DNA from: an uncultured Acidobacteriota bacterium
GTDB lineage: Bacteria > Acidobacteriota > Vicinamibacteria > Vicinamibacterales > CAVVIG01
Reading direction: 5' to 3'
Length of the DNA stretch: 64,000 nucleotides
Assembly (NCBI GenBank): GCA_902825985.1
Contig: CADEDC010000004.1
Coordinates: 6,686-70,685 of the forward strand
Numbering within the stretch: the stretch's first letter is position 1; each line of letters starts with the position of its first letter. The notes below the pieces were generated by a model. It ran no database searches. It was not told the DNA's origin and was given only the letters and a program-made list of their open reading frames with translations. Positions 1 through 64,000 of the stretch are shown in pieces. The position numbers and the translations under genes were made by a program.

Positions 1-39
1 AAACACGTGGACCATCACCTGCGCCAGTTCGGCGTCTGA
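1..39 (+). CDS. Possible C-terminal tail of a gene entering from the left
   Basis: Frame 1 is open from the first base and ends at a TGA at 37-39, encoding a dozen residues ending HHLRQFGV. This could be the last codons of a gene lying to the left, on the same strand as the hydrolase that follows about 100 bases later. It is too short to recognise, and an open frame of 12 codons is common by chance in high-GC DNA. Confidence 0.25.
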   Translation, partial: KHVDHHLRQFGV

Positions 40-144
40 CGCCGGTCTCCACGGCCCGGCTCACATCTCGATCAGCGGACGGGTATCACACAATGCAGAG
101 GCCACGATGATCGGTGCACATCCTTGGCTCGCCAGGAGAGCCCG

Positions 145-1170
145 GTGAAGCTCGTCACATATCGGACAGGAGGCGCCCGGCCTCGTGCCGGCGTGCTGGT
201 CGATGGCGATCGCACGGTCCTCGATCTGTCCGGTGCGTATCGCGCCCGTCACGGCAGGAGCGCGAGGCACCTGGGGAGTGTGCTGGCGATCATCGAAGGG
301 GGCGACGAAGCGCTCGACGCGGTGCGCGCACTCGCCGACGACCAGGGGCTCGACGACCGCGTCCGGGTCGATCGGGCGAGCGTGCAGCTGCTCGCGCCGG
401 TGCCGCGGCCACCGCAGATGCGCGACTTCCTGTGCTTCGAGACACACCTCATTCAGGCGTTTCAGGCCCTGCGCACCCTGCGCGCGCGAAGCGCGCCAGA
501 CCCGGCGGCGGCGCTTGCGGACATGGAAGCGAAGGGGCAGTTCGCGGTACCACGCATCTGGTACGAGCGCCCGGTCTTCTACCATCCGAGCCGCTTCGCG
601 GTGTGCGGGCCCGACGCCGATGTCGTGTGGCCGTCGTACAGCGAGACGATGGACTTCGAGCTGGAATTCGGCTGCTACATCGGCACGCCGTGCAAGGACG
701 TCGCCCGCCGCGACGCTCGCGCGCACATCTTCGGCTACACGATCTTCAACGATTTTTCGGCCCGCGACGAGCAGACGCGCGAGATGGCCGGACAGCTCGG
801 GCCCGGGAAGGGCAAGGACTTCGACAACGCCAACGCGATGGGGCCGTGGCTCGTCACCGCGGATGAACTCGGCGATCCCTATGACCTCGAGATGGTGGCG
901 CGTGTCAATGGCGAGGAGTGGGGCCGCGGCAACACGCGCGACATGCACTGGACGTTCGAGGACTGCATCGCGCACGTCAGCCGCGGTGAAACCGTCCATG
1001 CCGGCGAGTTCCTCGGCTCCGGCACGGTCGGCAACGGGTGTGGCCTCGAGCACCTGCGCTTCCTGAACCCAGGCGACGTCGTCGAGTTGGAGGTCGAACG
1101 CCTCGGCGTTCTGCGCAACCGCGTGCTTCGCGCCGGCGCTCCAGTATCATGTGGGCCCGTTCGAACGTAG
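145..1170 (+). CDS. Fumarylacetoacetate hydrolase (FAH) family protein, cytoplasmic
   Basis: A 341-residue member of the FAH superfamily, metal-dependent enzymes that cleave C-C bonds in, or decarboxylate or hydrate, beta-diketo acids, often from aromatic-ring degradation. The FAH core occupies roughly residues 90-325: the E-x-E metal motif is in MDFELEFGCYIG, followed by the FNDFSARDEQ loop and the GSGTVGNGCGLE segment near the C-terminus. No signal peptide is present. GTG at 145 was chosen because AGGAGAG lies just upstream; an in-frame TTG at 124 lacks this. The next gene, a secreted VOC protein, starts 13 bases after the stop, so the two are probably co-transcribed. The substrate cannot be read from sequence; fumarylpyruvate-, acylpyruvate- or fumarylacetoacetate-type compounds are possible. 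Confidence 0.85.
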   Translation: MKLVTYRTGGARPRAGVLVDGDRTVLDLSGAYRARHGRSARHLGSVLAIIEGGDEALDAVRALADDQGLDDRVRVDRASVQLLAPVPRPPQMRDFLCFETHLIQAFQALRTLRARSAPDPAAALADMEAKGQFAVPRIWYERPVFYHPSRFAVCGPDADVVWPSYSETMDFELEFGCYIGTPCKDVARRDARAHIFGYTIFNDFSARDEQTREMAGQLGPGKGKDFDNANAMGPWLVTADELGDPYDLEMVARVNGEEWGRGNTRDMHWTFEDCIAHVSRGETVHAGEFLGSGTVGNGCGLEHLRFLNPGDVVELEVERLGVLRNRVLRAGAPVSCGPVRT

Positions 1171-1183
1171 ACAGGAGAACACC

Positions 1184-1954
1184 ATGAGAACAGTCGTGAC
1201 GATGTGCGCCTCGGTCCTGATGGCAGCCGCGTCGATGGCCGCGGCCGAACCCGCCGCGCCGCATCTGGCGCTCGACAACGTCCACATTCGCGTGGGCGAC
1301 CCGGCGCAAGCCGCTCAGTGGTACATCCGGAATCTTGGCGCCACCGCTGGCGAGGCACCCACCCAGGTGTATTTCGGCAAGATGCTGATTGCCATCGTCA
1401 AGACCGACAAGCCGGCGCCAAGCGCCGGCAGCGCCATCGATCACATCGGACTGTCATTCGCCGACCTGGACGCCACGTTGAAACAGTTGCAGGCGGCTGG
1501 CGTGAAGGTCGTCACCCCGCTGCGCGAGGTACCTGGACTCTTCAAGCTGGCGTTCATCGAAGACCCGTGGGGCGTCAAGATCGAGCTCGTGCAGGACGCC
1601 GAGCAGCTCGGGTTCCACCACGTGCACCTGAGCGCACTCGATCCCGACGCCAGCCTGAAGTGGTACGAGGACATGGTGGGCGGCACGCGCGACAAGCTGA
1701 AGGGACGCATCGACGGGCTCCGCTACAACGGCATCTGGCTGCTCACGGCGAAAAGTTCCGCCGCGCCGGCGGCGAGCGCGGAGCGCGCCGTGATGAGCGT
1801 CGGCTGGACCATTCGGGACATGACCCAGGCGGCGGCGGCGTTCAAATCGAGAGGCGCGAAGGTTGCCGTGGAGCCGCGCGCCATCGGCAAGCTGTGGTAC
1901 GCCTTCTTCGATGATCCCAACGGCACGCGCGTCGAACTGCTGCAGCGACCGTAG
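1184..1954 (+). CDS. Secreted VOC (glyoxalase/dioxygenase fold) protein, two modules
   Basis: 256 residues starting with an export signal (about residues 1-21, MRTVVTMCASVLMAAASMAAA, cleaved near AAAEP). The mature part contains two vicinal-oxygen-chelate modules. The first (about 26-125) begins LALDNVHIRVGDPAQAAQWY and ends DPWGVKIELVQD; the second (about 130-255) begins LGFHHVHLSALDPDASLKWY and ends DDPNGTRVELLQ. The His and Glu positions characteristic of VOC metal sites are present in both. Start at ATG 1184 follows AGGAGAA. It lies directly downstream of a cytoplasmic FAH hydrolase. An exported VOC protein is unusual, since glyoxalase I and extradiol dioxygenases are cytoplasmic; a binding or lyase role in the periplasm is possible. 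Catalytic specificity is unknown. Confidence 0.8.
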   Translation: MRTVVTMCASVLMAAASMAAAEPAAPHLALDNVHIRVGDPAQAAQWYIRNLGATAGEAPTQVYFGKMLIAIVKTDKPAPSAGSAIDHIGLSFADLDATLKQLQAAGVKVVTPLREVPGLFKLAFIEDPWGVKIELVQDAEQLGFHHVHLSALDPDASLKWYEDMVGGTRDKLKGRIDGLRYNGIWLLTAKSSAAPAASAERAVMSVGWTIRDMTQAAAAFKSRGAKVAVEPRAIGKLWYAFFDDPNGTRVELLQRP

Positions 1955-2075
1955 CTGGCCGAATCGAGAACTCGATGGCGGCAGCGTGCGGATCAGCTCG
2001 GTGGCGCGCCGACTTACCCTGATCGGCGGGGGTGCGCGGGCGTGACGGCGGAATGATGCACAGCGACCATGGCCT

Positions 2076-2552
2076 CTATCGGCCGCGCCCAGGCTCGAGT
2101 GCGGTCGTCGAGACGGGACCCATCCCGATGATCTCGACCACGACCTCTTCGTCCTTCGCCATGTCGTAGTGATGACCGCCCGGCGGCTCGTAGATGAAGC
2201 TGCCCGCCTTGACCGGCACCATCTTGTCCGGATTGTAGACGTCGGCATCGGGGCCGGTTGCCACCCACCAGGTGCCCTTGAGGACAGTGATGTAGCGAGC
2301 TTCGTTGTGATAGTGAGGACGGCTGCCCGAGCCGGGCGCCCACGTAATCCGGGTCACGTAGATGCCTGGCTTGCTGGAGTCGCCGACAATCGTGACCGAG
2401 CGCCCCCCGGCGGCGGGCTTCAGGCTCTCGGGAGGCGCAATGAGGAACCCGTGAGCGTCCGGCTTGAGCGACTGACCGAGCGCCGTGTGGCTCACGGCCA
2501 GCAGCGTGACGACCGCGCAAACGGCCCACCCGATCGCACCCGTGCGTGTCAT
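2076..2552 (-). CDS. Secreted cupin-domain protein
   Basis: 158 residues with a signal peptide (about 1-26, ending HTALGQS). A single cupin barrel follows (about 60-145): the first cupin motif is GSRPHYHNEARYITVLKGT, with two His and Glu metal ligands, and the second is PPGGHHYDMAKDEEVVVEI. Start ATG 2552 is preceded by GAGGAGAAC; a longer frame upstream has no ribosome site. The family covers sugar isomerases, dioxygenases and simple binding proteins, so no reaction is assigned. A small lipoprotein gene lies directly upstream on the same strand (28-base gap), which suggests a two-gene unit converging on the VOC gene. Confidence 0.8.
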   Translation of the reverse strand: MTRTGAIGWAVCAVVTLLAVSHTALGQSLKPDAHGFLIAPPESLKPAAGGRSVTIVGDSSKPGIYVTRITWAPGSGSRPHYHNEARYITVLKGTWWVATGPDADVYNPDKMVPVKAGSFIYEPPGGHHYDMAKDEEVVVEIIGMGPVSTTALEPGRGR

Positions 2553-2580
2553 AGAGGTTCTCCTCGCTGAGGAACCAGAC

Positions 2581-2952
2581 CTACCTGACCGGAACGATGA
2601 ACGACACGTGGTCCTGTCGCTGGTCACGATACGTGATCGCGACCGTCATCGTGTGCGTTCTGGACGTCGTATACACGTGAGCAAGGACGTACTCGCGGCC
2701 AGGCTCCATCTTCTGTAGCTCGGACGAGCTCCCATCACCCCACTCGACGCCAATCTGCGCGATGGCGGCATCGCCGCTGTCCGACGGTATCGTGAGTCCA
2801 ACTTCCGTCGGTTGATTGCGGGTCGGTGTGCCGTAGATGTTGACCCGCAGTGGGGCGGAGGGGTTTGGTGACGGCTGGACCGGCGCCGTGCCGGCACAGC
2901 CAGACACGGCGAGCGAGACGAGCAAGGCGACGGGACCAGACCATCGAAACAC
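2581..2952 (-). CDS. Small lipoprotein with PKD-like fold
   Basis: 123 residues. The N-terminus is a typical lipoprotein signal with lipobox AVSGC (Cys 19), so the protein should be acylated and anchored outside the cytoplasmic membrane. The remainder holds a beta-rich segment with WGDGSSSE about 30 residues before AHVYTTSRTHTMTVAI, the pattern of a PKD/Ig-like domain, a module used for protein-protein or surface interactions. It sits 28 bases upstream of the secreted cupin gene on the same strand. Specific function unknown. Confidence 0.75.
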   Translation of the reverse strand: MFRWSGPVALLVSLAVSGCAGTAPVQPSPNPSAPLRVNIYGTPTRNQPTEVGLTIPSDSGDAAIAQIGVEWGDGSSSELQKMEPGREYVLAHVYTTSRTHTMTVAITYRDQRQDHVSFIVPVR

Positions 2953-3234
2953 TGGCGCAGGCTCCTCCCTCAGGCGAAACGAAATCTAGCACATTCAGCC
3001 GCGCGCCGCCGGCGACTGCCACACGGGGGGCTACGGCCGAGGTGCCGGTAGACCGCGCCACTGAAGCCGGGGTGACCTGGCGCATCCGCACCGCATCGCG
3101 CCCTCTGGCCCACCTGTGTGGTTTCGGTCTACGCTGTGGCGATCGACCCGTCGCCGGCGATGTGGCGGCGGATCGTCGCAGGGTGCGACCACCCCGCCCT
3201 CCGACCGCGGCCAACCTTTTCGGGGAGGAGAACG

Positions 3235-4380
3235 ATGCAGACCATCAGGGTTCTACTGGCACTCATCATCCTGGGCAATCCGGCGCTGGCTTCAGCGCAG
3301 GGCAATCCCACCATCGGCAGCGCCGAGCCGTTCAAGCTGGGGACGTTCGAAATCGGCGGCGAACCGCGCCTCGGCATCGTCCTTCGCGACTCGCTCGTCG
3401 TCGAGCTCGTCGCGGCGAACCGTGCCCTGGAACGCGACCCGTCGTACCCGGCCATTCCGATGCCGCCGACGATGGTGGACCTCATCGGCCGCTACGAGTA
3501 CGGGATGAAGACCCGCCTCTATGAGATCGTCAACGAGCTGGTGCGAAGCAATCGCCTGAGCGGCATGCAACGACCGGCGTGGGTCCACGACGTCAAGAGC
3601 GTGGACATTCTCGCGCCGCTCATGCCCGGCAAGATGCTGAACGCCGCGGTCAACTTCTACACGCACGTCGGCGAGACCGGAACGGCGGAGGAGCAGAAGA
3701 AGGCCGAGGCCGAACGCCGGGCCAAGCGCGGCGTGCCATACCTGTTCCTCAAGCCGACCCGTGGTGCCGTCGTCGGCGACGGTGACAACGTCGTCATTCC
3801 GTACGGACGCGATCGCGTCGACTGGGAAGTCGAGCTCGGCATCGTGATCGGGCGTGCCGCGCGCGACGTGCCGGCCGACAAGGCCGCCGATCACATCTTC
3901 GGCTACATGGTCACGGTCGACGTCTCCGACCGCGGCGGCCGTCCACCGGACTCGCGCCCGGGCTCCGACTGGCTGGTCGGCAAGGGACACGACACGTTCG
4001 CACCGATGGGTCCGTGGATCGTCCCCAAGGAGTTCTACGGCGATCCGATGAAGCGCCTGCGCCAGACCCTCACCGTCGACGGCAAGGTCATGCAGGAGAG
4101 CGGCGCCGCCGACATGATCCACTCGATCTACGAACTCATCGAGTACGGATCCTCGATCATCACCCTGTTCCCGGGCGACGTCGTCAACAACGGCACGTCC
4201 GGCGGCACCGGGATGGGTCAGGCCTATCGCGGCGCCGAACGCTTCCTGAAGCCAGGCGAGAAGATGGTCGCGGCCATCGAGGGCATCGGCTCCATCACGA
4301 TGGCGGTGGTCGGCGAGGCGGCGCCGCCCGCCGGCACCGGTTCGCGGCTGCCGCCGGTCAGCACCTACCGCAAGCCGTAG
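3235..4380 (+). CDS. FAH-family hydrolase with signal peptide
   Basis: 381 residues. An N-terminal signal peptide (about 1-22, ending LASAQGNP) precedes an FAH domain (about 125-360) containing the E-x-E motif in VDWEVELGIVIG, the FGYMVTVDVSDRG loop, a WLVGKGHDTFAPMGPW segment and the terminal NNGTSGGTGMGQ. ATG 3235 was chosen because GGGGAGGAGAACG is directly upstream; a longer frame from 3118 has no ribosome site. FAH enzymes are normally cytoplasmic, so an exported copy is unusual. It is a distant paralogue of the cytoplasmic FAH gene at the left edge. A strong hairpin follows the stop codon. Substrate unknown; a periplasmic role in breakdown of plant or humic aromatic products is speculative. 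Confidence 0.85.
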   Translation: MQTIRVLLALIILGNPALASAQGNPTIGSAEPFKLGTFEIGGEPRLGIVLRDSLVVELVAANRALERDPSYPAIPMPPTMVDLIGRYEYGMKTRLYEIVNELVRSNRLSGMQRPAWVHDVKSVDILAPLMPGKMLNAAVNFYTHVGETGTAEEQKKAEAERRAKRGVPYLFLKPTRGAVVGDGDNVVIPYGRDRVDWEVELGIVIGRAARDVPADKAADHIFGYMVTVDVSDRGGRPPDSRPGSDWLVGKGHDTFAPMGPWIVPKEFYGDPMKRLRQTLTVDGKVMQESGAADMIHSIYELIEYGSSIITLFPGDVVNNGTSGGTGMGQAYRGAERFLKPGEKMVAAIEGIGSITMAVVGEAAPPAGTGSRLPPVSTYRKP

Positions 4381-4387
4381 CCGACCA

Positions 4388-4418
4388 GACGCGAGGCAGG
4401 GCGCTCCTGCCTCGCGTC
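4388..4418 (+). terminator. Hairpin after the secreted FAH gene
   Basis: Eight bases after the TAG stop lies a perfect 13-bp inverted repeat: GACGCGAGGCAGG (4388-4400), a 5-base loop, and CCTGCCTCGCGTC (4406-4418). It lies between convergent genes and may end transcription in both directions. Only a weak T-run (GTTT) follows, so it is a hairpin-type candidate rather than a classical intrinsic terminator. Confidence 0.65.
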
Positions 4419-4531
4419 GTCCGTTTCGCCGAGGGCGGACTGGGCGGCGCGTTCTCCCATTTCAATCAAGGCCGTGGCTGTGCGAACGGCACCGGGCCCG
4501 GACGCACAGCGGCAGCAACTCGCCCGAGCCC

Positions 4532-6892
4532 TCACTGCGGCGCGAGCTTCAATGTGTGGGCGGCCAACCTGTCGACCGCCGCACGCGAGAAGGGCAGCGG
4601 GTAGTAGACGCCATTGGCCAGATGCTCGCGCAGGTTGCCGTAATAGGGACTGCCGGGCTGTGCCGACTGGCCTGGGGCGTTGGTGGCCATCGTCTTGTCG
4701 AGATCCGACAGGTCCATGATGCGCCGGAAGTTCGCGCCCGTGGCATTGACGCTGTTGAAGCCGCCCGGACGTTCGATCGCCGGCAGGCTGAACGCATCGA
4801 TGAACATGTGCGGCAGCCGGCTTTCGTTGATGCGACCGTAGCGCCACTGCGAAGGGTCGGCGCCCCAGTCCTCGCGGAGCCGCTCGAGCGCCTGCGCCAG
4901 TCCTGCTTCGACCAGCGCGCGGCGCGCCGCCGCCGACTTTTCCGCCGCGGCTTTGCGGCCGGCCTCCGTCGCGGTCCACCGCACGTAGATGGCAGCGGGC
5001 GCCGAGTCCCTGGCGAGGGTGCGGTCCCATGCGGCGATCGTCGACCGCGCCTGCTCGACGTCGGCCGCAGTCGCCGTCCAGCCGGTGAACAGCGGCCGGT
5101 CCCGCTCGGCACGCAGCGAGTAGGCGTCCTGCTGCAGGCGCTCCATGTCGGCGATCGTGAACGGTTTCCGTTCGGCGATCTGCCGGTCGAGCATCTGGCG
5201 GATGCGGGCGATCCGTGACACGTCGACGTCGGTCGACACGTTGTAGAAGACCGGCCGTCCCTCGTAGCCCTTGGGATGCGTGTTGTCATTGGCGGTCGCG
5301 ATGTACCCGCGTGCCGGGTTGTACTCGCGCGGCAGGTCGCTGCGGAACCCCTTCCACTCGTAGCGGCCGGTGCCGGGCACCGGCAGGCGGCCGTTCCAGC
5401 CGTCGCGGTCGGGCGTCAGTCCGGTGACCTGCAGCGCGATGTTGCCTTTCGTGTCGCCGCAGATCAGGTTGTGCGTCGGCATCTTCCAGAACATCGCGCG
5501 CTCGAAGAAATCCTCGCAGCTCTGCGCCTGCGCGAGCTTGAGGCTGCCTTTGAACGCCGCCGTGCCCGGCTCCTGATTGACCGACCTGGCCGCAAACGCG
5601 AGGTGCCTGACGGCGTCCTCGTAGAACACCGGACCGTGCCTGGAGAACTTCAGTTCGACGATTCGCGGCTGCGCCTCCCCCTTCACCGCGATCGCCTCGC
5701 GAACGATCGTCATCGGTTCCCACGCGCTGCCGAACTTCGTCTGGTTCGCGTCAGCCGGGTTCGTCTGTTCGACGACGACGTCGACCATGTCGGTGCCGGC
5801 GAAGGTGAAGCCCCAGGCCATGTGCTCGTTGTTGCCGGCGTCGACGCCGACGAACGGCGGCTCGCCGCCGCCGATCACGTTCCAGCCGGGCGCGTTGAGG
5901 TGGACGAAGTAGCGCAGCGACGGCATCTCGATCGTCCGGTGCGGATCGTTCGACACAATCGGCATGCCGCTCGCGGTGAGCCGGCCGCTCACGACCCAGT
6001 TGTTGCTGCCATCCATGTCCTGCAGTTCGGGCATCAGCCGTGCGGCCCGACCGGTCGGCACGAGGGCGCGGTACGGCTCGACGATGTCGGGTGGCGGCAG
6101 GGCGCCCGGCGCGAACGGGTTGCCGTCGCCGCGGCGCGCCGCCGCCAGCAGGTCATCGGTGAACCACGAGAGATCGAGCCCGTCGGGGACGGTGAGGTCA
6201 TCCCAGGGGTCCGGCGCCGCACGACGATTGGCTTCCTTCACGCCGAGCGCCTTGGCGCTGAGCGCGAGCTGGATCTCGGCAATGCCGTGGCCGCGCACGC
6301 TGTCGACGCCAAGTTGCGCCCATCGCCGCGTCACCGTCTTCGCGGTCCAGGGCTCCGGCCGCACGCCGGTGAGCGTGAATTCGACCGGCAGATTGTCGGC
6401 GTGCTGCGCGACATAGGCGTTCAGGCCGTTGGCCCAGGCGGTGAACAGGCGCTCGGCATCCGGGTGATAGCTCGTCCACTCCGCCGCATCCCACGGTCCG
6501 CGGAACATCATGAGGCGGGCGCGGGCGTCGTAGTCGACGGCCTTCGGCCCGAACACCTCGGCCAGCCGACCCTCGCGCCAGCGGCGCCACATCTCCAGCT
6601 GCCACAGCCGGTCCTGCGCCATGACATAGCCCTGGGCAAAGAACAAATCGTCATCGTTCTGGGCGTAGATGTGCGGAATCCCCTGCTGGTCGCGCACGAC
6701 CTCCACCGGCGCCTGCAGCCCGGGCAGCCTGAGCGACCCGTCAATCGTCGCCAGCGACCGGTGCGCCAGATCGTCGAGCGAGGTGGGGGCGGCGGCAACC
6801 GCGACCGGCTCCGACGACCGGCAGCCGGGGGCGACCAGGACGACCACGAGCGGAACCACCAGCGACGCGCGAGCCACGGATATCGAGAGCAT
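4532..6892 (-). CDS. Penicillin-acylase family (Ntn hydrolase) lipoprotein
   Basis: 786 residues. The lipoprotein signal ends LVAPGC (Cys 24). The pattern is that of the penicillin acylase / acyl-homoserine-lactone acylase family (S45): an alpha-subunit with IPHIYAQNDDDLFFAQGYVMAQDRLWQLE, then the autocleavage site DMDGSNNWVVSG with Ser 296 as predicted N-terminal nucleophile after processing, then a beta-subunit with the conserved NDPHR and HLNAPGWNVIGG segments. The enzymes hydrolyse amide bonds of acylated amines. ATG 6892 is supported by GGAGG nine bases upstream; starts further out would destroy the lipoprotein signal. Possible substrates include beta-lactams, AHL signals or acyl peptides; sequence alone does not decide. 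It is divergent from a periplasmic M16 protease gene. Confidence 0.88.
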   Translation of the reverse strand: MLSISVARASLVVPLVVVLVAPGCRSSEPVAVAAAPTSLDDLAHRSLATIDGSLRLPGLQAPVEVVRDQQGIPHIYAQNDDDLFFAQGYVMAQDRLWQLEMWRRWREGRLAEVFGPKAVDYDARARLMMFRGPWDAAEWTSYHPDAERLFTAWANGLNAYVAQHADNLPVEFTLTGVRPEPWTAKTVTRRWAQLGVDSVRGHGIAEIQLALSAKALGVKEANRRAAPDPWDDLTVPDGLDLSWFTDDLLAAARRGDGNPFAPGALPPPDIVEPYRALVPTGRAARLMPELQDMDGSNNWVVSGRLTASGMPIVSNDPHRTIEMPSLRYFVHLNAPGWNVIGGGEPPFVGVDAGNNEHMAWGFTFAGTDMVDVVVEQTNPADANQTKFGSAWEPMTIVREAIAVKGEAQPRIVELKFSRHGPVFYEDAVRHLAFAARSVNQEPGTAAFKGSLKLAQAQSCEDFFERAMFWKMPTHNLICGDTKGNIALQVTGLTPDRDGWNGRLPVPGTGRYEWKGFRSDLPREYNPARGYIATANDNTHPKGYEGRPVFYNVSTDVDVSRIARIRQMLDRQIAERKPFTIADMERLQQDAYSLRAERDRPLFTGWTATAADVEQARSTIAAWDRTLARDSAPAAIYVRWTATEAGRKAAAEKSAAARRALVEAGLAQALERLREDWGADPSQWRYGRINESRLPHMFIDAFSLPAIERPGGFNSVNATGANFRRIMDLSDLDKTMATNAPGQSAQPGSPYYGNLREHLANGVYYPLPFSRAAVDRLAAHTLKLAPQ

Positions 6893-7260
6893 CGAGAGCC
6901 TCCGCACAGCCGGCGAGAGCGGGCGGAAGGCGGGACGGCCTGCCGCGGTGATCGGAGAATACCGCAGTTCGACCCGGCTGCCTTCATTTACGATAAGCCT
7001 TTGTTCATGAGTCATTTGCCGCTCACGGACGGGATGCGGGCGCAGGTCGCGCACGCCGCTGCACCCTGGGCCGAGGACGACGCGTCCATATCCGGTGCGC
7101 ACCCGTGCCGCACCCGGTGCGGCGCCGATCGCGCGCCGGGCAGCTCGGCGGCGGCACGCCGCGGCACCGCACTCGAAGGCTCGTCCGTGCGCGGCCTGTC
7201 AGGCGTCGCGCCGCACATCGACCTGACGCCGCACCGGCAGGCGTTGTAGGCTGGAACATC
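6893..7260. other. 368-base divergent intergenic region
   Basis: Region between the divergent acylase and M16 protease genes. No convincing gene is seen, although frames in both directions are open. It contains a relatively AT-rich patch around 6985-7020 (TTTACGATAAGCCTTTGTTCATGAG) inside otherwise GC-rich DNA, a plausible site for the acylase promoter, and a TAGGCT box at 7247-7252 immediately before the M16 start. Confidence 0.4.
7247..7252 (+). promoter_or_regulatory. Candidate -10 box, near-leaderless M16 transcript
   Basis: TAGGCT begins 14 bases before the ATG at 7261, and no purine-rich ribosome site lies between. This is one of several genes here with a TANNNT-like box 12-14 bases from the start codon. 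No clear -35 is seen. Confidence 0.35.
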
Positions 7261-10095
7261 ATGGTCAACCGCGTGCGCTCCCTGCTGTTCACGATGGCCG
7301 CCATGGCCGTCGCCGCGCCGACCGTCGTCGCCCAGGCGCCGGCCACCAGCGCCGCCCAGGCGCCGCTCAACGAGGTCATCGCCGTCGACCCTTCGGTCCG
7401 GGTCGGCCGACTGCCGAACGGCCTGCGCTACTTCATCCGCGCCAACGGAACGCCGCGGGGCCGCGCCGAGCTGCGGCTGGTCGTCAATGCGGGTTCGGTG
7501 CTGGAAGACGAAGACCAGCGCGGGCTGGCGCACTTCGTCGAGCACATGGCGTTCAACGGGACGCTGAACTTCCCGGGGCAGGACATCCCGGCGTTCATGC
7601 AGAGCCTCGGGATGCGATTCGGCGCGCACGTCAATGCGCACACCGGCTTCGATGAAACCGTCTACCAGCTGCAAATCCCGACCGACAACCGGAACGTCAT
7701 CGATCGGTCGCTGCTGATCATGGAGGACTGGGCGCACCGTGTGGCCTTCGAGCCGGCCGAAATCGAGAAGGAGCGCGGCGTCGTGCTGGAGGAGTGGCGG
7801 CTCGGCCTGGGGGCCGAGTCGCGCATCCGTGACGCGCAGATGCCGATCCTGCTGAAGGGCGCCCGTTATGCCGAGCGCTCGCCGATTGGACGGCCGGAGA
7901 TCCTGCAGACCGTCAGCGCGGCGCGCCTGCGGCAGTTCTACGCCGACTGGTATCGTCCGGACCTGATGGCGGTCGTCGCCGTCGGCGATTTCGACCCGGT
8001 GGCGATGGAGACGATGGTCGTCGCGCACTTCTCGCAGATCGCGACGCCGGCGACACCGCGGCCGCGCCCGAGCTATGACGTGCCGCCGCATCCGGATACG
8101 CTCTATTCGCTGATTGCCGATCGCGAGGCGCGCGGCACCACGGTCACGGTATTCGGCGTGAAGCCGGCCGGCGATCAGCGCACGGTCGGCACCTATCGGC
8201 AGCAGATGGTGGAGCGGCTGTTCAGCGCGCTTCTCTCGGCGCGCTTCGAGGAAATCGCCAGCGGGCCGAACCCGCCATTCCTCGCCGCACAGACGTCACG
8301 GGGTCTGCTCGTCCGCTCGGCGGTCGCCACGACGCTGGCGGCGCTGGTGCCGGACGGCGGCGCAGAGCGAGGCATCAGCGCCCTGTTCACCGAAGTCGAA
8401 CGGGTCATCCGCCACGGCTTCACGCAGACCGAACTGGATCGCGAGAAGCTCGGCAACCTCCGCTATCTCGACGAGGCGCTGCTCGACAAGGACAAGACCC
8501 CATCGGGTCCGCTCGCCGACGAACTGGTGCGGCACGTCGTCCAGGACGAACCGGTCCCGGGCATCATCTACGAGCAGGCGATGGCGCAACGCTTCCTGCC
8601 CGGCATCACGCTCGCCGAGGTGAACGCCCTGGCCCGCACATGGGTACCGGAAGGCGATCGGGCGGTGACGGTGACCGCCCCTGAACGGCCCGGCCTCGCC
8701 CTGCCGACGCAGGCTCGACTGAGCGCCGCGATCGCCGCCGCCGCGATTGCGCCGGTGGCGGCGTATGTCGACCGCGTGAGCACCCAGCCGCTGCTGGCCC
8801 AGCAGCCGACGCCCGGCACCATCGTGCGGGAGACGACGCGCGACGCGATTGGCGTGACGGAGTGGCGGCTGTCCAACGGCGTCACGGTCATCCTGAAGCC
8901 GACGACCTTCAAGGAGGACGAAATCCTGTTTCGCGCCAGCAGTCCCGGCGGCACGTCGATCGCCGGCGACCAGGATCTGGTGGCCGCGGCGACCGCCGAA
9001 CAGGTCATTGCCGAGGGCGGACTCGGGCCGTTCACCAGCGTCGACCTGAACAAGGTGCTGGCCGGTGCCGCGGCGGCGGTGCGCGCCGACATCAGCGACA
9101 CCGACGAGGGGCTGCGCGGCGGCGCGGCAAAGAAGGACCTGGAGACGATGTTCCAGCTCGTCTACCTGACCTTCACCGCGCCACGCGCCGATGCGGCGCA
9201 GTTCGAAGCGCTGAAGGCGCGCATGCGCCCGGCGCTCGCGAACCAGCAGGCGCGGCCGGAGGCGGCGTTCCGCGACGCGCTCACGTCGGCGCTGACCGGA
9301 GCCCACCCGCGGGCCCGGCCGCTGACCTCGGCGTCGATCGATCAGATGAACCTCGATCGGTCGTTGGCGTTCTACAAGGATCGTTTCGCCGATGCCAGCG
9401 ACTTCACGTTCCTGTTCGTCGGCAGCATCGATCTGCCGGCGATGAAGCCGCTGGTCGAGAAGTACCTGGCCAGCCTGCCGTCCATCCGCCGCGTCGAGGC
9501 GGCCGTCGATCGCGGCATCCAGCCGCCGACCGCCATCGTCGAACGCGAGGTGGTGAAGGGGGTCGACCCGCGAAGCCAGGTTGCCATCGTGTTCCACGGC
9601 CGTTTCGCGAACGACCCGGCGCGGCGGCTGCTCATCGAAACGGTCGGCCAGATGCTCGCCGGCAACCTGCACCGGACGCTGCGCGAGGAGCTCGGCGGCA
9701 CCTACGGCGTATCCGTCGACTCGCGGTTCTCGAAATATCCGGTCGAGGAGTATCGCATCGCGATCGACTTCAGCTGCGACCCGGCGCGGGTCACCGAACT
9801 CACCGCCGCCGCATGGTCGGTGATCCGCGACTTCCGGGAACGCGGGCCATCGTACTCGCAGCTCGCCGGCGGACGCGTCGCCATCGACCGCGAACTCGAC
9901 GCCGGCTTCCAGGAGAACGGCGAGCTGCTCAACGCCTTGATGACGCGCGTCGAGAACCGCGAAGACATCGCCGAGGTCTTCAACCAGCGGCCGTTGTACG
10001 ACGGGCTGACCGTGACGGCACTGCGGGAAGCGGCCCGCGAGTATCTCAACCTCGAACGCTACGTGCAGGTCACGCTCAAGCCGGAATCGAAGTAG
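7261..10095 (+). CDS. Periplasmic M16 zinc protease, PqqL-like
   Basis: 944 residues with a signal peptide (about 1-25, ending VVAQAPA). Two M16 halves are seen: the N-terminal catalytic half carries the inverted zinc motif HFVEH (His 91, Glu 94, His 95) with the downstream Glu in the IEKERGVVLEEWR helix, and a second half starts near GVTEWRLSNGVTVILKP (about residue 530). Length and order match PqqL-type single-chain M16 peptidases (about 930 residues), which form a closing clamshell around peptides in the periplasm. ATG 7261 gives the signal peptide directly; upstream in-frame codons are Arg/Pro-rich noise. Stands alone between a divergent acylase and a downstream amine oxidase about 180 bases on. 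Confidence 0.9.
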   Translation: MVNRVRSLLFTMAAMAVAAPTVVAQAPATSAAQAPLNEVIAVDPSVRVGRLPNGLRYFIRANGTPRGRAELRLVVNAGSVLEDEDQRGLAHFVEHMAFNGTLNFPGQDIPAFMQSLGMRFGAHVNAHTGFDETVYQLQIPTDNRNVIDRSLLIMEDWAHRVAFEPAEIEKERGVVLEEWRLGLGAESRIRDAQMPILLKGARYAERSPIGRPEILQTVSAARLRQFYADWYRPDLMAVVAVGDFDPVAMETMVVAHFSQIATPATPRPRPSYDVPPHPDTLYSLIADREARGTTVTVFGVKPAGDQRTVGTYRQQMVERLFSALLSARFEEIASGPNPPFLAAQTSRGLLVRSAVATTLAALVPDGGAERGISALFTEVERVIRHGFTQTELDREKLGNLRYLDEALLDKDKTPSGPLADELVRHVVQDEPVPGIIYEQAMAQRFLPGITLAEVNALARTWVPEGDRAVTVTAPERPGLALPTQARLSAAIAAAAIAPVAAYVDRVSTQPLLAQQPTPGTIVRETTRDAIGVTEWRLSNGVTVILKPTTFKEDEILFRASSPGGTSIAGDQDLVAAATAEQVIAEGGLGPFTSVDLNKVLAGAAAAVRADISDTDEGLRGGAAKKDLETMFQLVYLTFTAPRADAAQFEALKARMRPALANQQARPEAAFRDALTSALTGAHPRARPLTSASIDQMNLDRSLAFYKDRFADASDFTFLFVGSIDLPAMKPLVEKYLASLPSIRRVEAAVDRGIQPPTAIVEREVVKGVDPRSQVAIVFHGRFANDPARRLLIETVGQMLAGNLHRTLREELGGTYGVSVDSRFSKYPVEEYRIAIDFSCDPARVTELTAAAWSVIRDFRERGPSYSQLAGGRVAIDRELDAGFQENGELLNALMTRVENREDIAEVFNQRPLYDGLTVTALREAAREYLNLERYVQVTLKPESK

Positions 10096-10271
10096 CCGCG
10101 GCGCCGGTCGGATCGCGGGCCCTACGAGAATGTTGGCCGTCCGGCCACCGTTCCGACAGGGATGTCACGCGGCCGGCCGGCGGCGCGCCGTGGCGGTGGC
10201 CGATTTCCGGCTCGTTCCTGTCGTCCACCGCCGTCTCGCCGCTGGCAGCCGGCTTGCCTACCACGGCCGGC

Positions 10272-11870
10272 ATGACGTCGAACGCGTCGCCTGGCGCTCC
10301 CCTGCGTCGACGCGACCTCCTCAAACTGATTGGCGGCGTCGCCGGCACCACGGCCATGTACCAGGCGATGACCGCCCTGGGGCTGCACGCCGAGTCGCGC
10401 TACCGCGGTCCGATCGCGCTGGACGGCAATCCCAAGGGCGCTTCCGTCGTCGTCCTCGGCGCCGGCCTGGCGGGACTGGTGGCGGCGCTCGAGCTGCGCA
10501 AGGCCGGCTACACGGTGCGGGTGCTGGAGTACCAGGACCGCGCCGGCGGCCGCTGCTGGACGGTTCGCGGCGGCGATCGCTACACGGAACTCGGCGGCTT
10601 CGACCAGACGTGCGAGTTCGACCGCGACCTCTATCTGAATCCAGGTCCGTGGCGCATCCCGTCGCACCACTTCGCCGTCATGGACTACTGCAGGCGGCTC
10701 GGCGTCGGGCTCGAGCCGTTCATGCAGGTGAATCACAACGCCTACCTGCACGCGAAGAACGCGTTCGGCGGCGTGCCGCAACGCTACCGTCACCTGAGGG
10801 CGGACTTCGCTGGCGGCGTCGCCGAACTGCTCGCGAAGGCGACGAGCCAGCAGCAGCTCGACGAAACACTCTCGGCGGGCGACAAGGAACTGCTGCTGGC
10901 GGCGCTGCGCAACTTCGGCGCCCTCGACGAGAACTACCGCTACAAGGCCGGCAGGGCGGCCAGCGACCGCCGGGGCTACGCGAAGGATCCGGGCGGCGGC
11001 CTCACGGCCGAGCCGGTCGACTCCGAACCGATCCCCTTCCGATCGATTCTCGACTCGCGCGTCTGGCAGCGGCTGGCCGACGGTGACAGCTACTACCATC
11101 ACAACGCCATCTTCCAGCCGATCGGCGGCATGGACATGATCGCCAGGGCATTCACGCGCGAGGTCGGAGACGTCATCCGCTACGGCGCCAGGGTCACCGA
11201 CATCAAGCAGTCCGCTGCCGGGGTAACCGTCGCGTACACCGACCGGGCGAGCGGCGTCACGTCGACGGCGTCGGCCGACTGGTGCGTCTGCACGATTCCA
11301 TTGTCGGTGCTCTCGCAGATCGCGATCGACGTCGCGACGCCGATGGCGAAGGCCATCAACGCCGTTCCCTACAGTCCGGCCTTCAAGGTTGGCCTGCAGT
11401 TCGGCCGCCGTTTCTGGGAGCAGGACGAGCACATCTACGGCGGCATCAGCTACACCGACCTGCCGATCAACCAAATCAGCTATCCCTCCTGCGGCTACGG
11501 CAGCGCCGGCAAGGGCGTGCTGCTCGCCGGCTACACCTTCGGCGTGCATGCCTACGAGTTCGCATCGCTGTCACCGAAGGAACGGATCACCAAGGCGGTC
11601 GAGTACGGTGCCCAGATCCATCCGCAGTACGGGGCGGAGTTCGAGAACGGATTCTCTGTCGCCTGGCATCGCGTGCCGTGGCTGCTCGGCTGCTCGGGCG
11701 CGTGGACCGACGCGATGCGCGCCGAGCATTACGAACACCTGTGCGCCATCGACGGCCGCATCCTGCTGGCCGGCGAACACGCGTCGTACATCCCGGCGTG
11801 GCAGGAGGGGGCGATCCTGTCATCGCTGGACGCCGTCGAACGCCTGCACCGGCGGGTCATCTCGACCTAG
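10272..11870 (+). CDS. Tat-exported flavin monoamine oxidase family protein
   Basis: 532 residues. The N-terminus has a twin-arginine signal (LRRRDLLKLIGG, residues 11-22), so a folded FAD enzyme is probably exported. The Rossmann FAD site is GAGLAG (63-68) followed by VRVLEYQDRAGGRC, the R-x-G-GR motif of amine oxidases. The C-terminal FAD segment is HASYIPAWQEGAILSSLDAV. The family oxidises amines or L-amino acids, with oxygen or a dye-like acceptor. A cytochrome c gene follows 10 bases later, which suggests that electrons go to the cytochrome instead of oxygen. ATG 10272 was chosen because it gives a compact Tat leader; there is no strong ribosome site, so the start is less certain than the gene. 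Confidence 0.87.
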   Translation: MTSNASPGAPLRRRDLLKLIGGVAGTTAMYQAMTALGLHAESRYRGPIALDGNPKGASVVVLGAGLAGLVAALELRKAGYTVRVLEYQDRAGGRCWTVRGGDRYTELGGFDQTCEFDRDLYLNPGPWRIPSHHFAVMDYCRRLGVGLEPFMQVNHNAYLHAKNAFGGVPQRYRHLRADFAGGVAELLAKATSQQQLDETLSAGDKELLLAALRNFGALDENYRYKAGRAASDRRGYAKDPGGGLTAEPVDSEPIPFRSILDSRVWQRLADGDSYYHHNAIFQPIGGMDMIARAFTREVGDVIRYGARVTDIKQSAAGVTVAYTDRASGVTSTASADWCVCTIPLSVLSQIAIDVATPMAKAINAVPYSPAFKVGLQFGRRFWEQDEHIYGGISYTDLPINQISYPSCGYGSAGKGVLLAGYTFGVHAYEFASLSPKERITKAVEYGAQIHPQYGAEFENGFSVAWHRVPWLLGCSGAWTDAMRAEHYEHLCAIDGRILLAGEHASYIPAWQEGAILSSLDAVERLHRRVIST

Positions 11871-11880
11871 GAGCGAACGC

Positions 11881-12300
11881 ATGCGAAACAGGTTGCCGAT
11901 AATCCGCGGCCTCGCCGCAGCGTGCTGCGTCGGCGGCATGCTGTACGGGGGACCCGCGTTGATGGCCCAGTCGGGCGACGGAACGTTCTCGAATCCGGCG
12001 CGCTTCGTGCCGAAAGACGGCGAGCGTCTGTACCAGAGCTCCTGTCAGGCCTGCCACATGCCGGCCGGCGAGGGCGCCGCCGGTGCCGCCGCCTACCCTG
12101 CCCTGGCAAAGAACCGGAAGCTGCGCACCGCGCGCTACATCACGTCCGTCGTCACCAACGGCCAGCGGGCGATGCCGCCGTTCGGCCCGATGCTGGACGA
12201 CGAGCAGGTGGCGGCGGTCGTCAACTACGTCCGTTCGCATTTCGGCAACGACTACACGGATGCGGTGACGGCCGCCGAAGTGAAGGCGGTGCGACGCTGA
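11881..12300 (+). CDS. Periplasmic monohaem cytochrome c
   Basis: 139 residues: signal peptide (about 1-29, ending ALMAQ), haem-binding CQACH (Cys 55, Cys 58, His 59) and a likely distal Met 98 in RAMPPFGPM, typical class I cytochrome c. AGGAG precedes ATG 11881. Ten bases separate it from the amine oxidase gene, so it is the likely electron acceptor for that flavoenzyme, passing electrons on to the respiratory chain. It ends one base before the convergent histidine kinase gene. Confidence 0.9.
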   Translation: MRNRLPIIRGLAAACCVGGMLYGGPALMAQSGDGTFSNPARFVPKDGERLYQSSCQACHMPAGEGAAGAAAYPALAKNRKLRTARYITSVVTNGQRAMPPFGPMLDDEQVAAVVNYVRSHFGNDYTDAVTAAEVKAVRR

Positions 12301-12301
12301 A

Positions 12302-14416
12302 CTAGGGTCGGAGGCTGCGCAGTCTTGCCAGCGCTTCACCGAAGTCCTTCAGGTTGAACGGCTTCATCAACAGGCCGCGCGCGCCGCCGCGGATGAGCCG
12401 CTCGACCTCCTCGTTGTCGCCATATCCTGAGCAGATCAGGATCGGGACGGTCGGGTCGATGCCGCGCAGCACCGCGAATGCCTCGCTGCCTCCCATTCGC
12501 GGCATCTTCAGGTCGAGCAGCACACCGGCAAGCGTCGTGTGATGCTCGGAGAACAGACGCACCGCCTCGATCCCGTCGGTCGCGACCACAGCGTCGAAGC
12601 CGAATGTCTCGAGCGCGGTCGTCGCGACGTTGCGGACCATCGGCTCGTCGTCGACCACCAGGATGCGGCCGCCGGCCGGCAGGCGCCGGGGCGGCGCGAC
12701 CGCGGCGTCGCGCTTCAGACGGCCGCGCGGCAACCGGACGGTGAAGGTTGAGCCTTCGTGCACCGCCGACTCCACCGTCACGCTGCCGCCGTGCAGGTGC
12801 ACGACGCCGTCGACGGTCGCCAGTCCGAGTCCGGTGCCGCTCACCAGGCTGCCCGGCTTGGTGCTGAAGAACGGCTCGAAGATCCGCGACTTCACGTCCT
12901 CGGCGATGCCGACGCCGGTGTCGCTGACGCGCAGTTCGACGAACTCCGCCGGCCCGCCGCTCGGCAGGTCGAGGAGGACGTCACGCGTCGCGACACGAAT
13001 GGGTCCGCCATCCGGCATCGCATCGTTGGCGTTCAGGCAGAGGTTCAGCACGACCTGGCTCAGCTGGGACGGATCGGCATCGACGCTCCACGTGTCGTCG
13101 AGTTCGAGGTCGAGGCGGACGTTCGGCCGCAGCGACGGTGCGAGCATGACCACGCAATCGCGCACCACGGCCTGGACCGAGGTCTCTTCGACCACGTTCA
13201 TGCCACGCCGCCCGAACGCGAGCAGCTTGCGCGTGAGATCGGCCGACCGCTGCGCCGCGCGCTCGACGGCCGCGAGGCACTCGCGCTTCAGGGGATCGGT
13301 CTCGCGGCCGCTCAAGTACTCGGCCTGGCCGAGGATGACGGTCAACATGTTGTTGAAATCGTGCGCGACGCCGCCGGCCAGGCGACCGAGGCTCTCCATC
13401 TTCTGGGACTGCAGCAGCTGCCGCTCCATGTCGGCGCGGGCCAGCTCCTGCGCCCGCATCTCGGTGATGTCGTGGCTGAACGCCGAGACGCCGAAGACCA
13501 CGCCCTCGTGCGCCACGCGGCTGAACGACAGCAGCAGGGTGCGGCCGCTGCCGGCGACATGCTCACACGTGAAGGCGCCCTCGATCAGGGCGCGCCGGTA
13601 GTAGCCGAGCCAGGTCGCCATTTCCGGCGGCGGACCGAGGATGGGCGTGATGCCGAGCCGCGGGACCACACCCAGCGTGCGCTGGCAGTACTCGGCGAAG
13701 GCCTCGTTGAACTGCGTCAGGGCACACGTCGCCGGTTCGACGAGCCAGACCATGTCGCGGGCGCTGTTGAACAGCGCCGCCAGCGTCGCCCGCGACTGCG
13801 CCAGTTCGTGGCGACTGACATCGAGGGCGGCCACCGACACCCGCAGCGATTCGCGGTCGCGGTCGTAGGCCGACAGCACGGCGCCGAGCACCAGGGCCAC
13901 CAGTCCACTGCCGAGCACGACGCCCGAGGCCAGTTGAAGCATGCGGGCCGCTTCGCTGTGGAACGGCCGAACGCGTCCGGGGTCTGCATGCTCGATCGCA
14001 ATCAGCAGCAGGGTCAGGCCAACCAGCGACAGCACGGCGGCCGCCCGCGTCCGGCGCCGGAAGATCACCACGGCGTAGACGAGCGCCGAGGCCTGATAGA
14101 GCAGCGCGCTGCCCAGCGTTCCCGATGCCGGAAACCAGCAGACGCCGATCACGCCGAGCGTGAGCACGAACGTCAGGACGCGGTGGTGACGGTGATGACG
14201 GGCCTCGCGGTAGAACCACAGCAGGACGACACCAAAGGCTCCCGATGCCAGTGGCACCAGGGCCGGCACCCGCAGCAGGAAACTGGTGGGTGCAATCGCA
14301 ACCGCCGCCATCAGACCGGCCAGCAGACAGACGCGACGGTGGATGTCGTCCTCGACGTGACCGCCCCGGAGGAGGGGATCGGCAGCAAAACTGGGGGCTG
14401 GCTCCAAGGCAACCAT
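12302..14416 (-). CDS. Membrane-bound hybrid sensor histidine kinase
   Basis: 704 residues. About six hydrophobic segments lie between residues 30 and 185, then a PAS-like domain (about 200-320, ending SAFSHDITEM), a dimerisation/phosphoacceptor domain with GGVAHDFNNML (His 352), an ATPase domain with NLCLNANDAM (N box), VSDTGVGI (G1) and SGTGLGLATV (G2), and a C-terminal receiver domain (ILVVDDEPMVRN, phosphoacceptor Asp in VLLDLKMPRMGG, about residue 625). The HDFNN variant of the H-box is typical of hybrid kinases of the NtrB-like/HWE-adjacent group. No partner regulator is adjacent, so it may pass phosphate to a distant protein. Start at 14416 is uncertain: no clear ribosome site, and it lies beside inverted repeats. 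Confidence 0.9.
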   Translation of the reverse strand: MVALEPAPSFAADPLLRGGHVEDDIHRRVCLLAGLMAAVAIAPTSFLLRVPALVPLASGAFGVVLLWFYREARHHRHHRVLTFVLTLGVIGVCWFPASGTLGSALLYQASALVYAVVIFRRRTRAAAVLSLVGLTLLLIAIEHADPGRVRPFHSEAARMLQLASGVVLGSGLVALVLGAVLSAYDRDRESLRVSVAALDVSRHELAQSRATLAALFNSARDMVWLVEPATCALTQFNEAFAEYCQRTLGVVPRLGITPILGPPPEMATWLGYYRRALIEGAFTCEHVAGSGRTLLLSFSRVAHEGVVFGVSAFSHDITEMRAQELARADMERQLLQSQKMESLGRLAGGVAHDFNNMLTVILGQAEYLSGRETDPLKRECLAAVERAAQRSADLTRKLLAFGRRGMNVVEETSVQAVVRDCVVMLAPSLRPNVRLDLELDDTWSVDADPSQLSQVVLNLCLNANDAMPDGGPIRVATRDVLLDLPSGGPAEFVELRVSDTGVGIAEDVKSRIFEPFFSTKPGSLVSGTGLGLATVDGVVHLHGGSVTVESAVHEGSTFTVRLPRGRLKRDAAVAPPRRLPAGGRILVVDDEPMVRNVATTALETFGFDAVVATDGIEAVRLFSEHHTTLAGVLLDLKMPRMGGSEAFAVLRGIDPTVPILICSGYGDNEEVERLIRGGARGLLMKPFNLKDFGEALARLRSLRP

Positions 14417-14420
14417 GATC

Positions 14421-14452
14421 GCGGATCTTAGGCGATCCGCGCCGATCGGCGC
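14421..14452 (-). terminator. Two adjacent palindromes between HD-GYP and kinase genes
   Basis: GCGGATC-6-GATCCGC (14421-14440) overlaps a perfect 14-base palindrome GCGCCGATCGGCGC (14439-14452). They lie in the 75-base gap after the HD-GYP stop and before the kinase start (both genes on the minus strand). They could end HD-GYP transcription or act as an operator for the kinase gene. No T-run is present. Confidence 0.4.
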
Positions 14453-14491
14453 AGCCGGCCTGGCGGTGGACGCCGCGCACCGTGTGCCGTT

Positions 14492-15670
14492 TCACGGAAC
14501 GATGGCGGAGCGGTCGTCGTGCAGCACGCGGATCTCGGCATCGGCGGCCGCCAGCAGCGTGGTGAAGGCGTCGACGATGGCCGGGTCGAACTCGCTGCCG
14601 GCACGGGACCGCAGATAGGCGATGGTCTTCTCCGACGACCATGCTTCGCGATACGGACGATGGGTGCGCAGGGCATCGTAGACGTCGCACACGTGAACCA
14701 GGCGGCTCGCGAGGCTGCACTCGCGGTGGTAGTGCAGGCGCGGATAGCCGCCGCCGTCCAGCATGATGTGGTGCTCGTAGGCGACAACGGCGGCCAGTTC
14801 GAGGTCGTCGTCGCTCTGCATGATCAACCGGGCGCCGTCCACCGGATGGGCATCCATCATCAGGCGTTCCTCGGCGGTCAGCCGCCCCGGCTTGGTCAGC
14901 ACCTCGATCGGAATGCGGACCTTGCCGATGTCGTGCAGCAGCCCGGCGACGCCAAACGCCCGCACGTCCTTGGCCGAGCAGTTCAACGACTCGGCCAGCC
15001 CCATCGCCAGCACGGCGACGTTGAGCGAGTGCGTGGTGGTGTACTGATCGAACTCCTTGAGCTGCAGCAACGGCAGCACCATCCGGCGATCGCCGTGCAT
15101 CGCCACCGACAGCGACCGCACCACCGCTTCGGCTTCGATCAGCGGTATGCCGCCATCGTTCTGCACGTGCTGCTGGAGCCAGCGCAGCGTGTCGGCCTCC
15201 TCGCCGAGCGTCAGTTCGAGCGTCGTCGACAGCGCCGGCACCGCCGCGAGGTCGGCGTCGCCGCCCTGTCCCTGCAGGCCGACGGATCCGAAGCGGATGC
15301 CGAGGGAACGCATCTGCCGCTGTTCGCTGGTGCCGACCGACGAGAGCGTCAACCGGGCGAGAATCTCCTGCAGGAAGCCATCGAACTCGTCGCGCGATAC
15401 GCGCCGCTCGAACTCGAGCCGCTGGATGCCGGCGGCGACGAGGCGCCGTCCCCAGTCCCAGACCTTGAGGTCGCGCAGCGGCTCGCGGCCGAAGACGACC
15501 TCGTCCTCGAGGAACGTGAAGGACGGCTGGACCGCGCCGGTGCTCAACCCGTCGAGTTCGGTGTACGCGTCGTCGACCGCGTGCTCCCTCGAGGGGTGCC
15601 CTTCCGGATACAGCGTCATGACCGCGAGCGCGTGCGCGAAGGCGTTGAGGAAACGTACCGGATCGCTCAT
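14492..15670 (-). CDS. HD-GYP domain phosphodiesterase-like protein
   Basis: 392 residues. The N-terminal module (about 1-115) includes LYPEGHPS and is shared with the upstream HEAT protein. The HD-GYP domain (about 190-370) has HSLNVAVLAMGLAE, the metal motif HDIGK, and the signature YEHHIMLDGGGYP (HHExxDGxGYP form). Such domains hydrolyse cyclic di-GMP or related dinucleotides. Start ATG 15670 overlaps the stop of the upstream gene by four bases (ATGA), so translation is probably coupled and the two proteins made together. No membrane segments, so it is cytosolic. The signature residues look intact; activity is nevertheless an inference. Confidence 0.9.
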   Translation of the reverse strand: MSDPVRFLNAFAHALAVMTLYPEGHPSREHAVDDAYTELDGLSTGAVQPSFTFLEDEVVFGREPLRDLKVWDWGRRLVAAGIQRLEFERRVSRDEFDGFLQEILARLTLSSVGTSEQRQMRSLGIRFGSVGLQGQGGDADLAAVPALSTTLELTLGEEADTLRWLQQHVQNDGGIPLIEAEAVVRSLSVAMHGDRRMVLPLLQLKEFDQYTTTHSLNVAVLAMGLAESLNCSAKDVRAFGVAGLLHDIGKVRIPIEVLTKPGRLTAEERLMMDAHPVDGARLIMQSDDDLELAAVVAYEHHIMLDGGGYPRLHYHRECSLASRLVHVCDVYDALRTHRPYREAWSSEKTIAYLRSRAGSEFDPAIVDAFTTLLAAADAEIRVLHDDRSAIVP

Positions 15671-17727
15671 GACAGTCTGGCCTCGACGGCGCGGCGGATG
15701 TCGGGGTCGGCGGATTCCGCCGCCAGCCGGAACCACAGAAGCGCGCGATCGTCGCCGCGCCAGCCGGTGGCCATCGCCTCCAGCGCGGCGGTCAGCACCG
15801 GCGTGCGGAGGGCGAGCCGGGGACGGCCGAGCAGGGTGCGACCACCGTCGACCAGGGCCACCAACTGCGACAGCCCGCGCGGATCGCGGCAGTGGCCCAG
15901 CGCACGAGCCGCCAGCACGCGCAGTTCCTCGGTCACCGCCGGGTTGCCGGCAATCGCGCCGACGAGCCCGGCGACGCTGCCCGGGCAGTCGTGTCGAATC
16001 GCCGCAAGACCGCTGTGGACGAGGCGCGGATGCCCGTCCTCGAGCGCCGCCCGCACCGCCGCCGTACGCTCGGCCGGAATCGTCAACTGCAGCCGGATGG
16101 CTTCGTGGCGGACCCGGACATCGGGATGGGCGCTCCAGCGCGCGAGCGACAGGCCGTCCGGCAGCCGTGACAGGCGCGCAAGCAGCACCAGCATGTTCCG
16201 CTGCACGAACCAGCGATCGTCCGCCAGCCGGGCGACGATGCTGGCACTCAGGTCGACCGGCGCCGCAGCCAGGCGATCCAGCAACTTGCGGCGCGTCGTC
16301 CGATGTTCGGCGGTGGCGAGCACCTCCAGCAGCACGTCGAAGCCGTCGCGCCCCATCGCCGGCAACAGGCGATCGAGGCTGTCGAAGTCGATCGGCGACT
16401 GCTGGAGCAGGATGGCGAGCACGTCGGGCCGGACCAGGTGCGCGGTGACGGCCACGGCGCCGGCGTGCGAGTGCTCCGGAGGCGAGGCGAGCCGCGCCAG
16501 CAGGTCCGCGGTGTGTCCGTCGCGGATGGCCCGGTCGATCGAACGATCGATCATCGGGCCGGCGCCGCCGACCTCGAGGCCGATCTCGACGAGCCGCAGC
16601 GGATCGACGAGCGAGGCGTCGGACGCCGAGTCGGCCGGCCGGTCGCGGCTGGTGGTCGCCAGATGCTGCAGGAACGAGCTGTAACCCGCCGGGTTCGGAT
16701 CGGCGAGCTCCCACCCGGACAGCAGCCGCCCGACCTGCTCGCGCAGGGCGACGTCGGCGGCCGGTCGGACGGGCGCCTCGCCGAACTCGGCATGGGCGGC
16801 GAGTTTCGACAGCATGCGTGACAGGCCATGCGAAATGGTCTGGCCACTGGCGTCGGCCGCGGCCTTCACGATATCGATGACCGCGTCGACCGCCATGCCG
16901 TGCGTCGCGTCGAGGACGAAGGCGCGCCGCTGCGCCGCGTCGCCGCCCATCTCGACGAGGCGCCGCAAGGTCTCGGGCCGCAGCGCCCCGACCAGGCGCG
17001 CGGTCCGGCGCTGAAGGGCCCCGGCATCGGCGCCGCCGCTGGTCTTCAGCTCGCGGGCGATCTGCAGCAGGTAGCCGATGATGACCTGGTCGTACGCCTC
17101 CTCGCGCGGGTGCTGATCGATGGCGCGCGCCACGAGGCTCGGTTCGGTCGACGGCGGCTCGGTCGACGGCCCCGCCGCCTCGCCCGCCATCGCGGCGCGC
17201 GCCAGACCGACCCACAACTCGGCGCTGCGCATCGCGCCGCCGTCGCCGGGGGTCGGCGGCCCCGTGTCGGCGATCGCCAGGCCGGCGAACGACAGCGGGT
17301 GCAGGCGCAAGTGCGGCCAGATCGGCCGGTCGCCGACCGGCACCAGTCCAACGGCGCCGTGCTGCTCGGGCTCGCGCGCGAGAGCGGCGAGCGCCTCACT
17401 CGTTTCGTGAACCGTCAGCCCGCGGCCGATGCTGACCGCGCCGAGGTGGTGGCGATGCAGCCCCTCCGCCAGCCGGCGCAGCACCGGTTGCGCGGCATTG
17501 GTCGCGACGCCCTCGATAATCAGCTGTCGCCGGGCGATGCCGAAGGCGATCTGCGCCCGGTCATCCAGCAGACGCGCGGCGCGCGAGACCACCGCGGCCG
17601 CGGCCGGCTCCAGTGATGGATGACCGCTCGGATACATGCCGTACTTGTGCAGGGCGACGGACAGTTCAACGAGAAACTCGCTGAACTCGCGCGACAGGGC
17701 GAGCCGTTCCGGGGGCGTGTCGTTCAC
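15667..17727 (-). CDS. HEAT-repeat-like protein coupled to HD-GYP
   Basis: 686 residues, no signal peptide. Residues about 10-115 form a helical module containing KYGMYPSGHPSLEPA, which resembles the N-terminus of the downstream HD-GYP protein. The rest is almost entirely helical, with short repeats such as HPDVRVRHEAIRLQLTIPA and DGHPRLVHSGLAAIRHD in the last third, typical of HEAT/armadillo scaffolds. GTG 17727 is preferred to a TTG ten codons upstream since the shorter protein begins at the conserved module; the ribosome site is weak. It ends in an ATGA overlap with the HD-GYP gene. A scaffold or regulator of the HD-GYP enzyme is a reasonable inference. Confidence 0.75.
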   Translation of the reverse strand: MNDTPPERLALSREFSEFLVELSVALHKYGMYPSGHPSLEPAAAAVVSRAARLLDDRAQIAFGIARRQLIIEGVATNAAQPVLRRLAEGLHRHHLGAVSIGRGLTVHETSEALAALAREPEQHGAVGLVPVGDRPIWPHLRLHPLSFAGLAIADTGPPTPGDGGAMRSAELWVGLARAAMAGEAAGPSTEPPSTEPSLVARAIDQHPREEAYDQVIIGYLLQIARELKTSGGADAGALQRRTARLVGALRPETLRRLVEMGGDAAQRRAFVLDATHGMAVDAVIDIVKAAADASGQTISHGLSRMLSKLAAHAEFGEAPVRPAADVALREQVGRLLSGWELADPNPAGYSSFLQHLATTSRDRPADSASDASLVDPLRLVEIGLEVGGAGPMIDRSIDRAIRDGHTADLLARLASPPEHSHAGAVAVTAHLVRPDVLAILLQQSPIDFDSLDRLLPAMGRDGFDVLLEVLATAEHRTTRRKLLDRLAAAPVDLSASIVARLADDRWFVQRNMLVLLARLSRLPDGLSLARWSAHPDVRVRHEAIRLQLTIPAERTAAVRAALEDGHPRLVHSGLAAIRHDCPGSVAGLVGAIAGNPAVTEELRVLAARALGHCRDPRGLSQLVALVDGGRTLLGRPRLALRTPVLTAALEAMATGWRGDDRALLWFRLAAESADPDIRRAVEARLS

Positions 17728-17760
17728 GCACCTGGAGCGTAGTTGAAGGCAGCCCAACCT

Positions 17761-19428
17761 TCAAGAAGATCGAAGCGAGGGAGCCGACCGACGTGGGAGC
17801 ACCGCCGAATCGGCGCACCCGGCGGCGGTGGCCTCGCGGACCGGGTCGCAGGGGCCGGCCGTCCCTGGCGCCGGGCCGGCCGGCACCGTCCCGACCGCCG
17901 CGCCCGATGACAACCGTTCGATGAACCGTCGGGCGACGTCGCGCGGATCGCGTCGTTCGACATCCACGGCGGCGTTGAGGGCCCGCATCTCCGCGTCGCC
18001 GAGGCGGCCGGTCAGGCGGGCCAGGGCGCGGCCGATCTGCGGATGCCGCAGCAGCGACGCGGTGCGCACGAGCGGCACGGCGTCATAGGGCGGGAAGTAG
18101 TGACGGGGGTCGGCCAGCGGGAAGAGATCGAGTCGGTCGATGAGGGCGCTCGTCGCATCGCCGGCCACCAGATCGACCTCGCCATCGGCCAGTGCACGAT
18201 AGATGAGCGACAGCTCCATGCCGCGCGGCGCCGCCGCGAAGTCGAGCCCGTAGGCGCGCACGAGGCCGCGGTAGCCGTCGTCGCGTTCCAGGAACTCATG
18301 GCCGAAGCCGGGTCGCAGCGCCGGCGCCGCCGGCGCGAGATCGTCGATCGTCCGCCAGCCGCGTCGCCGCGCCTCGTCACCGCGCACCAGCATCGCGAAG
18401 GTGTTGTTGAACCCCAGCGGCTCGAGCAGGCTGATGCCGCGCTCGGCATACAGGTCCCGGGCGCGCGAGAGCGCGGCCGCCGACTCACGCGGCACCGGCT
18501 CCCGGAAGATGGCACCGACTGCCGTCCCGGTGTACTCGACGTAGACATCGATGGCACCGCTTCGCAGGCCCGCGTCGCACACGAAGGTGCCGCCGAGATT
18601 CAGCCGGCGCTCCACCGTGACCCCGCCCTCGGCTTCGATGAGCTGCGCCAGCAGTTCGCCGAGGACGATCTGCTCGGTCGTGTTCTTGCCGCTGACGACG
18701 ATGGCGCCTGGCGCCGACCGGCCGCCGCCGCTCACGCCCAACAGCGCCGCCAGACCCGCCACGACCGCCGCCGCGACGATCGACCGCCGCCCCGGCGCCG
18801 ATGGCGCAGTCCGTCTCCCCACCCAGGCGAGGACGCCGTCGGCAATCAGCGCGAACGCCGCGGTTGGGATCGCCCCCGCGAGAATCATCGTGGAGTCGAC
18901 CATCGACAGGCCCCGGAAGATGTACTCGCCGAGCCCGCCGGCGCCGACCGCTGCCGCGATCGTCGTCGTGCCGATGCCGATGACCGTCGCCAGTCGCACA
19001 CCGGTCAGGATCGAGGGCAGCGCGAGCGGCAGTTCGACGAGGCGCAGGCGCTGCGCCCCGGTCATGCCGACCGCGGTGGCCGCTTCGATGACCGCGGCAT
19101 CCACCTGCTGCAGCCCGGTGGTCGTGCTGCGGACGATGGGCAGCAGCGCGTAGAGGAAGAGCGCGACAAGGGCGGTGCGCGGGCCGACGCCGCCGACCAG
19201 CGGCAGTGGCAGCAGGAAGCCGAGCAGCGCCAGACTCGGAATCGTCTGGGCGATGCTGACGAAGGTGAGGACGACCTGGCCAAGCCGCGGCCGGCGCGCC
19301 GCCAGGACCCCGGCCGGCACTCCGACCAGCACCGCCACGGCCGTCGAGACCACGACGAGGGCCACATGCTGGCGCAGCAGCCCGAGGAACTCGTCGGCGT
19401 GGCTCGACCAGAAGTGCAGAACGCCCAT
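17761..19428 (-). CDS. OpuB/OpuC-type ABC importer: fused permease and binding protein
   Basis: 555 residues in one chain. Residues about 1-210 are a permease with five to six membrane segments and the EAA loop (VIEAATAVGMTGAQRLRLVELP). After a further hydrophobic segment (about 225-245) comes a substrate-binding domain (about 250-525) of the glycine-betaine/choline type: GKNTTEQIVLGELLAQLIE, then DVYVEYTGTAVG, FNNTFAMLVR and VAGDATSALIDRLDLFPLAD. The binding domain is therefore tethered outside the membrane. The ATPase gene ends one base before this start codon, so the two genes make a complete importer, probably for betaine, choline or related osmolytes. The exact ligand is not decided by sequence. 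Confidence 0.9.
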   Translation of the reverse strand: MGVLHFWSSHADEFLGLLRQHVALVVVSTAVAVLVGVPAGVLAARRPRLGQVVLTFVSIAQTIPSLALLGFLLPLPLVGGVGPRTALVALFLYALLPIVRSTTTGLQQVDAAVIEAATAVGMTGAQRLRLVELPLALPSILTGVRLATVIGIGTTTIAAAVGAGGLGEYIFRGLSMVDSTMILAGAIPTAAFALIADGVLAWVGRRTAPSAPGRRSIVAAAVVAGLAALLGVSGGGRSAPGAIVVSGKNTTEQIVLGELLAQLIEAEGGVTVERRLNLGGTFVCDAGLRSGAIDVYVEYTGTAVGAIFREPVPRESAAALSRARDLYAERGISLLEPLGFNNTFAMLVRGDEARRRGWRTIDDLAPAAPALRPGFGHEFLERDDGYRGLVRAYGLDFAAAPRGMELSLIYRALADGEVDLVAGDATSALIDRLDLFPLADPRHYFPPYDAVPLVRTASLLRHPQIGRALARLTGRLGDAEMRALNAAVDVERRDPRDVARRFIERLSSGAAVGTVPAGPAPGTAGPCDPVREATAAGCADSAVLPRRSAPSLRSS

Positions 19429-19429
19429 C

Positions 19430-20203
19430 TCAGTGCCGGGCCGCAGAGGCCGGCCGCGGTGGCCACGCCTCGATCAACGTCCGCACCCGCTCGTCGTCGA
19501 GCGACAGCATCGCCTCGGGCGTGTCGCAGGCGACCAGCCGGCTGTCGTGCATCACCCCGATCCGCGACGCCATCGTGAACGCCTCGGCGAGATCGTGGGT
19601 GACCAGCAGGACCGTCGTGCCGACGACCCGCTGGATGCGAGCGAATTCGCGCCGCAAGTCGGCGCGTGTGATCGGATCGAGTGCCCCGAACGGCTCGTCC
19701 ATCAACAGCACCGGTGGATCCGCCGCCAGCGCCCGGGCCACGCCAACCCGCTGACGTTGTCCGCCGGAAAGTGCGCTCGGCAGCCGGGTCGCGTAGGTGT
19801 CGGGCGGCAGGCCGACGAGCGAAAGCAGGTCCGCCGTCCGCCGGCGGATACGCGCGGCGGCCCAGCCTTCGAGGCGCGGGATGACGCCGACGTTCTGCTC
19901 GACCGTCAGGTGGGGAAACAGCCCGACATCCTGGAAGACGTAGCCGATTCGGCGACGCAGCTGGATGGCATCCCAGTCGCGCGTGCTCCGGCCTTCGACG
20001 ATCACGTCGCCGCTCGTCGGATCGAGCAGCCGGTTGACGAGCTTCAACGCGGTCGTCTTGCCGGCACCGCTGCGGCCGACGAGCGCGACGACCTCGCCTT
20101 CGCCGATGGACAGCGTGAAGTCATCGAGCGCCCGCAGCCCCCCCGGCCGCACCACGGCGGCATGATCGAAGTGCACAACCACGGTACCCATCATAGGTGG
20201 CAT
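19430..20203 (-). CDS. ATP-binding subunit of the OpuB-type importer
   Basis: 257 residues with all ABC motifs: Walker A GRSGAGKTT, Q-loop YVFQDVGLFP, signature LSGGQRQRV, Walker B VLLMDEPFGALD and H-loop LVTHDLAEA. It lacks the C-terminal CBS domains found in many OpuA/ProV ATPases. Its stop lies one base before the start of the fused permease/binding protein, a clear two-gene operon. The start may be 20203 (weak GGAACGG upstream) or one of the ATG codons 11-14 bases later; the difference is four residues. Confidence 0.92.
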   Translation of the reverse strand: MPPMMGTVVVHFDHAAVVRPGGLRALDDFTLSIGEGEVVALVGRSGAGKTTALKLVNRLLDPTSGDVIVEGRSTRDWDAIQLRRRIGYVFQDVGLFPHLTVEQNVGVIPRLEGWAAARIRRRTADLLSLVGLPPDTYATRLPSALSGGQRQRVGVARALAADPPVLLMDEPFGALDPITRADLRREFARIQRVVGTTVLLVTHDLAEAFTMASRIGVMHDSRLVACDTPEAMLSLDDERVRTLIEAWPPRPASAARH

Positions 20204-20259
20204 CCGTTCCGGCGCGCCGTGTCCGCAGCCCGACCACCCGGTTCACCGGCCGAACGCTG

Positions 20260-20287
20260 TTGTATCGCGTCCGCCGACGCATAGAAT
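20260..20287 (+). promoter_or_regulatory. Sigma-70-like promoter of the PQQ-type dehydrogenase gene
   Basis: TTGTAT (20260-20265), 16-base spacer, TAGAAT (20282-20287). Transcription would start near 20294, leaving a short leader containing the ribosome site AAGGGGG before ATG 20312. Confidence 0.55.
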
Positions 20288-20311
20288 GGGGGCGCTCACG
20301 AAGGGGGTTGC

Positions 20312-21508
20312 ATGTCACGCTGGCGCCGTCCGCTCCACGCCGTCGCGTCGCTGCTCGTCGGCGCGATGGTATCGCTGCAGGCCCAGGAACAGCGGCCATT
20401 CGGCATGCCGGTGCCGCCGCTGGGCCCGGGACCGTTCGAGATTCAGACCGCCGAGGTGGCCAAGGTTCGGGTCAGCGTGCTGACACGTGGGCTGTCGCAC
20501 CCGTGGGCCATCGCGTTCCTCCCCGATGGCCGGCTGCTCGTGACCGAACGGCCGGGTCGGCTGCGCTTCATCCGCGACGGCGCCCTCGATCCGCAACCCA
20601 TCAGCGGCGTGCCGCAGGTCCGCACGGACGGCAACGGCGGACTGATGGACGTCGCGCTGCATCCGCGCTTCACCGACAACGGCTTCGTCTACCTGACGTA
20701 CACGAAGCCAACCGGCGACGGACGCGGTTCACCGGCTCTGGCGCGCGGCACGCTCCGCGACCACGCGCTGATCGACGTCCGCGACCTGGTCGTCACCGAG
20801 GCCTTCCCGGGGAACTCCGGTCTCAACGGGCGCGTCGCGTTCGGCCGCGACGGCATGGTCTACATGTCGACCGGCGGGAACACCGGCAAGGTGTCACAGG
20901 ACCCGAACAGCCTGCGCGGCAAGATTCTCCGATTGAACGACGACGGGTCGGTGCCGAAGGACAACCCCTTCGTCGGCATGCCCGGCTTTCGCCCCGAGAT
21001 CTTCACGCTCGGCCATCGCAACACGCTCGGCCTGATCGTCCACCCGCAGACCGGCGAGATCTGGAATCACGAGAACGGACCGAACGGCGGCGACGAGATC
21101 AACGTCATCGTGCGCGGCCGGAACTACGGCTGGCCGGTGGTGAGTTTCGGTCGTGACTATCCGGGTCCGCGGGTGTCGCCGCATCCGACGCAGGAAGGGA
21201 TGGAGACGCCGCTCCTGGTCTGGGTGCCGTCGATCGCGGTGGCCGGCATGGCGGTCTATACCGGTGACCGCTTCCCGGCCTGGAAGGGCAACGTGCTGGT
21301 CGGCGCCATGCGCGAAGGCGAGATCCCCGGCACCGGCCATCTGCAGCGCATCGTGTTCAACGGCCGCATGGAAGAGATGCGTCGCGAGTCGCTGCTGCGC
21401 GACCTGCGCCAGCGCATTCGCGAGGTGCGACAGGGACCGGACGGCCTGATCTATCTGCTGACCGACGAGGACGACGGCGCCATGCTGCGCCTCGAGCCGA
21501 TGCCGTGA
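20312..21508 (+). CDS. PQQ-dependent sugar dehydrogenase family (YliI/Asd-like)
   Basis: 398 residues: signal peptide (about 1-24, ending SLQAQEQ), then a six-bladed beta-propeller of the soluble aldose dehydrogenase type. Typical pieces are HPWAIAFLPDGRLLVTERPG, GNGGLMDVALHPRFTDNGFVYLTYT, RGKILRLNDDGSVPKDNPF, GHRNTLGLIVHPQTGEIWNHE and GPNGGDEINVI. The family oxidises aldoses in the periplasm with pyrroloquinoline quinone. AAGGGGG precedes ATG 20312. No PQQ synthesis genes are in the window, so the cofactor must come from elsewhere or the active cofactor differs. Confidence 0.9.
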   Translation: MSRWRRPLHAVASLLVGAMVSLQAQEQRPFGMPVPPLGPGPFEIQTAEVAKVRVSVLTRGLSHPWAIAFLPDGRLLVTERPGRLRFIRDGALDPQPISGVPQVRTDGNGGLMDVALHPRFTDNGFVYLTYTKPTGDGRGSPALARGTLRDHALIDVRDLVVTEAFPGNSGLNGRVAFGRDGMVYMSTGGNTGKVSQDPNSLRGKILRLNDDGSVPKDNPFVGMPGFRPEIFTLGHRNTLGLIVHPQTGEIWNHENGPNGGDEINVIVRGRNYGWPVVSFGRDYPGPRVSPHPTQEGMETPLLVWVPSIAVAGMAVYTGDRFPAWKGNVLVGAMREGEIPGTGHLQRIVFNGRMEEMRRESLLRDLRQRIREVRQGPDGLIYLLTDEDDGAMLRLEPMP

Positions 21509-21545
21509 GACATCGCGCCCGAGGCGGCAGTCCTGCGCCGGCCGG

Positions 21546-22082
21546 TTAGAGCTGCTCGAGCTGGTCCCGGACTTCCTTCTCGGTCTTCAGCGCGTTCGTG
21601 ATGCCGAACGTGCCAAACTGGCCGGCAATCGCACGGGCGATCTGGCGGTCCATGTCGTTGACGACGACACCGTCCAGCGTCAGGCGACCGCGTTCGACGA
21701 TGATGCGGATCGACGGATTGGGGCCGAGCCCGTAGTTGGCCAGCGACGGATGCGAGTAGATGGCGCGGGCGACCCGCACGCGCAGGCTGTCGTCGAACTG
21801 CGAGACCGGCAGCACGTCCAGCTGGTTGCGGACGGCCCGCACCCCGTCGATTTTCGCCACCCGCTTGCCGATGTCATCCACCTTGTATGGCATCGTCACC
21901 TTGCCCGTGAGCGTGACGACGCCGTCGTTGATGGACGCATGCACGGAATCGAAGATGGTGAACCAGACGTACCGTTGCACCGCGTTCGACACGTCGTTGA
22001 AGATCTGCAGGTTGCCGCGCTCCTGGGCCGCTGCCGGGGCGACCAGACCGAGCGTGAACAAAGCGACTGTGAGCCACCGCAT
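21546..22082 (-). CDS. Exported BON-domain protein, two BON repeats
   Basis: 178 residues: signal peptide (about 1-20, APAAAQE) and two BON domains. The first (about 30-88) contains NDGVVTLTGKVTMPYKVDDI, the second (about 95-170) RGRLTLDGVVVNDMDRQIA. BON modules bind membranes or envelope polymers, as in OsmY, and often occur in envelope-stress proteins. GGAGGAGGAAC lies directly before ATG 22082. It is divergent from the SYLF-domain gene, another lipid-binding envelope family, across a 230-base gap. Confidence 0.88.
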   Translation of the reverse strand: MRWLTVALFTLGLVAPAAAQERGNLQIFNDVSNAVQRYVWFTIFDSVHASINDGVVTLTGKVTMPYKVDDIGKRVAKIDGVRAVRNQLDVLPVSQFDDSLRVRVARAIYSHPSLANYGLGPNPSIRIIVERGRLTLDGVVVNDMDRQIARAIAGQFGTFGITNALKTEKEVRDQLEQL

Positions 22083-22312
22083 TGAGTTCCTCCTCCCGCC
22101 GTTGCCGATGAGCGAGGCTGCAAGTGAAATGCCGCACCGAAACAGCCGGATCAGGGCCGGCCGGCGCCGGCGGTGGCCTGCCGGTGCGACAGATCGTCCG
22201 CGGAAGAGAGCAGCGGCCGTGGACGGGGGGTGCCGTTCGGCACGAACGACCACGTGCTCTCCGGCGGGCCGCGGTTTGGGATACTTGTTCCGTTCCTGAA
22301 GAGGAGGACAGC

Positions 22313-22984
22313 GTGAGACATCGCATCGGTGTATGGCTGACCTTGGGCGCAGTTGTGCTGGCCGCACCCCTGGCGGCGCAGCAGGCGGAGACCGACCGGG
22401 TGTCGGAAGCGGCGACGGTCCTCGACGAGATTCTCTCGGTCAAGGACAACAGCATCCCGAAGGCCATCCTCGACAAGGCGAGGGCCATCGTGGTGATTCC
22501 ATCGACGGTGAAAGGCGCGTTCGTCGTCGGCGGTCAACGCGGCAAGGGGGTCATCAGCGGCCGCGTGGACAGCGCGTGGTCGCCGCCGGCCTTCATCACG
22601 CTCACCGGCGGCAGCATCGGCTTTCAGATCGGCGGGCAGGCCACCGACATCGTGCTGGTCGTCATGAACGAGCGCGGGCTGACCAACCTGATGAAGAACA
22701 GCTTCAAGATTGGCGGCGCCGCATCTGTCGCGGCAGGACCGGTCGGTCGTGAGGCGACCGCGTCCACGGACTATCGGTTCGAAGCGGAGATTCTGAGCTA
22801 CTCGCGGTCGCGCGGGCTGTTCGCGGGCGTGAGTGTCGCCGGCTCGACCATTCGCGCCGACCGCGACGCCAATGAAAAGGTCTACGGCGTCGGCTACAAC
22901 ACGCGGCAGATTGTCGTCGAACAGAAGGGCGGCACGCCGGCGGCGATCGCGCCCTGGATGGAGGTCCTGCGGAAGGTGTCGTAA
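22313..22984 (+). CDS. Exported SYLF/YSC84 lipid-binding protein
   Basis: 223 residues with a signal peptide (about 1-22, PLAAQQAE) and a SYLF domain spanning most of the rest: SIPKAILDKARAIVVIPS, GKGVISGRVDSAWSPPAFI, a Gly-rich GGSIGFQIGGQATDIVLV and YSRSRGLFAGVSVAGSTI. The domain binds phosphoinositides in eukaryotes; its bacterial role in the envelope is poorly known. GTG 22313 follows AGAGGAGGAC, and the signal peptide begins there. A flavodoxin-fold gene starts about 50 bases after the stop. Confidence 0.88.
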   Translation: MRHRIGVWLTLGAVVLAAPLAAQQAETDRVSEAATVLDEILSVKDNSIPKAILDKARAIVVIPSTVKGAFVVGGQRGKGVISGRVDSAWSPPAFITLTGGSIGFQIGGQATDIVLVVMNERGLTNLMKNSFKIGGAASVAAGPVGREATASTDYRFEAEILSYSRSRGLFAGVSVAGSTIRADRDANEKVYGVGYNTRQIVVEQKGGTPAAIAPWMEVLRKVS

Positions 22985-23037
22985 CGGTGCGGACCGCTTC
23001 TTGAAAGCAGCGTCGGCTTCATCGAGTGAGGAGCCGC

Positions 23038-24129
23038 ATGACACCTGACGCCGCACATGTCCCCACGGTCCGCACCGGGCAGGGAAACGTCGCCCTCTCG
23101 AAGGAGGAGTTCGCCAGCCGCCTGCGGGAGCGCTTCTACGACCCCGCCTATGCCGCCGCCCCAGACGCCGTCGACCGCCTGGTCGAGATCGCGTGGACTG
23201 CCTACCACGACTATCACAAGAGCCCGCGTACCCGGGCGGCCGGGCCGGGGTTTGCCGACCCGACGTTCCAGTTGCCGGTCGAGTGGCTGGATGCCCGCGC
23301 CCGCATCATCGAGGCGGAACAGCACCACGACGATCGGACGCGCCCCCCTCGCCTGCTGCTGGTCAGCGGGGCGGCGCGACACGATCAGACCTGCCCCGGC
23401 GAGATGTCGAAGACCTTCAGGCTGGCGCAGCTCGCCGCCGCCGAAATGGCGGCCGGGGGCGTCGAATGCGATCGGCTGGACCTGAGCCATCTCACCGCGG
23501 AGTACGGTCGGCAGATTCTGCCGTGCAAGGCCTGCGTCTCGACGGCGATGCCGTTGTGTCACTGGCCGTGCTCCTGCTACCCGAACCACGCGCTCGGCCA
23601 GGTCAACGACTGGATGAACGAGATCTACCCGCGATGGGTGGCGGCGCACGGCGTCCTCATCGTCACGCCGGTGTACTGGTACCAGGCGCCGAGCGTCCTG
23701 AAGCTGATGATCGACCGGCTGGTCTGCGCCGACGGCGGCAACCCGGACCCGACGACGACCCGCGGCAAGCAGCCGGTCGACGCCAAGGCGCTCGAAATGC
23801 GAGGCTGGCACTACCCGCGCCATCTGGCCGATCGTCATTTCGCGATCGTCGTGCACGGGGATGCCGCCGGCGCCGAAGCGCTGCGTCGGTCGCTGCACGA
23901 CTGGCTCGTCGACATGCGGCTGATTCCTGCGGCTCCGACCAGTTCGCTCGATCGCTACATCGGCTATTACGAACCGTACGCGACGAGCCACGAGGCGCTC
24001 GATCGCGACGACGCGGTTCAGGAGGAGGTGCGGGCCACGGCCCGATCGCTGATCGAAGCCGTGCGCCAGGCGCGCGCGGGCGACGGCACGCGCGCCGATG
24101 GCGATCGGGTGGAGCCGCGTCCCAAGTAG
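23038..24129 (+). CDS. Flavodoxin-fold NAD(P)H-dependent FMN oxidoreductase family
   Basis: 363 residues. Residues about 100-290 form a flavodoxin-like fold typical of NADPH-dependent FMN reductases: LLLVSGAARHDQTCPGE near the phosphate loop, then VLIVTPVYWYQAPSVLKLMI, the PVYW motif that contacts the flavin. A 90-residue helical N-terminal extension precedes it. A cysteine-rich insertion (LPCKACVSTAMPLCHWPCSC) could bind a metal or Fe-S cluster, or be redox-active. ATG 23038 is preceded by GAGTGAGGAG. The C-terminal tail is Arg/Asp-rich. Substrate unknown. Confidence 0.8.
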   Translation: MTPDAAHVPTVRTGQGNVALSKEEFASRLRERFYDPAYAAAPDAVDRLVEIAWTAYHDYHKSPRTRAAGPGFADPTFQLPVEWLDARARIIEAEQHHDDRTRPPRLLLVSGAARHDQTCPGEMSKTFRLAQLAAAEMAAGGVECDRLDLSHLTAEYGRQILPCKACVSTAMPLCHWPCSCYPNHALGQVNDWMNEIYPRWVAAHGVLIVTPVYWYQAPSVLKLMIDRLVCADGGNPDPTTTRGKQPVDAKALEMRGWHYPRHLADRHFAIVVHGDAAGAEALRRSLHDWLVDMRLIPAAPTSSLDRYIGYYEPYATSHEALDRDDAVQEEVRATARSLIEAVRQARAGDGTRADGDRVEPRPK

Positions 24130-24253
24130 CCGGACGCGACAGCCCTCGAGGGCACATGGCAGCCTCGTATCCCCGGGCCGCCGGCGCGCCCGCGCCCGTG
24201 GCACGCACCACCAGGCCGGCGACGCCCGACCGGGAGGCGTTCACGGTTGGGAG

Positions 24254-24259
24254 TACGAT
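24254..24259 (+). promoter_or_regulatory. Candidate -10 box, leaderless EamA transcript
   Basis: TACGAT begins 12 bases before the GTG at 24266, placing the expected transcription start at the start codon itself. No ribosome site is present beyond GCCAG. Confidence 0.4.
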
Positions 24260-24265
24260 CGCCAG

Positions 24266-25189
24266 GTGAGTGCATCGCCGCCCGCAACCGGCCCGGCGTC
24301 GCCACCCGCCGGGCCGGGCGGGCCATCGCCATCGGCCGCCATCGCCTGCCTGCTCGTCGCCATGCTGTCGTTCCAGGCCGGCGCGTCGGTGGCCAAGCAG
24401 CTGTTTCCGGTCGTCGGCGCTGCGGGCACGACGGCGCTGCGCCTCGGCTTCTCGGCCGTCATCGTCACGCTGCTGCAGCGCCCCTGGCGCACCGTGCCGC
24501 CACGCAGCGCCTGGCCGGTCATCGGCATCTACGGCATCGCGCTGGGGACGATGAACTTCACGTTCTACATGGCCATCCGGACGATCCCGCTGGGCGTCGC
24601 CGTCGCGCTCGAGTTCACCGGTCCGCTGGTGGTCGCGTTCGCCGCGTCGCGACGGCGCGCCGACTTCGTCTGGATTGCCCTGGCCGCGGTCGGCGTCGGA
24701 TTCCTGCTGCCGATCGGGCCACAGTCGGGGCGCCTCGATCTCACCGGCGTCCTCTTCGGCCTGGCCGCCGGCCTGTGCTGGGCGCTGTACATCGTGTTCG
24801 GCCAGCGTGCCGGTCACGTGCACGGGGCGGCCGCCGCGACGTGGGGCCTGCTGATCGCCGCCCTCGTCGCGGTTCCGCCCGGCGTCGCGATGAGCGGCAT
24901 CAGCGGCCTGACGCCGCGAACGCTGGGGCTCGGCGTGCTCGTAGCGGTGCTGTCGAGCGCATTCCCGTACACGCTGGAAATGATCGGGTTGCGCCGCCTG
25001 ACGGCGCGCGCCTACGGCACGCTGATGAGCCTGGATCCGGCGCTGGCCGCCGTGACCGGCCTGCTGGTGCTCGGCGAACGGCTGACACCGGGTCAGTGGC
25101 TGGCGATTGGCGCCGTCACGACGGCATCGATCGGCGTCGTCAGCCACGAACGCCGCCGGGCGGACAGCGGCGCGCCGCCAGCCAGCTAG
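24266..25189 (+). CDS. EamA/DMT-family transporter, RhtA-like
   Basis: 307 residues with about ten membrane helices in two EamA repeats (about 20-145 and 165-295). The first repeat includes FQAGASVAKQLFPVVGAAGTTALRL and TIPLGVAVALEFTGPLVVA; the second ends DPALAAVTGLLVLGERLTPGQW. These features match the RhtA branch, exporters of threonine, homoserine or other small metabolites. GTG 24266 gives a Pro/Ala/Gly-rich N-terminal tail before helix 1; there is no ribosome site, but a TACGAT box 12 bases upstream fits a leaderless message. Its stop overlaps the convergent phosphoesterase stop on the palindrome CTAG. Confidence 0.87.
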   Translation: MSASPPATGPASPPAGPGGPSPSAAIACLLVAMLSFQAGASVAKQLFPVVGAAGTTALRLGFSAVIVTLLQRPWRTVPPRSAWPVIGIYGIALGTMNFTFYMAIRTIPLGVAVALEFTGPLVVAFAASRRRADFVWIALAAVGVGFLLPIGPQSGRLDLTGVLFGLAAGLCWALYIVFGQRAGHVHGAAAATWGLLIAALVAVPPGVAMSGISGLTPRTLGLGVLVAVLSSAFPYTLEMIGLRRLTARAYGTLMSLDPALAAVTGLLVLGERLTPGQWLAIGAVTTASIGVVSHERRRADSGAPPAS

Positions 25190-26886
25190 GTCGGTGGCAG
25201 GGGTGGGACGACGATGGCCGGTTCGATCGACGCCGGCGTGCTGGCTCGCGGATCATCCGGTTCGAGCTGGGCGTCTGTCGCGGCGGCATTCCGCACCGGC
25301 CGCCATCGGCGCGCCACGCGGTCGATCCCGATGGGGAAGATGCGCAGCCGTCCGTCCGGGCCGATGTGCAGCCGGAGGAAGTGCTTGTAGTCTTCGATGC
25401 GGAGCGCCGAGAACGCCTCGTTTGCGTGGCGGCCGAAGAGGTTGAGCGACACCAGCAGGTAGAGGCCCATGATGAGCGAGCCGACCACCCAGCCGCCGCC
25501 GAACAGCACGACGCCGGTGATCAGTGCCTCGATGAACGGGCGGCCGTCGACGACCGGCCACGCCGACGCCAACTGGCGGCCGAGCACCACGCCGCCCTCG
25601 AACAGCAGGTAGGCGGCCGCGAGGTGCGCCAGGCCGTGCGCGGTGCCACCGAGCCGTCTGTACCACTTCGAATGGGTGTCGGTGAAGAGCACGAAGCCGA
25701 GGACGATCAGCGTCGGTCCGAACACCAGACCCAGCCGGCCGGCGACCCACCACCAGCCGGCGAGCGCGTAAATCGACGCCGTCACCCAGCCGAACTTCGG
25801 ATTGATGATCGGGAACAGGACGTTGCGCCAGGTCAGGCGGCGCGAGATCGATTGCGAAGGAAACGTCGTGCGCAGGGTGAACTCGCCGGGCAGGTGATCG
25901 ACCTTCGGCGCGTGTGTCGGGTGGAGGAACGCCCCACCGCCGCCCGCCGTGATCTTCTGCGTCCCGTCGGCGTGGGCGTGGCGGCGATAGTGGTGGAGAT
26001 CGCCGGCCAGGTGTACCCACGTCCGGGCGCCGGCCCGTTCGAAGACCCGTTCGAGGTAGCGCAGGTTGTTGTCGTTCACCTCCGGGTCGAGGTCATGGTA
26101 GGCCTCGACGAACACCCAGTGCGGTTCGGCACAACAGAGGATGATGCGGTCGCCCTCGCGCATCGTGGCGGCGACGCGCTTGAAGTACTCGACCTGGAGC
26201 GCGTCGATGTCCGACCCGAGCTGGAAGTCGGTGCCGATCAGCCACCAGCGGCCGGGCAGCCGAATGGCGAAGTAGCTGCGCCGCTGCCGCGTCCGCCATC
26301 CCTGGAACCAGCGCCGGCTGCAGAACAGCCGGGTGAACGACACGAGGCTGTCGTACCAGTCGTGGTTGCCGGGCAGCGCGAAGACGTCCGGCTCGGGCGG
26401 CAGCGAGAAGTTGCGGGCGGTTTCGAACGGACGCACGAGCCGGTCCTGATAGTCGCGACGATTGGCGCTCGGATAGACCTGGTCGCCGCCGAAGATCAGC
26501 AGGCGCCCAGGCGGCGTGCTCACCGGCACACCGTGTTCGTCGCGTGCTTCGAGCGAGGCGCGCGTCAACCAGTAGGCGACGGAGTAGGTGGAGTTCCAGC
26601 CGTCGCCGGTATCGGCGACGTAGTCGATCCAGATGTCGTGACGTGGACGGCCGTGCTCGTCGACGGCGAAGTCGAAGTCGTCCTCTTGATCGGGTGTCGC
26701 CAGCGCTTCGAGCAGCCGGTAGTCGGAGTGGCGCCCGAACATGGTCGAGACGATGACGTCGAGGCCGGTCGAGATCAACGGCCCTGGATCGAACCAGCCG
26801 ACCATCGGCCGGCGGCGATCCGCCGCCGGGGGCGCCACCGGGGCCGGCACCACCGACTGGTCGCGCTCGGTGGTCGGGCCCGCCAC
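25186..26886 (-). CDS. Membrane-anchored metallophosphoesterase
   Basis: 566 residues. The N-terminal half (about 80-370) has calcineurin-like metallophosphoesterase motifs: LLIFGGDQVYP (GD), FALPGNHDWYDS (GNHD), AEPHW and HLAGDLHHYRRH (GDxHxY). The C-terminal part holds about four hydrophobic segments (about 385-520), then a soluble tail. It probably hydrolyses phosphoesters of nucleotides, lipids or proteins at the membrane. GTG 26886 is chosen because it overlaps the TAG stop of the upstream gene (TAGTGG), suggesting coupled translation; ATG 26805 is an alternative. The other end overlaps the EamA gene by four bases. Which side of the membrane the catalytic domain occupies is unclear; no signal peptide is seen. 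Confidence 0.85.
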   Translation of the reverse strand: MAGPTTERDQSVVPAPVAPPAADRRRPMVGWFDPGPLISTGLDVIVSTMFGRHSDYRLLEALATPDQEDDFDFAVDEHGRPRHDIWIDYVADTGDGWNSTYSVAYWLTRASLEARDEHGVPVSTPPGRLLIFGGDQVYPSANRRDYQDRLVRPFETARNFSLPPEPDVFALPGNHDWYDSLVSFTRLFCSRRWFQGWRTRQRRSYFAIRLPGRWWLIGTDFQLGSDIDALQVEYFKRVAATMREGDRIILCCAEPHWVFVEAYHDLDPEVNDNNLRYLERVFERAGARTWVHLAGDLHHYRRHAHADGTQKITAGGGGAFLHPTHAPKVDHLPGEFTLRTTFPSQSISRRLTWRNVLFPIINPKFGWVTASIYALAGWWWVAGRLGLVFGPTLIVLGFVLFTDTHSKWYRRLGGTAHGLAHLAAAYLLFEGGVVLGRQLASAWPVVDGRPFIEALITGVVLFGGGWVVGSLIMGLYLLVSLNLFGRHANEAFSALRIEDYKHFLRLHIGPDGRLRIFPIGIDRVARRWRPVRNAAATDAQLEPDDPRASTPASIEPAIVVPPLPPT

Positions 26887-27890
26887 TAGCGGGGGGCCGG
26901 GGCCGGGGCCGTCAGATCGCCCTGCGCCCGGGCGCCGCGCAGGACATTCACGATGCTGAAGTTGCCTTCGTGGCAGGCGTACTCGTACATGAGGCCCTCC
27001 GTCACGCCGCGGGCCGCCTGATTGGTGGTCAGCGGATACCGTGCCGTCCACGGCCGCGTGAACTGTGACGCATCGGTCCACGTGAATTCGTAGTCCATCG
27101 TCTCGGCGTCGATGCGCCGGAATCGCTCCACGACCTTCAAGGTCGACCGCGCACCGCGCCACGAGGTCGCCCACCAGTAGCGGCCGCGATCGAGGAAGTT
27201 CTCGGTTTCGACGACGAGCGTATCGCCCTCCCAGCGGCCGCGCGACTCACCGAGCCACTGCGGCGCCACGCGCGGACGATCGTCGAGCGGTATCAGGCGG
27301 AAATCGTGGAACATCTCGGCCTGGATGCCGACGTACTGCGGCGTCTGGACGATCAGCACGTTGTTGTTGTATCCGGTGTGGAATGGCAGCGGCAGTCCGT
27401 CGGTCAGGCAGCGCTCGCCGGTGTCGAAGTCTTCCGGGTTGTCGCGAGCCCCACGGCCATAGTGATCGGCCGCCCGCTGTGACGCCTGGCGGCCGTCCGG
27501 CGTGAATGGCAGCCTGCCGTCCGGCGGATCGACGATGAGCGAGGTCCGGAGGTCGGGCACCACGGCCGCCGCCGGATCGAACCAGACCTGGTTGTACGTG
27601 CCCGGATCGCCGGAGCCGACCACCGGCTCCTGGGCCGCCTGGGCGCGGGCATTGGCTTCCAGCGACTTCGCCTCGTCGGCGGTCAGCGTGGCCCGGCCGT
27701 TGAAGCGGGCCGGCCGCTCGAGCGGCGTGATGGTGGAGCCGGTCCACTGCCCGTGCAGGTCTGGGGCCCCCCACGGGGTCCGCGGCGGCGTGGATCGGGT
27801 GGCCGTCGTCCCGGGCGGCGTCGCCGAATCCTGCGCGAACACCGGACCCGCGAGACCGAGCGCGATGATCGCTGCTGTGACTGCTTTCAC
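26886..27890 (-). CDS. Uncharacterised secreted protein
   Basis: 334 residues with a signal peptide (about 1-20, GLAGPVFAQDS). The mature chain shows no motif I can tie to an enzyme. Recognisable blocks include PWGAPDLHGQWTGSTITPLE, GERCLTDGLPLPFH, LDDRPRVAPQWLGESRGRWEGDTLVVET and YEYACHEGNFSI, which I recall from a family that recurs in many copies in Acidobacteriota genomes without known function. Two cysteines sit in the GERCL and YACHE blocks. GGAGGG precedes GTG 27890. Its stop overlaps the start of the phosphoesterase gene, so the two are likely co-expressed. A ligand-binding beta-sandwich is possible but not shown. Confidence 0.75.
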   Translation of the reverse strand: MKAVTAAIIALGLAGPVFAQDSATPPGTTATRSTPPRTPWGAPDLHGQWTGSTITPLERPARFNGRATLTADEAKSLEANARAQAAQEPVVGSGDPGTYNQVWFDPAAAVVPDLRTSLIVDPPDGRLPFTPDGRQASQRAADHYGRGARDNPEDFDTGERCLTDGLPLPFHTGYNNNVLIVQTPQYVGIQAEMFHDFRLIPLDDRPRVAPQWLGESRGRWEGDTLVVETENFLDRGRYWWATSWRGARSTLKVVERFRRIDAETMDYEFTWTDASQFTRPWTARYPLTTNQAARGVTEGLMYEYACHEGNFSIVNVLRGARAQGDLTAPAPAPR

Positions 27891-28070
27891 GGTTGCCCTC
27901 CTGCGCCGGCGATTGTGAATCAGGTCCGGCGGTCCGGCAAGTACCGTGATTTTGCGGCAGCCGGTGGCGCGGGCAGCCATGGCCCAGTTGCGTCGCGGCG
28001 GGGCCCGGTCGACGCCGCCGGGCGGCGGCACGATGGTCGTCACCCGGCAGACGGTCGGGCGGCGGCGGAA

Positions 28071-28520
28071 TCAGTCCGCGACGTCCTGTCGTTCCGGCGT
28101 CGTCCGGACGAACCAGACGAGCGTGACCGTGCCGATCAGGCCGAGGGCGAAGGTCGCGATCTGCGCGGCGGTGCCGACGCGCGAGAGCGCGATGACCGAC
28201 AGCGAGACGCCGGTCCACATCGACGCCAGGGCGAGAATTTTCGTCCGCCTGGCCATGCCGCCGGTCTCGTGGAATCGCCGCAGGCTCGGACCGAACCACC
28301 GGTTCCGGTGCAGCCACGCGTCAAGGGATGGAGAACTGCGCGCGAACAGGTACGACGCGATGATCAGGAAGACGGTGGTCGGCATGCCGGGGACGACGGC
28401 GCCGATGGCCCCGAGCGCGACCGAGACACATCCGCCGCACACGAACACCAGGCGGCCTGGGCCGCGCCTCACCGCGATGTCGTTCGGTTCCCGCCGCGCC
28501 GTCGCCACGAAACTCATCAT
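28071..28520 (-). CDS. DUF454 (YbaN-like) inner-membrane protein
   Basis: 149 residues. Hydrophobic segments at about 25-45, 45-65 and 100-140 surround the family pattern IGAVVPGMPTTVFLIIASYL followed by FARSSPSLDAWLHRNRWFG and RRTKILAL. This is the DUF454/YbaN family of small membrane proteins of unknown role. The start is one of two adjacent ATG codons (28520 or 28517); there is no good ribosome site. It lies 62 bases downstream of the SMP-30 gene on the same strand. Confidence 0.85.
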   Translation of the reverse strand: MMSFVATARREPNDIAVRRGPGRLVFVCGGCVSVALGAIGAVVPGMPTTVFLIIASYLFARSSPSLDAWLHRNRWFGPSLRRFHETGGMARRTKILALASMWTGVSLSVIALSRVGTAAQIATFALGLIGTVTLVWFVRTTPERQDVAD

Positions 28521-28582
28521 CCCACAGGATCCGGCTGGGTAATCGGCAGGTGCGGCGACAGCCGCACCCCGCATACGACGGT

Positions 28583-29542
28583 CTAGGTTTGAAAGTTGAG
28601 CTTGTGGCCGGCCGTCGGCCAGCGGTCGATGGCGACCACGCGGCCGGTGCCGCTGAGCGTGACGTAGAGCGTCCGCAGATCGCTGCCACCAAAGCAGGCG
28701 TTGGTGACCAGCAGATCCGGCAACGGCGTGTGCGCGAGGCTCCGGCCATCCGGCGACACCGAGGTGATGCCGCCATGCAACAGCGTCGCGACGACGACGT
28801 TGCCGTCGCGATCGACGCACAGCGAGTCGAGCATCGCGGGGGCGGCAGGCGGCACGCCGGGTACCGTGGTGACATAGCGGCGGCCGGTCACCTGTCCCGG
28901 ACCGGCCAGCGGAAAGGCCCAGACACGCGCGGTGGACGTTTCGGCAACGTAGAGCTCGCGGCCATCCGGGCTGAGGCCGATGCCGTTCGGACTGTCCAGC
29001 GGAAAGACGATTTCCCTGATCGTCCTTCCGTCGGACGTCGCGAAGAACACGCCGCCGCGATCGTGGTCACGGGCGCGGGTCTTGCCGAGGTCGGTGAAAT
29101 AGAAATTGCCGTCGGCGTCGAAGACCAGGTCGTTCGGGCCGCGCAGCGGTCGGCCGTCACACTCGCGATAGAGGGTCGTGACCTCGCCCGCGAGCGTCAC
29201 CCGCTGGATCTGTCCGCCGCTGTAGGTGTCGGGTTGCTCCCCGGGCAGCACGTAGGTATCGGTGCCGATGGTCCGCTCGTGCCACGAGAAGCCGCCATTC
29301 TGCGTCACGTAGATGGCGCCATCCGGTCCGAGCGCCGCGCCGTTCGGGCCGCCGCCGGTTTCGGCGATTGTCGCACGCGAGCCGTCTCGTGCCAGACGCG
29401 TGACCACCCCGGTGCGAATCTCGACGACCGCAAGGTCGCCGCCCGGCAGCTCGAGCGGCCCCTCGGGGAACGCCAGTCCCTCGGCAACGACGCGAAATGG
29501 CAGCGGCACGGAGGTGTAGGCGGGAAACGGTGACTGTGACAT
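28583..29542 (-). CDS. SMP-30/gluconolactonase-family hydrolase
   Basis: 319 residues forming a predicted six-bladed propeller. Metal and catalytic elements of the SMP-30/LRE family are visible: GLAFPEGPLELPGGDLAVVE (Glu), GGGPNGAALGPDGAIYVTQN, RGPNDLVFDADGNFYFTD (Asn) and SPNGIGLSPDGRELYVAE (Asp). Members open lactones such as gluconolactone with a bound divalent cation. No signal peptide, so cytoplasmic. CAGGAG lies before ATG 29542. It has no sugar-catabolic neighbour, so the lactone is unknown. Confidence 0.85.
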   Translation of the reverse strand: MSQSPFPAYTSVPLPFRVVAEGLAFPEGPLELPGGDLAVVEIRTGVVTRLARDGSRATIAETGGGPNGAALGPDGAIYVTQNGGFSWHERTIGTDTYVLPGEQPDTYSGGQIQRVTLAGEVTTLYRECDGRPLRGPNDLVFDADGNFYFTDLGKTRARDHDRGGVFFATSDGRTIREIVFPLDSPNGIGLSPDGRELYVAETSTARVWAFPLAGPGQVTGRRYVTTVPGVPPAAPAMLDSLCVDRDGNVVVATLLHGGITSVSPDGRSLAHTPLPDLLVTNACFGGSDLRTLYVTLSGTGRVVAIDRWPTAGHKLNFQT

Positions 29543-29623
29543 GGCGCTCCTGCGGGCGCGCACATCCTACCGCACCTCTGGCACCCGGCGGTCGACCGGC
29601 CCGCCCGCAGCCAGGCCGCGTGG

Positions 29624-29629
29624 CAGAAT
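29624..29629 (+). promoter_or_regulatory. Candidate -10 box, leaderless HipA-like transcript
   Basis: CAGAAT begins exactly 12 bases before GTG 29636; no ribosome site intervenes. Fits leaderless expression of the kinase/DUF3037 pair. Confidence 0.35.
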
Positions 29630-29635
29630 ACAGCG

Positions 29636-30415
29636 GTGCCCGGCCTCCGGACCGTGACCGTCACCCGTTACGTCACGCCGCTTCGCGAAGGTGGCTCGCT
29701 GCCGGCCCTCGTCGAGGCCGACGACGATGGTCTGTACGTGCTGAAGTTCCGCGCGACCGGCCACGGCGCCAGGGCGCTGGTGGCCGAGCTCGTCGCCGGC
29801 GAAATCGCCAGGACGCTGGGCCTGCCGGTGCCCGAGATCGTGTTCGCCGGGCTCGATCTCGACCTGTCGCGCACCGAGCCGGACCCCGAGATTCATGCGC
29901 TGATGCACGACAGCGCCGGCCTGAACCTCGCCATCGACTACCTGCCCGGGGCGTTCAACTTCGACCCGCTCGTCCACGCCATCACGCCCGACCTCGCGTC
30001 CCGGATCGTCTGGTTCGACGCGCTCGTCTCGAACGTCGACCGGACGGCGCGGAACACGAACATGCTGCTGTGGCACAAGGCGCCGTGGCTCATCGACCAC
30101 GGGTCGTCGCTCTACTTCCATCACGCGCCGGGCTGGGAATCGGACGGCACCAGGCCACGCGCCGCGTTCGAGGCCATCCGCGATCACGTGCTGCTCGGTC
30201 ACGCACCGTTGATCCGCGACGTCGACGAAGCCCTTGCGGCCCGGCTCACGCCGGCGGCCATCGATGGCATCCTGGCGGACATTCCGGATGCCTGGCTCCT
30301 CGAGCGCACGGCGGACGTCGGCGCCGCGACGATACGCGACGGTTATCGGCGGTACCTGCTGAACCGGCTCGAGGCGCCGCGACCGTTCGTCGAGGAGGCG
30401 GCGAATGCCCGCTGA
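29636..30415 (+). CDS. HipA-like kinase (HipA_2 type)
   Basis: 259 residues. It resembles the compact HipA-like kinase family. An ATP-contacting Lys is likely in DGLYVLKFRATGHGARAL (Lys 37). The catalytic loop is probably WFDALVSNVDRTARNTNML (Asp 135, Asn 140/142) and the metal-binding Asp is in WLIDHGSSLYF (Asp 154), echoing the NxDxHxxN and DF/DH motifs of HipA. There is no HipB-like repressor; instead a DUF3037 gene overlaps the 3' end by 11 bases. HipA phosphorylates tRNA synthetases and causes dormancy; whether this smaller family does so is unknown. GTG start, leaderless-looking. Confidence 0.8.
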   Translation: MPGLRTVTVTRYVTPLREGGSLPALVEADDDGLYVLKFRATGHGARALVAELVAGEIARTLGLPVPEIVFAGLDLDLSRTEPDPEIHALMHDSAGLNLAIDYLPGAFNFDPLVHAITPDLASRIVWFDALVSNVDRTARNTNMLLWHKAPWLIDHGSSLYFHHAPGWESDGTRPRAAFEAIRDHVLLGHAPLIRDVDEALAARLTPAAIDGILADIPDAWLLERTADVGAATIRDGYRRYLLNRLEAPRPFVEEAANAR

Positions 30416-30809
30416 CTACACGTACGACTACGCCGTCATCCGCGTGGTGCCGCGTGTCGATCGAGGCGAGCGGATCAATGCCGGCGTCATTCTGTCGTGC
30501 GCCGACACCGATTTCCTCGACGCACGGGTCGAACTGGATGAGGCGGCGCTCCTCGCGCTCGACCCGAGCGCCGACCTCGCGGAGGTGCGCGCGAACCTCG
30601 ATCTGATTCGCCGGATCTGCCGCGGTGGATCGGACACCGGCCCGGTAGGCGCACTGCCGCCACGCGGCCGATTCCGCTGGCTCGTCTCGCCGCGCAGCAC
30701 GATCATCCAACCGTCGCCGATCCACACCGGGCGCACCACCGATCCGGCGGCGTGTCTCGACCATCTGATGGCGCGTCTGGTCACGCGTCGCGCACCTAGT
30801 CGAACGTGA
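30405..30809 (+). CDS. DUF3037 protein paired with HipA-like kinase
   Basis: 134 residues. The pattern YTYDYAVIRVVPRVDRGERI, NAGVILSCADTDFLDARVEL and the C-terminal LVSPRSTIIQPSPIHTG fits DUF3037, a small family without known function. ATG 30405 lies inside the 3' end of the HipA-like gene (11-base overlap), implying coupled translation and a shared role. It could be a regulator, antidote or substrate of the kinase. The 3' end overlaps the convergent outer-membrane gene by 14 bases. Confidence 0.82.
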   Translation: MPADYTYDYAVIRVVPRVDRGERINAGVILSCADTDFLDARVELDEAALLALDPSADLAEVRANLDLIRRICRGGSDTGPVGALPPRGRFRWLVSPRSTIIQPSPIHTGRTTDPAACLDHLMARLVTRRAPSRT

Positions 30810-31434
30810 TGTCGAGGTGGAGCATCGCCTGGATGCCCAGCAGCGGCGGCTCGATGCCGGACGAGGCGGCGCTGCCGAACGTCGCGCGCCACCGTCCCTC
30901 TGGACGAAATGCGACACGGTCGTTCACGGCGATGCGGAGACCGCCGTGCAGATCGAACGCCGGGCGCGTCAGGCTCCAGGCCTGGCGCTCGTCGGGTCCG
31001 GCCACCGGGAACCCGCCGGGGCCCGGAAGTGTGGTGCGCCACGTCAGCACCCCGGTCGACCGCAGGAGACCGAGGCCGGCGCCGGCCGTGGGGCGCACCG
31101 CGGCATCGGGACCTCTGAACAGGTAGGTGGCGCGGCCGAACACGCCGACCAGGTCACCGTCCGCCCGCAGGTAGCCGGAGTCGCGAACGTGCCTCGTCCA
31201 GTCGACGTCCGCCGCCAGTCGCAGGCGGCCGACGACGACGGTCGCCACGCCACCGGCGAGCGGCGCCCCGCGCCCCAGGTTGGTTTCGTCGTCCCACAGC
31301 GCGCCCCACCCTGCTCCGAGGCTGAGGTCCATCGGCACCGACGGTGCGGTCTGTGCCTCCGCCGACGCCGTGACCCAGCCCACCAGGAACAACCCCGCCG
31401 CCAGCCCGCTCGCCCACCGTTTCAGTGCGTTCAT
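30796..31434 (-). CDS. Putative outer-membrane beta-barrel protein
   Basis: 212 residues: signal peptide (about 1-27, ending ASAEAQ), then alternating strands such as MDLSLGAGWGALWDDE, GVATVVVGRLRLAADVDW, VFGRATYLFRG, FDLHGGLRIAVNDRVAFRPEGRWR and a C-terminal strand MLHLDITFD ending in an aromatic-X pattern. About eight strands are expected, like small OmpA/OmpW-type barrels. AGGAG lies eight bases before ATG 31434 (a GTG one codon upstream is also possible). Function unknown; the fold call is from pattern only. Confidence 0.65.
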   Translation of the reverse strand: MNALKRWASGLAAGLFLVGWVTASAEAQTAPSVPMDLSLGAGWGALWDDETNLGRGAPLAGGVATVVVGRLRLAADVDWTRHVRDSGYLRADGDLVGVFGRATYLFRGPDAAVRPTAGAGLGLLRSTGVLTWRTTLPGPGGFPVAGPDERQAWSLTRPAFDLHGGLRIAVNDRVAFRPEGRWRATFGSAASSGIEPPLLGIQAMLHLDITFD

Positions 31435-31539
31435 CACATCCGCTCCTGGCAGGGAATGCGCAATCGCGGGGCCGGCCGGCTCACCGAGGGCAGCGGCGTT
31501 GGGAAGACCGACCGATGCTGCTACGCTGCCGGAGTCACC

Positions 31540-32916
31540 TCAGAAGTGCTTGAGGGCGACCTTCCCGATCGGGAACACGTTGAAACCGACGTCGAACAGC
31601 GCCCGGTGGTCGAGGATGTTGCGACCGTCGAACAGGAAGGCCGGCTTCTCCATCGCCGCATAGATTCGGTTGTAGTCGAGCGTCCGGTACTCGGACCATT
31701 CCGTCATGATGGCGATGGCGTGCGCCCCGGCCGCCGCCTTGTACGGATCGTCCTCGAACTCGACCTGCCCCGTCACATCTTCCAGATCGCGTCTCGCGTT
31801 CGCGAGCGCCTTCGGATCGCTGATGACGACGTGTGCGCGTTCGGCGAGCAGACCGCGGGCCACCGCGTCGGCCGGTGACTCGCGCGTATCGCCGGTGTCC
31901 GCCTTGAAGGCGAAGCCGAGCAGCGCGATCCGCTTTCCGGCGACCGTGTTGAACATGTTGGTCAGCATCGTGCGGACGAAGCGGGCTTCCTGCCACTCGT
32001 TCATGCGCACGACCGACTCCCAGTAGTCGGCCACCTCGTGCAAGCCGTAGCTCTCCGCGATGTAGACGAGGTTCAGGATGTCCTTCTTGAAGCACGAACC
32101 GCCGAAACCGACGCTTGCCTTGAGGAACTTCGGGCCGATGCGCGAGTCGGTGCCGATGGCGTGGGCCACCTCGTCGATGTCCGCTTCGGTCTTCTCGCAC
32201 AGGGCCGACATCGCGTTGATGGACGAGATGCGCTGTGCGAGAAAGGCGTTCGCCGTCAGCTTGGACAGCTCGGCGCTCCAGACGTTCGCTTCGAGGACGC
32301 GCTCGCGCGGCACCCAGGTGGCATAGATGTCGGCGACGGCGCGGCGCGCCGCGATGCCGCCTGGTGTCTCCTCCGACCCGATGAGCACGCGGTCGGGAAG
32401 CTCGAGGTCGCGTACCGCCGTGCCTTCCGCCAGGAACTCGGGATTCGACAGCACCTCGAAGCGAATGCCGCGGCTGTTCGAGTTGAGGATGCGGGCCATC
32501 GCATCGGCGGTGCGCACCGGCAGCGTCGACTTCTCGACGACGATCTTGCCGCGCTCGGAATTGGCGAGGATCTCGCGCGCCGTCTTCTCCCAGTACTGCA
32601 GGTCGGCCGCCTTGCCTGCTCCCTCCCCGAACGCCTTGGTCGGGGTGTTCACCGACACGAAGATGATGTCCGCCTCGCGGATGCCGGCCGCCACGTCGGT
32701 GGTGAAGAAGAGGTTCCGGCCGCGCGCGCGGCCGACGACCAGGTCCAGACCGGGTTCGTAGATCGGCAGATCGTTGCTGTTCCAGGCGTCGATCCGCTGC
32801 CGATTGATGTCGGTCACCGTGACCTTGACATGCGGGCAGCGGTCGGCAATCACCGCCATCGTCGGGCCGCCGACGTACCCGGCGCCGATGCAGAGGATTC
32901 GCGTGTCGAAGCTCAT
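31540..32916 (-). CDS. ugd: UDP-glucose 6-dehydrogenase, eukaryote-like
   Basis: 458 residues. NAD-binding GAGYVG (11-16), the STLPVRTADAM segment, the catalytic Lys region ELSKLTANAFLAQRISSINA and the catalytic Cys 275 in GFGGSCFKKDI. It oxidises UDP-glucose twice to UDP-glucuronate, used for capsule, exopolysaccharide or lipid A sugars. The sequence is close in length and spacing to animal UGDH (DINRQRIDAWNSNDLPIYEPGL), unlike the shorter enteric enzymes. A TAAGAT box about 15 bases before the ATG may be its -10. No polysaccharide cluster is adjacent; a GT-C gene lies 4 kb away. Confidence 0.93.
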   Translation of the reverse strand: MSFDTRILCIGAGYVGGPTMAVIADRCPHVKVTVTDINRQRIDAWNSNDLPIYEPGLDLVVGRARGRNLFFTTDVAAGIREADIIFVSVNTPTKAFGEGAGKAADLQYWEKTAREILANSERGKIVVEKSTLPVRTADAMARILNSNSRGIRFEVLSNPEFLAEGTAVRDLELPDRVLIGSEETPGGIAARRAVADIYATWVPRERVLEANVWSAELSKLTANAFLAQRISSINAMSALCEKTEADIDEVAHAIGTDSRIGPKFLKASVGFGGSCFKKDILNLVYIAESYGLHEVADYWESVVRMNEWQEARFVRTMLTNMFNTVAGKRIALLGFAFKADTGDTRESPADAVARGLLAERAHVVISDPKALANARRDLEDVTGQVEFEDDPYKAAAGAHAIAIMTEWSEYRTLDYNRIYAAMEKPAFLFDGRNILDHRALFDVGFNVFPIGKVALKHF

Positions 32917-33055
32917 GTGTTTCCCATCTTATTGCGATCGCGGTGCAACGGGCGACACCCTCGTCGCACTAACGACCGTTCGCTTCACGGCTCTGCGTCG
33001 TTATTCAGGGCAGCGGTGAGCAACGACCCGGCACGACACGGCCCTGGGGACAGTC

Positions 33056-36000
33056 ATGACGAACCAGCACAACGGACGACGATTGTATTGGAAGCTCGGG
33101 ATCGGCCTGCTGGCGGCGACCGGGGCCTACGTCTGGTACGCGTCGTCGCAGTACGAGCGGCTGCGCGCACTCTACCAGCGGCAGCTCACGCACGCCGCCG
33201 CCGAGCTGCGGGTCAGCTTCGAGAACGCCCGAATCACTGTCGCGCGATTCGAGAAGGACGGCGGCCGGCGGCCGGAACGCTTCGACGCCGAACAACCCTA
33301 CGTCGCGCTTGCCCAGGCATGCCACACGCCGCCCGAACCGTTCGAGATGGTGCGGCCCGACGGCAGCTGTTTCGTGTTCCAGGCCGAGCGGCTGCTGCAC
33401 GAGCTGTCATTGTCGGAATCGTTCAGCCTGCTGTTCATCGCTCTCGAAGACGGGACGGTGGTGCAGCAGATGACGCCCGGCCAGACCTGGCTGAAGCACC
33501 TGCGCTGGGGCGAGCAGGTGTTCCGTGACTCTGCCGCCGATCAGACGGGATCGCTCAGCCTCCGCCGTCTCGACACCGTGTTCGACGACACGCCGGGCGC
33601 CTGGACACGGCTGCGCGCCGTGAGCAGCCGGACGAGTCAGCGCATCGGCGGGGAGTGGTTCGAAGTCCACTTCGAACCGCTGGTCATCGACCATCCCGGC
33701 ACGCCCAGCGGCCGCATGCCGATCGTGCTCGGCGCCGCGGTCGCCTCCCGCACGCTCATGCGGCAGGCGCTGGCGGTGGACAGCTACTTCCTCGCCGCGC
33801 TGGTCTTCCTGCTGCTGCTCGGCGTGCTCGGCTTTCCGTTCGTCAAACTGCTGTCGCTCGATGCGCACGAACGATTCCGCCTGCGCGACGTGACGCTGCT
33901 CTATCTGAGCACGGCGGCGCTGCTGGCCCTCTTCACGTTTGCCTCGCACGGCACCGACGGCTACATGCGCTGGCGCGCCACCGCCGACCGCGGCCTCTCG
34001 GCGCTGGCGGAACAGATGGACCGCGACCTGGTGGCCGAGGTCCAGAGCATCAGCGATCAGGTGGCCGCCTACGACGCCGCGATTGCGGCGCGCGGACGGG
34101 AGGGGCTGGGCCCGCCGCAGACCGACTGGTTCGGTGCGGCGCCCGGGACGGCGGGACGGCTGGCGCCGCCGCACCCCGGCGCGCAGATCGAACAGCTGTC
34201 GTGGATTGCCCCGTCGGGCGAGCAGTTCTGGAAGGTGACGACCGACCCCACGACGTCGCTCATCGACGTGTCGCAGCGCGTCTACTTTCGCGCCGTCCGC
34301 GATCGCCACCTCTACGCCGTCGACGAGACACGGCCACCGTTCTACCTCGGTCCGGACCGCTCGATCCGCGACGGCAAGCTCTACACCTTCGTCGCGTTCC
34401 GATCGCGGCTCGACGGCGGCAGCGGTGACACCGCCACGGCACCGGTGGTCGTTGCCTCGACCCGCCTGCTGTCGCTGAGCGCGCCGGCACTGCCGGCCGG
34501 CTACGGCTTCGCCGTGATCAATCGAGAGGGGCGCGTCCTCTATCACTCCGACGAACGGCTGTCGTTGCGCGAGAACCTGTTCGACGCCCTCAGCGAAGGG
34601 CCGCGCGCCAGGGCGATGGTCTATGCGAACCACAGCGATCTGCTGGGCAGCCGGTACCGCGAACGGCCGCATCGGCTGCATTTCCGGCCGGTGGCCCTGC
34701 GCAACGCCGACTCGCACGAACCGGCCGGGTTGTACATCGTCACGTTCCGGGATACGTCGACCGAGCGCGCGGTCATCGCGCGCGTCTTCGTCATCGCGCT
34801 GCTCGGTCCGATGCTCGTCCTGCTGTTGTTCATCGGCGCCTCGCTGCTGGCGATGGCGGTGGTTCCGCTGCGCCGGCAGCAGCGCTGGAGCGTGTGGCTC
34901 TGGCCGCATGGCGGCATGGTGCGTCTCTACACCCGGCTGTCGACGGTGCTCGCCGGGCTGCTCGTCGGCCTCGCCATCTGGTGGCGCCTCGGCGGCTCGG
35001 ATGTCGGCTACGCCGCGTTCCCGGTGGTCGCGATGGCCGCGGCGATCGGCACCTACATCGTCCACACGCGCCGCCCGGCGGCACGTCGCGGGCTGTCGGC
35101 ACCCGGGTGGTACGCGACGGTCTTCGTGCTGTTGCTGTTGTGCACGGTCGTCATTCCGGCGTCGGCGCTGTTCCGCTCGGCACTCGGGCACGAGTTCGGA
35201 AAGCTGATCGCCACCGAACAGCGGTGGATCGCCGACCAGCGCCGCGACATCCCGCGTCGCCTCGAAGCCGAAGTGCGGGCCGAGCGGTTGCCCGAATCGG
35301 CGGCGCGACGGCTGGCGGACGGGCGCGCCCGCTACTTCACCCAGGCGTACGTGCCACATCCCTTCGACGTCCGCCCCGAGGAGACGCCGGACTCGGCCCG
35401 CTGGCTGCTCGCGCCGTTCCACTGGGTGGACGCGCTGCTGCCGATCGAGAACGACAACGCGGCACGGCTGTGGTACGAGGACCGTGAATGGTCGTACACA
35501 CCGGACGGAACGTGGCGACCGGCGCTGCCGGTGTCCGGCGGCGGCGTATTGTGCTTCGTCGGCCTGTTCGGGTTGCTCATCTGGTGGATGCGCTGGAAGG
35601 TCACGCACCTGTTCTTCGCGGACCGCGAGGCCACCCGGCCGGACGGCACCGCAATCGCGACGCTGTGGGCCGCCTGCACGCTCGACGAGCAGCTGGTGCT
35701 GCTCCAGACCACCCACGAGCACGTCGTGAACCCGCGGCAGCGGCGGCTGATCGAAGGGCTGCTCGGCCGCGGCCTGTTGACCCTCGACCCCGACCTGCGG
35801 CCGTTCTCGCGCGAATTCGAAGCGTTCATCCTGGCGCGCGAGCCCGAACTGCAGGCGCAACTGGCGGAGTGGGAAACCGTCGACTCGCATCACAGCTGGC
35901 GCTACGCCCGGCTGGTGCTGGTGACCTCGGTGGCCGGCATCGCGTTCTTCCTGGTCGCAACCCAGCCGGGCCTGCAGTCGGGGCTGCTCGGCGTCGCCAC

Positions 36001-36085
36001 CGGCGTCGCCGGCGCGCTGACGACCACGCTGAAACTCAAGGATGCCGTCGCGTCATGGATGAACAGCGGGAAGACGACTGCGTAG
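33056..36085 (+). CDS. Large membrane protein with extracytoplasmic sensor-like domains
   Basis: 1009 residues, not recognised as a named family. One membrane helix at about 12-30 is followed by an extracytoplasmic region to about 240; helices at about 242-265 and 278-300 precede a second outer region (about 300-575), whose LSWIAPSGEQFWKVT, VSQRVYFRAVRD and YGFAVINREGRVLYHSD resemble dCache/PAS-like ligand-binding folds. Four helices (about 578-720), a third outer loop, another helix (about 825-845) and a cytoplasmic stretch with NPRQRRLIEGLLGRGLLTLD (winged-helix-like) follow, with two final helices. No kinase, cyclase, methyl-accepting or GGDEF output is present. GGGGA precedes the ATG. Its 3' end overlaps the convergent hydroxyacid oxidase by 33 bases. 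Confidence 0.75.
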   Translation: MTNQHNGRRLYWKLGIGLLAATGAYVWYASSQYERLRALYQRQLTHAAAELRVSFENARITVARFEKDGGRRPERFDAEQPYVALAQACHTPPEPFEMVRPDGSCFVFQAERLLHELSLSESFSLLFIALEDGTVVQQMTPGQTWLKHLRWGEQVFRDSAADQTGSLSLRRLDTVFDDTPGAWTRLRAVSSRTSQRIGGEWFEVHFEPLVIDHPGTPSGRMPIVLGAAVASRTLMRQALAVDSYFLAALVFLLLLGVLGFPFVKLLSLDAHERFRLRDVTLLYLSTAALLALFTFASHGTDGYMRWRATADRGLSALAEQMDRDLVAEVQSISDQVAAYDAAIAARGREGLGPPQTDWFGAAPGTAGRLAPPHPGAQIEQLSWIAPSGEQFWKVTTDPTTSLIDVSQRVYFRAVRDRHLYAVDETRPPFYLGPDRSIRDGKLYTFVAFRSRLDGGSGDTATAPVVVASTRLLSLSAPALPAGYGFAVINREGRVLYHSDERLSLRENLFDALSEGPRARAMVYANHSDLLGSRYRERPHRLHFRPVALRNADSHEPAGLYIVTFRDTSTERAVIARVFVIALLGPMLVLLLFIGASLLAMAVVPLRRQQRWSVWLWPHGGMVRLYTRLSTVLAGLLVGLAIWWRLGGSDVGYAAFPVVAMAAAIGTYIVHTRRPAARRGLSAPGWYATVFVLLLLCTVVIPASALFRSALGHEFGKLIATEQRWIADQRRDIPRRLEAEVRAERLPESAARRLADGRARYFTQAYVPHPFDVRPEETPDSARWLLAPFHWVDALLPIENDNAARLWYEDREWSYTPDGTWRPALPVSGGGVLCFVGLFGLLIWWMRWKVTHLFFADREATRPDGTAIATLWAACTLDEQLVLLQTTHEHVVNPRQRRLIEGLLGRGLLTLDPDLRPFSREFEAFILAREPELQAQLAEWETVDSHHSWRYARLVLVTSVAGIAFFLVATQPGLQSGLLGVATGVAGALTTTLKLKDAVASWMNSGKTTA

Positions 36086-37261
36086 GGACGCCTCCCACGC
36101 CGGCGGCACGTCGATGTAGTCGCGGCTCAGTGCGGCGCTCGAATCGCAGCCGAGCAACGTGAGCGTCCGGACGAGGTCGGCGGACAGGATCTCGATGGCC
36201 CGCCGCACGCCGGCGCCGCCGGCTGCGGCGAGGCCATAACCGTAGGCGCGACCGATCAGCACCGCCCGCGCGCCGAGACTCAGCGCCTTCGCGATGTCAC
36301 TGCCGCGCCGGATGCCGCCGTCGAACAGCACCTCGACGCGGCCCTGCGCCGCCGCCACCACCTCCGGGAGCGCCCGCAGCGACGGCGCCACGGTGTCGAG
36401 CTGCCGGCCGCCGTGATTCGACACCACGACCGCCTGCACGCCGGCGGCGATCGCACGCCGCGTGTCTTCGGCAGTCAGCAGCCCTTTCACGACGACCGGG
36501 CCGCGCCACTCGTCGCGAATCCAGCGCACGTCCTCCCAGGTCACGACCGACCGCTCGAGGGCCGGCCCGACACTCGCGTAACGCATCGGGCCGTTCGCCA
36601 GCACGACGTTCGGAAACTGCATCAATCCGCCGTCGGCGAGCCACCTGGCGAGCCAGCGTGGACGTGCGAGCATCTGCGGCAGGTGCGGCGCCATGGTCAG
36701 CGGCTTGAAGCTGAGGAGCTCCCGCACGCCGTTCCGGGTGTCGCGTTCGCGCAGTCCCGCCATCGGGGTATCGATGGTGACGACGAGGGCGGTGAATCCG
36801 GCGGCGGCGGCCCGCCGGATGGCGGCGCGCGCCACGTCGCGTCCGCCGACGAGATACACCTGATACCAGGCCGGACCGCGGGTGGCCGCCTTCACGTCCT
36901 CGAGCCGGCAGCCGGACAAGGTCGAGAGGACGTAGCCGGTGCCTGCCTCGCCGGCCGCCTGCGCCGCGACGATTTCACCGCGCGGCGCGAACAGGCGGCT
37001 GCTGCCCAAGGGGGCGAGCAGGAACGGCAGCGCGAACGTCGTCCCGAGGACGGTCGTGTCAAGGCTCACCTGCGGCACCGCGACCGCGCCGCGCGGCCGG
37101 AACGTCACGTCCTCGAAGATGCGGCAGTTCTCGCGCAGCGTCGCCTCGGCATCGGCGCCGCCGTCGATGTAATCGAACACCATGCGCGGGACACGACGCT
37201 GGGCCAGCCGGCGAAGGTCGCCGATGGTGAGGACGCGTGACGGATTCAACGACTCGGCCAT
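36053..37261 (-). CDS. FMN-dependent alpha-hydroxyacid oxidase/dehydrogenase
   Basis: 402 residues, a complete (beta/alpha)8 enzyme of the lactate/glycolate oxidase family. The N-terminus DLRRLAQRRVPRMVFDYIDGGA, the flavin-contacting ALPFLLAPLGSSRLFAP and VYLVGGRDVARA, Lys 259 in PVVVKGLLTAEDTRRA, the catalytic His 283 and substrate-binding Arg 286 in SNHGGRQLD, and the phosphate-binding DGGIRRGSDIAKALSLGA are all present. It oxidises L-2-hydroxyacids to 2-oxoacids. Whether it passes electrons to oxygen or to the membrane chain is not decided. Divergent from the GT-C gene with 27 bases between starts. Confidence 0.9.
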   Translation of the reverse strand: MAESLNPSRVLTIGDLRRLAQRRVPRMVFDYIDGGADAEATLRENCRIFEDVTFRPRGAVAVPQVSLDTTVLGTTFALPFLLAPLGSSRLFAPRGEIVAAQAAGEAGTGYVLSTLSGCRLEDVKAATRGPAWYQVYLVGGRDVARAAIRRAAAAGFTALVVTIDTPMAGLRERDTRNGVRELLSFKPLTMAPHLPQMLARPRWLARWLADGGLMQFPNVVLANGPMRYASVGPALERSVVTWEDVRWIRDEWRGPVVVKGLLTAEDTRRAIAAGVQAVVVSNHGGRQLDTVAPSLRALPEVVAAAQGRVEVLFDGGIRRGSDIAKALSLGARAVLIGRAYGYGLAAAGGAGVRRAIEILSADLVRTLTLLGCDSSAALSRDYIDVPPAWEASLRSRLPAVHP

Positions 37262-37274
37262 GGTGAAGGCTGGC

Positions 37275-37280
37275 TAGAAT
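37275..37280 (+). promoter_or_regulatory. Candidate -10 box before the GT-C gene
   Basis: TAGAAT begins 14 bases before GTG 37289, in the 27-base gap between divergent genes. No ribosome site follows, which fits a (nearly) leaderless message. Confidence 0.45.
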
Positions 37281-37288
37281 ACTCGAAA

Positions 37289-38614
37289 GTGCCCGGCCGC
37301 TTCTTCCTGCCTGCCCTCGCCCTCGGCCTGTTGCTTCGCATCGCCAGCCTCCCGCTCCCCGGTCATGACGATGTGATCACGTGGAAGATTTGGAGCTACG
37401 CGGCGACGCAGGACGTCACCGGGATGTACGGCGTCGGTGGCGAGCCACCGGAACGCGGCGTCGTGCGCTGGGGCGAACGGTGGTCGACGGTCGACTACCC
37501 GCCGTTCTTCCTCTACGAGATGGCGATCGTCGGCCGGATCTTCGCCGCGTTGTATCCCACCTACCCCGATGGGTGGCGCTTGCTCATCGCCGTCAAGCTG
37601 CCCGTCCTGCTCGCCAACGCCCTGCTCACGTGGCTGCTGTTCGCGACGGTCCGCTCGGTGAGCGGCCGCGACAGCACGGCACGCGGAGCGGCGCTCGCCT
37701 ATTGGCTGAACCCGGCGACGCTGTTCGGCGGCGAGCTGCTCGGCTACGTCGACCCGCTGCTGACGTTGCCGGCGACCGCCGGTCTCGTCCTCGCCTGGTA
37801 CGGACGGCGGTTCTCGGCCGGCGTGCTCATCGCGGTGGCCGTCGCCACCAAGCCGCAGGCGGTGCTCGTCGGCCCGGCCTTCGCCGTGCTGCTGTGGCAG
37901 TCGGCCGGCCTCACCGGTGTCCTGCAAGCCGCCGTCGCGTTCGCCGCCACGCTGCTGGCCATCGTGCTGCCATTCGCATTGCGCGGGGCGACCGGCAACA
38001 TGCTGCTCGCCTTCGGGTCGTTCTACGAGCGCCGCGACACGATGTCCGCCTTTGCCGCCAACGCCGGCTGGTTGATCAACTGGGGGCTGCGATCGTGGTT
38101 CGGCGTCCCCGAGCTCGGCTGGCGGGCGTTCCTGCAGGTCGTGCCCCGGCCGCTGGCGATCTCGCGATTCCAGGAGCTCGGTTACCCGAATCCCAGGCCG
38201 ATCTGCACGGCGGTCGTCGCGATCGGGGTTGGCTGGGCCATGTGGACCGTGCGGCGGACGCGGCTCGACCTCGGCACCATCGCGGCGCTGGCCGCCTTCA
38301 CGGTGCACACCGTCTTCGTCCTCAACGTCGGCATGCACGAGAGCCATCAACTGTTCGAGGTGCCGCTGATCGTGCTCGCCGCAGCACTGTGCCCCGCGCT
38401 GCGCCCCCTGGCTGTCGCCGTCAGCGCCATCATCACCCTGAACATCAACTTCTACTACGGCATCGGCCTTGGCTGGGGCTGGGCGATTCCGCGGCAGATC
38501 ACCGGTATCGACATCAGCGTCGCACTGGCGTTCGCGAATCTGGCGGCGCTGCTGTGGTTCGCGGTCCGGCTGGCGTCACCGCCGCGGCGCCCGTCGGCCG
38601 CCACCGTCAGCTGA
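37289..38614 (+). CDS. GT-C membrane glycosyltransferase, ALG6/ALG8-like
   Basis: 441 residues with about ten membrane helices. The first periplasmic loop holds LPGHDDVITWKIWSYA and STVDYPPFFLYEMA, matching the acidic and DYPP motifs of GT-C enzymes such as ALG6/ALG8 and bacterial polyprenyl-phosphate mannosyltransferases. Later, VLNVGMHESHQLFEVPLI resembles the conserved HExH-like loop of that group. It probably transfers a hexose from a polyprenyl-phosphate carrier to a lipid- or protein-linked acceptor in the periplasm. GTG 37289 puts the first helix at the N-terminus. It overlaps the convergent nucleotidyltransferase by eight bases. Confidence 0.78.
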   Translation: MPGRFFLPALALGLLLRIASLPLPGHDDVITWKIWSYAATQDVTGMYGVGGEPPERGVVRWGERWSTVDYPPFFLYEMAIVGRIFAALYPTYPDGWRLLIAVKLPVLLANALLTWLLFATVRSVSGRDSTARGAALAYWLNPATLFGGELLGYVDPLLTLPATAGLVLAWYGRRFSAGVLIAVAVATKPQAVLVGPAFAVLLWQSAGLTGVLQAAVAFAATLLAIVLPFALRGATGNMLLAFGSFYERRDTMSAFAANAGWLINWGLRSWFGVPELGWRAFLQVVPRPLAISRFQELGYPNPRPICTAVVAIGVGWAMWTVRRTRLDLGTIAALAAFTVHTVFVLNVGMHESHQLFEVPLIVLAAALCPALRPLAVAVSAIITLNINFYYGIGLGWGWAIPRQITGIDISVALAFANLAALLWFAVRLASPPRRPSAATVS

Positions 38615-39236
38615 TCGGACCGGGACGGTCACGGTCGGACGTCGTCGCGCGGGCATAGTCGGCCGGCGTGTCGATGTCCATGAACGCGCCGGCATCGTCC
38701 ACCGCGAGGTCACCGGCCGCCGAGACGTGCGCGCGAACGATCGGCTTCGCGCCGGTGGCGGGGTCGGCGCGACGCAGCAGCGGAAACAGCGACCGGGCGA
38801 TCAGCACCGGATGCCCGTGCTGTTCGCCACGTACCGGCCGGACGATCGGCGCGTGCGTCCCGTGATAGCGCTCGACCACGGCGCGGACCGTCGCAGGCGA
38901 CACGAACGGCGCATCGACGAGCATCAACAGCACCGCTTCCACGTCCTCCGCCTCGACCGCCGCGAGACCGACAAGCAGCGACGACAGCTGGCCGGCTTCG
39001 TAGTCGCGGTTGACGGCGATCGCCGGGCGCAGGCCGGCCGCGTGGAGATGCTCGGTGAGCGCCTGCGCTTCGTGGCCAACGACGACGACGACGTGGGCGA
39101 TGTCGGCGGCGCCGAAAGTACGCACGATGCGCGTGAGGAAGGTGTCGCCGGTTCCAGCGGGCAGCAGCGCCTTCGGGCGCCCCATCCGCGTCGATTTGCC
39201 GGCAGCCAGCACGATGGCGGCAATCACGGGCTCCAT
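38607..39236 (-). CDS. MobA/MocA-like nucleotidyltransferase
   Basis: 209 residues with the NTP-transferase fold: nucleotide loop AAIVLAAGKSTRMGRPKALLP at the N-terminus (LAAGxSxRMGxxK), metal-binding Asp in LLMLVDAPFVSP, and GHPVLIARSLFP (GHP motif). The GHP and DxPxV features match MocA/CoxI-like molybdenum-cofactor cytidylyl- or guanylyltransferases, though no molybdoenzyme is adjacent. moaE and moaD are 11 kb away. AGGGG lies upstream of ATG 39236. Other members act on sugars or glycerates, so the Moco role is likely but not certain. Confidence 0.8.
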   Translation of the reverse strand: MEPVIAAIVLAAGKSTRMGRPKALLPAGTGDTFLTRIVRTFGAADIAHVVVVVGHEAQALTEHLHAAGLRPAIAVNRDYEAGQLSSLLVGLAAVEAEDVEAVLLMLVDAPFVSPATVRAVVERYHGTHAPIVRPVRGEQHGHPVLIARSLFPLLRRADPATGAKPIVRAHVSAAGDLAVDDAGAFMDIDTPADYARATTSDRDRPGPIS

Positions 39237-39247
39237 CGTACCCCTGC

Positions 39248-39253
39248 TAGAAT
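39248..39253 (+). promoter_or_regulatory. Candidate -10 box, leaderless zinc-ribbon transcript
   Basis: TAGAAT begins exactly 12 bases before GTG 39260, with no ribosome site in the six bases between. Confidence 0.45.
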
Positions 39254-39259
39254 CGCGGC

Positions 39260-39463
39260 GTGAGAACCGATGTCGACCTGCGGATTCGCTGCCAGCGCTG
39301 CGGCACCGACATGGACCTGCGCGATCCCGGCGAAGGCATGCCGTGGACGCCCGACCAGTACTGGGTCTGTCCGCGCTGCGGCCGCCATTTCTGGACGACG
39401 TATCCGCCGCCGAACCGCGAGAAGGTCAAACCGGCGACCACCAGCTCACCTTCGCCAGCTTGA
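39260..39463 (+). CDS. Small zinc-ribbon protein
   Basis: 67 residues with two knuckles, CQRCG and CPRCG, 26 residues apart, followed by HFWTTYPPP. This should bind one zinc ion. No further domain. It may bind nucleic acid or a protein partner, but nothing shows which. Start GTG 39260 is set by the TAGAAT box 12 bases upstream; the coding frame shows no other start before the first knuckle. Convincing as a gene because of the paired knuckles and intact frame, yet no function can be assigned. Confidence 0.7.
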   Translation: MRTDVDLRIRCQRCGTDMDLRDPGEGMPWTPDQYWVCPRCGRHFWTTYPPPNREKVKPATTSSPSPA

Positions 39464-39489
39464 CTTCGGCCCGACAACCTGCCTAGACT
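39460..39489 (+). promoter_or_regulatory. Sigma-70-like promoter of the cold-shock gene
   Basis: TTGACT (39460-39465), 18-base spacer, TAGACT (39484-39489), the best -35/-10 pair I found here. It overlaps the zinc-ribbon stop codon. Transcription from about 39496 would give a leader of about 118 bases before the cold-shock start codon. Confidence 0.6.
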
Positions 39490-39496
39490 GGCGCAT

Positions 39497-39526
39497 TTTT
39501 CCAGCTCAGCTAAACGAGCCGGAAAA
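39497..39526 (+). promoter_or_regulatory. 5'-leader hairpin of the cold-shock mRNA
   Basis: TTTTCC-A-GCTC, 8-base loop, GAGC-C-GGAAAA: a 10-pair stem with one internal mismatch, lying at the predicted 5' end of the message. Long structured leaders are known to control cspA-type mRNAs by temperature; this one is a candidate by analogy only. Confidence 0.45.
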
Positions 39527-39614
39527 GTCGGCTGTTGCCGAATCGGGATCGAGGGCCCAAGCAGCCGAGGCACTCCGGGATTGACTCGGAGGCGGAACGG
39601 GAGGAGTTCGGGTT

Positions 39615-39821
39615 ATGCCGACCGGAACAATCGCACGGCTCCTGATCGACAAGGGGTTCGGATTCATCCGCGACGAGGGTGGGACCGAACACTTTTTTCA
39701 TCGCAGCTCGGTGCGTCAGACGGTGTTCGAGTTGTTGCGGGAAGGTCAGCGAGTCGAGTTCACACCGGAGGATTCGGGGAAGGGTCCGCGGGCCGGTGAC
39801 GTGCGCTTGATCGAAGGTTAG
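39615..39821 (+). CDS. Cold-shock domain protein (first copy)
   Basis: 68 residues, one cold-shock domain: IARLLIDKGFGFIRDEG contains RNP1 (KGFGFI), TEHFFHRSSV contains the RNP2-like FFH, and the C-terminus is GKGPRAGDVRLIEG. Binds single-stranded RNA/DNA; likely RNA chaperone. GGGAGGAG precedes ATG 39615. It has a dedicated promoter with a long leader. A second copy lies about 0.8 kb downstream on the opposite strand. Confidence 0.93.
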   Translation: MPTGTIARLLIDKGFGFIRDEGGTEHFFHRSSVRQTVFELLREGQRVEFTPEDSGKGPRAGDVRLIEG

Positions 39822-39899
39822 CCGCCGCCGGTCCAGACAGACCGTTTGGACCGGCCGGTTCACGCGCCGGCGCCTCGTGCTGTTCGCGTCGCGTCCACC

Positions 39900-40595
39900 T
39901 CAGGTCGAGGCCGCTATGCCGAGGGCGGTCAGTGCTTGTGTCAGGTCGCTCAGGTCCTCGAGCACCGCGTCGGCCCCCGTCCGCTGCAGATCCTCCACCG
40001 CGTATCCGCCGGTCGCCACCGCGACGGAGCGCGCGCCGGTTTCGACGGCCACCGCCACGTCCATCGGCGTGTCGCCGACGATGACCGTGTCGTGGGGTGG
40101 GAACGCCACACCGGTGGCGCGCGCGACCGCCTGAATGGCGTCGTGGAACACCGTCGTACGTTCCAGTGATGCGTCGCCGAATCCCCCGCCGCTGAAGTAT
40201 CGCCAGAGATCGAAGTGTTCGAGCTTGATGCGTGCGCCTGCCGCGGCGTTGCCGGTGAGCAGTGCGAGGTGCACGTCGCTCCGGGCGGACAACCGGTCGA
40301 GCAGCGGGCGAACGCCGGGCAGGATCCGCTTGGCCGGTGCGGCCACGGCAATCTCGCGCGCCAGATGCACGAGGTATCGGTCACGCAGGCGGGCGTGCGT
40401 GTCGGCATCCGCCGCCACACCGTGGCGACGCGCCATCTCGGCAAAGATCCATCGGTCGGTGCGACCGGCCATTGGCGGCGGGTCGAGGCGTGTGATGTCG
40501 AACAGGTCGGTGAAGGCGCGCGTTGCGGCGCGCCCTCCCGCCCCACCCGTCAGCACGAGCGTGCCGTCGATATCGAAGAGAACGAGCGTGCTCAG
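39900..40595 (-). CDS. HAD-superfamily phosphatase
   Basis: About 231 residues. HAD motif I is LVLFDIDGTLV, motif II LLTGNAA, motif III the Lys in RIKLEHF, and motif IV VIVGDTPMDVAVA. The cap begins GGAGGRAATRAFTDLF. This is a phosphoglycolate-phosphatase-like hydrolase. The start is a puzzle: motif I comes directly at the N-terminus and no ATG, GTG or TTG lies in a sensible place upstream; a CTG at 40595 overlaps the TGA of the second cold-shock gene (CTGA), so a CTG start with coupled translation is the simplest reading. Substrate unknown. Confidence 0.8.
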   Translation of the reverse strand: MSTLVLFDIDGTLVLTGGAGGRAATRAFTDLFDITRLDPPPMAGRTDRWIFAEMARRHGVAADADTHARLRDRYLVHLAREIAVAAPAKRILPGVRPLLDRLSARSDVHLALLTGNAAAGARIKLEHFDLWRYFSGGGFGDASLERTTVFHDAIQAVARATGVAFPPHDTVIVGDTPMDVAVAVETGARSVAVATGGYAVEDLQRTGADAVLEDLSDLTQALTALGIAAST

Positions 40596-40792
40596 CCGTC
40601 GCCGCGTACGTTCCCGGCCCTTGGCCCTTTGGCCGACGGCTCCTCGTCGAAGCTCACCCTCTGCCCTTCGTTCAACTGGTCGAAGCTGCCCTGCACCGAG
40701 CTGCGGTGGAAGAACCACTCCTGACCGCCGTCGTCGCGAATGAATCCGAATCCTCTGTCCCGAACGAGCCGCTTGATCGTGCCGCCTGGCAT
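40592..40792 (-). CDS. Cold-shock domain protein (second copy)
   Basis: 66 residues: TIKRLVRDRGFGFIRDDG (RNP1 as RGFGFI), EWFFHRSSVQG and the same SAKGPRAGNVR ending as the first copy, so the two are close paralogues. AAGGAGA lies before ATG 40792. The 184-base gap upstream, after the degenerate ABC gene, holds no gene and may be a long leader. The HAD phosphatase follows immediately (2-base overlap). Confidence 0.92.
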   Translation of the reverse strand: MPGGTIKRLVRDRGFGFIRDDGGQEWFFHRSSVQGSFDQLNEGQRVSFDEEPSAKGPRAGNVRGDG

Positions 40793-40976
40793 TCGTGTCT
40801 CCTTGCGCGCGCGCCGCGCCTGGGAGTGCACAATCAAGTTCCGTTCCGCTGTCCAGCACGATCGGTTTCGCTCTAGGGGAGTTGGAAGAGGTGGAAAGCT
40901 CAGCGCCTTTGCGTTCGAAACGAATACGCTGGTGTACAGAAACCAGATGCGCACGAGCGGGCTATTTTCAGGGCTA

Positions 40977-41684
40977 TCAGGTCCACGGCCACCAGCCCCG
41001 ACGGCGCTCGCGAAGCGTGCCCTTGCCGGCATCCCAGTCGAGCACGCGCGCGCCGACCGCCGCGGCGAATTCCGGGTCGGCCGTGAGGGCGAGCGTCGCG
41101 ATCCCACGTCGCGACGCGACGGCGCGGACATCGGCGGCGAGCGCCCTGACCGCGTCACGCTCGACCTGAGCGGTCGGGTGCTCGAGCAGCAGCAGCAGCG
41201 GGCCGAGCGCCAGCGCGCGGCCGAGACGTACCCGCGTCCTGCCGGCGCCGTCCAGGACGCCCACCGGCCGATCCCATACCGACTCCGGCAGGCCGACCTC
41301 CGCAGCGAGCGCCGCGACACGCGCCCGGATGTCGGCCGGCGGCGGTTCGATCTCGAGCGTGAACGACATCGCGAGGTTCTGAATGACCGAGAGCATGTCG
41401 AGCAGTGCGGCTCGGTCGGTCACCAGTCCGATGCGATCGACGAGCCGAAGCCAGTCGTCTGCCGTCTTGATGTCGCTGGTCGCCGTTCCGAGCACGCGGA
41501 TCGATCCTGAATCCGGTACGGCGGCACCGGTAATCAGCGTCGTCATCATCTCGGCCGACGGCGCGTCCATGCCGAAGACGGCGATCTGGTCGCCACCGGT
41601 CAGCGACAGCCGTTCGACGCGGAGCGGCCGCAGGCCGCGGTAGTCCTTCACGACGGCGGACATGTCGAGTACGGGATGCGGCAT
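40977..41684 (-). CDS. Degenerate ABC-type ATPase, probably inactive
   Basis: 235 residues with the overall order of an ABC ATPase (closest in layout to the MlaF type: GGDQIAVFG, SGSIRVLGT, DMLSVIQNLAMSF, LGRALALGPLLLLLEHP). The catalytic motifs are lost. The Walker A position reads GMDAPSAEMM (38-47) without GK[ST]; the signature reads LDGAG (144-148) instead of LSGGQ; the Walker B acid pair is EH; the H-loop reads LTADPE without His. GGAGATCG precedes ATG 41684, and the frame is open with normal codon use, so it is a maintained protein, not a decaying pseudogene. No permease gene is adjacent. Possibly a regulatory or structural subunit. Confidence 0.75.
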   Translation of the reverse strand: MPHPVLDMSAVVKDYRGLRPLRVERLSLTGGDQIAVFGMDAPSAEMMTTLITGAAVPDSGSIRVLGTATSDIKTADDWLRLVDRIGLVTDRAALLDMLSVIQNLAMSFTLEIEPPPADIRARVAALAAEVGLPESVWDRPVGVLDGAGRTRVRLGRALALGPLLLLLEHPTAQVERDAVRALAADVRAVASRRGIATLALTADPEFAAAVGARVLDWDAGKGTLRERRRGWWPWT

Positions 41685-41797
41685 CGATCTCCGGGCGGTG
41701 CGGCCTCGTGTCGGACCCCGGGTCGACGTGTCGCCTGCCACGTCGGACGCCGGGTTGGGTCGGTCGGGTCCCACCCTCTACAATCGCATGGTTGTCC

Positions 41798-42319
41798 ATG
41801 CCTGTGTCGCCGCCGTCGCCGTTCGTCGCCGAGTGGGCACCGCGCGTCGCGGCGATGTTGCCGCCGTATCCGCTGGCCCTCGATGTGGCCATGGGACGTG
41901 GACGTCATGTGCCCGTGCTGGCGGCGGCCGGTTATCGCACGATTGGCGCCGATATCTCGCTCGAGTCCATCCGTGGCGCGATCGACGCGGCGCGTCTGGC
42001 CGGCGCGCACCTGCGGGCGTTCTGTGCCGACCTGACCGTCCACCCGCTGCCGGTGGAGCGGTTCCAACTCGTCCTCGTCTCCCGCTACCTCGACCGGGAG
42101 CGCTTTCCCGCGCTGAAGACGGCCGTCGCCCGCGGCGGCTTCGTCATGTACGAGACCTTCACCCGGCGGCAGATCGAGAGCGGCCGCGGACCAACCTCGC
42201 CACAGCATCTGCTCGACCCTGGGGAACTCGCGCTACGCTTCCACGATTTCGACATCCATTTCTCGGAGGAGTCGACGGCACCCGACGCCCTGGCGCGGAT
42301 CGTTGCGAGACGACGGTAG
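41798..42319 (+). CDS. Class I SAM-dependent methyltransferase-like protein
   Basis: 173 residues with a short Rossmann core. Motif I is LALDVAMGRGRHVPVLAAAG, and the acidic residue after strand 2 is in TIGADIS. Motif IV is poorly conserved (FQLVLVSRYLDR), as in TehB/small-molecule methyltransferases. The C-terminal RRQIESGRGP and LDPGELALRFHDFDIHFSEE fit the TehB-like (tellurite-resistance) group. ATG 41798 was chosen because a TACAAT box lies 14-19 bases upstream and the protein begins before motif I. It ends at the same base where the convergent PHP gene ends minus one. Substrate unknown. Confidence 0.75.
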   Translation: MPVSPPSPFVAEWAPRVAAMLPPYPLALDVAMGRGRHVPVLAAAGYRTIGADISLESIRGAIDAARLAGAHLRAFCADLTVHPLPVERFQLVLVSRYLDRERFPALKTAVARGGFVMYETFTRRQIESGRGPTSPQHLLDPGELALRFHDFDIHFSEESTAPDALARIVARRR

Positions 42320-43150
42320 TCACGTCCGCCGGCGCACTCTCGCCAGCAGCCGGTCGAATGCCGCCGGCGGCAGCGCAACGGCGCCTGGCGCCTGAGGACC
42401 GTGCGACGGATCGCCGTGGAAATCGGACCCGCCGGTGACCAGGACATCGAGCCGCGCCGCCATCTGCAGATAGCGGTGGGTCGTCGCCGCGTCGTGACGG
42501 CTGTGATACGCCTCGAGGGCATCGAGCCCGGCGTCGACGAACTCGGGAATCCACTCGTCGACCGCCGTGAGACCGGGGTGCGCGAGCGAGACCAGACCGC
42601 CGGCTTCGTGCAGGCGCGCGATCACCTCGGTGGGCGACGCGCCAACCCGCGGCACGAACGCCGGACGCCCGCGGTTCAGCCAGCGTTCGAAGGCGTCGTC
42701 GCTGCTGCTCGCGTGTCCGGCCTCGACGAGCGCACGCGCCACCCACGGCCGGCCAGCCGCCTTGCCGGTGTCGGCGAGCCCCGGCGCGAGGATCGCGTCG
42801 GCGTTGAGCCCGATCCCCTGCGCGGCGAGCCGTTGGACGATCGCCCGGACGCGGTCGAGGCGACGGCGTCGTTGCTCGGCGAGGAACGAGAGCAGCGGGT
42901 GCGCGTGAATGTCGATGAAATAGCCGAGCACGTGGACGTCCCCGCGGTCGAGCACCGCGGTCACTTCGATGCCGTGGACGGCCCGCAGTCCGGCTGCCGC
43001 ACACGCCGCCGCGACGGCCTCGCAGGCGGCCACCGTATCGTGGTCCGTGACACCGAGCGTCGTCACCCCGGCGGCGGCGGCACGGTCGACCAGTGCGGCG
43101 GCCGTCAGACGTCCGTCGGACGCCGTCGTGTGGGTGTGGAGGTCGATCAC
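42320..43150 (-). CDS. PHP-domain phosphoesterase (YciV/TrpH-like)
   Basis: 276 residues. The metal-binding PHP motifs are all present: VIDLHTHTTASDG (motif I), TDHDTV (II), GIEVT and GGLVSLAHPG (III), and TGGSDFHG (IV). The family includes RNase AM/YciV, a 5'-3' exonuclease and 3',5'-nucleotide bisphosphate phosphatase. GTG 43150 starts on the base pair before the upstream stop (GTGA, four-base overlap), so its expression is coupled to the Fur-ferritin gene. No signal peptide; cytoplasmic. Function in this operon is not known. Confidence 0.87.
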   Translation of the reverse strand: MIDLHTHTTASDGRLTAAALVDRAAAAGVTTLGVTDHDTVAACEAVAAACAAAGLRAVHGIEVTAVLDRGDVHVLGYFIDIHAHPLLSFLAEQRRRRLDRVRAIVQRLAAQGIGLNADAILAPGLADTGKAAGRPWVARALVEAGHASSSDDAFERWLNRGRPAFVPRVGASPTEVIARLHEAGGLVSLAHPGLTAVDEWIPEFVDAGLDALEAYHSRHDAATTHRYLQMAARLDVLVTGGSDFHGDPSHGPQAPGAVALPPAAFDRLLARVRRRT

Positions 43151-44130
43151 CGGGTCGGACGGCCAGCAGCCGCCCGGCGACGCGGCCGGCCGACGGTGCC
43201 GAGTCGCGTCTGCAGGGCGCGATATTCGCGGATCAGGAGGTCGAGATGGGCGCGCTCCTCGTCGGCGAACTCGAGGAAGATCTGCTTGCCTTCCGAATCC
43301 TCGAAGCGCTCGCCATAGCGCTTGAAGAAGCGATGCGACCCGCGTTCGCAGCGGATGCCGATGAGCAGCGCCTGCAGATCGTTGACGCCCCCCTTCCGCA
43401 GTTCGGCGGTGCCGTCGGCGAAGAGACCGTGCGCCGGTCCCTTGAAGAAGAGGAAGGTTGGACGCGTCTCGAGGTCCGGGTCGTCGACCAGCAGTTCGGC
43501 GTAGCGCTTCTCGAGCGTGCCGAGGTGTTCCTGCTCTTCTTCGGCGAGCCGCTCGAACACCGCCCGTCCCTGCGGGTCGCGGGTCATCCCGGCGGCCCGC
43601 GTGTAGAACTCGAGGCCGCTGCGCTCGGTCGCGATGGCGATGCGCATCGCGTCGCGGGCGAAGACCCGCTCGGTGACGCCATGCTCGAGCGACGGGGTCC
43701 GCCGGCCGGTCCGGCAATCGACGCACTCGCCGAATACCTGGACGACCGCCTGCGTCGTGGCGAACTCGCGGGCTGCGGCGATCTCGTCGATCAGGCTCTC
43801 GATGTCCGAACTGAGGAATTCGGACGAGCGATGGCAGGTGTTGCAGATGAAGTGGAAGTGTCGCGGATGGCGGTACGACGGCTCGAAGCGCGAGCGGCCG
43901 TCGCCGAAATCGACCTTCCTGGCGACACCCGCGCCGACCATCCACTGCAACGTGCGATACACCGTGGCTCGGCCGATGCCGGGGTCTTCCTTGCGGACGA
44001 GATCGTACAGATCATCGGCGCTCAGGTGGCCTTCCTGGCGCACGAAGGCGTTCAGAATGAGGTCCCGCTTACTGGACCGCTTGCCACCGACCGGCTTGAG
44101 CGACGAGATGTCCGGAAGTGGTCGATTCAT
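43147..44130 (-). CDS. Fur-family regulator fused to a ferritin-like diiron domain
   Basis: 327 residues in one open frame. Residues about 20-145 are a Fur/PerR regulator: winged helix with SADDLYDLVRKEDPGIGRATVYRTLQWM, the HPRHFHFICNTC metal region and two cysteine pairs (Cys 96/99, Cys 136/139) for structural zinc. Residues about 160-305 are a four-helix ferritin/rubrerythrin-like bundle with diiron ligands Glu 169, Glu 199-x-x-His 202, Glu 262 and Glu 292-x-x-His 295. The C-terminus is Arg-rich. It probably binds DNA in response to iron or peroxide sensed at one or both sites. It lies 82 bases downstream of erpA on the same strand and overlaps the PHP gene by four bases. No ribosome site is obvious before ATG 44130. 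Confidence 0.88.
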   Translation of the reverse strand: MNRPLPDISSLKPVGGKRSSKRDLILNAFVRQEGHLSADDLYDLVRKEDPGIGRATVYRTLQWMVGAGVARKVDFGDGRSRFEPSYRHPRHFHFICNTCHRSSEFLSSDIESLIDEIAAAREFATTQAVVQVFGECVDCRTGRRTPSLEHGVTERVFARDAMRIAIATERSGLEFYTRAAGMTRDPQGRAVFERLAEEEQEHLGTLEKRYAELLVDDPDLETRPTFLFFKGPAHGLFADGTAELRKGGVNDLQALLIGIRCERGSHRFFKRYGERFEDSEGKQIFLEFADEERAHLDLLIREYRALQTRLGTVGRPRRRAAAGRPTR

Positions 44131-44212
44131 GGGTCAGCCACAGGACACGCGCGGCCCGCGGACGCGCTGACGTCGAGCCCAGCGGCTTGACGACGGCTTG
44201 CGTGACGACGGC

Positions 44213-44542
44213 CTATTCGACGTTGAACGAGCTGCCGCAGCCGCACGTGGACGTTGCGTTCGGGTTCTTGATGGTGAAGCCACCCCCCGTGATCGTGTCC
44301 ACGAAATCCACTTCGGCGCCCTTGAGGTAACGGACGCTGATCGGGTCGACGAACAGCTTCACGCCGTGGGACTCGAACACCTGGTCACCCGAGCCCTGAC
44401 CGTTCTCCTCGATCATGAGGCCGTACTGGAAGCCCGAACAGCCACCGCCCTGGACGAACACGCGCAGGCCGCTCCCGGCCTTGTTCTCTTCGGCCAGAAG
44501 CTCGTTGATCTTGGTCGCCGCCATCTCGGACACGTTAATCAT
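44213..44542 (-). CDS. erpA: Iron-sulfur cluster insertion protein ErpA (A-type)
   Basis: 109 residues, the usual length. A-type carrier signature: GLRVFVQGGGCSGFQYGL, SVRYLKGAEVDFV, GGGFTIKNPNATSTCGCGSSF. The three cysteines (Cys in GGCSG and the CGC pair) hold a 2Fe-2S or 4Fe-4S cluster for transfer to apoproteins. GAGGAG lies before ATG 44542. It is divergent from fdhE with overlapping promoter elements, and it is the first gene of a probable erpA - Fur-ferritin - PHP unit. ErpA versus IscA versus SufA cannot be fully separated without phylogeny. Confidence 0.93.
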   Translation of the reverse strand: MINVSEMAATKINELLAEENKAGSGLRVFVQGGGCSGFQYGLMIEENGQGSGDQVFESHGVKLFVDPISVRYLKGAEVDFVDTITGGGFTIKNPNATSTCGCGSSFNVE

Positions 44543-44583
44543 GGGGTCTCTCTCCTCGGGCGATTTCACCGCGGTCGTTGGAA

Positions 44584-44593
44584 ATTATACCAT
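44584..44593. promoter_or_regulatory. Overlapping divergent -10 boxes of erpA and fdhE
   Basis: The minus strand reads TATAAT (44589 to 44584) towards erpA. The plus strand reads TTATAC/TACCAT (44585-44593) towards fdhE, 10-15 bases before its ATG. RNA polymerase could not occupy both at once. Confidence 0.45.
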
Positions 44594-44602
44594 TGACCCT
44601 TC

Positions 44603-45532
44603 ATGCCTTACGTCGCTCTCCCGGCCGCCACGCGGGCCGATCGGCTGGCCATCGCGCAGTCTCGCTGGAATGCCATCCTTCAGGCCCGGCCCGACCTGCT
44701 GCCGGCCGTTGCGCTGCAACGCAGCCTGCTGGAGCCGGTCATCGACCTGACGGAGGCCCTGCTCCATGGACGGGTTCCCCGGCTGTCACTGCCCGCCAGA
44801 TACGTTGCCGCCAAGCTCGACAAGCGGATTCCGGCGCTTGCCGCCGAGCCGATCCCGATGCCCACGGCGGCACTGAAACCGACGCTGCTGCAGTTGTGCC
44901 AGAGCCTGGCCGACGGCGGCGGCGGCGAGCCGGCGCGGCGAATCCATGCCGCGCTCGACGCCGGCACGCTGGAGGCAGGTGCGGTACTGAACGCGGCGCT
45001 CTGTCGCGATCAAAAGGCGATCAAGATAGGCTCGGTCCATCGCGACCTGCAATCCGAGCTCGTCTGGCTGGTGGCTGAGCTGGCGGTCAGCCCGTTCGTG
45101 TACGCCCTGCAGCAGGTGCTGCTGGCGCAGGCGGACCCGGCGCTCGGCGCCGCCCTCGACCGTTGGAAACAGGGGTATTGTCCGGTCTGCGGATCCTGGC
45201 CGGCGCTCGTCGAATCGCTCGCCGACCGAAGCATCGTCCGCTGTTCGTTCTGCGCGCTCGCCTGGACGCTCGACGATCCGGGCTGCGTCTACTGCGGTGA
45301 CATCGGCCCGACGTTCATCACCGCCGCTCCGGATCCGGCGCGGCCGGATCGCCGACTCGAAACCTGCGGCAGGTGCCGCAGCTACGTCAAGACGGTGGAC
45401 GTCGACGAACTGTCGCCCTTCCCGCTCATCGCCATCACCGATCTCGAAACCATGGACCTCGACATGCGGACCATGAAGCAGGGGTTCCAGCGTCCAGCCA
45501 TGAAGATGTTCGCGGCATCGAAGTCGATCTAG
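44603..45532 (+). CDS. fdhE: FdhE-like formate dehydrogenase accessory protein
   Basis: 309 residues. The helical N-terminal region is followed by the FdhE rubredoxin-like metal sites: YCPVCGSWPALVES, RCSFCALAW, CVYCGD and TCGRCRSYVKTVD, four CxxC pairs. The C-terminal ITDLETMDLDM is also typical. FdhE helps assemble or transfer sulfur-ligated cofactor in formate dehydrogenase. No formate dehydrogenase gene is in the window, so the partner is elsewhere or different. No clear ribosome site; see the promoter entry. Confidence 0.9.
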   Translation: MPYVALPAATRADRLAIAQSRWNAILQARPDLLPAVALQRSLLEPVIDLTEALLHGRVPRLSLPARYVAAKLDKRIPALAAEPIPMPTAALKPTLLQLCQSLADGGGGEPARRIHAALDAGTLEAGAVLNAALCRDQKAIKIGSVHRDLQSELVWLVAELAVSPFVYALQQVLLAQADPALGAALDRWKQGYCPVCGSWPALVESLADRSIVRCSFCALAWTLDDPGCVYCGDIGPTFITAAPDPARPDRRLETCGRCRSYVKTVDVDELSPFPLIAITDLETMDLDMRTMKQGFQRPAMKMFAASKSI

Positions 45533-45539
45533 GCGGCCC

Positions 45540-47078
45540 CTACACGCTGATCGTCTCGAGGTGCTGCCCCGACTCCTCCTCGATGTCCTTGTGCAGGCTG
45601 TTGCCGTGCGCATCCATGGTGACGATCGCCGGGAACTGCTCGACCGAGAGGTGCCACATCGCTTCGGGCGACCCGAACTCCATCAGGGAGACGCCGTCGA
45701 CGGCCCTGATGCTCTGGGCGTAGAACTGCGCCGCGCCACCGATGGCGTTCAGATAGACGGCGCCGTGCTCCTGCAATGCGGCCAGCGTCCGGGCGCCCAT
45801 GCCCCCTTTGCCAATCACGGCCCGTACGCCGTAGCGCCGGATCACTTCGCCCTGATACGGTTCTTCGCGGATGCTCGTCGTCGGCCCCGCCGCCGTGACC
45901 CGCCAGCCATCCCCGTCCTTCACGACCACCGGGCCGCAGTGGTACAGCACTGAACCGCGCAGATCGACCGGCGGTTCGTGCTTCATGAGATACGAGTGCA
46001 CCGCATCGCGTCCCGTGAACATCCGCCCGGAGACGAGGACGACGTCGCCGACCTTGAGCGACCGTACCTGCTCCTCGCTGAGCGGCGACTGCAGCTCCAC
46101 CTCGCGGCCCGTGCGCTGGAAACCGGCCTGATCGAACATCGGAACGATCGGGTGCGCCGGATCGCGATACAGCCAGCGCCGGATGGCGCCGCTGGTCGCG
46201 TCGAGGACGATGCCAAGGCGGCGGAAGGCCCAGCAGTCGTAGGCGACGGAGACGAAGAAGCTGGCCGGCAGGCGGTTCAGCGCGCCGATCTTGCAGCCGA
46301 TCAGCGTCACCTTGCCGCCGAATCCCATGGGTCCGATCTCGAGGTTGTTGACCGTCGCCATGATCGACGCCTCGATCTCGGCCAGCCGCGGATCGGCGTT
46401 GACGTCGTCGAGCGTGCGGAACAGCTGTTCCTTCGCGTGCAGGTAGCCCGACGTCCGATCGCCGCCGACGCAGACACCGACCGCACCCGGACTGCAGCCT
46501 TTGCCCTGCGCCTGCCACACGGCGTGGAGGATGCACTTGCGAACGCCGTCGAGCGTGCGGTCGGCGCGTCCGAGGTGCGGGAGTTCCATGGGCAGGGCGT
46601 ATTGCGCGTTGGTGTTCTCGCAGCCGCCGCCCTTCAGGATCAGCTTGATCTCGATCTCGTCCCGCTCCCACTGATCGAAGTGGATGATTGGAGTTCCCGG
46701 TCCGAGGTTGTTGCCCGAGTTCTCGCCGGTGATGGAATCGACCGAGTTCGAGCGCAGCTTGCCGCGTTTCGTCGCTTCGGCCACCGCCTCGCGAATCTGC
46801 CGGCGCATGACGATCTGATTGGCGCCCACCGGCACGTGCACCTCGAAGGTCGGCATGCCGGTGTCCTGGCAGATGGCGCCTTCGTTGTTCACGGCGAGGT
46901 CGATGTTCTGCGCGATGATGGTCAGCGCCTGCCGGGCGCGTGTCCCCTCCGGTTCGTGCACGAGCGAGTGCTTCATCGCGGCGCGCACGTCGGGCGGCAG
47001 GTCGGTCGACGTCCGCACGATGAGCTGGAGCACGCTGTCGAAGAACGACGGCAGGGTTTCTGGCAGAAGAGTTGGCAT
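45540..47078 (-). CDS. fumA: Class I fumarate hydratase (4Fe-4S)
   Basis: 512 residues. It covers the alpha and beta regions in one chain, as in FumA. Cluster ligands are probably the Cys in GAICQDTGMP, the Cys in GGGCENTNAQYALP and a later Cys in the C-terminal part. Other matches are NNLGPGTPIIHF, GKGGMGARTLAALQEHGAVYLNAIGG (beta domain) and SPEAMWHLSVEQFPAIVTMDAHG. It interconverts fumarate and malate; the oxygen-sensitive cluster contrasts with class II fumarase. ATG 47078 lies 27 bases from the start of the divergent aspartase-type gene. No ribosome site; a TATACT box begins 14 bases before the start. Confidence 0.92.
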   Translation of the reverse strand: MPTLLPETLPSFFDSVLQLIVRTSTDLPPDVRAAMKHSLVHEPEGTRARQALTIIAQNIDLAVNNEGAICQDTGMPTFEVHVPVGANQIVMRRQIREAVAEATKRGKLRSNSVDSITGENSGNNLGPGTPIIHFDQWERDEIEIKLILKGGGCENTNAQYALPMELPHLGRADRTLDGVRKCILHAVWQAQGKGCSPGAVGVCVGGDRTSGYLHAKEQLFRTLDDVNADPRLAEIEASIMATVNNLEIGPMGFGGKVTLIGCKIGALNRLPASFFVSVAYDCWAFRRLGIVLDATSGAIRRWLYRDPAHPIVPMFDQAGFQRTGREVELQSPLSEEQVRSLKVGDVVLVSGRMFTGRDAVHSYLMKHEPPVDLRGSVLYHCGPVVVKDGDGWRVTAAGPTTSIREEPYQGEVIRRYGVRAVIGKGGMGARTLAALQEHGAVYLNAIGGAAQFYAQSIRAVDGVSLMEFGSPEAMWHLSVEQFPAIVTMDAHGNSLHKDIEEESGQHLETISV

Positions 47079-47086
47079 GACGCGCC

Positions 47087-47094
47087 AGTATAAT
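47087..47094. promoter_or_regulatory. Overlapping divergent -10 boxes of fumA and aspA
   Basis: AGTATAAT reads TATAAT (47089-47094) on the plus strand, 17 bases before aspA, and TATACT (47092 to 47087) on the minus strand, 14 bases before fumA. The whole intergenic gap is 27 bases, so upstream promoter elements must lie inside the opposite coding sequence. Confidence 0.55.
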
Positions 47095-47105
47095 CGGAGA
47101 GCGGC

Positions 47106-48509
47106 ATGCAGATCGCCTTCCGGACCGAACACGACTCACTCGGTCAGGTGCGGGTTCCCGCCACCGCCTACTACGGCGCCCAGACCGCGCGGGCGGTCGA
47201 GAACTTTCCGATCAGCGGTCTGCGGGCCCACGCCGACCTCGTGCTCGCCACCGTCCACGTCAAACGCGCCGCCGCCCAGGCGAATGCGGCGCTCGGCCGT
47301 CTCGAACCGGCGGTCGCCGAGGCAATCATCCAGGCGGCGGACGAGGTGATCGCCGGCGCATTGCGGGAGCAGTTCGTCGTCGACGTGTATCAGGCCGGTG
47401 CCGGCACGTCGCACAACATGAACTGCAACGAGGTGCTGGCCAATCGCGCCGCCGAGCTGCTTGGCGAGCCACTCGGCACCTACACGCGGGTGCATCCCAA
47501 CGATCACGTCAACATGGGACAGTCGACCAACGACGTGTTCCCGACGGCGACGCGAATCGCCCTGTTGCTCGGCGCCGGTGCGCTGGTCGAACAGGGGCGT
47601 GATCTGGCGGAGTCCTTCTCACGGAAGGCCGAGGCGTTTGCTGGCGTCCTGAAGACCGGTCGAACGCATCTGCAGGACGCCGTGCCGATGACCGCCGGGC
47701 AGGAGCTGGGCGGCTACGCCGCGTGCCTGGCGCGTGGCGCCGAGGATGTCGCGGTCGCGTCCGAACAGCTGCGCGAACTGAACCTTGGCGCCACGGCCGT
47801 CGGCACCGGCCTCAACGCCGGTGACGACTATCGCCGGCGCGCCATCGTCCAGCTGGCACGCCACACCGGGCTGCCGGTCGTACCGGCCACCAACCTGTTC
47901 CGGGTCACTCAGAGCATGGGCGATGTGCTGGCTTATTCCGGTGCCGTGCGACGGCTGGCGGTGGAACTCGGCAAGATCGCCAGCGACCTCCGGCTGCTCA
48001 GCATGGGCCCACGGGCCGGACTCTCGGAGCTGCAGCTGCCGGCGGTGCAGCCCGGCTCGTCGATCATGCCGGGCAAGGTGAATCCGTCCATGGCCGAGAT
48101 GGTCAATCAGGTGTGCTTCCAGGTGATCGGGTGCGACACTACCATCGCTCTGGCATGCGAAGCCGGCCAGCTCGAGCTCAACGTCATGATGCCGGTCATC
48201 GCCTGGAACGCACTGCATGAGACGACCATCCTGCGGGAAGCGATGCGCGCGCTGCGCCTCCGGTGCGTCGACGGCTTGGAGGCCGACGCCGCCCGCGCGC
48301 GCGAGCTGCTGGATCGGAGCACCGCCACGGCGACGGCCCTGAGCCCGTTCATCGGCTATGAGGCGACCGCGCAGATCGCGCAGGAGGCGGTCCGCACCGG
48401 CCGGCCGATCCGCGATCTCGTGCTCGAGCGCGGCCTGCTCGATGCGGCGCGGCTGGACGCTATCCTGTCGCTCGACGCCATGACGCGTCCCGCGGGACCG
48501 GAGCGTTGA
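47106..48509 (+). CDS. aspA: Aspartate ammonia-lyase (or closely related fumarase II)
   Basis: 467 residues, a fumarase/aspartase superfamily enzyme. VPATAYYGAQTARAVENFPI, AGAGTSHNMNCNEVLANRA, GQSTNDVFPT, KTGRTHLQDAVPM and the catalytic loop GSSIMPGKVNPS are visible. The segment VNQVCFQVIGCDTTIALACE with AGQLELNVMMPVI is the aspartase form rather than the fumarase C form, so aspartate = fumarate + ammonia is the best call; the G in MPGKVNP is more fumarase-like and lowers certainty. GGAG lies between the TATAAT box and the ATG. It is divergent from fumA, so both sides of the fumarate pool are controlled from one 27-base gap. Confidence 0.85.
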   Translation: MQIAFRTEHDSLGQVRVPATAYYGAQTARAVENFPISGLRAHADLVLATVHVKRAAAQANAALGRLEPAVAEAIIQAADEVIAGALREQFVVDVYQAGAGTSHNMNCNEVLANRAAELLGEPLGTYTRVHPNDHVNMGQSTNDVFPTATRIALLLGAGALVEQGRDLAESFSRKAEAFAGVLKTGRTHLQDAVPMTAGQELGGYAACLARGAEDVAVASEQLRELNLGATAVGTGLNAGDDYRRRAIVQLARHTGLPVVPATNLFRVTQSMGDVLAYSGAVRRLAVELGKIASDLRLLSMGPRAGLSELQLPAVQPGSSIMPGKVNPSMAEMVNQVCFQVIGCDTTIALACEAGQLELNVMMPVIAWNALHETTILREAMRALRLRCVDGLEADAARARELLDRSTATATALSPFIGYEATAQIAQEAVRTGRPIRDLVLERGLLDAARLDAILSLDAMTRPAGPER

Positions 48510-48510
48510 G

Positions 48511-49497
48511 ATGAAGCTGACACGCTGGCAGCGGGCGGCTGAGCGCAGTGCGACGCGTGCGACCCGGGCGCGTGGCACCGCGGGCAGGCGCAGCCTGCGG
48601 TGGCGACAGTTGTGCGGGATCGGCGTACTGCTCCTCCTACCCGCCCTACCCGCCCTACCCGCCCTACCCGGCCTACCCGGCCCACCCGGCCCACCCGGCC
48701 TACCCGCCCTACCCGGCCGACCCAGCCGACCCGAACCCGGCCCGTCGAGCCTACGCCTCCTCTCCCCCGTGCGTGCCCAATCGCGTGAGCCCGAACGGCG
48801 CGGGCCGGGGGCGCCGCCGCGCATCGCGCCGCTGCGGCCGCAGCCGCCCGAGCGCCCGGTGCCGCCGGCGCTGCGCCAGCAGCGGAACGGACGGCTGTTT
48901 CCGCCGCTGGATCTCGGACTGCTCGAAGGCCCCGATCGTGAAGCGTGGCAGAAGCCGGATCAGATCATGGACGCTCTCGGCATCGCCGACGGTGCGGTCG
49001 TCGCCGACCTCGGCGCCGGCGGCGGCTGGTTCACGATCCGGCTGGCGCGGCGCGTCGGTCCGAACGGCCTCGTCTACGCGCAGGACATCCAGGAGGAGAT
49101 GATCGACGTCATCCGCCGGCGGGTCGAGCGCGAGAACCTGACGAACGTCGAGACGGTGCTCGGCACGGCAACCGACCCGAGGCTGCCACGCGGTCTCGAT
49201 GCGGTGCTGATCGTCAACGCCTACAACGAGATGAACGACCCGTCGCGCCCCGACGTCATCCTGACGCTGCTGCGCAACCTCACGGCGGCCCTGAAACCGC
49301 AGGGCCGCATCGGCGTCATCGATTTCACCGCCGGCAGCGGCGGCCCTGGTCCGGCTGCTGCCGAGCGGGTGCCACCGGACGCCGTCATCGCGACCACTGC
49401 GGCGGCTGGCCTGCGGCTCGTCGCGCGTGAGCTGGTGCCGCCCTACCAGTACCTGCTCGTGTTCAGCCGCGATGGCAGTGCCCGCGAGTCACCATGA
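48511..49497 (+). CDS. Class I SAM methyltransferase with repetitive N-terminus
   Basis: 328 residues. After a basic start and a hydrophobic segment, residues about 43-75 are a low-complexity run of LPA/LPG/PPG triplets encoded by a 9-bp tandem repeat. A Pro/Arg-rich linker leads to a methyltransferase domain (about 145-320): motif [18 protein letters not shown], the acidic residue in [11 protein letters not shown], motif [13 protein letters not shown], and IGVIDFTAG. The N-terminus (hydrophobic run then VRAQSREPE) could be a signal or anchor, so it may be exported or membrane-bound. One base separates it from aspA, and its stop overlaps the thiD start (ATGA). Substrate unknown. Confidence 0.82.
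48638..48736 (+). repeat. 9-bp tandem repeat, eleven units
   Basis: Units of TACCCG(C/G)CC: nine good copies (48638-48718: three TACCCGCCC, two TACCCGGCC, two CACCCGGCC, TACCCGCCC, TACCCGGCC) and two degenerate ones starting GACCC to 48736. The unit is three codons, so copy-number change keeps the methyltransferase frame. All three forward frames are open across it. Confidence 0.9.
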
Positions 49498-50336
49498 GCG
49501 TCCCAGCGATCCCCGCCACCCCGGTGTCGGCCCCGGTGCGCGTCGTACTGACCATCGCCGGCAGCGACTCCGGCGCGGGAGCCGGCATCCAGGCCGACCT
49601 CAAGACGTTCGCCGCGCTCGGCGTGTACGGCACCAGTGCCATCACCGCCATCACCGCGCAGAACACGGTGGGCGTCACCACCGCCATGGCGCTGCCCGCC
49701 GATCTCGTGACGGCGCAGATCGAGGCGGTGGCGGCCGACTTCCCGCTGCGTGCCACCAAGACCGGCATGCTCGGGAACACCGCCATCGTCGAAGCCGTCG
49801 TCGCCGCCATCGATGAACTCGAGCTGCCGCTGGTCGTGGTCGATCCGGTGATGGTCGCGAAGAGTGGCGACCGGCTCGTCGACGAGGATGGCGTCCGGGC
49901 GATCTGCGCCGGGCTGCTGCCGCGCGCGCTGGTCGTCACGCCGAATATCCCGGAGGCCGAGGCGCTCAGCGGCATCCCGATCCGGTCGCTCGCCGATGCA
50001 CGCGAGGCAGCGCGGCGGATTCACGGCATGGGCCCGTCGGTCATCATCAAGGGCGGCCACATGGCGGGCGACGACCTCGTCGACCTGCTGTTTCACGACG
50101 GCACGTTCGTGCCCTTTCACACCACCCGGATCCAGACCCGCAACACCCACGGCACCGGCTGCACCTTCGCGGCGGCGGTGGCCGCGCACCTGGCGATCGG
50201 CCACGGGCTGCCCGAAGCGACCAGCCGGGCGCAGGCGTACGTGGCCGGTGCCATCCGCCATGGCCTGGCGGTCGGGCAGGGACACGGCCCGCTCGACCAC
50301 TTCTGGAACACCCGAGGGTCTATACTGGCACGGTGA
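49494..50336 (+). CDS. thiD: Hydroxymethylpyrimidine/phosphomethylpyrimidine kinase
   Basis: 280 residues, the usual length of ThiD. Ribokinase-like fold: [23 protein letters not shown] at the N-terminus, [32 protein letters not shown] and the anion hole/catalytic [20 protein letters not shown]. It phosphorylates HMP and HMP-P in thiamine synthesis or salvage. ATG 49494 overlaps the previous stop (ATGA), and its stop overlaps the moaE start, so it sits in a coupled gene run. No other thiamine genes are seen. Confidence 0.94.
50321..50326 (+). promoter_or_regulatory. Candidate internal -10 box before moaE
   Basis: TATACT inside the 3' end of thiD begins exactly 12 bases before GTG 50333. It could give moaE-moaD-prfA-prmC a promoter of their own, leaderless for moaE. 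Confidence 0.4.
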
Positions 50337-50827
50337 TGACTCCGCTTCTGGCGATCGGACCGGCGCCGCTGGCGCTCGAGCCGCTCGTGGCGGCCGTGTG
50401 CGAGGCACAGGCCGGTGAGCCTGGAGCTGATGGGGCGGTCGTGACCTTTCTCGGCCTGGTCCGCAACCACAACATCGGCCGGAAGGTGCTCTACCTCGAC
50501 TACGAGGCCTACGAACCGCTGGCCGTCAAGTCGTTCGAACGGATCGGCGACGAGATCGGCGAACGCTGGCCCGGCGTCCGAATGGGGGTGCACCATCGCA
50601 CCGGCACCATCGCCATCGGCGAGGCCAGCGTCGTCATCGTGACGGCGTCGCCGCACCGTGCGGCGGCGTTTGCCGCGTGCCGGTACACCATCGAACGGAT
50701 CAAGCAGATCTCGCCGATCTGGAAACATGAGCACTTCGAGGGCGGCGACGTCTGGATTGAGGGCGCGACGGCCGATCCGGCCGATGCCGCCGCCGTCGCC
50801 GCAGCAGAGAAGGCGGCGTGCGCATAA
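50333..50827 (+). CDS. moaE: Molybdopterin synthase catalytic subunit MoaE
   Basis: 164 residues. GAVVTFLGLVRNHNIGRKVLYLDYEAYEPLA, ARG/His-rich MGVHHRTGTIAIGEASVVIVTAS, HRAAAFAACRYTIERIKQISPIWKHE are standard MoaE blocks; the two Lys (K in RIKQ and in IWKHE) are the catalytic ones. With MoaD it inserts sulfur into precursor Z to make molybdopterin. The start is GTG 50333 (GTGA overlap with thiD) or the ATG that follows at once. moaD overlaps its end by ten bases. Confidence 0.93.
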   Translation: MMTPLLAIGPAPLALEPLVAAVCEAQAGEPGADGAVVTFLGLVRNHNIGRKVLYLDYEAYEPLAVKSFERIGDEIGERWPGVRMGVHHRTGTIAIGEASVVIVTASPHRAAAFAACRYTIERIKQISPIWKHEHFEGGDVWIEGATADPADAAAVAAAEKAACA

Positions 50828-51183
50828 CCATTCGGCTGTTCGCACGCCTGCGCGAGATTGTCGGGGCGGCCGAAATCGCCCGAACCGTCGACCCGGGCGC
50901 AACCGTCGGTAGCCTCTGGCAGCAGCTCGCCCGCGAGCACGCCGGTCTCGGCGAGTACGAGCGGTCGATCTCGTGCGCCGTGAACGCCGACTACGCACGG
51001 ATGAACCGCGAGCTGGCCGACGGCGACGAGGTCGCCTTCCTGCCGCCGGTCTCCGGCGGCCAGGAAACGCCGACCGACCAACCAGCGGCTCGCCCGCCGC
51101 GGCGCGCGAGCCGACGCACGAGCGCAACCGGGCGCGCTGAGGCCGGGACGATATCCCGGAGTGAACGATGTTCGACAAGCTGA
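50818..51183 (+). CDS. moaD: MoaD sulfur carrier with C-terminal extension
   Basis: 121 residues. The first 81 are a normal MoaD ubiquitin-like fold ([17 protein letters not shown] ... [11 protein letters not shown]). The diglycine (Gly 80-81), which must be C-terminal to be adenylated and thiocarboxylated, is followed here by 40 further residues ([16 protein letters not shown]...) that are Arg/Thr/Ser-rich. The codon after the diglycine is CAG, one C-to-T change from TAG. The tail runs 16 bases into prfA. Either the tail is cut off, this copy cannot be activated, or it is a recent stop loss or sequencing error. Start GTG 50818 overlaps moaE. Confidence 0.85.
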
Positions 51184-52238
51184 GCGCAATCGAGCACCAG
51201 TACGAGGATCTCGTCGCCCTGCTCGGCTCCGCCGAGGTGCAGAGCGACGCCGGGTTGTACCGGAAGTACGCCAAGGCGCTCGCCGAGATCGAGCCGACCG
51301 TGACGGCGTTCCGCGACTACCAGGCCATCTCGCACGACATCGCCCAGACGGAAGAACTGGTCGCGGGCGGCGATCCGGACATGCGCGAACTGGCGCAGCA
51401 GGAGCTCAAGTCGCTGGTCGCGCGACGTGAGTCGCTCGTCGCCGAATTGAAGGTGCTGCTCGTTCCGAAGGACCCGAACGACGAGAAGAACGTCGTCCTC
51501 GAGATCCGCGCCGGCACCGGCGGCGACGAAGCCGCGCTGTTCGCCGGCGAGCTGTTCCGGATGTACGCGAAGTTCGCCGAACGGCACGGCTGGCGCATCG
51601 ACGTGATGTCGATGAGCGAGACAGGTATCGGCGGACTCAAGGAAGCCATCGCCGTGGTCGAGGGGCGCGGCGCTTACAGCAAGCTGAAGTACGAGAGCGG
51701 CGTCCACCGGGTGCAGCGCGTGCCGGCCACCGAAGCCAGTGGCCGCCTGCACACCTCCACCGCCACCGTCGCCGTCCTGCCCGAAGCGGAAGACGTCGAC
51801 ATCACCATCGCCGAGAAGGACCTCCGCATCGACACCTTCTGCTCGAGCGGACCCGGCGGCCAGAGCGTGAATACGACGTACTCGGCCGTGCGCATCACGC
51901 ACATCCCGACCGGCGTCGTCGTCTCGCAGCAGGATGAGAAATCGCAGATCAAGAACCGCGCGAAGGCGATGAAGGTGCTGCGCGCCCGCCTCTACGAGAT
52001 GGAACTGCAGAAGCAGCAGGATGCCATCGCCAAGGACCGCCGCAGCCAGGTCGGCACCGGTGAACGATCCGAGAAGATCCGGACGTATCACTACAAGGAG
52101 AACCGCGTGACCGACCACCGCATCAACTTCACCATCTACCGGCTCGACGCCGTACTCGACGGCGATCTCGAGGAACTGCTCGACGCACTCATCACGCACT
52201 ACAACGCCGAGAAATTGAAGGACGCCACCACCGCCTGA
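51168..52238 (+). CDS. prfA: Peptide chain release factor 1
   Basis: 356 residues, typical length. The catalytic GGQ is in [20 protein letters not shown], and the stop-codon reading PxT motif is PAT in [14 protein letters not shown], placing it as RF1 (UAA/UAG) not RF2. [15 protein letters not shown] (domain boundary) is also seen. CGGAGTGAACG lies before ATG 51168 inside the end of moaD. prmC, whose product methylates the GGQ Gln, follows 31 bases later. Confidence 0.97.
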
Positions 52239-52269
52239 CCGGCGGATCGAAGCGCCCGCCATCCCACAC

Positions 52270-53169
52270 GTGCCGACGATTCACGCACTGGTCGCGCAGG
52301 CGCGGCGACGTCTGGTCGACGCTGGCATTCCCGGGTCGGAGGCCGAACTCGACGCGCGGCTCCTCGTCGACCACCTGCTCGGCTGGGACGCCGCCCGCTA
52401 CTTCGCCCACGGCGACGAAGCCGCGGATGGTGATCTCGTGACGCGCTACACCGCCGCCATCGAGCGCCGCGTCCGCCGCGAGCCGGTCGCCTACATCACC
52501 GGGGTGCAGGAGTTCTGGGGGCTGTCGTTCGAGGTCACGCCGGCCGTCCTCATCCCGCGGCCCGAGACGGAGCTCGTCATCGAGGCCGGGCTGGCCCATG
52601 TCGGCACCCGGCGTCCACTGCGGGTGGCCGACGTCTGCACCGGCAGCGGATGTCTCGCCGTGAGCCTGGCGGTCGAGTTGCCGGATGCCACCGTCACGGC
52701 CGCCGACATCTCGACCGGGGCGCTGGCCGTCGCGGCACGCAACGTCGCCCGACATCACGTCGGCGAGCGCGTCACGCTCCAGGCAACCGACCTGCTCGCC
52801 GATGTCGACGGACCGTTCGACCTGATCGTGTCGAACCCGCCGTACGTGGCCGAGACCGAGCGGGCAACGCTGCCGCAGGAAGTCGTCGAGCACGAACCGC
52901 TCGTCGCGTTGTTTGCCGGCGCGGACGGGCTGGCGCTGATTCGCCGGCTGGTGTCGCAGGCGGCATCGCGCCTGGCGCCCGGCGGTCTGCTGGTCTTCGA
53001 GTTCGGCTTCGGCCAGGCCGAGGCGATCGCCCGGCTGCTGCACGCGACGCCGCGGCTGTCGCTCGTGGAGCTGCGCGACGACCTGCAGCGCATTCCGCGA
53101 GTCGCGGTCGCGCGTGCCGCCGGCCGCTCTACACCGGGGCCGCCGGCAGTGACCACCGGCGGCAGCTGA
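52270..53169 (+). CDS. prmC: Release-factor glutamine methyltransferase PrmC
   Basis: 299 residues. N-terminal helical domain with EAELDARLLVDHLLGWD and RREPVAYITGVQEFWGL; Rossmann motif I VADVCTGSGCLAVSLA; catalytic NPPY in LIVSNPPYVAETE, which binds the Gln. It methylates the GGQ glutamine of release factors, and is placed next to prfA as in many bacteria. Start GTG 52270. The last 15 residues are Gly/Pro-rich. No ribosome site is clear. Confidence 0.95.
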   Translation: MPTIHALVAQARRRLVDAGIPGSEAELDARLLVDHLLGWDAARYFAHGDEAADGDLVTRYTAAIERRVRREPVAYITGVQEFWGLSFEVTPAVLIPRPETELVIEAGLAHVGTRRPLRVADVCTGSGCLAVSLAVELPDATVTAADISTGALAVAARNVARHHVGERVTLQATDLLADVDGPFDLIVSNPPYVAETERATLPQEVVEHEPLVALFAGADGLALIRRLVSQAASRLAPGGLLVFEFGFGQAEAIARLLHATPRLSLVELRDDLQRIPRVAVARAAGRSTPGPPAVTTGGS

Positions 53170-53198
53170 CGCCGCCATTGACTGACGGGTGATTCACC

Positions 53199-53537
53199 AT
53201 GTGTCTTTTCTGCAAGATCATCGCACGCGAGATACCGGCATCCATCGTCTACGAGGACGACCGGGTGCTCGCCTTCGACGACATCAATCCGCAGGCGCCG
53301 ACGCACGTGCTCGTGATTCCGAAGCGCCACATCGGAACGCTCAGCGAGCTGCAGCCGGATGACGATGGCATCGTCGGCGAGCTGGTGCGTCGGGCGGCGA
53401 TCCTCGCCGGCGAGCGTGGCATCGCCATCAGCGGCTTCCGGACCGTGTTCAACACCAACCGGGACGCCGGCCAGACGGTGTTCCACATCCACCTGCATCT
53501 GCTCGGCGGCCGTGGACTGGCCTGGCCGCCGGGCTGA
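53199..53537 (+). CDS. HIT-family nucleotide hydrolase (HinT-like)
   Basis: 112 residues. CLFCKIIAREIPASIVYEDD at the N-terminus, THVLVIPKRHIGTLSEL, and the HIT triad VFHIHLHLLGG. HinT-like enzymes hydrolyse phosphoramidates such as adenosine 5'-monophosphoramidate. ATG 53199 begins after GGGTGATTCACC; 29 bases after prmC. It ends three bases before the convergent HAD gene. Confidence 0.94.
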   Translation: MCLFCKIIAREIPASIVYEDDRVLAFDDINPQAPTHVLVIPKRHIGTLSELQPDDDGIVGELVRRAAILAGERGIAISGFRTVFNTNRDAGQTVFHIHLHLLGGRGLAWPPG

Positions 53538-53540
53538 CGA

Positions 53541-54236
53541 TCAGGGCAGCAGCGTGGTCAGTTCGCGGAGCGAGCGAATGATCGGCACGCCGCCGGCGAC
53601 GAGTTCGGCGGCCCTCGGATGCGGCGTGTCGTGGCGGTGCAGCAGGGCGGCCCGCATGCCGATGCGGCGCGCTCCCTCCACGTCGTGACGCACGCTGTCA
53701 CCGACCATCAGCGCGGCCGCGGCCGGCACGTCCATCAGATCGAGGACCGCGCGGAAGATGCTCGGGTGGGGCTTCATCAAGCCGTGCTCCGACGACGACA
53801 CGCTGGCGGCGATCAGCCCGTCGAGCTCGAAGTGCGCTTCGAACGACGCCAGGCTGCGATGCGAATTCGAGACCAGGCCGATGCGGAGCCCGGCGTCCAC
53901 GAGAGCTTTCAACACGTCGGCCACATCATCGTACAGTTCGAAGTGCTGGCAGGCCGCCCACTCCCGGTAGATCTCCCGGGCGCACGGGTCGATCTGATCG
54001 CCGCAGCCGCCCATCCGCTCGATGATGTGGCGCGTATAGCCGACGTACAGCTCCTGGTCGTAGGGAGCGTCTTCCGGCGGCTCGAGAATCGCCGCGGCGC
54101 TGGCGACCGCCGCGTCGAACGCCGCGGGGTCGACGTCGAAGCCGAACCGCCGGCAGAACGCCTGGTAGCCCGCGGCCTGGAACATCGGACCCGGGTAGAT
54201 CAGCGTGAAGTCGACATCGAACAGGACCGCCTTCAC
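53541..54236 (-). CDS. HAD-family hydrolase, REG-2/YjjG-like
   Basis: 231 residues. Motif I MKAVLFDVDFTLIYPG (Asp-x-Asp, with F in place of the usual G after the second Asp), motif II GLVSNSHRS, Lys in LMKPHPSIF and motif IV MVGDSVRHDVEGARRIGM. The C1 cap lies between motifs I and II. Likely a small-molecule phosphatase; substrate unknown. It lies three bases downstream of the M16 pair, probably the last gene of that operon. Confidence 0.85.
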   Translation of the reverse strand: MKAVLFDVDFTLIYPGPMFQAAGYQAFCRRFGFDVDPAAFDAAVASAAAILEPPEDAPYDQELYVGYTRHIIERMGGCGDQIDPCAREIYREWAACQHFELYDDVADVLKALVDAGLRIGLVSNSHRSLASFEAHFELDGLIAASVSSSEHGLMKPHPSIFRAVLDLMDVPAAAALMVGDSVRHDVEGARRIGMRAALLHRHDTPHPRAAELVAGGVPIIRSLRELTTLLP

Positions 54237-54239
54237 GAA

Positions 54240-55556
54240 TCAGGACGTCGCTTCGTACGGGCCCGTGATTACGACGCTGGCACGTGCCGGATCGAGCAGC
54301 CGGTGGGCCGCCGCCTGGACGTCACCCAGGGTGACGGCCGACAGGTAGTCGCGCAGGCGGACGTCGTAGTCGAGACCGAGGCCGAAGAATTCGGCCGTCT
54401 GCAGGAAGTTGGCGATGCCGGCGTTGGTTTCGAGCGCCCGCGGCATCGAGCCGATCAGGTACTGACGCGATTCCGCGAGCTCGCGCTCGGTCACCCCTTC
54501 GGCGCGGATCCGGTCCAGTTCCTCGTCGATCGAGGCGATGGCGCGATCGACATTGGCCGGGCTGACGCCGGCCCGGATGACGAGCGGCCCTTCGGACAGG
54601 TTGGCGTCGAGCCCGCTCGAGACGTAGTACGCCATCCCCTGCCGTTCGCGGATGCTGTCGCCCAGCCGGCCGCCCATGGCGTACTGGCCGAGGATGTTGT
54701 TCATCAGCGAGCAGGCGTAGTACGTCGGATCGCTCCGCTGGATGGTGACGAACCCGTACGCGATGTCGGCCTGCGACTTGTTCATCATCGGGACGACCAG
54801 CGTCCGCCGCTCGGTGATGGCAGCCGGAGGCGGAATCGCGATGGCGGGCGGCGTCGGGTTCGACCAGGCACCGAATACCCGGTTCGCGACGTCGACCGCG
54901 TGGCCGGTGTCGACGTCGCCGACGATGACCAGGCTGAGTTCGGCCGGGGCGAAACGCTCGCCGTGCAGCGCCAGCAGGCGGGCACGGGTCATCGTCTCGA
55001 CCGACTCGACGGTCCCCTTGGCCGGCCGGCCGTACGGATGCGTCCTGCCGTACAGGAGTGCGAGCAGTTCCTGCACTGCCTTGATATACGGGCTGTCGTC
55101 GTCCTGTGCGATCGCCGTGAGCACTTCGCCCTTGCGCAGGGTGAGCTCGGTGTCGGGTACCGCCGGCTCCATGAGCATCTCGCCGAGTACGCCGAGCACC
55201 GCGTCGAAGTCGGCAGACAGGCAGGTACAGACAATCGACAACTGGTGACGATTGACGCCGATCGACAGCGAGATGCCGCGGTTCTCGAGGGCCTCGGCCA
55301 GCTGATCGGCCGTGTGGTGCGCCGAGCCGCGGTCGATGACCCGCGACAGCACGAAGCTGGCGCCGACCGCGTCCGCCGGATCGCAGACCGTCCCGGCCCT
55401 GACCGCCAGATTGATCGTGACCGCCGGCGTCTTCCGCGTCTCCTTGGCGGTGACGACGACGCCGCTGGCCAGGAGGGTGCGGGCCGGCGCAAGCCGTGCG
55501 GCCGGCGTCGACACCGCGGCGGCGGGCAGCCGGCCGGACGAGGAATTCGAGGACAT
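54240..55556 (-). CDS. M16-family non-catalytic subunit
   Basis: 438 residues with the M16 fold: TLLASGVVVTAKETRKTPAVTINLAVRAGTV, FVLSRVIDRGSAHHTADQL, LHGERFAPAELSLVIVGDVD and GLDYDVRLRDYLSAVTLGDVQ. The zinc motif position reads RVIDR in place of HxxEH, so it should be the substrate-clamping partner of the neighbouring active subunit, as in MPP/processing-peptidase-like heterodimers. It starts 11 bases after the active subunit and ends before the HAD gene. No signal peptide. Confidence 0.87.
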   Translation of the reverse strand: MSSNSSSGRLPAAAVSTPAARLAPARTLLASGVVVTAKETRKTPAVTINLAVRAGTVCDPADAVGASFVLSRVIDRGSAHHTADQLAEALENRGISLSIGVNRHQLSIVCTCLSADFDAVLGVLGEMLMEPAVPDTELTLRKGEVLTAIAQDDDSPYIKAVQELLALLYGRTHPYGRPAKGTVESVETMTRARLLALHGERFAPAELSLVIVGDVDTGHAVDVANRVFGAWSNPTPPAIAIPPPAAITERRTLVVPMMNKSQADIAYGFVTIQRSDPTYYACSLMNNILGQYAMGGRLGDSIRERQGMAYYVSSGLDANLSEGPLVIRAGVSPANVDRAIASIDEELDRIRAEGVTERELAESRQYLIGSMPRALETNAGIANFLQTAEFFGLGLDYDVRLRDYLSAVTLGDVQAAAHRLLDPARASVVITGPYEATS

Positions 55557-55567
55557 GGTGGCGCGGC

Positions 55568-56908
55568 TCACTCGACGCTGACGTGCGCCGGCTCTTCGTG
55601 GACCGGCAGCGGATCGAAGCACCCAACTGTCCGGTTCGCCTCGGTCAGCATCGCTGCCGCCTGGGCGTTGACCTGCTCGACGGTGACATCGTCGATTTTC
55701 GACGCCGCGTCGACGTAGACGTCGCGACAGCCGATCGTCTCGAAATACCCGAGCTGATGCGCGATGTTGGTGATGCTGTCCGCATCGAACACGAGGCGCG
55801 CCTTCAGCTGTGTCTTCGCGGTCTCGACTTCGGCCGGCGTGACGCCGGCCGTCCGGACGAGCTCGAGCTCCTGCAGCAGCCGCGCCTCCACGGTGCTCAG
55901 CGACGTCCCGGACGTCGCCGTCGCCGACAGGACGTACAGGAACGGCTCTTCGGTCGGCAGCATGCTGCCCGATACCATCGACGCCAGACCGCTGCCGACC
56001 AGAGCGCGATACAGCCGTGAACGGCGCTGGGGCGGCGGGACACGGAAGCTGGACCACAGGTTGATCCCCTTGGCGCCCGTCAGGATGGCATCGAGAATCA
56101 GGGCAGGAAAGAACTCCGGGGCACCGGCCGCCGGCGCGTGAAAGCCTGCCTTCAGGTAGGCGGTCGTCCCCTCCTTGCGAATCGTGAGCCGTCGCTCACC
56201 GTTCTGTTCAGGTTCGACCGTGCGGTTCCGGTCGGGCACGGGCGCCGCCGGGATGCTGCCGAAATGCTGCTGGACGCGCCGCAGCACGTCCTCGGTGTCG
56301 AGATCGCCGACGACCACCAGCACGGCGTTGTTGGGGACGTAGTAGCGACGGTAGTAGCCGAAGAGATCGTCGCGCGTCATCGCCTCGAGGTCGGAGAGCC
56401 AGCCGATGGTCGGATGGCGATAGGGATGCGCCTTGAATGCGGTGGCCACCAGCTCCTGGTCGAGCAGCTGGTCGGGATCGTTCTCGCCGCCCTGCAGCTC
56501 GGAGATGATCACGGTGCGCTCGGAGTCGCAATCATCCGGGTGATAGAGGCAGCGGGCCATGCGCTCCGATTCGATGAACAGCATCCGGTCGAGCGCCTCG
56601 CGGCTGGCGGTCTCCAGATAGGTGGTCTGGTCGATCCAGGTGTAGCCGTTCCAGCTGCCGCCGAACTGCTCGATGATCCCCTTCACCTGGTCGCGCGGGA
56701 TGTTGGTCGTCCCCTTGAAGTTCATGTGCTCGACCCAGTGCGATACGCCGGTCAGTCCAGGGCGTTCGTCCTTCGACCCGACCTTGTACCAGCACCAGAC
56801 GGATGCGAGCGGCGCGGTGTGTTCCTCGCGCACGACCACCTTCAACCCGTTGGCCAGGGTGGCGACTCGTACCGGTGCGTGTGCTCGAGCTTCTGCCGAG
56901 GTGGCCAT
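55568..56908 (-). CDS. M16-family zinc peptidase, catalytic subunit
   Basis: 446 residues. LANGLKVVVREEHTAPLASVWCWYKVGSKDE, then the zinc motif HWVEHMNFKGT (His-x-x-Glu-His) and the third ligand in ERTVIISELQGGEND; the R/Y site is in YRRYYVPNNAVLVVVGDLD. With the inactive subunit downstream it forms a cytoplasmic processing-peptidase-like heterodimer (no signal peptide). ATG 56908 has a TATAAT box starting exactly 12 bases upstream and no ribosome site, so it is probably leaderless. Divergent from ileS with 28 bases between starts; an alternative start ten codons upstream would overlap the ileS ATG. Confidence 0.92.
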   Translation of the reverse strand: MATSAEARAHAPVRVATLANGLKVVVREEHTAPLASVWCWYKVGSKDERPGLTGVSHWVEHMNFKGTTNIPRDQVKGIIEQFGGSWNGYTWIDQTTYLETASREALDRMLFIESERMARCLYHPDDCDSERTVIISELQGGENDPDQLLDQELVATAFKAHPYRHPTIGWLSDLEAMTRDDLFGYYRRYYVPNNAVLVVVGDLDTEDVLRRVQQHFGSIPAAPVPDRNRTVEPEQNGERRLTIRKEGTTAYLKAGFHAPAAGAPEFFPALILDAILTGAKGINLWSSFRVPPPQRRSRLYRALVGSGLASMVSGSMLPTEEPFLYVLSATATSGTSLSTVEARLLQELELVRTAGVTPAEVETAKTQLKARLVFDADSITNIAHQLGYFETIGCRDVYVDAASKIDDVTVEQVNAQAAAMLTEANRTVGCFDPLPVHEEPAHVSVE

Positions 56909-56914
56909 CGGTTC

Positions 56915-56924
56915 ATTATAGAAT
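56915..56924. promoter_or_regulatory. Overlapping divergent -10 boxes of the M16 operon and ileS
   Basis: ATTATAGAAT: the minus strand reads TATAAT (56920 to 56915), exactly 12 bases before the M16 start. The plus strand reads TATAGAAT, whose TAGAAT (56919-56924) begins 18 bases before ileS. The gap is 28 bases. Confidence 0.55.
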
Positions 56925-56936
56925 CGACGGATATCC

Positions 56937-59756
56937 ATGCCTGAGTGGAAAGACACCGTCAACCTGCCGCGCACCGACTTCCCGATGAAGGCGAATTTGC
57001 CGACGGCAGAGCCTGAAATGCTGAGTCGGTGGCTGGCGATGGACCTGTACGGCCGGATTCGGGAGCGCCGCGCCGGTGCGCCGAAGTTCGTCCTGCACGA
57101 CGGTCCGCCGTACGCGAACGGCAACATCCACATCGGCACCGCCCTCAACAAGATCCTCAAGGACTTCGTCGTCAAGTCCAAGTCGATGGCGGGCTTCGAC
57201 GCACCCTACGTCGTCGGCTACGACTGTCACGGTCTGCCGATCGAGCTGCAGGTCGACCGCGAACTCGGCAGCCGCAAGCGCGACATGTCGGTCGCGGAGT
57301 TCTGCCGCGCCTGCCGGGCCTACGCCGAGCGGTTCGTCGGCACGATGTCGGAGCAGTTCCAGCGCCTTGGCGTGCTCGGCACCTGGGGCGAGCCGTACCT
57401 GACGATGGATTTCCGCTACCAGGCGGCAATCGCGCGCGCCTTCGGCAAGTTCGTCGAGCGCGGGCTGATCTACAAGGGCAAGAAGCCGGTGCACTGGTGC
57501 ATCCACTGCCGCACCGCCCTGGCCGAAGCGGAAGTGGAGTACGAGGACCACTCGTCGCCGTCGATCTACGTCGAGTTCCCGCTCAATCCCGAGAGTGCCG
57601 CCGAACTCGGCCGCCGCGTGCCGGCGCTGGCCGGCCGCGCCGTGTCGGTCCTCATCTGGACGACGACGCCATGGACGATTCCGTCGAATCTCGCGGTGGC
57701 GTTCAATCCGGAACTCGACTACGCCGCCTACGAGTTCGACGGCCGGGCGGTCATCCTGGCCGAAGGGCTCGCGGCGAAGGTGGCGGCGGCGGTCGGCCGA
57801 CCGCTCGGCGCGGTGGTCGCTCGGATGAAGGGCGACGCCCTCGAGCACATCCGTTTCCGCCATCCGCTCTACTCGCGCGACTCGCTCGGCGTCCTCGGTG
57901 ATTACGTGACGCTCGATGCCGGCACCGGGGCGGTGCACACCGCGCCGGGCCACGGCACCGACGACTTCAACACCGGGATGCGATACGGCCTCGAAATCTA
58001 TGCGCCCATCGGCCCGGCCGGACACTTCCTGGACCAGGTCGAGCTGTTCGGCGGTCTGCGGGTGTTCGACGCGAATCCGAAGGTCGAAGAAGCGCTCAAG
58101 GAGCGCGGTCGCCTCTGGCATCGCCAGGCGTTCTCGCACCAGTATCCGCACTGCTGGCGCTGCCATCACCCGGTGATCTTCCTTGCGACGTCGCAGTGGT
58201 TCATCCGGATGGACGGTGACGCCGTGGTCGGCGAGCCGGACGGTCCGCCGCACACGCTGCGCGCCGCCGCACAGCAGCAGATCGACGAGCGCGTCGCCTG
58301 GATTCCGTCGTGGGGTCACGACCGCATCGCCAACATGGTGGCCAACCGCCCGGACTGGTGCATCTCCCGGCAGCGGGCCTGGGGCGTGCCGATTCCGGCC
58401 CTCGATTGCGCCGCGTGCGGCGAGGCGCACGTGTCGCCGGCCATCGTCGAACAGGCGGCCGGCGTGTTCGAGCGCCACGGGGCGGATGCCTGGTACGAAC
58501 GCCCGACCGACGAGTTCGTCCCGGCCGGCCTGACGTGCGGCTGCGGCGGCGCCGCCTTCGAGCGCGAGATGAACATTCTCGACGTCTGGTTCGACTCGGG
58601 CTCCAGCCATGAGGCGGTGCTGTCGGTGCGTCCCGAGCTGAGCTGGCCGGCCGACATGTATCTCGAGGGCAGCGACCAGCATCGCGGCTGGTTCCAGAGT
58701 TCGCTCCTCGTCGGCCTCGGGACGCGCGGGCGGGCGCCCTTCCGCGAGGTCGTCACCCACGGCTTCATCGTCGCCGAGGACGGGCGCAAGATGTCGAAAT
58801 CGCTCGGCAACACCGTCGCCCCGCAGGACATCATCAAGCAGAGCGGCGCCGACATCCTGCGGCTGTGGGTGTCGATGAGCGACTACACCCAGGAAATCCG
58901 CATCGGCAAGGAGATCCTGGCGCGTGCCGTCGAAGCCTATCGAAAAATCCGCAACACGCTGCGCTACCTCGTGGCAAACCTCTACGATTTCGATCCGGCA
59001 GCCGACACCGTGCGCCGCAGCGAGATGGAGGAGGTCGACCGCTACATGATGGCCCGCTACAGCGAGCTGGCGACGCGCGTCCTGCGGGCGTATGCGGCCT
59101 ACGACTGGAGCACGATCTTCCAGGCCGTGAACCAGTTCGCGACGGTCGATCTCAGCGCGTTCTACGCCGATGTCTCGAAGGATCGGCTCTACACGTTCGC
59201 CGCACGGTCCCGGGCGCGGCGCTCGGGCCAGACCGTGCTCTACACCATCGCCGACGGCTTGACACGCCTGGTCGCGCCGCTGCTGGCGTTCACGGCCGAC
59301 GAAGTCTGGACGTATCTGCCCGGCCGCCGCGACACCTCCGTGCACATGGCGGTGTTTCCGACGCCGGCCGAGCTCGAGGAATGGTCCGATCCGGAACTCA
59401 TCGCCCGCTGGCAGACGCTGGCGACGCTGCGCGAGCGCGTGCTGGCCCGCATCGAACCGCTGCGCAAGGACAAACAGATCGGCAGTTCACTGCAGGCGAC
59501 GGTCATCCTCAGCGCCCCGCCGACCGACCTCGCGCTGCTCGAGCAGTACGCGCCGCAGCTGCCGATGCTCTTCATCGTCTCGGACGTCCAGCTGCTGCCG
59601 TCAACCGACTCCGAGACACGCATCGAGATTGCCAGGGCCGCAGGTACGAAGTGCGAACGGTGCTGGCGCTACGTGCCGGCGGTGTCCACGGATCCGGCCT
59701 GGGCCGGGCTGTGCAGCCGATGCCAGGATGCACTGGCGGAACCTGCCCGTGGCTAG
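56937..59756 (+). CDS. ileS: Isoleucyl-tRNA synthetase
   Basis: 939 residues. The nucleotide-binding HIGH motif reads HIGT in [20 protein letters not shown], and KMSKS is intact in [11 protein letters not shown]. The editing (CP1) domain includes [13 protein letters not shown] and [16 protein letters not shown]. The C-terminal zinc finger has [12 protein letters not shown] and CSRCQ. It charges tRNA-Ile and edits valine. No ribosome site precedes ATG 56937, with only a 12-base stretch after the TAGAAT box. lspA overlaps its end. Confidence 0.97.
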
Positions 59757-60249
59757 CCGCCGGCGTCTCGAAATCGGACTGCCGCTGCTGATCCTCGTGC
59801 TCGATCAGCTGACGAAGGCGATGGTGCGCGCCTGGCTGCCGCTGCACGAGAGCGTGACGGTGATTCCGGGATTCCTCGACTTCACCCACGTCCGCAACAC
59901 CGGTACGGCATTCGGGTTCCTGAACGCCGTCGACTTCCCCGGCAAGACGGCAGTGATCTCGCTGATCGCGACCGCCGCACTGGTCGCCATTGCGATGTAC
60001 TCGCTGGCCCTCGCCGCGCACCAGATCTACGCCCGTATCGGCCTCGCGCTGGTCAGCGGCGGCGCTGCCGGCAACCTGCTGGACCGCATCTTCGCCGGGT
60101 CGGTCGTCGACTTCGTCGACGCCTACTTCGGCACCTGGCACTTCTGGACCTTCAACGTCGCCGATTCCGCCATTACCGTGGGTGTCATCATCATGCTGCT
60201 CGACATGGTCAGGCCCGGTGCCCAGGTGGCCGCCGATCATGCCGACTGA
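59749..60249 (+). CDS. lspA: Lipoprotein signal peptidase
   Basis: 166 residues and four membrane helices. [30 protein letters not shown], and the two catalytic Asp in [20 protein letters not shown] and [11 protein letters not shown]. It cleaves prolipoprotein signals. GTG 59749 overlaps the ileS stop by eight bases and places the first helix correctly; an upstream ATG at 59728 would add seven residues. The ileS-lspA order is common. rluD overlaps its end by 11 bases. Confidence 0.94.
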
Positions 60250-61198
60250 AACCGTCACCGTCGAGGCCGACGCCGAGGAAACTCGACTCGACCGCTTCCT
60301 CACCACGGCGCTCGGCACCATCTCACGGTCGCAGATTCAGCGCCTCATCAAGGAAGGCCAGGTCCTCGTCGATGGCCGGCCGGGCAGGCCCAACCTGGTG
60401 CTCAAGGCGGGTCAGACGATCACCGTGGACGTCGCCGAGCCGAGTCCGTCGAAGGTGGCCGCTGAACCGCTGCCGCTGCCCATCCTGTATCAGGACGAGG
60501 ACATCGTCGTCGTGGACAAGCCGGCGGGCATGGTCGTCCATCCGGCTGCCGGACATCCCAGCGGCACGATGGTCAACGCCCTGCTGCATCACGTCGACGA
60601 TCTGAGCGGCATCGGCGGCGAGAAGCGGCCGGGCATCGTCCACCGCCTGGACCGCGGGACGTCCGGACTCATGGTCGTCGCCAAGAACGACGCCGCGCAC
60701 GAGGCCCTGGCGCAGCAGTTCCACGATCGCCAGGTCGACAAGGAGTACGTCGCGCTCGTCTGGGGCGAAGTGCAGCCGGGGCGCCGCATCGACTCGCCGA
60801 TCGGCCGTGACCCGGGCGATCGCAAGAAGATGTCGGCCCGCGCGCACCGCAGTCGCGAGGCGGTGACGCGAATCGTGCGCACCGAGCGGTTTGGCCGGGC
60901 GCTGACCCTGGCGGCGGTCGCGATTCATACGGGGCGCACGCATCAGATCCGCGTCCACCTCAGTTCGATCGGGCATCCGGTCGTCGGCGATGCCCTCTAC
61001 GGCGGCGTCAAGCGCCGCATTCCGGGCGATCTGCGGGCGGTCGCGCGCCTGGAACGTCCGTTCCTGCATGCGGCGCGCCTCGCATTCAAGCATCCGATCG
61101 ACGGGCGACGGCTGGAGTTCACGAGCCCGCTACCCGCCGATCTCGTGGCCGTGCTCGAGCTGCTGCGTGAGCACAAGCGTCCACCACAGACACCGTGA
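60239..61198 (+). CDS. rluD: 23S rRNA pseudouridine synthase RluD family
   Basis: 319 residues: N-terminal S4 domain (about 15-75, RLDRFLTTALGTISRSQIQRLIKEGQV) and the RluA-type catalytic domain. Catalytic Asp is in PGIVHRLDRGTSGLMVVAKND; later RTHQIRVHLSSIGHPVVGD. It makes pseudouridine in 23S rRNA helix 69 if it is a true RluD. ATG 60239 lies inside the end of lspA. Confidence 0.93.
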   Translation: MPTETVTVEADAEETRLDRFLTTALGTISRSQIQRLIKEGQVLVDGRPGRPNLVLKAGQTITVDVAEPSPSKVAAEPLPLPILYQDEDIVVVDKPAGMVVHPAAGHPSGTMVNALLHHVDDLSGIGGEKRPGIVHRLDRGTSGLMVVAKNDAAHEALAQQFHDRQVDKEYVALVWGEVQPGRRIDSPIGRDPGDRKKMSARAHRSREAVTRIVRTERFGRALTLAAVAIHTGRTHQIRVHLSSIGHPVVGDALYGGVKRRIPGDLRAVARLERPFLHAARLAFKHPIDGRRLEFTSPLPADLVAVLELLREHKRPPQTP

Positions 61199-61211
61199 GC
61201 GAAAGCCGCCT

Positions 61212-61718
61212 ATGTTGAAGCGGGTCTTCGATGGCCGTGTGTTCTCGGTCGAGGTCGGCCGGCTGCCATTTCCGGGCGGCGCCGCGCACGATGTCGCCAT
61301 CGTCCGGCATCGCCCCTCGGTGGTGCTGATCCCCGTGCTCGAGGATGGCCGAGTCCTGCTCGTCCGACAATACCGACCGAGCGTCGCCCGTATGATGTGG
61401 GAGCTGCCGGCCGGATCGATCGACCCGGATGAACCGCTGGAAGCGGCCGCCGTGCGCGAATGCGCGGAGGAGACCGGACGGGTGCCCGGCGCGGTGGAGC
61501 GGCTGGCGGCGCATTACCCGGCGCCGGGTTTCTGTGATGAGTTGCTGGTGTTCTTCCGCGCGACGCAGCTCATCGACGCCGGTCCGGACTCGCCGTACCA
61601 CGCGGACGAAGACGAGGAGATCGAGACGCGGGCGTTCACGGTCGCCGAAGCGCGCGCGATGGTCGCACGCGGCGAGATCGAGGACCTGAAGACGGCGTAC
61701 GGGCTGACGCTGGCTTGA
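61212..61718 (+). CDS. Nudix hydrolase, ADP-ribose pyrophosphatase-like
   Basis: 168 residues. Nudix box GSIDPDEPLEAAAVRECAEETG (GX5EX7REUXEEXGU) with upstream VRQYRPSVARMMWELPAG, typical of the ADP-ribose branch (NudF), and CDELLVFFRATQL after it. It hydrolyses ADP-ribose or related nucleotides. It lies 13 bases after rluD. Ribosome site is weak (GAAAG). Confidence 0.9.
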   Translation: MLKRVFDGRVFSVEVGRLPFPGGAAHDVAIVRHRPSVVLIPVLEDGRVLLVRQYRPSVARMMWELPAGSIDPDEPLEAAAVRECAEETGRVPGAVERLAAHYPAPGFCDELLVFFRATQLIDAGPDSPYHADEDEEIETRAFTVAEARAMVARGEIEDLKTAYGLTLA

Positions 61719-61746
61719 GCCGGCCTCCGCAGCGGGTATAGCTGGC

Positions 61747-62673
61747 TCAGACCTCGTTCATCAGCGCGGCTCGCGCCTCTTCAACCGTGGCGCAGTGGAT
61801 GGCCACGGTGTCCTGCACCAGCCGGGCGTATCCGCCGGCCAGCACGATCACGAGGGCGACGCCCAGCATCCGGCACATGTCGATGACGAGGCGATCGCGG
61901 CGCCGCAGCCCTGCCTTGGTCAGCCGCAGTCCTCCAAGCTGATCGTCCTCGTACGGATCGGCTCCGGCCAGGTAGAACACACAGGCCGGTTCACTGGCGG
62001 CTACCCGTTCGAGCGCCCGCTCGAGATGGGCGAGATACGTCGCGTCGGTGGTCCCGTCCGGCAGGCCGATATCGAGGGAGCCGGGCGGCTTGGCCGACGG
62101 GTAGTTCTGCTCCTGATGCAGCGAACAGGTGAACACGCTGGGATCCGAGGCGAAGATGAACGCCGTGCCGTTGCCGTGGTGCACGTCGAGGTCGACGATG
62201 GCGACACGGCGCACCGCCTCGCGCTGAATCACCCGCACTGCGACGGCGACATCGTTGAGGGGGCAGAAGCCCTCGCCATGATCGGGGAAGGCATGGTGCA
62301 ATCCCCCGCCGATGTGGACGGCGAGACGACCGCTGCCGGTGCCCCCGCCGGCTGCCGGTCCGCAGGCCAGCCGTGCTGCCGTGATGGTGCCACCGGTCAT
62401 CAGGCGGAAGGCATCGACCATACCCGGCGAGAACGGAAGCTCGAGTTGGGCCATCTGCTCGGGGCTCATGGTGCCGGTACGTAACCGCTCGAGATATTCG
62501 GGCGTATGGACCAGGGCGAGTTCTTCCCAGGTGGCCAGGCGCGGCTCGGTGATGTCACCTGCCGCGACGACTCCGGTGTCCTGCAGCTGTTGCAGGACGA
62601 GGCCGTATTTGGTCGTCGGGAAGACGTGCAGTCCGAAATCGACGTAGTAGCGAGGCGAGTAGACGACCTGCAC
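61747..62673 (-). CDS. Histone-deacetylase-family (class IV-like) hydrolase
   Basis: 308 residues from GTG 62673. VYSPRYYVDFGLHVFPTTKYGLV, HIGGGLHHAFPDHGEGFCPLNDVAVA (active-site His pair), zinc-binding AIVDLDVHHGNGTAFIF (Asp, His) and FYLAGADPYEDDQLGG (Asp). This is the bacterial class IV-like group: HDAC11-like amidohydrolases of acetyl-lysine or acetyl-polyamine. A longer frame from ATG 62715 would put 14 residues inside a strong hairpin, so the GTG is preferred. It lies just downstream of lon. Confidence 0.9.
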   Translation of the reverse strand: MQVVYSPRYYVDFGLHVFPTTKYGLVLQQLQDTGVVAAGDITEPRLATWEELALVHTPEYLERLRTGTMSPEQMAQLELPFSPGMVDAFRLMTGGTITAARLACGPAAGGGTGSGRLAVHIGGGLHHAFPDHGEGFCPLNDVAVAVRVIQREAVRRVAIVDLDVHHGNGTAFIFASDPSVFTCSLHQEQNYPSAKPPGSLDIGLPDGTTDATYLAHLERALERVAASEPACVFYLAGADPYEDDQLGGLRLTKAGLRRRDRLVIDMCRMLGVALVIVLAGGYARLVQDTVAIHCATVEEARAALMNEV

Positions 62674-62690
62674 GAAGGGACACCCGGTGA

Positions 62691-62727
62691 GGCGGGGGGG
62701 ACGGACATCATACATCCGTCCCCCGCC
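62691..62727 (-). terminator. Hairpin after lon
   Basis: On the plus strand GGC-G7-ACGGA (62691-62705), 9-base loop, TCCGTCCCCCGCC (62715-62727): a 13-bp stem with a two-base bulge, 5 bases after the lon stop. It may end lon transcription or shield the HDAC start. No T-run is seen. Confidence 0.6.
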
Positions 62728-62732
62728 AGGTG

Positions 62733-64000
62733 TCAGGCCGGTCGCGAGGGGGTGACCGTGCGGCCGCCCGACTTGGGGTCGTCCTTGCGGCGCTTGTTGA
62801 CCGGCAAGGTGTCCGACGAGGTCGGCTGCAGGGCGAGCGCGAGCACCTCGTCGATCGACGAGACGAGATGGACGGTCAGGCCGGAGCGCAGTTCCGGCGT
62901 CAGGTCTTCGTTGACGTTCTTGGCATTCTGCTTCGGCAGGATCACCTCGTTGATGCCGACACGGCGCGCCGCCAGCACCTTCTCCTTGATACCGCCGACC
63001 GGCAGCACCCGTCCCGACAGGGTGATTTCACCGGTCATGGCGAGGTCGCCCCGCACCGGCCGCCCGGTCAACACCGAGGCCATCGCCGCGGTCATCGTCA
63101 CGCCCGCCGACGGCCCGTCCTTCGGGATGGCACCCGACGGCACGTGGACGTGCATCTCGGCGTTCTTGAAGAAGTCGGGGTCGATGCCGTATTCGCGCGC
63201 ATGGGTCCGCAGCCACGACAGCGCGGCGCGCGCCGACTCCTTCATCACGTCGCCGAGCTGCCCGGTCAGGGTCAGCGATCCGGTCCCGGCCATCCGCGAC
63301 GCTTCGATGAAGAGCACTTCGCCGCCGACCGGCGTCCAGGCGAGCCCGATGGCGACGCCCGGATCCTTGGTGCGCTCTTCCATCTCTTCGTCGAGGAACT
63401 TCGGCGCACCCAGCATCTCGAGGACGACGTCGGGAGTGACGTCGACCGGCGACTCGTCGCCTTCGGCGCGGCGCCGGGCGGCCTTGCGGCAGATGCTGCC
63501 GATCTCCCGCTCGAGGTTTCGCACGCCGGCCTCGCGCGTGTAGCCGCGAATCACCTGCCGCAACGCGTCCGGCGTGAAGCGCAGCAATTCGTCACTCAGG
63601 CCATGGTTCTTCACCTGCTTGCCGACGAGGTGGTCGATCGCGATCTTCAGTTTCTCCACCTCCGTGTAGCCGGCGATCTCGAGCACCTCCATGCGATCGC
63701 GCAGCGGCGGCGGAATCGGATCCAGGACATTGGCGGTCGTGATGAACAGCACTTCCGACAGATCGAACGGCACGTCCAGGTAGTGGTCGCGGAAGGTGCT
63801 GTTCTGTTCCGGATCCAGCACTTCCAGCAGCGCCGACGAGGGGTCGCCGCGGAAGTCGGAGCCGAGCTTGTCGATCTCGTCGAGAATGAACACCGGGTTC
63901 TTCGATTCGGCGCGTCGCAGGCCCTGGATCACCTGCCCCGGCAGGGCGCCGATGTAGGTGCGACGATGGCCGCGGATTTCCGCCTCGTCCCGCATGCCGC
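62733..64000 (-). CDS. lon: ATP-dependent protease Lon, 5' part off the window
   Basis: About 420 residues of the C-terminal half; the reading frame continues past the window's right edge. Visible parts of the AAA+ module are [16 protein letters not shown], Walker [12 protein letters not shown] and [20 protein letters not shown], and the sensor 2 region [14 protein letters not shown]. The protease domain has the catalytic Ser in [14 protein letters not shown] and the Lys in [16 protein letters not shown]. It degrades misfolded and regulatory proteins. The tail after the protease domain is Lys/Arg-rich. Confidence 0.97.

Follow-up and report, generated by a model that had tools for sequence, protein, structure and literature searches.

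A HipA_2-type kinase gene overlapping a short DUF3037 gene in an Acidobacteriota genome: a putative two-gene unit related to HipAD

The gene pair and its kinase

What kind of unit is formed by a compact HipA-type kinase whose gene runs into that of a small DUF3037 protein? We studied such a pair in a window of 64,000 nucleotides (the whole stretch of DNA analysed) from an uncultured, soil-type Acidobacteriota bacterium. The kinase ORF (29636-30415) has a GTG start and encodes 259 aa, and the DUF3037 ORF (30405-30809) starts with ATG and encodes 134 aa; both are on the positive strand. GC3 values of 0.90 for the kinase and 0.79 for the DUF3037 gene gave both frames the coding signature of a GC-rich genome. 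The 11-base frame overlap, already reported in a first-pass annotation of this DNA, was recovered at these coordinates and is consistent with coupled translation. The features of the pair are the following:

29636-30415, positive strand: HipA_2-type protein kinase gene, 259 aa, presumed toxin (Pfam, PADLOC, AlphaFold2, fold match)
29681-29707, positive strand: putative glycine-rich loop LREGGSLPA, residues 16-24, containing the conserved Ser21
29744-29746, positive strand: codon of Lys37, the predicted ATP-binding lysine (alignment)
30032-30061, positive strand: putative catalytic loop NVDRTARNTN, residues 133-142, with Asp135 and Asn140 (alignment)
30095-30097, positive strand: codon of Asp154, the predicted metal-binding aspartate of an IDHG motif (alignment)
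30405-30415, positive strand: 11-base overlap of the two frames, like overlaps being kept in homologous loci
30405-30809, positive strand: DUF3037 gene, 134 aa, presumed antidote, consisting of the DUF3037 domain alone (Pfam, PADLOC, AlphaFold2)

The surroundings of the pair were ordinary. An SMP-30/gluconolactonase gene lies upstream; an ORF without Pfam match and then a UDP-glucose dehydrogenase gene lie downstream, and genes for a glucose/sorbosone dehydrogenase, an FMN reductase and an FMN-dependent dehydrogenase are found around them. No HipB-type helix-turn-helix gene is located beside the kinase, the adjacent genes being those for the SMP-30/gluconolactonase, the DUF3037 protein and the ORF without Pfam match. 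The earlier statement that the kinase has no HipB partner thus stands, and the locus differs from HipBA, of which an adjoining HipB-type antitoxin is the criterion. No tRNA genes were found within the 64-kb window and no break in composition was seen at the position of the pair. A 213-aa ORF in the negative strand (30796-31437) faces the DUF3037 gene tail to tail, the two ends overlapping by 14 bases; this ORF had no Pfam match and no relative among 26 related genomes, hence it gives no synteny information. Farther along, a 1009-aa ORF in the positive strand (33056-36085) showed a good coding signal, no Pfam match and, by eye, the look of a membrane protein.

The kinase matched the Pfam family HipA_2 (PF20613, E 1.2e-16) and the PADLOC profile PDC-M66A (E 5e-19). 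For comparison, DUF3037 proteins were divided into a short class (~130 aa, E < 1e-34) and a long class (~285 aa, weaker match), and kinases paired with either class were aligned (125 short-form and 12 long-form). Lys37 was present in all 122 short-form kinases with a residue at that position and in 12/12 long-form ones; Asp135 and Asn140 were each found in 125/125 short-form kinases, as was Asp154, which is kept across all 137 aligned sequences. The four residues were also invariant across 45 homologous loci. This conservation, together with the PF20613 match, confirmed the compact HipA-type kinase with Lys37, Asp135 and Asp154 of the first-pass annotation, and the window kinase appears to have an intact catalytic apparatus. 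Ser21 occurred in 120 of the 121 short-form kinases having a residue there. Its position matches that of the autophosphorylated serine described beside the Gly-rich loop of HipT and HipA (PMC8262856, PMC10627512), which makes Ser21 a candidate autophosphorylation site.

The AlphaFold2 model of the kinase (pLDDT 92.9) showed a predicted HipA-like kinase fold. The nearest solved fold was CtkA (Z 16.1 over 211 residues, 16% identity), followed by phosphatidylinositol 4-kinase II, HipT (Z 11.6) and HipA (Z 11.6); the PDB yielded no match for the kinase by sequence or by profile.

A separate observation concerns the long form. The catalytic Asp was replaced by Asn, in an NGRQAVF-like motif, in six of the 12 sampled long-form kinases (L093, L094, L095, L096, L097 and L098, with HipA_2 genes near 8.6-10.9 kb of the locus), and Lys37 and Asp154 were retained. 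These kinases, still paired with DUF3037, may be pseudokinases or have an unusual catalytic arrangement.

The DUF3037 partner and its link to the kinase

The partner matched Pfam DUF3037 (PF11236, E 1.5e-40) over model positions 1-118 of 118, and matched PADLOC PDC-M66B weakly (E 7e-6, profile positions 3-62 of 281). Its conserved residues are intact and its 134 aa are a normal length for the short branch. These features bear on the reading of the pair as a decaying or non-functional remnant, which we regard as most improbable: the DUF3037 gene is present as a single copy in the source genome, and the kinase gene has a GTG start before which no strong ribosome-binding site was noticed by eye, but the catalytic residues are all intact as well as those of the partner, and the DUF3037 match is full-length.

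The AlphaFold2 model of the partner (pLDDT 91.1) gave no match in a fold search against the PDB at E 0.001 (best Z 3.3), and searching the PDB by sequence or profile likewise yielded nothing for this protein. HipS was absent among the matches of both the sequence profile and the fold search, an absence that does not exclude kinship; the lack of a good PDB match shows neither a new fold nor a difference from HipS. It has nevertheless to be considered that the partner may act in the manner of HipS in HipBST, as the counterpart of the missing HipA N-terminal subdomain wedged into the kinase active site, which would refine a toxin-antitoxin reading (see below). The window kinase, as HipT, has a Gly-rich loop near the N-terminus with a Ser in it and is devoid of the ~100-aa N-subdomain-1 (PMC8262856), and the partner is similar in size to HipS and presents an invariant Trp92, HipS using Trp65 (PMC10627512). 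Trp92, however, sits in a predicted helix, and no profile or fold link joins DUF3037 to HipS or to any solved protein. We consider a HipS-like action quite unlikely.

We then examined how often the two genes occur together. In a sample of 396 genomes of the phylum, every DUF3037 place was matched against every HipA_2 place. Short DUF3037 genes directly followed a HipA_2 gene in 41/41 cases, and 44 of the 48 long ones had a HipA_2 gene directly upstream. In a collection of species genomes the kinase was upstream of the short DUF3037 gene in 79/80 loci belonging to nine named phyla; in the lone exception DUF3037 starts 52 bases from a contig end. The pairing of HipA_2 with short DUF3037 is near-obligate and not due to chance. 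The first-pass annotation had taken genomes that commonly carry each gene alone as evidence against a unit; short DUF3037 was essentially never found alone, and HipA_2 was found without DUF3037 in 13/98 places of the phylum sample. The overlap between both genes was almost universal in homologous loci and in most cases 4-26 bases long, 23 being the commonest length; start codons in the survey were chosen by rule and two odd gaps (-134 in L059 and +77 in L178) are probably artefacts. No third gene was seen to travel with the pair beyond lineage-level synteny.

Two loci with a HipA_2 kinase and no DUF3037 are described here. In L104 (1106-3339) the kinase is preceded, as judged by eye, by an XRE-type helix-turn-helix gene and one for a LuxR-type small protein, a gene organization different from that of the HipA_2-DUF3037 pair. 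In L105 (9441-10322) the kinase is fairly near the short clade (97 bits) and no DUF3037 gene adjoins it.

Trees were built for the 125 short and 12 long kinase/DUF3037 pairs. All long kinases formed one clade (support 0.98), and so did all long partners (0.94); the same short/long split in both trees indicates that the two proteins split together. Within the short clade, kinase and DUF3037 distances were correlated (r 0.86; best of 500 permutations 0.11; no control gene was included), a correlation that could be partly due to shared vertical descent. The best reading of these data is that the short form is a compact, old sister lineage of HipAD, constituting a separate clade for both proteins.

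Genomic setting and probable function

Short-form pairs were found in nine named phyla, and their clustering follows phylum lines for the most part (14 changes, with a minimum of 8). Flanking genes were common to all sampled Streptomyces short-form loci, and were also shared by six loci of one Acidobacteriota genus (part of it) and by three of a second genus of the same family. Synteny and clustering by phylum of this kind are less usual for a mobile defence gene. From 34 diverse short-form loci, 128 neighbours were examined; they included few PADLOC matches, mostly generic, a descriptive count taken without a background rate; no mobile-element family was among the 25 commonest Pfam matches of these neighbours. 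The short form is chromosomal and has no obvious defence-island setting. Its presence is patchy, any DUF3037 gene being found in 12/60 relatives and none in the one same-genus genome. An empty-site comparison yielded no empty site: the orthologous UDP-glucose dehydrogenase gene of the same-genus genome lies 342 bases from a contig end on the side of the pair, and a more distant genome shares the UDP-glucose dehydrogenase gene only.

Such a setting brings up the main rival to a toxin-antitoxin unit, namely a chromosomal regulatory kinase: a signalling unit in which the kinase would, in some condition, phosphorylate one particular host protein, with DUF3037 as a regulatory or substrate-docking subunit and a purpose other than growth arrest. 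The synteny within Streptomyces and part of an Acidobacteriota genus, the clustering mostly by phylum and the housekeeping neighbours are in favor of it. Moreover, 18 of the genomes sampled from the phylum (G202, G209 and G275 among them) had both a short and a long pair, at separate places, which suggests that the two pairs do not replace each other, so their jobs may differ. On the other hand, the patchy presence mentioned above and the toxicity of DUF3037 loss in the validated sister branch argue against a signalling unit, which we consider unlikely.

The explanation that we favor, with a probability of roughly 0.7, is a two-gene toxin-antitoxin unit composed of a HipA_2 kinase and a coupled DUF3037 inhibitor. 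The invariant catalytic residues, the near-obligate overlapping pairing and the matched divergence of both proteins speak for it, whereas every functional result was obtained with the long-partner branch and the short branch is found in ordinary chromosomal surroundings. The kinase would be an active HipA-fold protein kinase that slows or stops growth by phosphorylating a host protein, and the DUF3037 protein, as judged from validated relatives, would bind the kinase and hold it inactive. When phage infection or other stress upsets this balance, the kinase would be freed and growth would stop, which would limit phage spread. For the short pair, the toxicity, inhibition, target, trigger and phage defence in this scheme are all presumed by analogy with the sister branch. 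Since the second half of the long antitoxin is missing, DUF3037 itself would be the neutralizing part, and autoregulation through that half would be absent. The coupled toxin/antidote or defence unit proposed in the first-pass annotation, with DUF3037 as the antidote, thus fits the near-obligate pairing and the validated relatives; its accompanying remark on the lack of an established role for either family is outdated, the pair being listed as PADLOC PDC-M66 and having been validated as DS-6/HipAD (PMC13092281) and in the Retron-Sda1 operon (PMC12548924).

It is also conceivable, although we hold it as tentative and somewhat doubtful, that the short branch represents a separate kinase-inhibitor unit of ancient origin, inherited for the most part vertically and having a chromosomal role of its own. 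The phage-borne HipAD defence systems would then have derived from it by gaining a second antitoxin domain, or would share an ancestor with it. If this were true, DUF3037 alone would represent a minimal kinase-inhibiting fold without known structural relative. The validated HipAD-type antitoxin is two-part, and the widespread short branch isolates the part most likely to inhibit the kinase; the short pair would therefore be a minimal system for structural and mechanistic work. In view of the stable chromosomal positions, one may ask whether this kinase family had its origin in regulation and not in phage defence.

Comparison with known systems

The HipA_2-DUF3037 pair corresponds to the PADLOC phage-defence candidate PDC-M66. 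By its apparently intact HipA_2 kinase and the DUF3037 gene directly downstream, the window pair belongs to PDC-M66 in the wide sense; it lacks the second half of the antitoxin and so falls outside HipAD/DS-6 in the narrow sense. DS-6, renamed HipAD, is a validated anti-phage system whose defence requires a kinase residue; AlphaFold3 predicted binding between A and B and contact of B with DNA, the latter assigned to its second domain, DUF1829 (PMC13092281). In the record of a lambda-like coliphage the pair lies between cI and kil; its genes carry the annotations HipA toxin and HipD antitoxin, and the partner has 275 aa. A Pfam search on the second half of this phage HipD gave no match above the cut-off. 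PDC-M66, DS-6 and HipAD share with the window pair the order of HipA_2 kinase followed by DUF3037 protein and the same putative ATP-binding lysine and metal-binding aspartate, but the validated HipAD partners are of ~280 aa with a second domain, in contrast to the 134 aa of DUF3037 alone in the window.

In the Retron-Sda1 operon, members of both families are neighbours and reportedly act on their own as a toxin/antidote defence unit: the operon defended against phage Bas51 without need of the retron parts, deletion of the kinase abolished defence and deletion of DUF3037 was toxic (PMC12548924). It differs from the window pair in belonging to a retron operon and in that the C-terminal region of its DUF3037 protein resembles a retron DNA-binding protein; neither feature is present in the window.

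With HipBST the window pair has in common a compact kinase without N-subdomain-1, the Ser by the Gly-rich loop, a small separate inhibitor (a putative one in the window) and the HipT fold match (Z 11.6); it differs in having no HipB and in a partner that is not detectably HipS and is placed downstream of the kinase. The solved fold nearest to the window kinase is that of Helicobacter pylori CtkA (PDB 3AKK), but its PDB entry calls it a proinflammatory kinase, and a common fold does not show a common function. What is new here is a partner consisting of DUF3037 alone, in a separate clade; the kind of pair itself was already known.
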